Below, piece after piece: positions 1 to 24,907 of a stretch of DNA of 24,907 nucleotides. The stretch covers positions 1 through 24,907 of the IMG/VR virus record IMGVR_UViG_3300006793_000261; one strand, 5' to 3'. The position numbers were made by a program, and so were the translations under genes. This DNA is from a virus. The stretch's first letter is position 1. Every line of letters starts with the position of its first letter. The notes beneath the pieces were generated by a model that saw nothing but the letters and a program-made list of their open reading frames with translations, made no database searches and was not told the origin of the DNA.

Positions 1-116
1 GGGTTCCAAACTATGCTTTCACCAAGCCAATTATATATAGCTTGATTATATTCTTTAGCAGTTTGTTGTGAATTTTTAGTAATAAGGTTTTTGAATCTGT
101 CTAGGATTGATGCCAT
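1..116 (-). CDS. Phage portal protein, N-terminal fragment (runs off left edge)
   Basis: An open frame starts with ATG at 116 and continues off the left edge; 38 codons are visible, beginning MASILDRFKNLITKN and reaching a NWLGE segment. A short amphipathic start followed by a YNWLG-type segment directly after terL fits the start of an HK97-type portal protein, the dodecameric ring through which DNA enters the capsid. The call rests on position and on a short stretch of residues, so the family is inferred. The 41-base gap to terL is A/T only and has no Shine-Dalgarno; a degenerate TTTTGTA string lies in it near 142-151. Confidence 0.65.
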   Translation of the reverse strand, partial: MASILDRFKNLITKNSQQTAKEYNQAIYNWLGESIVWN

Positions 117-157
117 TTAGTAAAATTTTATGTAAAAATACAAAATATTAAATTCTT

Positions 158-1336
158 TTATATTACAAAAAAATCATATCTGTTTTTATATCTACTGTAC
201 ACACAATATCTGAGCGCGTCCATACAATGATCGTTTTTTGATATAGGTTTATTTATTATTGTTCCATCTTTCATTTCTTCCCAAAAATATGTTAATTGTT
301 CTTTTTTCATATTTTTACTCTCATTGGAAATTATTACTTCAAATTCTTTAACTAAACTAATTCCAGCATTTATAGATCCTTGCCCTTTAATTGATGGTTT
401 AGCCAAGCAATCCATCTGTCTTAATTCTTCTATTGATTTTGGTTCAGCACTATCACAATACATTAAAATATCATTTAATTTATTATTTTTTAAAAATTCT
501 GCTAGATCCCGGTTAGTCATTCCCTTCTTGTATAGCCACTCGTGAACATATAATTTGTCGCCAACTTTTCCAACTTGTAAAACCACTGCGGGATCATTTG
601 AATAGCCGAAATCAACACCCAGTGCGGTTTCGTTAAATTCCGGGAACTCAATATGTGGTATGTATTTCCAGTTTTTAAATATTTGTCTGTTACTAAATAC
701 GGCTCTTTGTCCTTCACCGTAAACCAGCCAATAATCAGGGTCACGCTCTCTAATCCTTTCAATCTCATCTATTAACTCCTTTGGTAAAAATTTATTATCC
801 TTGTATGTGCTTATAAATAGATCAGCGTCATCACGCTCTGATAAATCATATAAAAAATGTATTGGATCGGAAGGGTTAAAATCAATTAAAATTTCGTTTC
901 TAGTTCTCATTGCTAACTGTTGATAATCTTCAAAAAATAATTCATTCCCTTCATTGATCCAAAGTATATCTCTTGCAGATCCTCTAATTTTTTGTGCGTC
1001 ATCAGCACTAAACATTTCTAATGTATGCCCGTTATATGTAAAAGTGTTTTCAGATTTATTGTGTTTACCTAGCCAATAAATACCAAGTTGTTTACTTATA
1101 AATAAAAAATCCCTTAACACAGATCTTTTAAGGGCCGGCAGTGTTTTTCTGACTATTGATATAGTGAGCGGATCTTTAGCCACTGACATAGTGTATAAAC
1201 AATATTGCATCAGTGACCAACTTTTCCCGGACCGCGTACCGCCTTGAAAAATTTTTAATCTTTTTGTAGAATCTATTGCTTGATAAAATTGTTTGTTACA
1301 ATATTCTTTTAATCTTTTTCTGTTGCTGGTGTCCAT
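158..1336 (-). CDS. terL: Terminase large subunit (ATPase-nuclease)
   Basis: This is the motor that pumps phage DNA into the prohead and cuts the concatemer. The N-terminal ATPase has a Walker A at residues 32-40 (GGTRSGKSW) and a Walker B with catalytic Glu at about 123-129 (ILWINEG). The C-terminal RNase H-like nuclease shows the three expected acidic residues: D242 in VDFGYSNDP, D295 in MYCDSAEP and D373 in HCMDALRY. The length (392 aa) is slightly short but complete for the PBSX/Terminase_6-type group. The start at 1336 lies inside the end of terS (28-base overlap), implying translational coupling. Portal follows, the standard packaging order. Confidence 0.95.
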   Translation of the reverse strand: MDTSNRKRLKEYCNKQFYQAIDSTKRLKIFQGGTRSGKSWSLMQYCLYTMSVAKDPLTISIVRKTLPALKRSVLRDFLFISKQLGIYWLGKHNKSENTFTYNGHTLEMFSADDAQKIRGSARDILWINEGNELFFEDYQQLAMRTRNEILIDFNPSDPIHFLYDLSERDDADLFISTYKDNKFLPKELIDEIERIRERDPDYWLVYGEGQRAVFSNRQIFKNWKYIPHIEFPEFNETALGVDFGYSNDPAVVLQVGKVGDKLYVHEWLYKKGMTNRDLAEFLKNNKLNDILMYCDSAEPKSIEELRQMDCLAKPSIKGQGSINAGISLVKEFEVIISNESKNMKKEQLTYFWEEMKDGTIINKPISKNDHCMDALRYCVYSRYKNRYDFFVI

Positions 1337-1665
1337 TCAATTAATAGGTTTTCCGGTGGGTTTGCTTCATGCTGTATTTCTTGTCTTTCAACCCAACCCC
1401 TTTCCTTTCCAATGGTTTTAAGGGCAAATATTATTGATGCTTTATCACCTTCATTTATCTTTTCAACTAATTTACTTGTGACAAAATCTAAAAATAATTC
1501 CTTTGGTTGAATATCATTTATTTGTTCGTTAAAATCGTCATCTTTATTAATCCAATTATAATAAGTGCTTCGAGCAATACCAACTCTATTACAAGACATT
1601 GTTATATTGCCAAACGTCTTTGTATAAGCGTCAATAAATGCCTTTTTAGTAAGTTTACTGTCCAT
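1309..1665 (-). CDS. terS: Terminase small subunit
   Basis: This 118-aa protein directly precedes and overlaps terL. Residues 5-40 form a helix-turn-helix: a helix ending in AYTKTFGN, then the ITMSCNRVGIARSTYYNWI recognition segment. That architecture is typical of small terminases, which bind the packaging site and regulate the large subunit. The remainder is charged and helical, as expected for the oligomerisation part. The start ATG at 1665 has no Shine-Dalgarno; a TATTTTTGTA box lies 14 bases upstream. Function is assigned from fold plus position, which together are strong. Confidence 0.87.
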   Translation of the reverse strand: MDSKLTKKAFIDAYTKTFGNITMSCNRVGIARSTYYNWINKDDDFNEQINDIQPKELFLDFVTSKLVEKINEGDKASIIFALKTIGKERGWVERQEIQHEANPPENLLIEWTPATEKD

Positions 1666-1671
1666 AATCGT

Positions 1672-2187
1672 CTATTTAGTACAAAAATACTTTATTTTGT
1701 TTAATATCTTTTTGTATTCAGTTTTTGTGTTATTCTTATATACTTCTACTGTGTTATTTTTTTTTATGTTTTCTATTTTTGTTTGCTTAGATTTTATAAA
1801 TTTTTGTGATTGATTGTCTTTTCTTTTTTCGTGTCTAAGTTTTTCAGTGTCGCTATTTACTTCAATTACTATTATATCACATTCAAATTTATTAAAAAAG
1901 CTTTGATTAAATAATCTATCACCTTCAAATAATATTTTACCATCTGTAATTTTATTACAAAATCTTATAAAATCCGGTTGTACAGCCATAGATAATTTAT
2001 CAGTGCCACTAAATACTGATTTATTATATATTCCAATGATATACAGTTGTTGTTTACTAAAATACATTCCCCGTACTAAGCCAAAATTAAATTTTACAAA
2101 GGGTTTATATGTTTTAATTATTTCTTTTATCAGTGTTGTCTTGCCTGTAGCGGGTTTACCGCCCAGTGCTAATATTCTGTTAGCCAT
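1672..2187 (-). CDS. P-loop kinase, probable 5-hydroxymethylpyrimidine DNA kinase
   Basis: A 171-aa nucleoside-kinase-like P-loop protein. Walker A is at residues 10-17 (GKPATGKT). Residues 40-76 carry a GLVRGMYF stretch and an SGTDKLSMAVQPDF block that I associate with the phage kinase family placed beside aGPT-PPlase/ADDT transferases, of which characterised members phosphorylate 5-hydroxymethyluracil in DNA. A second conserved patch (KILFEGDRLF, about 84-93) and an IIVIEVNSDTEKLRHEKR lid-like Arg/Lys patch follow. Its start overlaps the transferase gene by 19 bases, so the two are co-translated. Predicted role: it activates the hydroxymethyl group made by the TET/JBP enzyme. The P-loop assignment is certain; the base specificity is inferred from context. 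Confidence 0.72.
   Translation of the reverse strand: MANRILALGGKPATGKTTLIKEIIKTYKPFVKFNFGLVRGMYFSKQQLYIIGIYNKSVFSGTDKLSMAVQPDFIRFCNKITDGKILFEGDRLFNQSFFNKFECDIIVIEVNSDTEKLRHEKRKDNQSQKFIKSKQTKIENIKKNNTVEVYKNNTKTEYKKILNKIKYFCTK
1680..1689 (-). promoter_or_regulatory. TAnnTTTGTA box before terS
   Basis: On the minus strand this reads TATTTTTGTA, matching the Bacteroidota -7 consensus TAnnTTTG plus the TA found at several sister sites in this window. It lies in the last codons of the kinase gene, 14 bases before the terS ATG. No -33 TTTG is seen at the usual distance, so this is either a phage-modified promoter or a shared leader signal. It would allow packaging genes to be expressed separately from the modification cassette. 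Confidence 0.4.
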
Positions 2188-3044
2188 TTTTTTTGATAGT
2201 TTTCGTTTCTAAAATCCCACAATACACTCCAATCAACACCGGTTTTAACAAGATCTTGTATTTTTTGTATTTCTTTTTTCTGTCTTTCAATGTAATATCC
2301 AATGTATCTTTTACCTCGTTTATATTTTTTATAAGCACATAAAGTAGTTTCTACATTCCATATATTTTTATGCTGTATATCATAATTGTTTACGTTTTTC
2401 ATTAATTGCTTAAATTCATATTGTAAATAATTAATTTGATTTTTAGACAATTTTCTGTCGTTTTTATGCGTGTATAATTCTTCTTTGCCTAAATGTTCAA
2501 CTAAACCGTTTCGGCAGCTCTCGGCTTGTCTAAGGTCTAAATAAGTTGGTTTTAAATTGTAATCCGTTAATACATTTATCATTTCTATATAAATAAACAA
2601 AGTAAAACGGCCGAAATTCTTAATGTTATTTAACTGTGTAAAACAATTATCGTATGTCATCTGAGGTGTTGGTTGTTTTAAACTAGAAAAATAATCAGCT
2701 TGTGTCATATTTCCAAGCATTTCTTTATAGCTTATAAATGTTTCAACTAATTTGTTTGATGATTTTATTCTTAATCTATCTGTTTGAAATATTGTTTTTT
2801 GTTTGTTTTCATTCCACCATTTCTGTAATCTATTTACATTAACATTTTCGTAATCCGGGAATTCATTATACATATAAAATACAGTGGTTGGAGAATAACA
2901 AGTGCCATATAAAAAAGCAAGCCAATATCTTTGTTCAATGTTAAGCTCAAACCTATCACATACATATTTTAAACAATCATTACTCGGGTCAATATCTTTT
3001 GCTTTAGATGATTCTATGTGATAATCTATGTAATTATAACTCAT
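2169..3044 (-). CDS. Amino acid:DNA transferase (aGPT-PPlase/ADDT family)
   Basis: A 291-aa mostly helical protein. Recognisable blocks are WLAFLYGTCYSPTTVF (41-56), FQTDRLRIKSSNKLVETFIS (86-105), NFGRFTLFIYIEM (143-155), QAESCRNGLVEHLG (173-186), IWNVETTLCAYKKY (228-241), RYIGYYIERQ (246-255) and GVDWSVLWDFR (269-279). I recognise this pattern as the DNA-glycosylase-like alpha-glutamyl/putrescinyl thymine pyrophosphorylase family. These enzymes displace the (pyro)phosphate on activated hydroxymethyluracil in DNA with an amino acid or polyamine. It overlaps the kinase by 19 bases and the amidotransferase by 11. The family is called from memory of motifs, not a search; the donor amine cannot be read from sequence. 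Confidence 0.7.
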   Translation of the reverse strand: MSYNYIDYHIESSKAKDIDPSNDCLKYVCDRFELNIEQRYWLAFLYGTCYSPTTVFYMYNEFPDYENVNVNRLQKWWNENKQKTIFQTDRLRIKSSNKLVETFISYKEMLGNMTQADYFSSLKQPTPQMTYDNCFTQLNNIKNFGRFTLFIYIEMINVLTDYNLKPTYLDLRQAESCRNGLVEHLGKEELYTHKNDRKLSKNQINYLQYEFKQLMKNVNNYDIQHKNIWNVETTLCAYKKYKRGKRYIGYYIERQKKEIQKIQDLVKTGVDWSVLWDFRNENYQKKWLTEY

Positions 3045-3645
3045 ATATTTCGTATGGTGTTACGATTTCTGGATTATAGCTTGCGTCAACCCGTTTAAAA
3101 ATGTCTTTTGTTGATGCTATAAATATTGCGTTTTTATGTTTTAAGATCCAAGCTGGCCGGTTTTTATTTCTAAATAAATACAGTTTGTTGTCATCTGTTA
3201 ACTGCATACCCGCTATGCTCCCGGACGTGGTTGTAATAAAATCTTTTATTTTTTGTTTATCAGTTCCACATAATAAACTTAATAATTCACCATCATTTTC
3301 AGTGTTCATTTTTACATTGTATTTTTTTTCCATTTCTAATTTTGAGCTCATATCAAGAACTCCATTAAATACAACTGTATTGTTTTCGGATATTATAGGT
3401 TGATTGTTTTTTTTTATTTTATAATCACCGCTAGTAGAGTATCTGTTATGAAATATTAATTTATTTACCATTGGTAATTTTATATCAGTAACATTGTTTT
3501 CTTTTACTGTTTTTAATCCGTCTTTTACATAGCTAAAACCAAAGCTGTGTAAACCTCTTATTTTTGATTGTAAAATTAATTTTTGTAAAATATTGTAATG
3601 TTCCTCAGTTGGGTTTTCTGAGCTGTAACCAATAATACCACACAT
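3034..3645 (-). CDS. Class II glutamine amidotransferase (Ntn hydrolase)
   Basis: A stand-alone 203-aa glutaminase domain. The nucleophile Cys2 directly follows Met (MCGIIGYSS). The substrate loop HNRYSTSGD (66-74) with R68 corresponds to the glutamine carboxylate-binding R-x-x-T segment. VVFNGVLD (91-98) supplies the oxyanion N94-G95 pair, and NTENDGELLSLL (114-125) supplies the D118 that contacts glutamine. No synthetase or transferase domain is fused, so it must hand ammonia to a partner or act on another amide. TAATG overlap with the dioxygenase upstream and 11-base overlap with the transferase downstream place it firmly in the modification operon. Likely role (inference): nitrogen supply or processing of the amino-acid adduct on the modified base. 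Confidence 0.85.
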   Translation of the reverse strand: MCGIIGYSSENPTEEHYNILQKLILQSKIRGLHSFGFSYVKDGLKTVKENNVTDIKLPMVNKLIFHNRYSTSGDYKIKKNNQPIISENNTVVFNGVLDMSSKLEMEKKYNVKMNTENDGELLSLLCGTDKQKIKDFITTTSGSIAGMQLTDDNKLYLFRNKNRPAWILKHKNAIFIASTKDIFKRVDASYNPEIVTPYEIYEL

Positions 3646-4538
3646 TAATAAATTTTTTGACCTTTAGATCTATTTTTAGCAATATTAAGTTCTTCATCCG
3701 CTGAACCACAAGAAATCATTTTTTCCCTGTAATACATTACCAATGATATTCTTGTAGCTTTTTCATCTATTTTATTAATTGGTGTGTTCCCGTGCCATTG
3801 ATGTACGTCAACTAATAATAAATCACAATTCTGTATATCAAACGCAACACCCCACTTTGGAACAACAAAATAACCGCCAGTGTATCTGCCTTTTCTTAAA
3901 ACAACTAAATTTCCAAAACCTTTTTCAAAATCACCTTTATCAGTGTGTACGGCTGTTTGCCAGTTTTTATTTACAGTGACAGTTGTAAATGCTGTATCTG
4001 GTATTACAAAATCTTTACTTGTTTCATCAGCAATTTTTCTTTGTAACTTATAATGTTCTGGCATTAATTCAGAGTATTTTTTGTCAACAAATTTTATTAT
4101 TGGATATGCGTTTTTAAATTTTTTAAACTCATGTTCATTAAATGCTGTTTGACGACAATATGGAAATCTTGCGTTGCGATCGAAAAAACCTATTATACCA
4201 CTGTTTACTTTTTGTAGAGCTTTATTTGTGTTAGACATTGTACCGTCTTTTTTAACCGGGCGCCTTTTTAAAATATCAGTTTCTACATCTCCACTGCTTA
4301 CCCCTCTGTTATTAGTGTGTTTTGCGGCCGTTTTTAAGTTTTCAAATCCTGCTTTAGCTATGTTACCAGGGATTATATTTTTTCTGAATTTCGCAATTAC
4401 GTTCCCAGATTCTTGACATATTACATCAGCATCGTAATTAATTAATAAATTAAAATCTTTATCGCCTAATAGTTTGCCAGATAATTTTGAAGCTTCTTTA
4501 TCAGACATTTTAGGCATTACATTATGCTCTGTTATCAT
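3645..4538 (-). CDS. TET/JBP-family 2-oxoglutarate/Fe(II) dioxygenase
   Basis: A 297-aa enzyme with the TET/JBP core. Iron ligands are H198 and D200 in TAVHTDKGD and H249 in HQWHGNTPI; R263 in TRISLVMYY fits the 2-oxoglutarate carboxylate clamp. The family-typical FPYCRQTAF segment (125-133) and GFGNLVVL strand (207-214) are present, so the active site looks intact. Family members oxidise the 5-methyl group of thymine (JBP) or 5-methylcytosine (TET) in DNA to hydroxymethyl. Neighbours that use hydroxymethyl pyrimidines argue for a biosynthetic first step here. The start overlaps the ParB-like gene by 17 bases. Substrate (T or 5mC) is not decided by the sequence. Confidence 0.87.
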   Translation of the reverse strand: MITEHNVMPKMSDKEASKLSGKLLGDKDFNLLINYDADVICQESGNVIAKFRKNIIPGNIAKAGFENLKTAAKHTNNRGVSSGDVETDILKRRPVKKDGTMSNTNKALQKVNSGIIGFFDRNARFPYCRQTAFNEHEFKKFKNAYPIIKFVDKKYSELMPEHYKLQRKIADETSKDFVIPDTAFTTVTVNKNWQTAVHTDKGDFEKGFGNLVVLRKGRYTGGYFVVPKWGVAFDIQNCDLLLVDVHQWHGNTPINKIDEKATRISLVMYYREKMISCGSADEELNIAKNRSKGQKIY

Positions 4539-5112
4539 TGTATAGTTTTTTAATTGCTTGAAATATGCTATCTGTTAAATTATCTGTTTGTAAAAAATCT
4601 CTTAATTCTAATTCCATTCTTCTGAGTTGCGGCTCAGTTTCAGTTGTTAAAAACAGTTGTACCATTTTTACATGAGAATCGTTTATTTCATCTGGGTATT
4701 CATAATCCTCTTCATTTTCATTTCCAACTTCAAATTCAATGTCATTATCCCATTTAGGCAGATCTAATCCCCAAGAAATTAAATCTTGATTATCCCATAC
4801 GTTTGCCAATATATCGTAATCCCACTCACCGTATGATACATTGTCTTTTATTATAAATTGTCTTTTTTGTTCATCGGTCCAACCTTTAGCTACCACAATA
4901 TGTACTTTTTTAAAACCGGCTGCACTACAAGCTTTTAACCTCATGTTGCCGCCTAATACAATCATATTTTCGTCAACTACCATAGGACGCTTTTCCAACA
5001 TCTCTGGAAAATCTTTTAATGATTGTACTAACTTTTTAAATTTGTGGTCTTTAATAAATCTCGGATTATCCGGATTTGATTTAACTTCCTTAATGTTTAC
5101 TGTTTTTATCAT
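4522..5112 (-). CDS. ParB/sulfiredoxin-fold protein of the modification operon
   Basis: A 196-aa protein whose N-terminal 75 residues form a ParB-like nuclease/NTPase domain: SNPDNPRF (12-19), MVVDENMIVLGGNMRLKA (44-61) with the G-G-N-x-R motif at 54-58, then KKVHIVVAKGWT. A DEQKRQFIIKDN segment follows, as in phage ParB proteins linked to DNA modification enzymes, and the C-terminus is acidic (DIEFEVGNENEEDYEYPDE) and then helical. There is no ParB-type HTH, so plasmid partition is unlikely. It heads the cassette and is preceded by its own TAAATTTGTA box. It might guide the enzymes to DNA or bind nucleotide; the exact role is unknown. Confidence 0.78.
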   Translation of the reverse strand: MIKTVNIKEVKSNPDNPRFIKDHKFKKLVQSLKDFPEMLEKRPMVVDENMIVLGGNMRLKACSAAGFKKVHIVVAKGWTDEQKRQFIIKDNVSYGEWDYDILANVWDNQDLISWGLDLPKWDNDIEFEVGNENEEDYEYPDEINDSHVKMVQLFLTTETEPQLRRMELELRDFLQTDNLTDSIFQAIKKLYNDNRA

Positions 5113-5317
5113 TGTTTAATTTTTTATACAAATTTAAATAAATATCCCATATTTTCTCAGAAGCTATTTTTTGAGTTTTATATGTGTTTGGTGATTGTAT
5201 TATTTTTCCGTTGTTATCAACCTCAATTTTACATTCTTTTTTTCTTTCAATAGCTACAATGTAAATTTTAATTCCCTGTGCTAAACAATAGCTTTGTGCC
5301 TCTAAATAAATGTTCAT
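5090..5317 (-). CDS. Hypothetical protein, 75 aa
   Basis: I do not recognise this small protein. It has an N-terminal YLEAQSYCLAQGIKIYIVAI stretch predicting helix then strand, and a charged second half with a KIWDIYLNLYKKL helix. It starts with an ATGA overlap at the end of the 113-aa gene (5314-5317) and ends 23 bases inside the ParB-like gene, so it is embedded in a coupled operon, which supports it being real. Confidence 0.65.
   Translation of the reverse strand: MNIYLEAQSYCLAQGIKIYIVAIERKKECKIEVDNNGKIIQSPNTYKTQKIASEKIWDIYLNLYKKLNNDKNSKH
5127..5136 (-). promoter_or_regulatory. TAAATTTGTA box before the modification operon
   Basis: Exact minus-strand TAAATTTGTA inside the end of the 75-aa gene, 14 bases before the ParB-like start. 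It is identical to boxes at 16748, 18741 and 19661 that precede tail-block genes. It matches the Bacteroidota -7 motif, but I see no -33 partner. If it is a promoter, the modification cassette would be switched on together with structural genes. Confidence 0.42.
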
Positions 5318-5655
5318 TCTGTTCCGCTTATTATGTCTTTTTTTGTCAATTCGTCTTCTACAACTAACGAATAACCCAGAAATAAATAATTTATTAAATC
5401 AGCATATCTAGTTTCTATTGGCTCGGCAGGTGCCATTCCCGGATTATGAGCATGACTTAAAACTGATTGTACATGCTTAATAAAATGCGCTGCCCATATT
5501 TCAGCCGGTCTAATGCCTACTAACTGCGCACTAGTTTTAAAGTTGCTTAAAACGTCTAAATTTTTGTTAGTATATTCCGGTTGTTTTTCAGACATAATAT
5601 TTTCAGCTAATTCTAGTAAATACTTTTTTACTTTTTTAAATTCTTGTTTTTCCAT
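5314..5655 (-). CDS. Conserved phage protein, DUF1599-like, 113 aa
   Basis: All-helical small protein with MSEKQPEYTNKNLDVLSNFK (21-40), GIRPAEIWAAHFIKHVQSV (47-65), MAPAEPIETRYADLINYLFL (74-93). The KQPxYT, DVLxNFK, IWAxHFIKHV and EPIExRxxDLINYLxLGY pattern resembles small phage proteins related to the DUF1599/nucleotide-modification-associated families, seen beside nucleotide metabolism or modification genes. No catalytic residues can be assigned with confidence. It overlaps the genes on both sides (20 bases upstream, ATGA downstream). Confidence 0.7.
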   Translation of the reverse strand: MEKQEFKKVKKYLLELAENIMSEKQPEYTNKNLDVLSNFKTSAQLVGIRPAEIWAAHFIKHVQSVLSHAHNPGMAPAEPIETRYADLINYLFLGYSLVVEDELTKKDIISGTE

Positions 5656-5812
5656 ATTTTTCAGTTTTTATATAATTATTAATTTCATTATTTTCTTGTT
5701 GTGTAACATTATCTTCAAACGACTTACAAACTGCTGTTATTAATTGTCTTTTTCTTTTATCAGATAATTCTGTTGCTGTTTTACAGAACTTTTTAAAATA
5801 GTACATTTTCAT
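5636..5812 (-). CDS. Small basic hypothetical protein, 58 aa
   Basis: A short gene with ATG at 5812 and TAA at 5636-5638. It reads MKMYYFKKFCKTATELSDK, then KRKRQLITAVCKSFED and ends TEKYGKTRI. The N-terminal half is basic and helical. It fills what would otherwise be a gap between the primase-helicase stop (5822) and the next start, has the same AATTTATGAA start context as six other early genes, and overlaps the following gene by 20 bases. Function unknown. A second ATG two codons later (5806) could also serve. Confidence 0.65.
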   Translation of the reverse strand: MKMYYFKKFCKTATELSDKRKRQLITAVCKSFEDNVTQQENNEINNYIKTEKYGKTRI

Positions 5813-5821
5813 AAATTTTAT

Positions 5822-7504
5822 TTAAAAAGGAATGTCATTGTCTTTAATTATTTTAAATTTTTTATCTTTTTCTGTCACTGATTTATATACACCCCCGTTT
5901 TTAAAATCAGGTGCAAGCTCAAAATAACCAAGCTGGCCATTTTCTTTTCTTTTGACTTTTTCAATAAATATCTTAACGGCGTCGGATCCGTACGAGGTTT
6001 TTTGACCAATACATCTATAAACGATCAAACCATTGTAAGCTTTATTAAAAAAATCTGCTGAACCGCTTATATCATACAGTGTAGGTTTTTTATATTGACC
6101 GCCTTCACTTTCAATTTTTCTAGGGTGTGCCACTAAAAACATATGTGTTTTAGTTTGTTGACAAAACTGTGTAATTTGACTTAAAGTTTTTCCTATGTAG
6201 CTATGATCTCTTTGTGCCGAATGATCAAGCATATTCCAAGGATCTATAACACATACATTTATGCCTTTTTGTAAAACTAATTGTTTAAATGCATCAAGAA
6301 TTGCCTTCAATGTTAAATTTTCTAAATCAATTTTAATCCAATAAAAATGTTCTTCAATAAAATCCTTTACTTGGTTAAGATCTTCACTGCTTGTATTTCT
6401 TCCGACTAATTTATTTGCTATTCTTTTTATGTGTCCTTCATACGGAAATGACTCAGGCGAAAACATTGCGCACCTAAAATCGTGATTTATTGCTATATTA
6501 CATAAAACTTGATCTAAAACGTCCGATTTACCACTGTTAGGTATCCCACTGACAACACTCCACTCACCAAGCTCCATTTTAAAATATTCGTCAGATCCTT
6601 CCAAACCAATACTGTAATTTTTTACACCGTTTTCATTGTAACTCAATACATTTTTCCAAATATTATTTATATTAATTACACCTTCAATCGGAAAATCTTT
6701 TGCTTTTTTAATAATATTTCTGAGCGTTTCGGCCCCTTTATTGACTAAGACGTCATTTGCGTCTTTATAATCGCAAAAATCCACGTATTTACAACGATAT
6801 GCGCCAAATCTACGGGCAAGCTCGTTTCTTAATTGTAAACCGGGATCATCATTATCAGTGCATAAAATTATTTCTTTTTTATCTTTAAAATATTCATAAC
6901 AATTATCTAAATATTCAAGTTTTTGAGATCCTTTACTTGCTCCGTTTGGTACACTACAAACCGAATATAATCCGGCTTCGTGTAAGCTTAACGCATCAAT
7001 TTCACCTTCTACTATATAGCATTTATTTAATTCTTTAATATTATCAATACCATAAAAAATAAGTTCCGCACCAGATACAAGTTTAAAATTCTTTTCACTA
7101 TCTCTGTATTTAACATTAACAACCTCATTGTTACGATAATAATTAAAATTTATACATCTTCTTTTTGCTTGTACTTGTGGCATATATTCTAAAGATTCGC
7201 CTATTTTCCAATGTGCTAAAGTCGGTTCAGTAATACCTCTGCTACTAAACCATTTTATGACTTTTTCGTTTAAATTAATGTTAGTTTTAGGTGGTAAAAC
7301 AAATTCAACTTTTTTCTTAAATTTAATATTTCCACCCCAACCGCAGTGATGACAATTATATAATCCCTCATCAATATTAACTGATAAACAATCATCACTT
7401 TTTTTTCTTCTGTTGTGTGAGCATTTAGGACATTTTGTTTTTTGTTGCCCGGATCCCCGTGTAATTGGTATTCCCAATGCTAATAATTCCTGTCTGTGAT
7501 TCAT
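5822..7504 (-). CDS. Bifunctional DNA primase-helicase (T7 gp4/Twinkle type)
   Basis: A 560-aa replisome motor. An N-terminal zinc ribbon uses C25, C28, C51 and C54 (CPKC...CHHCGW). The TOPRIM primase core has E167 in YIVEGEIDAL and D217/D219 in LCTDNDDPG. The DnaB-type RecA helicase has a Walker A at 320-327 (GIPNSGKS), Walker B at 416-421 (NVCVID) and a polar motif at H460 (FLVAHPRK). All parts look intact, so it should both unwind DNA and prime the lagging strand. The gene lies in the early block just after the nuclease gene, with an ATTTATGAA start and no Shine-Dalgarno. No DNA polymerase is visible in the window, so the host polymerase may be used. Confidence 0.93.
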   Translation of the reverse strand: MNHRQELLALGIPITRGSGQQKTKCPKCSHNRRKKSDDCLSVNIDEGLYNCHHCGWGGNIKFKKKVEFVLPPKTNINLNEKVIKWFSSRGITEPTLAHWKIGESLEYMPQVQAKRRCINFNYYRNNEVVNVKYRDSEKNFKLVSGAELIFYGIDNIKELNKCYIVEGEIDALSLHEAGLYSVCSVPNGASKGSQKLEYLDNCYEYFKDKKEIILCTDNDDPGLQLRNELARRFGAYRCKYVDFCDYKDANDVLVNKGAETLRNIIKKAKDFPIEGVININNIWKNVLSYNENGVKNYSIGLEGSDEYFKMELGEWSVVSGIPNSGKSDVLDQVLCNIAINHDFRCAMFSPESFPYEGHIKRIANKLVGRNTSSEDLNQVKDFIEEHFYWIKIDLENLTLKAILDAFKQLVLQKGINVCVIDPWNMLDHSAQRDHSYIGKTLSQITQFCQQTKTHMFLVAHPRKIESEGGQYKKPTLYDISGSADFFNKAYNGLIVYRCIGQKTSYGSDAVKIFIEKVKRKENGQLGYFELAPDFKNGGVYKSVTEKDKKFKIIKDNDIPF

Positions 7505-7533
7505 AAATATTTTTTAAATATAAAAATTTTTTT

Positions 7534-8034
7534 TCAAATATCGAGATCTTCAATACTTAATAAATACTGTTTTTCAAGTACATATGCCATTACTCTTGTC
7601 ATTCTTAAATTAGATTTTTTAAATATCATGTTTTTAGTTGCAAAACCTTCAAACCTGTATTTTGGATATTTACAAGAAAATAATGCAAACAGATGACATT
7701 CGCTTTTTAAATATTCCGGTATCATTAAGGGGTTTTCCGGGTTTCGGTTGACTTTAACATCAACAGACATTCCACACCACTGTGCATCATAATAATCAGT
7801 GCCTAATCTTTTACTTGTATTGTGTATTTTAAAATCCGGGTATAAATTGAGCTCACGGGCAAATATAAATTCAGCGCCAAATCCGTCACGATCTAATTCA
7901 AAGCTTGAAATTTTATTAACTGTACCGGATCCGTTCCAACCAGTGTCAATTTTATTTTGATGTCTGTGATGTGCTGATAATTCTACTATCTGTTTTTCGT
8001 ATTTATCTAATGTGTAAACTTGTCCTTTATTCAT
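7534..8034 (-). CDS. Putative PD-(D/E)XK-fold endonuclease
   Basis: A 166-aa protein with a plausible restriction-endonuclease-like core: E55 in GFGAEFIFAREL, D80 in RLGTDYYDAQ, and D92-V-K94 in MSVDVKVNR, followed by a strand-helix ending ECHLFALFSC. The acid...D-x-K spacing and predicted strand order fit the fold. It sits between the replication initiator (8-base overlap) and the primase-helicase. It might resolve replication or recombination intermediates, or cut host DNA. I cannot place it in a named family. Confidence 0.6.
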   Translation of the reverse strand: MNKGQVYTLDKYEKQIVELSAHHRHQNKIDTGWNGSGTVNKISSFELDRDGFGAEFIFARELNLYPDFKIHNTSKRLGTDYYDAQWCGMSVDVKVNRNPENPLMIPEYLKSECHLFALFSCKYPKYRFEGFATKNMIFKKSNLRMTRVMAYVLEKQYLLSIEDLDI

Positions 8035-8902
8035 TTTTTATATATTCTTTTAATTCTTTTAATTGATATTTATTAAAAACTTGATTTAAATTAAAATAGT
8101 TTAATTTTCCTGTTTTTGTAATAGCGCCTATTTTTTCAGATCCATTTTCTTCATATAAAAAATATTTTATAACACCTTTAATTTTCCAGTAAAATTTTGG
8201 TTTATTAGCATTCTTATATGTTTCAAAATACTTGTGTACATATTTAATTCCGTTTTTATCTTTATTTCTAAGCTTTAATAAAGTCAAAAAATGCTCAGAC
8301 CAAAATTCATGTTCTCTAATAAATTTAACTACTAAATAAAGTTGTTTAATATCTATTTTTTCAATCTTTTCAAGCTTTTCTAAGCAATCTAACCATCTAA
8401 ATTTTTGACTTTCTGTTTCCGGCAAGTATCGTGTTGGGAAGAGTTTTAAAAAGTGAGGAAAGGCACTTAAAATTGTTTTAGAAAAGGTTTTATTATTACT
8501 TTCCTTTTTAATATTACTTTTATTAATAATATTACTTTGTGCTTGATTTTCTAAATTAAGGTTTTCTAAATTAAGGTTTTCTGGAATAAGGTTATCCGCT
8601 TTAAGTGGTTTATCAGATAACATATAATTTATACCAGCTATTTTACCATTGACATAAATTCTTTTACGTTCTAAATATCCAAACTTTATAAGCTCGTTGA
8701 TTTTAGATCTAACGGCACTGTGATTTTCCTTAAAATGCCCACATATAAATTCTACATTAATTTGTTGTTCTGACTTGTGACTAAACAACCAAGCGTATAA
8801 ACCGGTTGCTCCCACAGATATACCTTTGTGCCTGAGTATGTAGCTAGGTATGACAGTGAAAAAATCAAACTTTTTAGGTTTGATTATTAAATTATATTTC
8901 AT
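8027..8902 (-). CDS. Winged-helix replication initiator-like protein
   Basis: Residues 20-95 form a winged helix: GISVGATGLYAWLFSHKSE, EFICGHFKENHSAVRSKINE as recognition region, then LIKFGYLERKRIYVNGKIAG as wing. A low-complexity Asn/Leu/Glu/Ser linker covers about 100-140. A helical C-terminal part holds FPHFLKLFPTRYLPET and FLTLLKLRNKDKNGIKYV. This N-terminal DNA-binding, flexible-linker, C-terminal arrangement matches phage initiators of the lambda O/DnaD-like kind, and the linker codons are tandem repeats next to an AT-only tract, as in lambda O. Location just before the primase-helicase supports an initiator or helicase-loader role; the exact family is not recognised. Confidence 0.68.
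   Translation of the reverse strand: MKYNLIIKPKKFDFFTVIPSYILRHKGISVGATGLYAWLFSHKSEQQINVEFICGHFKENHSAVRSKINELIKFGYLERKRIYVNGKIAGINYMLSDKPLKADNLIPENLNLENLNLENQAQSNIINKSNIKKESNNKTFSKTILSAFPHFLKLFPTRYLPETESQKFRWLDCLEKLEKIEKIDIKQLYLVVKFIREHEFWSEHFLTLLKLRNKDKNGIKYVHKYFETYKNANKPKFYWKIKGVIKYFLYEENGSEKIGAITKTGKLNYFNLNQVFNKYQLKELKEYIKNE
8547..8606 (-). repeat. Iteron-like 15-bp tandem repeats inside the initiator gene
   Basis: On the plus strand, two perfect copies of ttttctaaattaagg (8547-8561, 8562-8576), a third with 3 changes (8577-8591) and a degenerate fourth (8592-8606). They encode the IPENLNLENLNLEN linker. The flank at about 8480-8535 is nearly pure A/T (runs such as ttattaataatatta). Repeats plus an adjacent AT-rich unwinding tract within an initiator gene is the lambda origin architecture, so this is a candidate replication origin; protein repeat expansion is the alternative. 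Confidence 0.5.
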
Positions 8903-8910
8903 AAATTATT

Positions 8911-9162
8911 TTATTGTTTATCTACAAAACCCTTGATGGAATCAATAAAGGTCCTGAGTTCTTTAAAAGTGTCAAAAAATTCATTATATGTCATTGGATC
9001 TTCTTCGTACATAAACCAAAGTAATTCCATTAACATATTAAATTCAGCTTCTGTTGCATGACCAACAAATTTATAATCATAGACAAAATCATCTGATGAA
9101 GTTTGTGTCCATCTTACACGCTGTTCTACTTCTTCAAAATAAATTTTTCTACTTATTCCCAT
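8911..9162 (-). CDS. Hypothetical acidic protein, 83 aa
   Basis: Not recognised. It begins MGISRKIYFEEVEQRVRW and continues with an acidic helical part containing EFNMLMELLWFMYEEDPMTY and FFDTFKELRTFID. Its ATG shares a base with the VRR-NUC stop (9162), so it is translationally coupled to that nuclease. No membrane segment or signal is seen. It lies between the nuclease and the initiator, so a replication-related accessory role is possible but only positional. Confidence 0.65.
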   Translation of the reverse strand: MGISRKIYFEEVEQRVRWTQTSSDDFVYDYKFVGHATEAEFNMLMELLWFMYEEDPMTYNEFFDTFKELRTFIDSIKGFVDKQ

Positions 9163-9533
9163 TATTTGTTTTTAAAATACGTTATTATTGTTGATATGCA
9201 TTTATCGTAATCATTGTGCCAACAAGCTAGCCAATTATTATCATTTAACATTCCTAACCAATTTTGTTGATTTTGTGTTGGTTTATTATAACCTGTTTTT
9301 AATTCTATTGCTAAACCACTGTACTGTCTATTGCTAGTAAAAATTAATATATCCGGGATCCCGGCTTTTGTGCCTAAAAATTTCATTTTAAATTGTTCAA
9401 AAGGTGTTCTTTTACCTTCATTAGCAACATGTGTATATAAGGCACCCGGATAATTAGTGTCCAAAAATCTCATAACTTTATTCTGCATTATGTCTTCTTT
9501 GCCTAAATATTTAAAAAACGGATTTCTTTTCAT
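9162..9533 (-). CDS. VRR-NUC domain nuclease
   Basis: A 123-aa stand-alone VRR-NUC protein. The core reads ANEGKRTPFEQFKMK (E39), GTKAGIPDILIF (D61), GLAIELKTGYNKPTQNQQNWL (E77-L-K79, Q89), which is the full PD-(D/E)XK motif set in this family's typical order. Family members are structure-specific endonucleases; in phages they occur with recombination and replication genes and probably act on branched DNA. It shares an overlap with the 83-aa gene and lies 31 bases from the DnaA-like gene. The start at 9533 gives a leader MKRNPFFKYLGKEDIM; no Shine-Dalgarno is present. Confidence 0.9.
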   Translation of the reverse strand: MKRNPFFKYLGKEDIMQNKVMRFLDTNYPGALYTHVANEGKRTPFEQFKMKFLGTKAGIPDILIFTSNRQYSGLAIELKTGYNKPTQNQQNWLGMLNDNNWLACWHNDYDKCISTIITYFKNK

Positions 9534-9564
9534 TAAATTTTTTTATAAAATTAAAAAATAATTT

Positions 9565-9984
9565 TTATAATTCAGCTAAATAATAAATTGAATTTTCTAA
9601 TCCTTTAATTTCGCTTTTTAAATCTTCATTTTCTAGCAATAATAAATTGTAATCTTGCACTAATTGTTGTAATGTCATGCCTTTATACATTTCATTAAAA
9701 TTAAGTGTCTTAAATAGCTTTAAATTAAATTTTTTCATTAATGAATTATATTTTTTCAAATAATACTTATCATGTTTTGCCATAAATTCTAATTCTTTTA
9801 ATGCGTGTAAAACTGTAGCGTGGTTTTTATCTAAAGTTTTGGCAATTTTATGATATGTATAACCTCCAAAATCTCTACAAATTTTATAATAACAAGCTCG
9901 AGCAAAAACATATTTAAATTTTCTGCTTTTATTTGATATATCTAAATTAAAATGCTTCTCAACTAAATTTCTTATTACTATCAT
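9565..9984 (-). CDS. DnaA domain IV-like DNA-binding protein
   Basis: A 139-aa protein. Residues 22-66 match the DNA-binding domain IV of bacterial DnaA: FARACYYKICRDFGGYTYHKIAK, then KNHATVLHALKEL, which corresponds to the DnaA signature (hHTTVLHA-type) that reads DnaA boxes. There is no AAA+ ATPase. The C-terminal part (105-139) is a leucine/glutamate-rich probable coiled coil (LQQLVQDYNLLLLENEDL) that could dimerise it. It may direct replication to a phage origin, compete with host DnaA, or act as a repressor. It overlaps the exonuclease stop by 4 bases. Confidence 0.8.
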   Translation of the reverse strand: MIVIRNLVEKHFNLDISNKSRKFKYVFARACYYKICRDFGGYTYHKIAKTLDKNHATVLHALKELEFMAKHDKYYLKKYNSLMKKFNLKLFKTLNFNEMYKGMTLQQLVQDYNLLLLENEDLKSEIKGLENSIYYLAEL

Positions 9985-10745
9985 ATTTTTATCAGATAAG
10001 ATCCGTCACTTGCTATTCTTGACCAAGTATAGGATTTGATTTTATTATCTCTTACATATAATTTCCAATCTTGCAGTGCTTGTTTATATAAAACACGGCC
10101 CTTTTCAATAGTTTCTTCATCTAAAGTTTGGACATTTACAGTATAAGGTTTTACATTTTCCACTGCTTTAATTTTAAAAGTATCAACGCCAAGCATATCC
10201 ATATAAAACGCTGCTTGTATGTGGTAACCGTATTTTTTTACTTCCCATCTAAAACCCTCTGGAGAATTATCACGAGTTGTTTTAACGTCAGCAATAAAAC
10301 CAGATACACGATTTATAACGTCCGGGCGTACTCTGACATCTATACCAATGTGTTTTAAATAATGTGACAACTCAATTTCGCCTTTACAATAATGTTGTGC
10401 TAATTTATTTTTACTTAAATTTTCTAATATTGTTGTAATTGCCTTGTGTTCATTATATGTTAAACATATTTTACCTTTTGCTTTTTCTTCTTCCTGTTTT
10501 TTAAGTTCTTTATTTTCTTTTTTTCTTAAATCCCCAATATTTGGCATTGGATAATATACGTCATAAAATGTTTCCGGTTCCAGCATAGCATGATGCACTG
10601 CCGTTCCTAATCTCATTGAATCGGTTTCTTTAAATTCCATTTCTAAATAATGTTTCACTGATTTTTTAGATATTATTTTTAAACCGCTTGCGCTAATTGA
10701 TTGATGAGAATGATACATCTCATTACTGTCTTTTACTACTTTCAT
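9981..10745 (-). CDS. RecE/YqaJ-like PD-(D/E)XK exonuclease
   Basis: A 254-aa protein resembling the C-terminal exonuclease of RecE. Motifs: MRLGTAVHHAMLEPETF (44-60) with the His expected before the catalytic core, VRVRPDVI (137-144, D142), FIADVKTTRDN (150-160, D153-V-K155) and GYHIQAAFYMDML (173-185, Q177). A charged Lys/Glu insert sits at 74-92. It should resect 5' ends of duplex DNA to feed the ERF annealase found in the same block, forming a two-component recombinase. Its leader is TAATTTATG, directly after the stop of the small membrane gene. Confidence 0.88.
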   Translation of the reverse strand: MKVVKDSNEMYHSHQSISASGLKIISKKSVKHYLEMEFKETDSMRLGTAVHHAMLEPETFYDVYYPMPNIGDLRKKENKELKKQEEEKAKGKICLTYNEHKAITTILENLSKNKLAQHYCKGEIELSHYLKHIGIDVRVRPDVINRVSGFIADVKTTRDNSPEGFRWEVKKYGYHIQAAFYMDMLGVDTFKIKAVENVKPYTVNVQTLDEETIEKGRVLYKQALQDWKLYVRDNKIKSYTWSRIASDGSYLIKI

Positions 10746-10748
10746 AAA

Positions 10749-10877
10749 TTATTGTATTATTAAACTCGTTATAAATGCTATTATTGTTAAAATAAATGCA
10801 ACTTTTATCACTGCAAATATTTCGTCTTCTTTTTTCGGATCCCTTCCTTGATTTGATCTGTATTGACGTTTTTTCAT
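10749..10877 (-). CDS. Small single-span membrane protein, 42 aa
   Basis: ATG at 10875-10877 overlaps the stop of the 112-aa gene (ATGA), and TAA at 10749-10751 ends 3 bases before the exonuclease ATG. It begins MKKRQYRSNQGRDPKKEDE, a basic then acidic head, followed by a hydrophobic helix of about 21 residues (FAVIKVAFILTIIAFITSLI). The perfect packing between two real genes and the AATTTATGAAAAA start support it. By charge the N-terminus would stay in the cytoplasm. It could be an early membrane anchor or antiholin-like peptide; function is unknown. Confidence 0.7.
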   Translation of the reverse strand: MKKRQYRSNQGRDPKKEDEIFAVIKVAFILTIIAFITSLIIQ

Positions 10878-11212
10878 AAATTTTTTATATTAGATTTTAA
10901 CCTGTTAATTATTTCTTCTCCACTGTAATAATCTTTTTTGTCATTTAATCTAAATGCTATTCTCAAATTAAAATCCTCGTTAACTTTTAAATATTGTTCT
11001 GATTTTTTTGGATCTGTCAAATTTATTACAGTTATATCATATTTATTTTTTTCTAATTTTCCGTTATTACCACAAAAAGTAATTTGATCTTTATCAATTA
11101 AATCTTGTAATAAAAAATTTAAATCAAAAACAGTTAGTTTATCTTTTTTTTCCCTGTAAGAATTTAACATTTTCATGTATTTTTTTCTTACATCAGTATA
11201 AGTATTTTTCAT
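10874..11212 (-). CDS. Hypothetical protein, 112 aa
   Basis: Not recognised. The N-terminus is basic and helical (MKNTYTDVRKKYMKMLNSYR); the centre predicts strands (QITFCGNNGKLEKNKYDITV) and the C-terminus a helix (EEIINRLKSNIKNL). It is the first gene after the internal terminator at 11268-11294 and has the AATTTATGAAAAA leader, so its mRNA probably begins in the A/T-only 11213-11267 stretch. ATGA overlap with the membrane peptide indicates a shared transcript. Confidence 0.7.
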   Translation of the reverse strand: MKNTYTDVRKKYMKMLNSYREKKDKLTVFDLNFLLQDLIDKDQITFCGNNGKLEKNKYDITVINLTDPKKSEQYLKVNEDFNLRIAFRLNDKKDYYSGEEIINRLKSNIKNL

Positions 11213-11267
11213 AAATTATAAATTTTTTTTTAAATTATAAATAAATTTTAATAATTCCAAATTAACC

Positions 11268-11294
11268 AAAAAAAAAGGCAACCGATTGGCTGCC
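11268..11294 (-). terminator. Rho-independent terminator after the ERF/81-aa genes
   Basis: On the minus strand GGCAGCC-AATC-GGTTGCC (one A-C mismatch) is followed by nine Ts. It starts 18 bases after the stop of the 81-aa gene. It would separate the short HTH-ERF-81aa transcript from the rest of the early genes, or act as a leaky attenuator. Confidence 0.8.
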
Positions 11295-11312
11295 CTCTTT
11301 TCCTGTTACTTG

Positions 11313-11558
11313 CTAATCGAAATTTAAGTCATCAACTGTAACATTCTGCGCTTTTTTTTCTTCCTTAACGTAAGGATCAGAAATTGATAATGAGATAAAA
11401 GGGCCGTTTGCTCCTTCTTTACGCCAACCAGCAATTTGTTTTTCAGTACCGTCTTGTAAAACGATAGTGCCGTTAAAATCTGGTTGAGTTTCTTTTTCCT
11501 TATATTGATTTTTAAATAAGGTTCCATTTCCGGGTTTGTGTTTAAATGATTCTGCCAT
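11313..11558 (-). CDS. Small early protein, possible ssDNA/DUF736-like, 81 aa
   Basis: The sequence KPGNGTLFKNQYKEKETQPD, FNGTIVLQDGTEKQIAGWRK, GPFISLSISDPYVKEEKKAQ is a compact all-beta pattern with a disordered Lys-rich linker and an acidic tip (VTVDDLNFD). An acidic tail after a small beta domain recalls ssDNA-binding proteins, and this layout also resembles DUF736-type proteins. It follows ERF by 5 bases and is directly followed by a strong terminator, consistent with a highly expressed recombination partner. The functional link is inferred. Confidence 0.6.
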   Translation of the reverse strand: MAESFKHKPGNGTLFKNQYKEKETQPDFNGTIVLQDGTEKQIAGWRKEGANGPFISLSISDPYVKEEKKAQNVTVDDLNFD

Positions 11559-11563
11559 AATTA

Positions 11564-11968
11564 TTAAATAAATGATTGATTAAATTTTGGTTGATTTTCA
11601 ACCTGTCTGCCGCTTGCTGTGTTCCCGTCATCATCTTCGGCTTGTAAACCTAACAATGATTGCAAAGTATAACGCCTGTAATAAGTAATGGCGCCACCTA
11701 ATTTTTGGGGATCTTTTATGTCACCGAGCGGTATTGATGACATAATTTTCGGTTCATCTGATTCAAGATCTTCTAAAATAGTACAAACTTCATTGTTAAT
11801 TATAGGTTGCAATAATAAGATCCTGTGTTTTTTTAACAGTGGCAATAAAGATTTTATTAAACTGTTAATATCAAAATACTTGGATTTGAAATAAGGATTT
11901 TTACTGTCTTTTGATATTGCCCCTATTTCTTGTTGCAATATAAAAAGCTTCTTGTGAAATTGATTCAT
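11564..11968 (-). CDS. erf: ERF-family single-strand annealing protein
   Basis: A 134-aa ERF annealase. Family features are the SKDSKNPYFKSKYFDINSLI block (19-38), LLPLLKKHRILLLQPI (41-56), and the hallmark DPQKLGGAITYYRRYTLQSL (86-105) followed by LLGLQAEDDDGN. It anneals complementary single strands and pairs with the RecE-like exonuclease downstream to give phage recombination. It is short compared with P22 Erf because the C-terminal region is only a short polar tail (ENQPKFNQSFI). Leader TTAATTTATGAATC, no Shine-Dalgarno. Confidence 0.9.
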   Translation of the reverse strand: MNQFHKKLFILQQEIGAISKDSKNPYFKSKYFDINSLIKSLLPLLKKHRILLLQPIINNEVCTILEDLESDEPKIMSSIPLGDIKDPQKLGGAITYYRRYTLQSLLGLQAEDDDGNTASGRQVENQPKFNQSFI

Positions 11969-11987
11969 AAATTAAATTAACTTTTTT

Positions 11988-12173
11988 TTAAATTAGACGT
12001 CTCATTGCTTCAAACCCGATTTCTTGAAGCTTGTTGATTTCGTCGACTGTGAATGTTCCGGGATTTTTTAATCTTGACGCCAGTGTAGGCATCGTACAAT
12101 TTAAGACCTCACAAACAATGTATTTTTTTATACCTAGTTTTTTCAGATCTTCATCAAAGTAATATTTAAACAT
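11988..12173 (-). CDS. Small HTH DNA-binding protein (candidate early regulator)
   Basis: A 61-aa protein with a helix-turn-helix at about 16-50: KKYIVCEVLNCTMPTLASRLK then NPGTFTVDEINKLQEIGF. This resembles the small Cro/CI-like and XRE proteins of flavobacterial phages. It is the first gene of the early block, right after the structural-gene terminator, where a transcription regulator would be expected. No integrase is seen nearby, so lysogeny is not implied. Confidence 0.72.
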   Translation of the reverse strand: MFKYYFDEDLKKLGIKKYIVCEVLNCTMPTLASRLKNPGTFTVDEINKLQEIGFEAMRRLI

Positions 12174-12234
12174 ATTTTATATATTTTCAGCTAATTTAAT
12201 AAAATATATTTTAAGAAAAAAGAAATTTTTTAAT

Positions 12235-12273
12235 AAAAAAAGGAACCCCCAATGAATAAACAAAGGGGATTCC
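12235..12273 (-). terminator. Rho-independent terminator of the tail operon
   Basis: On the minus strand GGAATCCCC...GGGGTTCC forms an 8-bp stem with one bulged base and a 15-16-base loop, followed by seven Ts (12235-12241). It begins 25 bases after the 672-aa tail gene stop. The remaining 12174-12234 is A/T-rich and should hold the early promoter; a clear Bacteroidota -33/-7 pair could not be picked out. Confidence 0.85.
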
Positions 12274-12298
12274 AGCAGCAAACAGGAAAAGAAAAAGT

Positions 12299-14317
12299 TT
12301 AAAATTTAGCTTTAAAAGTGCTTGTTTGATCGTCGTCTTGATTCGGCACGTGCATTGTAACTTCGTATGTGTTACGCTTTACATTATATGTCATTCTATC
12401 AATGTAACAACTTACGTTTTCGCGTAAATGACCGCTTGCAGGATTGCCAAAATTAATCCATACTTTATTGTGTAAAGAAATTGGATTTGTATCTTGATTG
12501 TACAATGTACCTTCGTAATTTACTAAATTTTTTCTGTAATCATTTATAACTTGTTGTGTTATTATTTTTTCTAATGTTGTAGCAAAATTAGCATTATCAT
12601 CTCTGGGCCGTATAACCTTAGTTGTACTGCTTAAGATATTTGCGTAATTATTATGCGACAAACATAAATCTGATAGTTTTAAAACGCCTGTCAAATTTGA
12701 TCCGGCCGTTCTAATTCTAGTGTATGTAAAATCGTCTATTTTACTGTAAAAAGGTTCTCTGTTATCACCGTCTTTTCTATCAAATTCAATAGTAATATTA
12801 TCATAATACAAACCGTTTAAACCGCCACTATTCGCAACGTAAGGTTCATATAAGTCAATAAACATTAAACCTGTTATTGGAAATGGTCCTACATCATAAC
12901 TAAATTCTTGCCATTTATCTGGTTCTTCTTCTACGTCTTGTGTGTTTATTACGGCAGTAGTCGACCAAGCTTCGGTGGTATTATTCCAATAATAAGTTGG
13001 ATCTTGCGGTGGCGGTGAGCTTGGATCTGGGCCAACTCTTAATTGCCATCTAAAATTTACAGAGCCATAATTACTGTTAACGTCAAAATATGTATTTATT
13101 TTAAGCACATGACCTAAATGGGTTGAATTAATAGCATAACCACCAACAGAGTTAGATAATGTTTTTCTTGTGTTTAAACTTGTTTGTGTTTGTACGTTTT
13201 TAAAACTTTGATTGCCTTGTTTACTGAAATCAGTTGATATAGTACCGGGTGAAGTTGTACTTGTTGATGTATAAGTTGTCCAAAATGTTAATCCGTTTTC
13301 AAATCCTGAGTTTTGAAAATTATTAGTTTCATTGTATTGTGACGTTTCGTGTGTTATTACAAACTCGTTTAAAGGTCTTTTAAATTCTCTAGTCAAATCA
13401 TTTCCTAAAGGCAATAAATTGCTAGGCAGTTGTTTTAACACATTAATATTAGATGTTGATTGATAAGTTCCTTGATAATTATAAATAACAAATTTAGGCG
13501 ATTCAGTACCGTTATTAATTAAGCTTGTTGTTTCAGATGCCATTATATTAGTTGGAACAGTACCGCCTTGTGCTGTTGATGCGCTTGCGTTTTTTACTGC
13601 TTGATCGGAATAACTAGAATTATTTACAATGTACCATTTACCATAAGATTGAAAAATTCTTGCGTTAGTAATTTTTAAAATTTGTTCTAACACATAAGAT
13701 GCGTTGTTTATATCTAGTTTTGATTTTTGTAATGTATAAGGATTAATTGACATTATATCATATAATGAATACTGTGTACTGCTTGGATTTCTTACATATA
13801 TATCTTGACTTACATATATATCAAGATCTAGATCTAAATTTTCCAATGTAGATGTTATCCATTGTCGAGCTGATAAAGGACCGTAACTGTCTTGATACAG
13901 TGTCATATCGAAGTTTTTAAGCGTTCCTAAGCCGTCTATTGCTTTTAATGATATAGGGAACGGCTTGCTTCTCAAAGCTTCTGTAAATTGATCGTTTACA
14001 AGCCAGCCAATCCAAAATAATTGATAATTATTGCTTGTGTCTTTATAAAATACTTTCACTTGATATTCTCGTTCATCGTACTCATAAAAATTATCGTAAG
14101 TAACGTCATCTGTAACAAATAAATTTATTTCACATTCAGATCCTTTTATTGGTGTATAAAAATTGTCATCACCCTCCCAAGATATAACACAAGGTTCGTT
14201 TGTACCAACCATATCGTACACTGTAGATGACGTATAATTTTTTTTCCATATTTCAATTTTTTTACCTTTTAAATTGTCATCTGAAAATTCTAAACGATAT
14301 TTAACACCGTATGCCAT
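12299..14317 (-). CDS. Tail hub/baseplate protein with carbohydrate-binding-like insert
   Basis: A 672-aa protein following the tape measure, the usual place of distal tail or hub proteins. The N-terminal part (MAYGVKYRLEFSDDNLKGKK; VISWEGDDNFYTPIKGSECE; NFYEYDEREYQVKVFY) is a pattern I associate with tail proteins of Bacteroidota phages. Residues about 335-530 look like a jelly-roll carbohydrate-binding module: FENGLTFWTTY, SKQGNQSFKNV and GLNGLYYDNITIEF. Last gene of the tail operon, with a terminator 25 bases on. It starts by TAATG overlap with the tape measure stop. Likely connects the tail tip to fibres and may contact surface glycans (inference). Confidence 0.72.
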   Translation of the reverse strand: MAYGVKYRLEFSDDNLKGKKIEIWKKNYTSSTVYDMVGTNEPCVISWEGDDNFYTPIKGSECEINLFVTDDVTYDNFYEYDEREYQVKVFYKDTSNNYQLFWIGWLVNDQFTEALRSKPFPISLKAIDGLGTLKNFDMTLYQDSYGPLSARQWITSTLENLDLDLDIYVSQDIYVRNPSSTQYSLYDIMSINPYTLQKSKLDINNASYVLEQILKITNARIFQSYGKWYIVNNSSYSDQAVKNASASTAQGGTVPTNIMASETTSLINNGTESPKFVIYNYQGTYQSTSNINVLKQLPSNLLPLGNDLTREFKRPLNEFVITHETSQYNETNNFQNSGFENGLTFWTTYTSTSTTSPGTISTDFSKQGNQSFKNVQTQTSLNTRKTLSNSVGGYAINSTHLGHVLKINTYFDVNSNYGSVNFRWQLRVGPDPSSPPPQDPTYYWNNTTEAWSTTAVINTQDVEEEPDKWQEFSYDVGPFPITGLMFIDLYEPYVANSGGLNGLYYDNITIEFDRKDGDNREPFYSKIDDFTYTRIRTAGSNLTGVLKLSDLCLSHNNYANILSSTTKVIRPRDDNANFATTLEKIITQQVINDYRKNLVNYEGTLYNQDTNPISLHNKVWINFGNPASGHLRENVSCYIDRMTYNVKRNTYEVTMHVPNQDDDQTSTFKAKF

Positions 14318-16734
14318 TATAAAATTCTATTTCTGTTATTATTTGCTCTTTGTAATGCTACAACTAGGTCCTGACCTTTTAATCTAAATTCACCAGCCAC
14401 TTGTACTTTAGATCCTCCACTGTTACCAAGCATACCTTTTAACTTATCTAACGGGGCAACTACCTCTGGATTTCTAGAAGCACCCGGATATTCACCGAAC
14501 ATACCAAGTGTTGGTGTGCTTACTATACCACCCTGTGCGAATTTCGGCACTTTGTTAAATGCTTTACTTACAACCGCCATTGCTCCAGCAACTAGACCGG
14601 GTAAAACAAATGCTGCTGCGGGTCCAAAGCTCGCTGCTGTTTTTGTACCAGAATCAACTGCGCCAGACATAGATGTTGCTAAATTTGCCGCCATTATACT
14701 TGTTGCTGTTTGTATAAATGCGCCCATAAAAGCGCCTAAAACTGTTTTTGATCCTGCGAATGCGTTTGTGATTGAGTTCCCTAAGTTAGCAAAACTACCT
14801 TGTAAAACATTATTTATATTTTCTTGTGCTGTTGCAAAAGTAGATTGTGATTCTGTGTATTTAGCAGTAATTTCTGCAATTCTTAATTTTTGTGCTTCTT
14901 GTAGAGCGGCAGTGTCAAGATTAAATTTTTTTGCTTCTGCTAATAAAAAAGTAAAATGTTGTTTAGCTCTTTGTATTTCTAATTGCTTTTTTTGCTCATC
15001 TGTAACAGCACTTGCGTCCTCAACTTGAGTTTGCATTTCTTTTCTTTTTTCGCCATATTCTTTGAAAGCGTCTAAAAAAGTTTTATAATGATTTTCTGAT
15101 ATTTCTTTTAATTTTTCACCTTTACTTTCCTCAAGCTGTTTTACAATGGAAGCATTATTTTTATTTAATTTTATTAAATTATCGTAATGTGCTTTTGTTT
15201 GTTTAACCTCATTTTCAAATCTTTTTTGGTCAGTAGTCAATAATGCTGCTGCTGTATCTTGTTTTAATTTTAATGCTGCTGCTGCCCTTTCTTCTTCGCT
15301 TGTATCAATGTCAATAGTTCCGCCACTGTTAATCGGCGCGTCACCTTTTGGAGCTTCTTTTTCAAGTAAATTTAATTTCTTTTTTTCTTCAATTATTTTT
15401 TTTAAAAGCTCTATTTCTTCGCCGGTTTTTTTGTTTTTTGCTTTTAATGTACCTGTTTTTACCCTGTCGCCATTTATATCGTTAAGTATGTGTTTTCTTC
15501 TTGTAAAAGCTAATTCATTATTTTTTTCAAGTATTTTATTATTGCCCTCATATACAACAGTTAAATTTTTTAATTGTGTTTCAGCTTCATCTAATGATAA
15601 TTTATTAAATTCTTCATTAAGCTTTTCCATCTGAGCTGCTTTTCTTGCTCTACCTAATTTAAACAGTGCTGCTGCGGCCCCTAAAATAATTGAGGCAAAT
15701 AATATAGCCGGGTTTGCCTTCATTGCTAAATTTAGTGCTAAAATGCCTAATCTACCGCTTTTTAAAATTGGTATTAATTTTACAAATACACCTATTGCTC
15801 CACTTATACCGGTTGTAATAGCTCCAATGCTAGTAATTATTGGCCCTAAAACTATTAACAGTGGAGGTAATGCTGCTGCTATTGCGGTTGCTATAACTAA
15901 AAATCTTTTTGTCTCAGGTGACAGAGCTTTAAATTTAGCTGTCATTTCTTTAATAAACTCAATCAATTTAGGTACGTTTTCTGACAAGTTAAATGCTGTA
16001 GCAATTTCTTGTCCAAGTTCAGCAAAAGCTATGTTTAAATTGTCTTGTAAAGTAGAAAACATGCCGCCTAAAGTTTGACTTAAAACGTCCATACCTTTAT
16101 GAAACTTACCGCCCTCTGATGTAGCTTTTTTAAATGCCGCTTGTAAAACGTCAAAAGTTATTTTACCATCAGTAGCTAACTGTCTAACTTCACTGGCGCT
16201 TTTACCTGTAACATCAGCTAATAAATCGTACATTGGTACGCCGTTATTAATAAACTGTAAAATATCTCTAGTCATTACACGGCCCTCAGCAGCAGATTGA
16301 CCGAAAGCAACTGCGATTCTTTGTAAATCACCGCCTGCTACTGCCGCAATATCACCTAACTGTTGTAAAGATCCGTATGCTTCATCAGCACTTAAACCAA
16401 AACCCATCATTGTATTATTCGCTTGTACTAACGAATCTAACTGAAACGGTGTTTTTGCTGAAAATTCAACTAATCTTTTAAAAGCTTTACCGCCTTCATC
16501 AGCTGACCCGGTTAAGACATTTAAAGTTGTTCTAAGCTTCTCGAATTTAGCTGCTGACTTTAGAGCCACGCCACCCGCTAAAACAAGCGGAGCAGTCAGC
16601 TTAACGCTTAAACTCTTGCCAACCTTACTTACTTTGCTACCAAATTTTTTGATTTTAGTTCCGGCCGTTTTTAATCCGGCTTCCAATTTTTTGACGTCGG
16701 CGCCAAATACAATGATAACTTCTTCTTTTGCCAT
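14317..16734 (-). CDS. Tail tape measure protein
   Basis: An 805-aa protein, preceded by the chaperone frameshift pair. The N-terminal tape-measure domain covers about 60-245 (FEKLRTTLNVLTGSADEGGK, GKITFDVLQAAFKKATSEGG). A long hydrophobic patch (about 275-365) could insert in the host membrane. The centre is Lys/Glu/Leu-rich coiled coil. The end has FAQGGIVSTPTLGMFGEYPG and NPEVVAPLDKLKGML, a common C-terminal signature. At roughly 0.15 nm per residue a tail of about 120 nm is implied. It points to a long non-contractile tail. Confidence 0.95.
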   Translation of the reverse strand: MAKEEVIIVFGADVKKLEAGLKTAGTKIKKFGSKVSKVGKSLSVKLTAPLVLAGGVALKSAAKFEKLRTTLNVLTGSADEGGKAFKRLVEFSAKTPFQLDSLVQANNTMMGFGLSADEAYGSLQQLGDIAAVAGGDLQRIAVAFGQSAAEGRVMTRDILQFINNGVPMYDLLADVTGKSASEVRQLATDGKITFDVLQAAFKKATSEGGKFHKGMDVLSQTLGGMFSTLQDNLNIAFAELGQEIATAFNLSENVPKLIEFIKEMTAKFKALSPETKRFLVIATAIAAALPPLLIVLGPIITSIGAITTGISGAIGVFVKLIPILKSGRLGILALNLAMKANPAILFASIILGAAAALFKLGRARKAAQMEKLNEEFNKLSLDEAETQLKNLTVVYEGNNKILEKNNELAFTRRKHILNDINGDRVKTGTLKAKNKKTGEEIELLKKIIEEKKKLNLLEKEAPKGDAPINSGGTIDIDTSEEERAAAALKLKQDTAAALLTTDQKRFENEVKQTKAHYDNLIKLNKNNASIVKQLEESKGEKLKEISENHYKTFLDAFKEYGEKRKEMQTQVEDASAVTDEQKKQLEIQRAKQHFTFLLAEAKKFNLDTAALQEAQKLRIAEITAKYTESQSTFATAQENINNVLQGSFANLGNSITNAFAGSKTVLGAFMGAFIQTATSIMAANLATSMSGAVDSGTKTAASFGPAAAFVLPGLVAGAMAVVSKAFNKVPKFAQGGIVSTPTLGMFGEYPGASRNPEVVAPLDKLKGMLGNSGGSKVQVAGEFRLKGQDLVVALQRANNNRNRIL

Positions 16735-16747
16735 ACAGATTAATTTT

Positions 16748-16757
16748 TACAAATTTA
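16748..16757 (-). promoter_or_regulatory. TAAATTTGTA box before the tape measure gene
   Basis: Exact minus-strand TAAATTTGTA, 13 bases upstream of the tape measure ATG and 3' of the chaperone extension stop. Same 10-mer and near-identical spacing as the box before the modification operon. No -33 TTTG at the normal distance. Confidence 0.42.
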
Positions 16758-16764
16758 CTAAATA

Positions 16765-17477
16765 TTAATCAAGTGTAACCCATTTACGGTTCTCAAGCTT
16801 TTTCTTGAATTTTAAGTATTCTTCAACAGTAGATTTTGGCTTGCCGGTATCAAGTAAAGCGTCTTGTGGCAGTGGAAATAATTTTTCCGGTTTTAGCATC
16901 TGTGATCTTTTTTGACAGTTTACATTGTAAACCATTGTAGATAAATACCGGATCCGTTCCCATTCTAAATTTTGTTTTATCAAGTATGATTCGCCCATTA
17001 GATGATTTTCCTTCCAAGTATGGATCCAAAACCTATCTGGCGTAATGCCAACTTGACCAATATAAAAGTCAATCAGTGATTCCCAATCAAGCTGGCTGTT
17101 TACTTTCCCGGCTTTGTAGTTTTTTTAACATTTCTACTTAATCCAGCATTTAAATCATTGCCTAAAATTCTTGATTGCATCATAGTTTGTACAATGTTTT
17201 CTAGTTTTTCAGATGAAAAATCTTCTAACCACATACCAACTTTAAACTCATTGTAATCAATTTCGTTTCCTTCTTCTTGATCGTATGCTAATAAACCAGC
17301 ATAAATTAAAGTTCTAATTGTGGAAAGTTTAATGCCTTCTGAAAAAACATCTGCAAGACCTTCGAGCGGTATGTTTAAAATGTCTGTAAAGTTTGACCAA
17401 AAATTCATTGAGAAATGTAGTGTACGTTGCTTACCACCCATTTCTACAGTGTAGTATCCTCTTTTCTTGTTTGCCAT
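16765..17477 (-). CDS. Tail assembly chaperone, -1 frameshift product (gpGT-like)
   Basis: After Lys125 (AAG, 17103-17105) a -1 shift continues as VNSQLDWESLIDFYIGQVGI through 112 further codons to the stop at 16765, giving about 237 aa. No stop interrupts this frame. The extension carries TPDRFWIHTWKENHLMGESY, the conserved W-rich T domain. The ATG at 16998 is an internal Met of this extension, so an independent 77-aa gene there is unlikely. The T domain normally recruits tail tube subunits to the tape measure complex. Confidence 0.85.
17100..17477 (-). CDS. Tail assembly chaperone (gpG-like, zero-frame product)
   Basis: A 125-aa protein between the tail tube and tape measure genes. It contains LHFSMNFWSNFTDILNIPLE and STIRTLIYAGLLAYDQEEGN, the helical pattern of phage tail assembly chaperones that coat the tape measure before tube assembly. 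The codons just before the stop contain the slippery heptamer G GGA AAG (17103-17109), so a fraction of ribosomes should continue in the -1 frame to give the longer product. Stop TAA is 17100-17102. A hairpin (17491-17514) stands in the leader. Confidence 0.88.
   Translation of the reverse strand: MANKKRGYYTVEMGGKQRTLHFSMNFWSNFTDILNIPLEGLADVFSEGIKLSTIRTLIYAGLLAYDQEEGNEIDYNEFKVGMWLEDFSSEKLENIVQTMMQSRILGNDLNAGLSRNVKKTTKPGK
17103..17109 (-). other. Slippery site G GGA AAG for -1 ribosomal frameshift
   Basis: Minus-strand GGGAAAG, in frame as G GGA AAG followed by the TAA stop. It is of X XXY YYZ form and identical to the lambda G/GT slippery site. The zero frame ends directly after it, and the -1 frame is open for 112 codons. 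No strong downstream stem-loop is obvious by eye. Confidence 0.85.
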
Positions 17478-17490
17478 TATGTATAAAATT

Positions 17491-17514
17491 TAGGCACAGA
17501 ATATCCCGTGCCTA
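17491..17514 (-). terminator. Hairpin between tail tube and chaperone genes
   Basis: Perfect 7-bp stem (taggcac...gtgccta) with a 10-base loop, followed on the minus strand by AATTTTAT. The T-run is short, so this is more likely a partial terminator or RNA-processing/stability structure that lets the abundant tube protein be made in excess over chaperone and tape measure. Confidence 0.55.
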
Positions 17515-17526
17515 GTTATTTAATTT

Positions 17527-17952
17527 TTATTGGTTTTCAGTTTTACTAATTGCGCCTGTAACAGTGATAGATCCACTAAACGACACTGGCGATTCCATTT
17601 CTGCGCTCATTTCAACTGAATTTAAAAATCCAGCTCCATTAAATACGTCGTCACCTGACTCAGCAGTACCAAATGACCAATATACTTTTGTTCTTGCTAA
17701 TAAATAGTCAGCAGCTTCAATAGCATTGTTAGAATCGTCATAAGCAACAAGACCTTCAAATGATATTTCTCCAGTTCTTGTTCCAGCAATAACCTCATTG
17801 TAACCTGATGAATCTTTAGTTGTAGCATCTGGCAAATCAGCAGACAAGCTTAAACTTGCACTAGTTGTGTGCCCTACAACAACTTCACTTCCATCAGTTG
17901 AGTGAAATTTTAAAATTAAATTAGTTCCGTTAAATATTCCAGAAGTAGCCAT
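17527..17952 (-). CDS. Major tail tube protein
   Basis: A 141-aa beta-rich protein with FNGTNLILKFHSTDGSEVVV, DLPDATTKDSSGYNEVIAGT and GSITVTGAISKTENQ. ATTKDSxGYxExIAG is the recognisable tail tube signature in TP901-1-like siphophage tubes (Phage_tube family). It is placed upstream of the chaperone and tape measure, as expected. It has a paralogue, the next gene upstream (18005-18463). Being the shorter and more regular copy and having the following hairpin, it is the better candidate for the main tube subunit. Confidence 0.85.
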   Translation of the reverse strand: MATSGIFNGTNLILKFHSTDGSEVVVGHTTSASLSLSADLPDATTKDSSGYNEVIAGTRTGEISFEGLVAYDDSNNAIEAADYLLARTKVYWSFGTAESGDDVFNGAGFLNSVEMSAEMESPVSFSGSITVTGAISKTENQ

Positions 17953-17982
17953 GCGTTATTTTTTTTATAATTATTAATTTTA

Positions 17983-17992
17983 AACAAATATA
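17983..17992 (-). promoter_or_regulatory. TATATTTGTT box before the major tail tube gene
   Basis: Minus-strand TATATTTGTT, a match to TAnnTTTG, 30 bases before the ATG in an A/T-only intergenic stretch; a second TTTATTTGTA is 6 bases upstream. Weaker sister of the TAAATTTGTA boxes. Confidence 0.35.
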
Positions 17993-18004
17993 CAAATAAA
18001 TAAT

Positions 18005-18463
18005 TTATACACTTTCCCAGTTTTTAGCAATATCCTCCCAAAACTCAAATATGTTTTCCCAGTTTTTGTCGTTTCCGGCCGTTACAGTTCCAGTGAGAGT
18101 TATTTCAACGTTAAACTCGCTGATTGATTCGTTATCACCGACCTCGTCAACGCTTGTGATAAATCCTTCACCTCTACATATCAACTCGGGATCCGTAGTT
18201 TGTTTAAAATAAAAAACAACCTTAGATTTTCCAATTACATAATCAGAAAATTGATTAAAATTTAAAGAATCATTGTAACAAGTTAACCCGGCCGCAGACA
18301 TATTACCACCTCTAACACAGGCAATAAATTCCTTCCAACCTAAACTGTCTTTTGTTGTAGCTTCTGGTAAATCTAATTCAAGCGCAAATGTAGTTTCAGT
18401 ACTGTGACCAATTATGACATCGTCTTTTAATAATAAAAAACTTGACGAATTAATCACTGACAT
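18005..18463 (-). CDS. Second tail tube-like protein (paralogue)
   Basis: 152 aa. The core aligns with the major tail tube protein: VIIGHSTETTFALELDLPEA, TTKDSLGWKEFIACVRGGNM, VEITLTGTVTAGN. It differs by a C-terminal tail, NWENIFEFWEDIAKNWESV, Trp-rich and imperfectly repeated. It is likely a minor tube subunit, tail terminator-proximal or decorating protein, or a head-tail variant. It is adjacent and in the same direction, so it arose by duplication and divergence. Spacing to the upstream coiled-coil gene is 3 bases. Function of this second copy is inferred. Confidence 0.72.
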   Translation of the reverse strand: MSVINSSSFLLLKDDVIIGHSTETTFALELDLPEATTKDSLGWKEFIACVRGGNMSAAGLTCYNDSLNFNQFSDYVIGKSKVVFYFKQTTDPELICRGEGFITSVDEVGDNESISEFNVEITLTGTVTAGNDKNWENIFEFWEDIAKNWESV

Positions 18464-18466
18464 GAT

Positions 18467-18721
18467 CTATGCTTCTTCTGGTATAATTTCGTATTCGCCA
18501 GATTCTAAATTAACTGAGATTTTTCCGTACTTTTCCTCAAGTTCTTTTTTAAGATCAGCTTGTTTTTTTTCAAGCTCATCAATTTTACCATTTAATAAAT
18601 GTTTTTGTTCTGGTAATTTTTCTAATGCTCTTGTAACTTGACCTAACTGTAAAAAGTTATTTGTTAAGTTGTTTTGATTTTCTTGTAAATCTTTCAATTC
18701 TTTTTCCTCTAATTTGCTCAT
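18467..18721 (-). CDS. Coiled-coil protein, 84 aa
   Basis: Almost entirely helical and Leu/Glu/Lys-rich (LEEKELKDLQENQNNL; KIDELEKKQADLKKELEEKY) with heptad spacing over residues 3-65 and an acidic tail IIPEEA. Not recognised as a named family. It lies 3 bases from the second tube gene. It may be a trimeric connector or scaffold for tail or fibre assembly. A TAAATTTGTA box lies 19 bases before its start. Confidence 0.65.
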   Translation of the reverse strand: MSKLEEKELKDLQENQNNLTNNFLQLGQVTRALEKLPEQKHLLNGKIDELEKKQADLKKELEEKYGKISVNLESGEYEIIPEEA

Positions 18722-18740
18722 TTTTATTTATTTAATTAAA

Positions 18741-18750
18741 TACAAATTTA
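18741..18750 (-). promoter_or_regulatory. TAAATTTGTA box before the coiled-coil/tail tube genes
   Basis: Exact minus-strand TAAATTTGTA in the 38-base intergenic spacer, 19 bases before the ATG at 18721. It would start transcription of the tube-chaperone-tape measure series separately from the fibre genes. Confidence 0.42.
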
Positions 18751-18759
18751 GTGTTTTTT

Positions 18760-19284
18760 TTAACATGTACCACCACCAGTTATAGAACCATTTGAACCAA
18801 CATAAATGTATTTACCAGTTGAATTGAAAAAAGAATCATATATAGCATAATAACCAGAGCTAACAACTGTTGTTCCAGTTGACGTGGTGTAAGCTGTATA
18901 AATTCCAGTCAAATTATCTGGGTATAAATTATTTCCATCAGTGTGATAATAAGGACCTACTGGTAAAGCGGCAGCACAAGCATTTTGATAATTTACTGAA
19001 CTATATACATAATAAAAAGGTGTTCTTGTTAAATTTTGTTGATACCCTTTAAATTCTTCCATTCTTAATGGATTTTGCCCATCTGGTCGTTGATCTGCTG
19101 CGTTATTTAAATTTACAGCTGGATAGCTTCGACCAGAGCCACTTGAATTTCCACCAGTTAATCTTGACAAATCTGCTAAATAAATTGGTGGTGCTATTGA
19201 TATGCTCGATTCATAACCAGAGCCAGTTCGTTCCCTAGCCACTTTTAACATTGACATTTCGCCAGATAATGGAACTCCAGCCAT
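18760..19284 (-). CDS. Virion-associated protein, 174 aa
   Basis: Begins MAGVPLSGEMSMLKVARERT and contains PPIYLADLSRLTGGNSSGSG and QNPLRMEEFKGYQQNLTRTP, a roughly 90-residue module I associate with structural proteins of Bacteroidota tailed phages (VPLSGEISMLK... start). The rest is Tyr/Ser/Gly/Thr-rich (YYVYSSVNYQ; TSTGTTVVSSGYYAIY) and ends in a GSITGGGTC tip, resembling adhesin or fibre-tip material. Exact position in the virion is unknown. The gene lies 2 bases from the preceding gene. Confidence 0.6.
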   Translation of the reverse strand: MAGVPLSGEMSMLKVARERTGSGYESSISIAPPIYLADLSRLTGGNSSGSGRSYPAVNLNNAADQRPDGQNPLRMEEFKGYQQNLTRTPFYYVYSSVNYQNACAAALPVGPYYHTDGNNLYPDNLTGIYTAYTTSTGTTVVSSGYYAIYDSFFNSTGKYIYVGSNGSITGGGTC

Positions 19285-19286
19285 TT

Positions 19287-19640
19287 TTACTCAGTTGGAT
19301 TATTATTCATTGGCTCACCCCATGGTGTATCTACTGGCTTAAAAATAGGTGTAATTTTATCTTTAATATTTAACTCTATTGATCTTTTAGCCATATCAAT
19401 ATTTTTCCAATTATCCTCAACCCATTTTATACATTCATCTTCAGTAACGCTATCAAAAGGTGTAAAACTTTCTGGATTTGGATTCAAAAAATCTAATCTG
19501 TCAAAAAAGTTTGATTCAAAGCCACTTTCTATATCTTTTCCAATATAAGAAAATCCAACTCTAGTTATAACTTTGTCAAGATTATCTAATTTTGGTGCAA
19601 TATCAATACCATCAATTCTGTAACTGTATTCTATATTCAT
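19287..19640 (-). CDS. Hypothetical small tail-fibre-associated protein, 117 aa
   Basis: The N-terminal half predicts strands (MNIEYSYRIDGIDIAPKLDN; ITRVGFSYIGKD) and the C-terminal half helix (EDECIKWVEDNWKNIDMAKR) with a Pro-rich tail (FKPVDTPWGEPMNNNP). Such small acidic proteins are common next to phage fibre genes, where DUF7936-like names are used. It directly follows the fibre gene (2 bases), so a fibre assembly or chaperone role is possible but unproven. Confidence 0.62.
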   Translation of the reverse strand: MNIEYSYRIDGIDIAPKLDNLDKVITRVGFSYIGKDIESGFESNFFDRLDFLNPNPESFTPFDSVTEDECIKWVEDNWKNIDMAKRSIELNIKDKITPIFKPVDTPWGEPMNNNPTE

Positions 19641-19642
19641 AA

Positions 19643-22600
19643 TTATTTATTTAATTTATCTACAAATTTAGTTAATTTATCTATTTGTTTTTGCTGATCT
19701 TTGATAGCTTCTATTAATAAACCAGTAATTTTACCATAATCAACACCATATCTATCATTTTCTTTGTCGTGTGTTACAACCTCTGGCAATACCTCTAAAA
19801 TCTCTTGTGCAATAACACCAACTTTTCTTGATTTATCTTTACCCTCTTTTGGTGTGTAATAAACCCCTCTTAATTTATTTACCTTTTCAATAGCACTATC
19901 AACAGTAATAATATTTTCTTTTGCTCTTTTATCTGAGTAAGCAATAACATCTTGAGTTGAATATATCGAACCTGTTACATATAAAGAATAAGATGATGAT
20001 GTTGTTGAATTGCCAATACCTAAACAAAGATTTGTTTTATGATAATAAAAATGCCACCCAGCAGTTGATGAATAATTACCACCATTACCGCTAGAATCAA
20101 ACATATTTGCATTTGTGGCTGAATGATTATCATAAATTCCACTATAACCATTTCTGCTACCAGATGTTCTCCATGCACCATAAGTAGAACCCTCATTACC
20201 ATAAAAATGACCACCGTTTGAATTTGTAAATAAACCTGTACCAGAAGCTAAATTAATCCAAGCTGGAAAATAAGCGTAACCATTACTTCCTTGATATTGC
20301 CATACATAATTTTGATTCCCAGAATATATATTAGTGTTACCACCTTGTGAATGTTTAAATGTCCAATAACCACCCGCATTTAACATGCCTTTATCAGAAC
20401 CACTTGCATATAAGTACATTAAATTAGTACCGCTTGTATTAGTTAAATTTATACCACCATCACTAGCTGAACCACTTTGTATTTTTAAATAAGAACCATT
20501 TAAACCAGATATTCTTTGATTTGTATCTGTAAAACTAATTATACCCTTTAAGGATAAATCGCCGCCAGCAGTAATACTCGCACAATTACTGTTGCCAGCT
20601 CTTCTAAAAATCCAACCCCTAGATGTGTCACTATTCATAGTAAAGTAGGTTGCCCAACTACCATTTACTAATCCGTAACCACCGAATGTTGCTGTTTGCA
20701 TAAACATCATACCATAAGTTGGCTCACCAGCAGAGGAGCCACCATAAAGCGAAATTCCTTTACCATCAGTACCATTTGAACCAGCTACACCAAAAGAATC
20801 AGCTGTTAATCCATTATATACTTGTGCATTACCACTTGTATAAAATCTCATTCTATAACCTTGTGAACTATCCCACATATTTAAAGTACCGCCATCATTC
20901 CACATTTCTTGTACAGCACCGCTATTTGCATTTAAAACAATACCAGAATGTGAGGAACCTTTTACCATTAAAAAGTTATTTACACCAGCAGAGGAAACAG
21001 GATCAGCACCAATACCAACACGATTTAAAGAGCCATGTATGTGCATTCTTACAGCATTATTTGTGTGAAATTCTAATGGAAGAGCATCTCTATTAACAAA
21101 ATAAGAATAGTTTGTATCTAAACCTATAATTACACCTTGAGAATCTAAATTTTGATTAGATCTAGCAATTGATATATAAGCTTGACCGGTAGTTCCTTTT
21201 ACACCTAAATTATAACCATAAGCAGCACCATAAGTAGAGGATGTTGCATTAACTAATAATTGTCCACCAGTAGTTAATCTCATTACACTAGCTCCAGCAG
21301 CATACGAATACCAGTTTAAATTTCTACTTGTTTGGTTTACTATTTGCCAATCTAATGTCTTATTTCCATATAAAAGTATGCCGCCATCTTGATTTTGACC
21401 TCTATTAACTCGCAAGTAATATGCTGCATTAGCATTATCTGAATTTAACCAAATATCACCAGTAACATCTAATTTTCCCTCTGGTGCTATACTACCCATT
21501 CCTATTTGACCATTGTAGTCAATCATCATTCTGGTTGAAGAACCAGTTGCATAACTACCACTTGTAGCAAAATACATTTTAGTTCCATAAGAACCATCTG
21601 TTCTAGTATATATACCAGCTTGTGCATTTGTTCCACTAGATGAATCAGATGCACCAAATGTTATAGCACTACCATAATTATCTGGTGTAGTTGGTACAAG
21701 ATGTAAAGAACCAGTTGTTGTTCCAGGTGTAGTTTCATTCCAGTTAGCAGAGCCACCCTCAATCCAAGTTGGTTGATAGTTATAATTTATGGCTGTTGTT
21801 GTTTGAAATTTAACAACATTATTAACTCTTAATTCAGTATAATTATCTCTCCTAACTCTCACTGCCCAATTTCCATCAGAATCTAAAATACCAACGTTAG
21901 GTTCTGAGGTTTGCCCATTATCGCCATAGAAAAAACCAACTCTTGAACCATCGGTTTGATGTAATTCTAAACCAGTATAAGTTGATGCACCAGCAGACAA
22001 ATGTATGTAACCATTTGAAATTAATCTAGCTTGACCAGTTGTAGTGCCTCTAAATTGGTATGTGTTGTTACTACCAATATACAATTCATCACCAGCACCA
22101 ACTTTTATTACCATAGCATTTGTACCAGCATCCTCAAATGTTAAAGAGGTATCATTACTTGTAATCTTAGATGGTGTTTGAAAATGTGCATGACCTTGAT
22201 TATTTATAGATGCAACATTGGTACTAGTTGATACATTTCTAAAAATCCAACCTCTGTTAGCTCCACTATCCATTGTAAAATAAGTTGCCCAATCACCACT
22301 TACATATCCAAATGTGCTATAACTTGATGTTTTTTGGAACATCATTCCATAGGTAGGTTGACCAGTAAAAGCACCACCATATAAAGAAATACCATTACCA
22401 TCTGTACCATTACTGCCAGACACTCCTATTGATGCCGCAGATAATTTTGAAACAAAAGTTGCATCACCACTTGTGTCTATTGTCAAAACAACACCTGTTC
22501 CATCTGAATCAGATATTTCTAAATTTCTACTTGATTGTACATTAGTAAAAACCCAATTCCCAGTGTTTGCTCCTAAAGTTAAAGATGAATTATTGCCTAC

Positions 22601-24907
22601 TCCATTAACTAATAATGATTGACCAGTTGTTACATTTCCTGTAAAAGTTGAATTTCCAGAACCACCAATAGTTAATCTTGCTGTTTCATTAGTTCCTAAA
22701 ACTAAAGATCTTCCACTGCTATTATGGTATATATGCATAGCTTGATCATCTAAAGCAATAGCACCCTGATAACCTACGCCATCAATCATTAATTGACCAT
22801 TAGCTGATGAATCCATTGATATATTTGCATTACTACCAACTTCAACATTTCCTGTAAAATGTGCTGAGGTGCCGTTTAAATTACCTGTTAGTGTACCACC
22901 AGTTAATGGTAAATAATCAGCTATTGTGTCAGATGACATTGGAAAACAATTTGTTAACGTATTATTAACAGTTGTTTGTGTAGTTACTACACTAATGCCC
23001 CAATCACTTAAATAGTTATTTATATTAGCAGTATAACCAGCAAAAAAATCTTTGACTATAACTTGTAAATGATTCCAAGTGCTAGTCGTATCACCAATCC
23101 AAACACAATGCTCAGTTCCATTATCACCAAATCTAACAGTATAATTTTGTGCTGAACTTTGACCTAAAACTGTTGCAGACACATTGTACCAAGTGGTGTT
23201 ACCACTCCCCACATTTTGATATGTATAACCACCAATAAATACTGTAACACATTCTTGAGTATTATAATCAAATATGTCAACAACAAATTTAATCATATCA
23301 TCATGACCAGTGCCACCAGTCGGTAATGCTATTTGTATTGCACCTGTAAAAACATTTTGAGTAGTGTAAAAACTACCACCATAAGGTTTGTTAATATAAA
23401 AACCACCAGTTGCAGTTTGGTAAACTGATTTTTGAACATTTAAATTATTTACAATATAAGCATCACTTAAGAATTTAGTATCGCCATTAATAAATAATTG
23501 GCTTGCAGTTGAATCATATTTTATACTAGGTCGACCAGCTCCAGCACCAAAAATCATTGGGACATTATCATTAAGCTGTGTTGTAACTAAAATTACATTT
23601 CTGTTAATATTGCCATCTATTTTAAAGTATTCTGTAACACCACCAATACCGTTATCTGATTGAAATACAATACTTTTATCATCTGCTAAATTTTGTATAT
23701 ATAAATCTCCAGTTTTATTTCTAAAATAACCATCAGCTGAACTAAAAAATAATTCAATATCACTATCAGATCCAAATTCAGCTTTTATATTATCTTTAAA
23801 ATAAGCTGGTTTATAAAATTCGTTTTTTTGAATACTACCATCTAACTGAAAATAAAGCTCCTCAGTTCCGCCACCAGCACCATCGGAAACAGTAGCATAG
23901 AAATTTATATCTTTATCAGGATTTGTATTTTGAATTATGAAATTTCCAGTATCATTTTTAATATAACTATCGGTAGCATCATGGTATATTTTTAAATCAT
24001 CATCAGAACCAAAATTCATTGTTACATTGTCTGGTATTCTTATTTGAGGTAAACTATAACCACCATCAAATTTTAAATATTCAGTAGTGTAACCTTGCCC
24101 ATCATCTGTCTGAAAGCTAATGTCTTTGTCATTGGCATTATTTCTAAAAACCATATTTCCAGTATCATTAAAAAATACAGAATTAACTTGATTATGATAT
24201 ATCTGCATATCACCATCATTACCTAAAAGCAATTTTTGATCATCAATAATTTTTAAATCATTTGAACCAGATGAATTACCAGCACTTAAAACAGAGCTTA
24301 ATGTCGGTGTTGGAATAGTTTGATCATCTACATATTTTTTTGTAGCAAAGTTTAAATCACTAGTCGGAGCAATACCAGTTACTAAACCAGTAAATGTAGC
24401 TGTTGTTCCACTTATATTATTGTTTACTTGTAAATCATTATCAACAATAGTTTTTTCAAATAAATGTACAGTATTTGAGGTGTCTTCTGTAAACCTCATA
24501 AACTCTGCACCGCCAGTAAAAAACCTTAATCTATCATCAATATCCTCATTAATATATGTATGGCTACCACCACCAAATTTTAATTTTTTAGAAACTGCTA
24601 TACTTACATCATCACTAAAACTTCCAGTGGTTCCGCTTATAGTGCCGCCAGTTACATTACCCTCTAAATTAGCTACAAGAGTTCCAACAGTATATCCACT
24701 TGCTGATGTATCAACAGTTGTTGTTGGCTCAACAGTAGTGCCTATAAATAGCTTAAATTTATCATCACTAGCATCATTGTAAAACCCTTTATACTTTGTA
24801 CCAGTAGCAACGTATTTACCAAATAATCCAATATCTAATGTGTTTGCTGTATTGTCTTTTGCTAATTTTATTAACGGATCCTCGACTGCTAGATCTTGTA
24901 CATTTAA
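19643..24907 (-). CDS. Giant tail fibre with C-terminal S74 chaperone (5' end beyond right edge)
   Basis: The frame is open from the right edge to the stop at 19643 (1754 codons seen). The ATG at 24499 is only an internal Met: upstream codons continue as a fibre-like sequence (VEDPLIKLAKDN, DIGLFGKYVATGTKYKGFYN) without a stop. The body is Gly/Ser/Thr/Asn-rich beta structure with repeated units. The end is a peptidase S74 intramolecular chaperone: AYSDKRAKENI with the autocleavage Ser codon at 19934-19936, then KVGVIAQEILEVLPEV and YGKITGLLIEAIKDQQ, leaving about 97 residues after the cut. It trimerises the fibre and is released. The fibre binds the host surface. Codon and word usage differ from genes below 18.4 kb. 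Confidence 0.92.
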   Translation of the reverse strand, partial: LNVQDLAVEDPLIKLAKDNTANTLDIGLFGKYVATGTKYKGFYNDASDDKFKLFIGTTVEPTTTVDTSASGYTVGTLVANLEGNVTGGTISGTTGSFSDDVSIAVSKKLKFGGGSHTYINEDIDDRLRFFTGGAEFMRFTEDTSNTVHLFEKTIVDNDLQVNNNISGTTATFTGLVTGIAPTSDLNFATKKYVDDQTIPTPTLSSVLSAGNSSGSNDLKIIDDQKLLLGNDGDMQIYHNQVNSVFFNDTGNMVFRNNANDKDISFQTDDGQGYTTEYLKFDGGYSLPQIRIPDNVTMNFGSDDDLKIYHDATDSYIKNDTGNFIIQNTNPDKDINFYATVSDGAGGGTEELYFQLDGSIQKNEFYKPAYFKDNIKAEFGSDSDIELFFSSADGYFRNKTGDLYIQNLADDKSIVFQSDNGIGGVTEYFKIDGNINRNVILVTTQLNDNVPMIFGAGAGRPSIKYDSTASQLFINGDTKFLSDAYIVNNLNVQKSVYQTATGGFYINKPYGGSFYTTQNVFTGAIQIALPTGGTGHDDMIKFVVDIFDYNTQECVTVFIGGYTYQNVGSGNTTWYNVSATVLGQSSAQNYTVRFGDNGTEHCVWIGDTTSTWNHLQVIVKDFFAGYTANINNYLSDWGISVVTTQTTVNNTLTNCFPMSSDTIADYLPLTGGTLTGNLNGTSAHFTGNVEVGSNANISMDSSANGQLMIDGVGYQGAIALDDQAMHIYHNSSGRSLVLGTNETARLTIGGSGNSTFTGNVTTGQSLLVNGVGNNSSLTLGANTGNWVFTNVQSSRNLEISDSDGTGVVLTIDTSGDATFVSKLSAASIGVSGSNGTDGNGISLYGGAFTGQPTYGMMFQKTSSYSTFGYVSGDWATYFTMDSGANRGWIFRNVSTSTNVASINNQGHAHFQTPSKITSNDTSLTFEDAGTNAMVIKVGAGDELYIGSNNTYQFRGTTTGQARLISNGYIHLSAGASTYTGLELHQTDGSRVGFFYGDNGQTSEPNVGILDSDGNWAVRVRRDNYTELRVNNVVKFQTTTAINYNYQPTWIEGGSANWNETTPGTTTGSLHLVPTTPDNYGSAITFGASDSSSGTNAQAGIYTRTDGSYGTKMYFATSGSYATGSSTRMMIDYNGQIGMGSIAPEGKLDVTGDIWLNSDNANAAYYLRVNRGQNQDGGILLYGNKTLDWQIVNQTSRNLNWYSYAAGASVMRLTTGGQLLVNATSSTYGAAYGYNLGVKGTTGQAYISIARSNQNLDSQGVIIGLDTNYSYFVNRDALPLEFHTNNAVRMHIHGSLNRVGIGADPVSSAGVNNFLMVKGSSHSGIVLNANSGAVQEMWNDGGTLNMWDSSQGYRMRFYTSGNAQVYNGLTADSFGVAGSNGTDGKGISLYGGSSAGEPTYGMMFMQTATFGGYGLVNGSWATYFTMNSDTSRGWIFRRAGNSNCASITAGGDLSLKGIISFTDTNQRISGLNGSYLKIQSGSASDGGINLTNTSGTNLMYLYASGSDKGMLNAGGYWTFKHSQGGNTNIYSGNQNYVWQYQGSNGYAYFPAWINLASGTGLFTNSNGGHFYGNEGSTYGAWRTSGSRNGYSGIYDNHSATNANMFDSSGNGGNYSSTAGWHFYYHKTNLCLGIGNSTTSSSYSLYVTGSIYSTQDVIAYSDKRAKENIITVDSAIEKVNKLRGVYYTPKEGKDKSRKVGVIAQEILEVLPEVVTHDKENDRYGVDYGKITGLLIEAIKDQQKQIDKLTKFVDKLNK
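19661..19670 (-). promoter_or_regulatory. TAAATTTGTA box in the end of the fibre gene
   Basis: Exact minus-strand TAAATTTGTA, inside the last fibre codons, 20 bases before the 117-aa gene ATG. The protein sequence there (TKFVDKLNK) also constrains these bases, so chance is possible. Confidence 0.32.
20565..20800 (-). repeat. Fibre internal duplication, copy 2
   Basis: Encodes GVAGSNGTDGKGISLYGG, PTYGMMFMQTATFGGYG and SRGWIFRRAGNSNCASI. It matches the segment encoded at about 22205-22435 over roughly 75 residues, so a domain was duplicated within the gene. Confidence 0.75.
22205..22435 (-). repeat. Fibre internal duplication, copy 1
   Basis: Encodes GVSGSNGTDGNGISLYGG, PTYGMMFQKTSSYSTFGYV and NRGWIFRNVSTSTNVASI, the upstream partner of the copy at about 20565-20800. 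Differences cluster in loop residues, suggesting divergence of exposed surfaces. Confidence 0.75.
23610..24270 (-). repeat. Fibre repeats of about 70 residues (three copies)
   Basis: Three consecutive units each contain a GSDxDLKIYHD-type strand, a DTGNxxxQN turn, a DKDIxF strand and a GGxTEYxKxDG end. Examples are GDMQIYHNQVNSVFFNDTGN, DDLKIYHDATDSYIKNDTGN and SDIELFFSSADGYFRNKTGD. They form a triple-beta shaft. Confidence 0.7.

Follow-up and report, generated by a model that had tools for sequence, protein, structure and literature searches.

Among the closest described relatives of the locus analyzed here are thymidine hypermodification systems from the Mesyanzhinovviridae, namely those of Pseudomonas phages M6 and PaMx11/Ab18. 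They use a 5-hydroxymethyl-dU (5hmdU) DNA kinase, an ADDT-superfamily transferase, and then tailoring enzymes, and a comparable set is encoded in a 24.9 kb fragment (24,907 nt) of virus record IMGVR_UViG_3300006793_000261, hereafter the window. While these phages obtain 5hmdU through a thymidylate-synthase homolog that works on the nucleotide, in the window a TET enzyme would supply it. Of the components of Lee 2018/2022-type thymidine hypermodification, the window encodes, by homology and fold, the kinase and the ADDT/aGPT-PPlase protein, but searches detected no dUMP hydroxymethylase. In Abidjanvirus Ab18, consecutive genes encode a glycinyltransferase, a flavin lyase, an acetyltransferase, and a kinase, and the thymidylate-synthase homolog is also present; where Ab18 has the glycinyltransferase and flavin lyase, the window has a class II glutamine amidotransferase (GATII) and a long form of ADDT. 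The Ab18 kinase is annotated as a terminase small subunit.

Two further systems resemble the window in including a TET gene. In Coopervirus mycobacteriophages (Magpie genes 1-5), a ParB-like protein, TET/JBP, ADDT, and P-loop kinase are followed by the terminase in the same order as in the window, but protein similarity to the window is low and Magpie has no match to the profile of the window's GATII family. Rhodococcus phage Tonitrus has an annotated five-gene thymidine hypermodification set that includes a TET (PMC11955845). Like the window, it encodes a ParB-like protein, a tet-like J-binding protein, a 5-hmU DNA kinase, and a transferase-class protein, with aGPT-PPlase2 in place of ADDT and a hypothetical protein in place of GATII, all by annotation only (PMC11955845). 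The Ackermannviridae (ViI-type) ADDT is a full-length homolog of the window ADDT; in the one genome inspected, phiEa2809, no TET is annotated beside ADDT and nothing matches GATII, whereas the window has both. The product of the Ackermannviridae-type ADDT bears an amino-acid-derived group.

In the kinetoplastid base J pathway, JBP oxidizes thymine in DNA and a glucosyltransferase follows. TET/JBP oxidation of thymine would likewise come first in the window, but the partners there are a kinase and a predicted amination rather than a glucosyltransferase. Glutamine-derived ammonia has been predicted to enter phage DNA hypermodification through CmoY AMP-forming ligases with a glutamine-hydrolyzing domain (PMC12783734); however, CmoY acts on carboxymethylcytosine, belongs to another enzyme class, and has the domain fused (PMC12783734), whereas the window GATII stands alone. 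Relatives of GATII also turned up in Arthrobacter phage Salgado and in two Pseudomonas phages, tf and Lyrsu01, but were rejected as counterparts; they belong to amidoligase/ATP-grasp cassettes, a different system.

The initial annotation knew of no characterized phage pathway with exactly these five parts. This needs qualifying, in that four of the five occur in the same order in Coopervirus, but it holds for the GATII-paired version, which was not found among 50,697 phage records. Because the ParB-TET-ADDT-kinase set is present in Coopervirus and a similar one in Tonitrus, what is new is confined to the predicted use of GATII ammonia and how widely this occurs. Such a means of masking viral DNA has apparently not been studied before.

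Gene content of the cassette

The five genes lie on the minus strand between positions 5112 and 1672, and consecutive genes overlap by 17, 1, 11, and 19 bases. All five open reading frames are where the initial annotation had placed them, with the overlaps of 1-19 bases that it described, and its family calls (ParB-like, TET/JBP, GATII, ADDT, and kinase) were upheld by Pfam, PHROGs, profiles, and fold. By Pfam's curated cut-offs, Tet_JBP and ADDT score above and ParB_N, GATase_6, and Ploopntkinase3 below. The ParB-like protein (4522..5112, minus strand; 196 aa) matches ParB_N (E=1.9e-4), phrog_940 (4e-25), and phrog_620 (2.5e-24), and is probably a DNA-engaging or recruiting subunit.

The TET/JBP 2OG-Fe(II) dioxygenase (3645..4538, minus strand; 297 aa) matches Pfam Tet_JBP with E=1.6e-27, while its profile (A1) matched no TET structure in the PDB. 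The HxD...H Fe(II) triad and the 2OG-binding arginine are present within the Tet_JBP domain; the residues named in the initial annotation, H198, D200, H249, and R263, are intact and near-invariant among 177 TET homologs. The predicted activity is oxidation of a 5-methylpyrimidine in DNA, specifically hydroxylation of the thymine 5-methyl group.

GATII (3034..3645, minus strand) is a glutaminase domain alone, 203 aa, with no fused synthetase or acceptor domain. The match to Pfam GATase_6 (E=1.2e-4) is accompanied by one to phrog_4736 (4.5e-16), and a profile of 43 sequences matches PurF and GlmS at ~1e-9. The N-terminal Cys, Arg, Asn-Gly, and Asp glutaminase residues are all present, and Cys2, Arg68, Asn94, Gly95, and Asp118 are invariant in the 43 homologs, confirming the earlier call of a class II amidotransferase with Cys2. 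The neighboring ADDT is a candidate acceptor partner for this predicted ammonia donor.

The long ADDT (2169..3044, minus strand; 291 aa), predicted to displace (pyro)phosphate from 5-phosphomethyl-dU, was called an ADDT/aGPT-PPlase-type transferase in the initial annotation, and profile searches indeed place it in that family (Pfam ADDT E=1.6e-15) rather than an unrelated one. Its AlphaFold model (pLDDT 95.4) matches the 5-PmdU glycinyltransferase structures 8z2n and 8z2m (probability 1.0, TM 0.61-0.64). Profile A6 by itself gave no sequence match in the PDB, but fold and profile-profile comparison did. The nearest proteins by sequence are Ackermannviridae ADDTs, related over their full length (1.6e-40 against the long-ADDT profile; hhalign 99.6%). 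The long ADDT retains the D-x-DP and ETxLC motifs of the shared core but not the residues invariant in the glycinyl set (E92R93R94, W146, K150, D153, and K248), although the alignment is weak around ERR; the inspected Ackermannviridae ADDT also lacks the glycinyl-type residues.

The P-loop kinase (1672..2187, minus strand; 171 aa) is likewise not placed in an unrelated family. Its Pfam Ploopntkinase3 match is weak (E=0.0019), but the Walker A motif GKPATGKTT is invariant, as are G10, G15, K16, D63, E88, G89, R91, R118, R122, and Q126 among 43 homologs. The top PDB matches of its AlphaFold model (pLDDT 94) are adenylate/guanylate-kinase-like (AK/GMPK-like), and the family aligns (hhalign 95.9%) with kinases from the thymidine-hypermodification clusters of Ab18, YuA, CN1, and Pam3. 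Homology and modeled fold together suggest that it is probably a 5hmdU DNA kinase.

Directly downstream, and outside the pathway, are genes for the terminase small subunit (1309..1665, minus strand; phrog_309/24579, ~3e-6) and large subunit (158..1336, minus strand; phrog_2, 2e-49). The closest cultured relatives of the large subunit are Bacteroidales phages (37-38%).

Conservation and natural exchange of modules

Searches based on alignments of TET, the kinase, and GATII, together with profile annotation, yielded 177 distinct TETs, 123 of them with at least 3.3 kb downstream; because the loci were gathered via relatives of these three proteins, the proportions below describe the sample, not nature. 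When genome contigs were scanned using the ADDT alignment, no relative turned up. The kinase profile scored in 77 of the 123 loci, and GATII was present in 57 of these 77, always with a long ADDT and never with a flavin lyase. In a sister form of the cassette, a short ADDT and a FAD protein take the place of GATII and long ADDT. The FAD protein occurs in nine loci, all with a short ADDT, while one locus (L044) has a short ADDT and no FAD protein. A ParB gene lies immediately 5' of TET in 54/58 GATII-type and 13/13 flavin-type loci with enough upstream sequence, but in 0/45 C5-methylase-linked TETs; this association with nearly all kinase-type cassettes fits the DNA-engaging role proposed for it. 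The kinase and the glycosyltransferase TAGT are nearly mutually exclusive (kinase only, 76; TAGT only, 25; both, 1), and base-J-like glycosylation was therefore set aside for this cassette.

The gene neighborhood search proposed in the initial annotation shows that the five-gene set recurs in dozens of divergent contigs, and the GATII cassette is conserved across unrelated phage backbones. The first scan recovered near-identical cassettes (L003-L006) and, on different backbones, more distant versions (L009, L010/L011). The cassette recurs in ~60 viral sequences sampled from the sea and from fresh water.

The sister module points to its chemistry. The short ADDT matches PDB glycinyltransferases (8z2m, 3.8e-28; 25qc, 1.6e-34), and the FAD protein matches the flavin-dependent lyases 8z2o and 8z79 (1e-34). 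By its PDB title, 8z2n is a 5-phosphomethyl-2'-deoxyuridine glycinyltransferase from a Pseudomonas phage, and a paper title on 5-NmdU likewise ties these solved relatives of the sister-module enzymes to the 5-phosphomethyl-dU route.

We found this module exchanged naturally in two cases. The DNA of L095 is ~96% identical to that of L097/L041 through TET, and the identity resumes where the kinase begins; the interval holds GATII-GNAT-ADDT in L095 and short ADDT-FAD in L097/L041, which have no detectable similarity at the DNA level. An equivalent exchange of the middle module, between flanks of 90-96% identical DNA, distinguishes L131 from L048. On the kinase tree, which contains several long branches, there are nine module changes, at least five of them forced by well-supported branches. 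Judged from these sequences, TET and kinase are the common stem of both module types. Since only the middle module is exchanged between the same TET and kinase, the two modules should take the same, thymine-derived intermediate, for which the natural swap is the strongest evidence, and they probably do the same job. The two exchanges also make the equivalence of GATII plus ADDT and glycinyltransferase plus flavin lyase directly testable.

Proposed pathway and nitrogen donor

On balance, we lean toward a post-replicative thymine hypermodification pathway that runs from TET to kinase to a GATII-fed ADDT. TET/JBP, perhaps recruited by ParB, would hydroxylate the thymine methyl group in replicated DNA to give 5hmdU, which the P-loop kinase would then (pyro)phosphorylate. 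GATII would hydrolyze glutamine and pass ammonia to ADDT, which would displace the (pyro)phosphate to form 5-aminomethyl-dU. PurF, in which a GATII domain is coupled to displacement of pyrophosphate from PRPP, is the model for this step. In most relatives, though not in the window phage, a GNAT would acylate the amine, and the modified base may shield phage DNA against host nucleases. We hold a fuller reading to be evenly balanced: that GATII and ADDT form a glutamine-dependent DNA amidotransferase turning the TET-made, phosphorylated 5hmdU directly into 5-aminomethyl-dU, with ParB as a loading factor, in a widespread modular cassette.

The initial annotation had proposed that an amino acid or amine is added, with the amidotransferase tuning nitrogen. 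Module pairing and the swap suggest instead that GATII ammonia is itself the donor. Because the basic cassette has no ATP-dependent carboxylate-activating enzyme, GATII is more easily read as a PurF-like source of ammonia than as an enzyme that amidates an amino acid already on the base. The serious rival, which we consider rather unlikely, keeps the same TET-kinase-ADDT route on thymine but has ADDT add a whole amino acid (e.g., glutamine or serine), with GATII acting later or alongside, for instance by hydrolyzing a glutaminyl amide on the base to glutamyl. Amino acid transfer is what the family is named for and what its closest characterized lineages, Ackermannviridae ADDT and the glycinyltransferase, carry out, and the long ADDT, being closer to the Ackermannviridae type, may still attach one. 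GATII is also a free-standing domain, and long ADDTs occur without it in Ackermannviridae, Coopervirus, and locus L086, so that GATII is, on present sequences, an added partner of one long-ADDT clade. Against amino acid transfer are the strict pairing of GATII with long ADDT and its exact swap with glycinyltransferase and flavin lyase, which led us to favor ammonia. The long ADDT also lacks the glycinyl-set residues, a point tempered by the weak alignment and their absence from the inspected Ackermannviridae ADDT.

GNAT-type acyltransferases bear on the same question. Of the 57 GATII cassettes, 48 carry one, although the window does not, against 0 of the 20 remaining kinase-bearing loci; this frequency fits a primary amine product and counts against the rival. 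A free amine is also implied by the relationship of the main GNAT family to the Ab18 acetyltransferase (hhalign 98.1%). In L033/L038, what looks like a minus-strand gene lying between GATII and ADDT is probably a shadow ORF of the GNAT gene.

Modified base

Thymine is most likely the modified base, given the homology between the sister module and a 5-phosphomethyl-dU module. Searches of the window and of the two longest among its close relatives detected neither a C5-methylase nor a thymidylate-synthase homolog (dUMP hydroxymethylase). Among 45 cassette-related contigs, none had a thymidylate-synthase homolog, although the search detected that of Ab18, the positive control, and three had a C5-methylase above the curated cut-off, never adjoining TET; as the contigs are mostly fragments, these absences are no proof. 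Nucleotide-level hydroxymethylation was set aside on the lack of a thymidylate-synthase homolog, and together with the lack of a C5-methylase this supports the earlier proposal that TET/JBP makes the hydroxymethyl group on DNA before the kinase and transferase act.

According to Burke 2021, as cited in PMC12730594, the phage TETs characterized so far have cytosine as their target and work alongside C5-methylases. A route of this kind, in which a methylase of the host, or an undetected one of the phage, makes the 5-methylcytosine that TET oxidizes, and the kinase, ADDT, and GATII modify 5-hydroxymethylcytosine, is improbable here. It has precedent in Melnitz-type TETs, where a C5-methylase adjoins TET and kinase-like P-loop proteins are sometimes nearby, and the kinase alone thus does not prove a thymine route. 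However, no accompanying methylase was detected in the window or, at the curated cut-off, in 42/45 cassette-related contigs, and the homology of the sister module to 5-phosphomethyl-dU route enzymes again argues for thymine.

The TET sequences hint at the same distinction. Eight positions beyond the 2OG arginine, residue 271 is Arg both in the window TET and in most methylase-free TETs (61/77, 13/13, 24/26, and 6/6 by class) but Asp in 44/48 scored C5-methylase-linked phage TETs. We take this residue to be equivalent to the base-contacting His of TET2 and NgTet1. The contrast is only suggestive of a difference in substrate and is confounded with phylogeny, because nearly all methylase-linked TETs form a single lineage; moreover, Leu occupies the position in 16 GATII-type TETs.

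That the genes are a degenerating set, or one joined by assembly, with no joint function is conceivable for a phage known from a 24.9 kb fragment. This reading is refuted, as is a chance origin of the cassette, because dozens of divergent contigs, drawn from many samples, share the gene order, keep the catalytic residues intact, and have translational overlaps.

The favored thymine pathway would join two routes studied apart, TET oxidation in DNA and kinase/transferase hypermodification of thymine. If it is correct, phages could hypermodify thymine with the nucleotide pool unaltered, glutamine-dependent amination would add a new reaction to those that enzymes perform on DNA, and the cassette could become a tool to place amines on thymine of ordinary DNA. 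Two cassettes, L060 and L089, carry an extra Amidoligase_2-like gene (a weak match, tested on L060) in addition to GNAT.

Related cassettes in phages and viral contigs

The gene order ParB-TET-ADDT-kinase-terminase was found in cultured Coopervirus phages, as in Mycobacterium phage Magpie (L261:1-5203; L-numbers denote the compared viral contigs or phage records), where genes 2 and 3 are annotated solely as hypothetical proteins. In both PHROGs (phrog_800) and phage records, 5hmU-kinase-like proteins carry the label "terminase small subunit"; the loci in question are window 1672-2187 and L256:6640-7209. This label is likely a misannotation, and it leaves hypermodification cassettes hidden.

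In two loci, L060:11583-12969 and L089:9635-11015, the glutamine amidotransferase (GATII) and ADDT are separated by a gene weakly matching Amidoligase_2 together with a GNAT acyltransferase, a possible route to peptide-like extension of the amine. L166, L169, and L175 keep GATII and the long ADDT; a divergent, shorter TET follows ADDT, and a small P-loop protein, other than the cassette kinase, precedes GATII. The TET and kinase parts thus appear to have been replaced.

TET loci with other partner genes

In Nonlabens phage P12024L (cultured; L002:8920-10548) and L012:6819-9294, a TET with Arg271, eight residues after the 2OG arginine, is followed by one or more TET-associated glycosyltransferases (TAGTs), and no C5-methylase was found in either record. 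These loci are candidates for phage base-J-like glucosyl-5hmU, which, according to PMC6449724, was previously unreported from phages. At L062:7919-10807, TET has a radical SAM/SPASM protein as a neighbour, together with a TAGT.

The cultured Pelagibacter phage HTVC112P (L001:6973-9195), in which a search found no C5-methylase, encodes a ParB-TET-FkbM methyltransferase cassette, also present in L074, L075, L082, L087, and L090. Its product may be O-methylated 5-hydroxymethyl-dU. In Methylophilales phage Melnitz-3 (L181) and L182-L252, TET adjoins an HhaI-like C5-methylase, in some cases also with TAGT or a P-loop protein similar to the cassette kinase; such loci may encode a cytosine counterpart that includes a kinase step.

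Tail genes of the window

Two major-tail-protein paralogues (phrog_1407) lie in tandem at window 17527-18463, possibly encoding main and variant tail tube subunits.

Follow-up and report, generated by a model that had tools for sequence, protein, structure and literature searches.

Known phage TET systems use a C5-cytosine methyltransferase (C5-MTase) and make glycosylated cytosine, according to the available text of PMC12730594. In the marine phage DNA analysed here (the window; 24,907 nucleotides, IMG/VR record IMGVR_UViG_3300006793_000261), a TET/JBP-like gene lies in one operon with genes for a kinase and an amino acid:DNA transferase (ADDT), which raises the question of which base this oxygenase hydroxylates and whether it does so in DNA. 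A sequence-only reading of the window had favored a JBP-like hydroxylase acting on thymine in DNA.

The TET/JBP dioxygenase and its operon

Positions 3645-4538 hold, on the minus strand, a single open frame of 297 codons; the plus strand across the same interval has many stops. The product matches the Pfam family Tet_JBP (PF12851; E 1.6e-27, 96.2 bits, exceeding the curated cut-off of 34.9) and carries the HxD...H iron triad and the 2-oxoglutarate arginine (H198, D200, H249, and R263), which all 57 aligned relatives share and which align with those of TET2. The AlphaFold2 model (mean pLDDT 92.9) is structurally closest to the TET2-DNA complex (Z 21.2, 261 residues, 3.4 A), followed by NgTET1 (Z 19.1), CMD1 (19.0), and CcTet (17.8), with ALKBH3 (13.8) representing the next family; the best 16 rows contain only TET2, NgTET1, CMD1, and CcTet, which are enzymes of DNA bases. 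Fungal thymine-7-hydroxylase is not among the 50 best structural matches listed, which excludes nothing. At the sequence level, a phmmer search with the single protein gave no significant match in the PDB, and a 14-row TET profile gave a confident match to TET2 alone (1.6e-7); the NCBIfam scan returned no model for TET or ADDT. The earlier assignment of a TET/JBP enzyme to this interval is borne out by family, catalytic residues, and fold.

The gene belongs to a tight run with the order ParB-TET-glutaminase-ADDT-kinase-terminase (small, then large; Table 1). The ParB-like protein has top PHROG matches of 4e-25 and 2.5e-24, the latter being ParB-like; a ParB-like gene also stands ahead of TET in phages Prince, Tonitrus, and MementoMori, and its product may direct TET to DNA. 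The glutaminase between TET and ADDT, an extra piece absent from the sequence-only reading, matches the PurF model of NCBIfam (5.9e-11, below cut-off) and a PHROG (4.5e-16). Relatives of ADDT are found chiefly in Salmonella, Vibrio, and Klebsiella phages, many of them Ackermannviridae. The adjoining kinase has Ploopntkinase3 as its best Pfam match (PF18751; 0.0019, below cut-off) and conserved Walker A and FEGDR motifs; its sole isolate relative is that of Caulobacter phage Cr30 (2e-20), which also carries TET and ADDT. The scanned window proteins include no recognizable DNA polymerase, consistent with finished DNA being the target of modification.

Table 1. Coordinates of the TET operon and adjoining terminase genes in the window
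Feature	Position	Strand	Basis
ParB/Srx-like protein, 196 aa, upstream of TET; proposed DNA-targeting partner	4522..5112	-	PF02195 1.9e-4, just below cut-off
TET/JBP-family Fe(II)/2-oxoglutarate dioxygenase, 297 aa; proposed thymine (DNA) 5-methyl hydroxylase	3645..4538	-	PF12851, catalytic residues, AlphaFold2 fold
Stand-alone class-II (Ntn) glutamine amidotransferase domain, 203 aa, N-terminus MCGIIGY	3034..3645	-	PF13522 1.2e-4, below cut-off
ADDT, amino acid:DNA transferase, 291 aa	2169..3044	-	PF18724 1.6e-15, above cut-off
P-loop kinase, 171 aa; proposed 5-hydroxymethyl-dU DNA kinase	1672..2187	-	PF18751, Walker A
Putative small terminase (HTH), downstream end of cassette	1309..1665	-	PF13022 4.6e-6, below cut-off; precedes TerL
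Large terminase (context)	158..1336	-	PF04466 4.1e-18; gene order as in actinophage Prince

Names deposited for such genes are misleading in several phage records (H5-H9, H121, H137, and H81), where TET appears as 'SNF2 DNA repair protein' or 'queuine tRNA-ribosyltransferase', ADDT as 'DNA glycosylase', and the kinase as 'adenylate kinase' or 'terminase small subunit'. Elsewhere in the window, 19643-24499 (-) encodes a repetitive tail-fibre-like protein of 1618 aa, the end of which presumably resembles an intramolecular chaperone domain.

TET clades, the base pocket, and C5-methyltransferases

Neighboring genes were assigned with models built in this analysis (ADDT, kinase, GAT, TAGT, FAD, GNAT, and C5MT; threshold E 1e-6). 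Of the 72 loci with TETs of the type found in Methylophilales phage Melnitz, 67 have a C5-MTase nearby and none has ADDT; these loci serve as a positive control for C5-MTase linkage. In the clade of the window TET, C5-MTase occurs in 2 of 86 loci (L039 and L095, the latter with the order TET-TAGT-C5MT) and ADDT in 54; the corresponding numbers for Cr30-type TETs are 0 and 52 of 84. This linkage list contains L001 and L009 (L009 without a TET match), in place of which the residue alignment and the cassette counts given below hold L011 and L012. The earlier assignment of both the kinase and ADDT to thymine hypermodification stands for ADDT (PF18724, 1.6e-15); the kinase was rejected as a thymine marker by itself, since relatives of it lie near TETs of the C5-MTase clade in 28 of 72 loci. 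The Melnitz locus itself (L021:4010-8087) holds C5-MTase, TET, and an unmatched 427-aa protein, followed by a P-loop kinase that comes close to PF18751 (0.00077); this arrangement suggests a phosphorylated-hmC pathway, of which the 427-aa protein could be the transferase.

In a tree of 39 of 246 rows remaining after 65% thinning, with TETs shorter than 230 aa excluded, the C5-linked TETs form one clade (100/99) that excludes the window TET and is set off by a branch of 3.0 changes per column; its position relative to the actinophage rows is unsure, because the long branches of the two groups meet. The window TET falls in a set of five rows (98/96) that mixes ADDT-linked and TAGT-linked TETs. 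The C5-linked clade differs from the other TETs at many conserved positions.

Residues of the base pocket were also considered. D203 of the window TET aligns with TET2 N1387, and at this position NgTet1 D234 and CMD1 D350 bond N4 of 5-methylcytosine (5mC), as stated in the available text of PMC11040006. Aspartate occupies this position in all 87 TETs of the window clade, in 82 of 84 of the Cr30 type, and in all 69 aligned ones of the Melnitz type; being common to all three large clades, the C5-linked one included, it means that the active site shows no thymine preference by itself. Judged by the alignment, D203 looks like part of a cytosine pocket and would count against thymine, and it does not separate the clades. 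Position 271 is arginine in all 171 window-clade and Cr30-type TETs, whereas it is aspartate in 65 of 68 Melnitz-type TETs. The equivalent residues of TET2 (H1904), NgTet1 (H297), and CcTet (R393) contact O2 according to the same text (PMC11040006); the difference is not telling, because O2 is common to cytosine and thymine and the 5mC enzyme CcTet also has arginine there. Actinophage TETs, several of which are ADDT-linked, have N203 and L or I271, and for all these reasons positions 203 and 271 were rejected as a thymine signature. The consulted text of the thymine-7-hydroxylase paper offers no residue transferable to the TET/JBP family (PMC4787775), and that of the JBP1 paper does not name base-pocket residues (PMC10276184).

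The shared D203 would suit an enzyme of no narrow base preference, which would oxidize thymine and 5mC alike and leave its partners to decide the product; a title in the reference list of PMC10415333 likewise reports that TET proteins oxidize thymine too. Such breadth is nevertheless unlikely for the window TET, given the remoteness of the C5-linked clade in the tree and its many differences at conserved positions.

Genome searches bear on the source of a methylated substrate. A search for a C5-MTase or a dUMP hydroxymethylase, which the sequence-only reading had put forward as a check, found neither PF00145 nor the thymidylate-synthase fold PF00303 in the window or in its near-complete relative G004; the model of the ViI-type dUMP-hydroxymethylase-like enzyme likewise has no match in the window. 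As the window is a fragment of 24.9 kb, the lack of PF00145 in it is weak evidence by itself. G004 comprises 35,517 bases, encodes a TET 95% identical to that of the window, and aligns collinearly with the window in pieces that share 72-86% DNA identity; beyond the window it holds genes for portal, head morphogenesis, protease (start cut), major capsid, connector, and endolysin, and it also has tail and terminase genes.

Outside Melnitz, PF00145 was found in 4 of 125 records with related TETs, most of the metagenomic ones being fragments: 0 of 18 first records, 4 of 50 window-clade records (drawn from 76 loci), 0 of 50 Cr30-type records (from 80 loci, and including records of 161, 168, and 197 kb), and 0 of 7 further phages; Melnitz itself is positive (1/1). 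PF00145 is absent from all 14 phages of a cleaner set of isolates (W01-W07 and W09-W15), and PF00303 from 100 further TET records (50 window-clade and 50 Cr30-type). Among the four positive cousins, one has a convincing C5-MTase, two have short proteins above the cut-off, and one falls below it; frames like these four were found in neither the window nor G004. The earlier observation that no C5-MTase is visible holds for the window and G004; a C5-MTase elsewhere, which the sequence-only reading would have taken as a refutation, does occur in the cousin L039 of the window clade, which has a true PF00145 protein (2.7e-42) about 4.5 kb upstream of TET. Three cousins encode short, putative PF00145-like proteins (L310:320-1012 (-), L312:393-1052 (+), and L311:593-1273 (+)), which are 220-231 aa long and contain an SPPC motif; an SPPC motif is discussed for phage cytosine carboxymethyltransferases in the available text of PMC12783734.

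Exchange of proposed hmU sources and tailoring genes

Two scans in which loci were picked by ADDT, not by TET, yielded 26 + 13 = 39 viral loci. Fourteen have TET without a dUMP-hydroxymethylase-like gene, 24 have the reverse, none has both, and one, the 4.4-kb fragment L358, has neither. Among the 25 ViI-type loci (L337-L361), all without TET within the locus, 19 have PF00303 anywhere in the record, three more match the ViI-type enzyme model, and a further two were recognized on reading full records (7.6e-91 and 2.5e-90). The remaining 14 loci (L362, L363-L373, L005, and L006; L363 is the same contig as L022) have TET in every case and PF00303 in none. In whole-record searches, eight Ackermannviridae-type ADDT phages have a divergent PF00303 protein (8/8) and no TET (0/8), and the other ADDT phages have TET (4/4), with PF00303 in Cr30 alone; the Cr30 protein is a canonical thymidylate synthase (3.9e-113), and so would make thymine, not hmU.

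Each scan was seeded with phages of a single type, so that its loci depend on one another, and the hmU source is nearly fixed per seed group; since, in addition, the ViI-type loci are mostly of one family, the pattern corresponds to few independent swaps, not 39. L362 was recovered with ViI-type seeds, yet carries TET, and L364-L366 combine a short ADDT with the window's kind of TET; these loci argue that ADDT and hmU source have recombined more than once. This distribution of genes suggests that TET probably takes the place of dUMP hydroxymethylase and oxidizes thymine in DNA. It also supports the earlier proposal of a route distinct from that of dUMP hydroxymethylase, as the two genes never occur together in the 39 ADDT loci.

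The same distribution weighs against a reading in which TET oxidizes 5mC made by an MTase of the host, or by one encoded beyond the 24.9-kb fragment, with the kinase and ADDT re-tasked to 5hmC. The precedent of known phage TET systems, the match of D203 to the N4-contact residue of 5mC enzymes, the kinase relatives near C5-clade TETs, and the true C5-MTase of L039 would all agree with it; however, the mutual exclusion of TET and the dUMP-hydroxymethylase-like gene in ADDT phages, the lack of PF00145 in the 14 isolate relatives and in G004, and the lack of ADDT in all 72 C5-clade loci render it improbable. Oxidation of thymidine as a nucleotide (dTMP or dTTP), after which a polymerase would insert hmdU as it does in the classical route, would also fit the observed swap, the known dUMP-hydroxymethylase route being nucleotide-level, but it is highly improbable in view of the DNA-base enzymes that fill the model's best 16 rows, the lack of a DNA polymerase among the window proteins scanned, and the coupling of the ParB-like protein to TET.

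Hydroxylation of thymine in phage DNA, feeding the kinase and ADDT, is therefore the likely explanation of the operon. It is supported by the near-absence of C5-MTase (4/125), by its presence beside Melnitz-type TETs (67/72), and by the exclusion between TET and hydroxymethylase; the JBP-like hydroxylase of the sequence-only reading thus gains support at the pathway level, short of proof, to which D203 adds nothing. The dioxygenase would hydroxylate the thymine 5-methyl group after (or during) replication to give 5-hydroxymethyl-dU in the polymer, and the kinase would then phosphorylate the hydroxymethyl group. ADDT would put a nitrogen nucleophile in place of the phosphate. This could be an amino acid, or perhaps ammonia if the glutaminase takes part, and the modified genome might be protected from host nucleases. 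TET would stand in for the nucleotide-level dUMP hydroxymethylase of ViI-like phages.

Tailoring genes are exchanged around a constant TET: ADDT or a glycosyltransferase, and glutaminase or a flavin-type enzyme. In the window TET clade (n = 87, genes on the same strand within 6 kb; many loci are close kin and not 87 independent cases), ADDT occurs in 52 loci, TAGT in 24, and both in none, and the kinase accompanies ADDT in 51 of 52 loci and TAGT in 0 of 24. Glutaminase occurs in 40 loci, the flavin-type protein in 11, and both in none; a GNAT acetyltransferase is present in 24, every one with glutaminase. The ParB-like protein is coupled to TET in these counts. The glutaminases mostly start with MC, as expected of an N-terminal-nucleophile enzyme. 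The flavin-type label, a lead, comes from a weak NAD_binding_8 match (0.032) and a GAGLAG start. The alternation of glutaminase and flavin enzyme beside ADDT suggests alternative routes to a similar amine.

These patterns allow a tentative and rather doubtful joint reading as a swappable 'hmU-in-DNA' platform, with several tailoring cassettes fed by a single thymine-specific TET. The window glutaminase might give ADDT ammonia and thus convert (phospho)hydroxymethyl-dU directly to 5-aminomethyl-dU, as an alternative to the flavin-lyase/aminomethyl chemistry of ADDT with the flavin-type enzyme; the acetyltransferase of sister phages might cap the amine, TAGT might yield a base-J-like glycosyl-hmU, and FkbM a methoxymethyl-U.

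TET is followed by a TAGT glycosyltransferase in several records without PF00145 (L010:6819-9294, L012:16409-18037, L317:813-2441, and L320:4971-7260). Phages with TET-TAGT include P12024L, Acadian, and Altadena, the last of which also has a PIG-L de-N-acetylase; in these phages hmU might carry a sugar like that of base J. TET adjoins an FkbM methyltransferase at L011:7599-9195 and L321:4285-5768 (Pelagibacter phage HTVC112P, Prochlorococcus phage MED4-184) and also in 5 of 86 window-clade loci, where O-methylation of the hydroxymethyl group is possible.

Comparison with known systems

The idea of thymine oxidation in DNA is not new, being already in print for similar operons. Phage JBP-like enzymes were proposed to make hmU for TAGTs (Iyer and colleagues, 2013, as reported in PMC4111573), and the ParB, TET-like, aGPT-Pplase2, and 5-hmU kinase genes of Rhodococcus phage Tonitrus were proposed in 2025 to form a thymidine hypermodification system, with citation of Lee 2018 and 2022 (PMC11955845, available text). 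The modular, glutaminase-bearing cassette is the less described part. In the literature searched, which had most subscription papers outside its reach, no phage TET was found to have been shown biochemically to act on thymine. If the explanation is true, no phage counterpart of JBP would, as far as that literature goes, have been shown before the window TET; biochemists would gain an enzyme for writing hmU into DNA, and the hypermodified thymine of small phages without nucleotide-pool takeover would be explained. The replacement of hydroxymethylase by TET makes it possible to test an old prediction sharply and at low cost.

The cytosine systems of the Melnitz type share the TET fold and catalytic residues with the window, but differ in the C5-MTase beside TET (67/72 loci), in the lack of ADDT, and in forming a separate clade. 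The Tonitrus operon resembles that of the window in its ParB-like, TET-like, ADDT/aGPT-Pplase2, and 5-hmU kinase genes; unlike the window, which has a glutaminase and a TET of another clade, it has an actinophage-clade TET (N203, L271) and no glutaminase in the operon as listed. Mycobacterium phage Prince has the same order, ParB-TET-ADDT-kinase-terminase, and its gp2 was deposited as a thymidine hydroxylase.

ViI-like (Ackermannviridae) systems have an ADDT homologous to that of the window. Phages Vi01 and CBA120 carry 5-NeOmdU at about 40% of thymidines (PMC11721090, available text), made via 5hmdU in DNA and a 5hmdU kinase, with 5-hydroxymethyl-dU in DNA as the substrate of ADDT (PMC6449724, available text). 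These systems have the dUMP-hydroxymethylase-like PF00303 protein and lack TET (8/8 and 0/8), whereas the window shows the reverse. The kinetoplastid thymidine hydroxylases JBP1/JBP2, which act in base J formation, are likened to the window TET by its proposed reaction, thymine to hmU in DNA. The window differs from the base J route in having a kinase and ADDT and no glucosyltransferase; some of its sister phages pair the same kind of TET with a TAGT glycosyltransferase.
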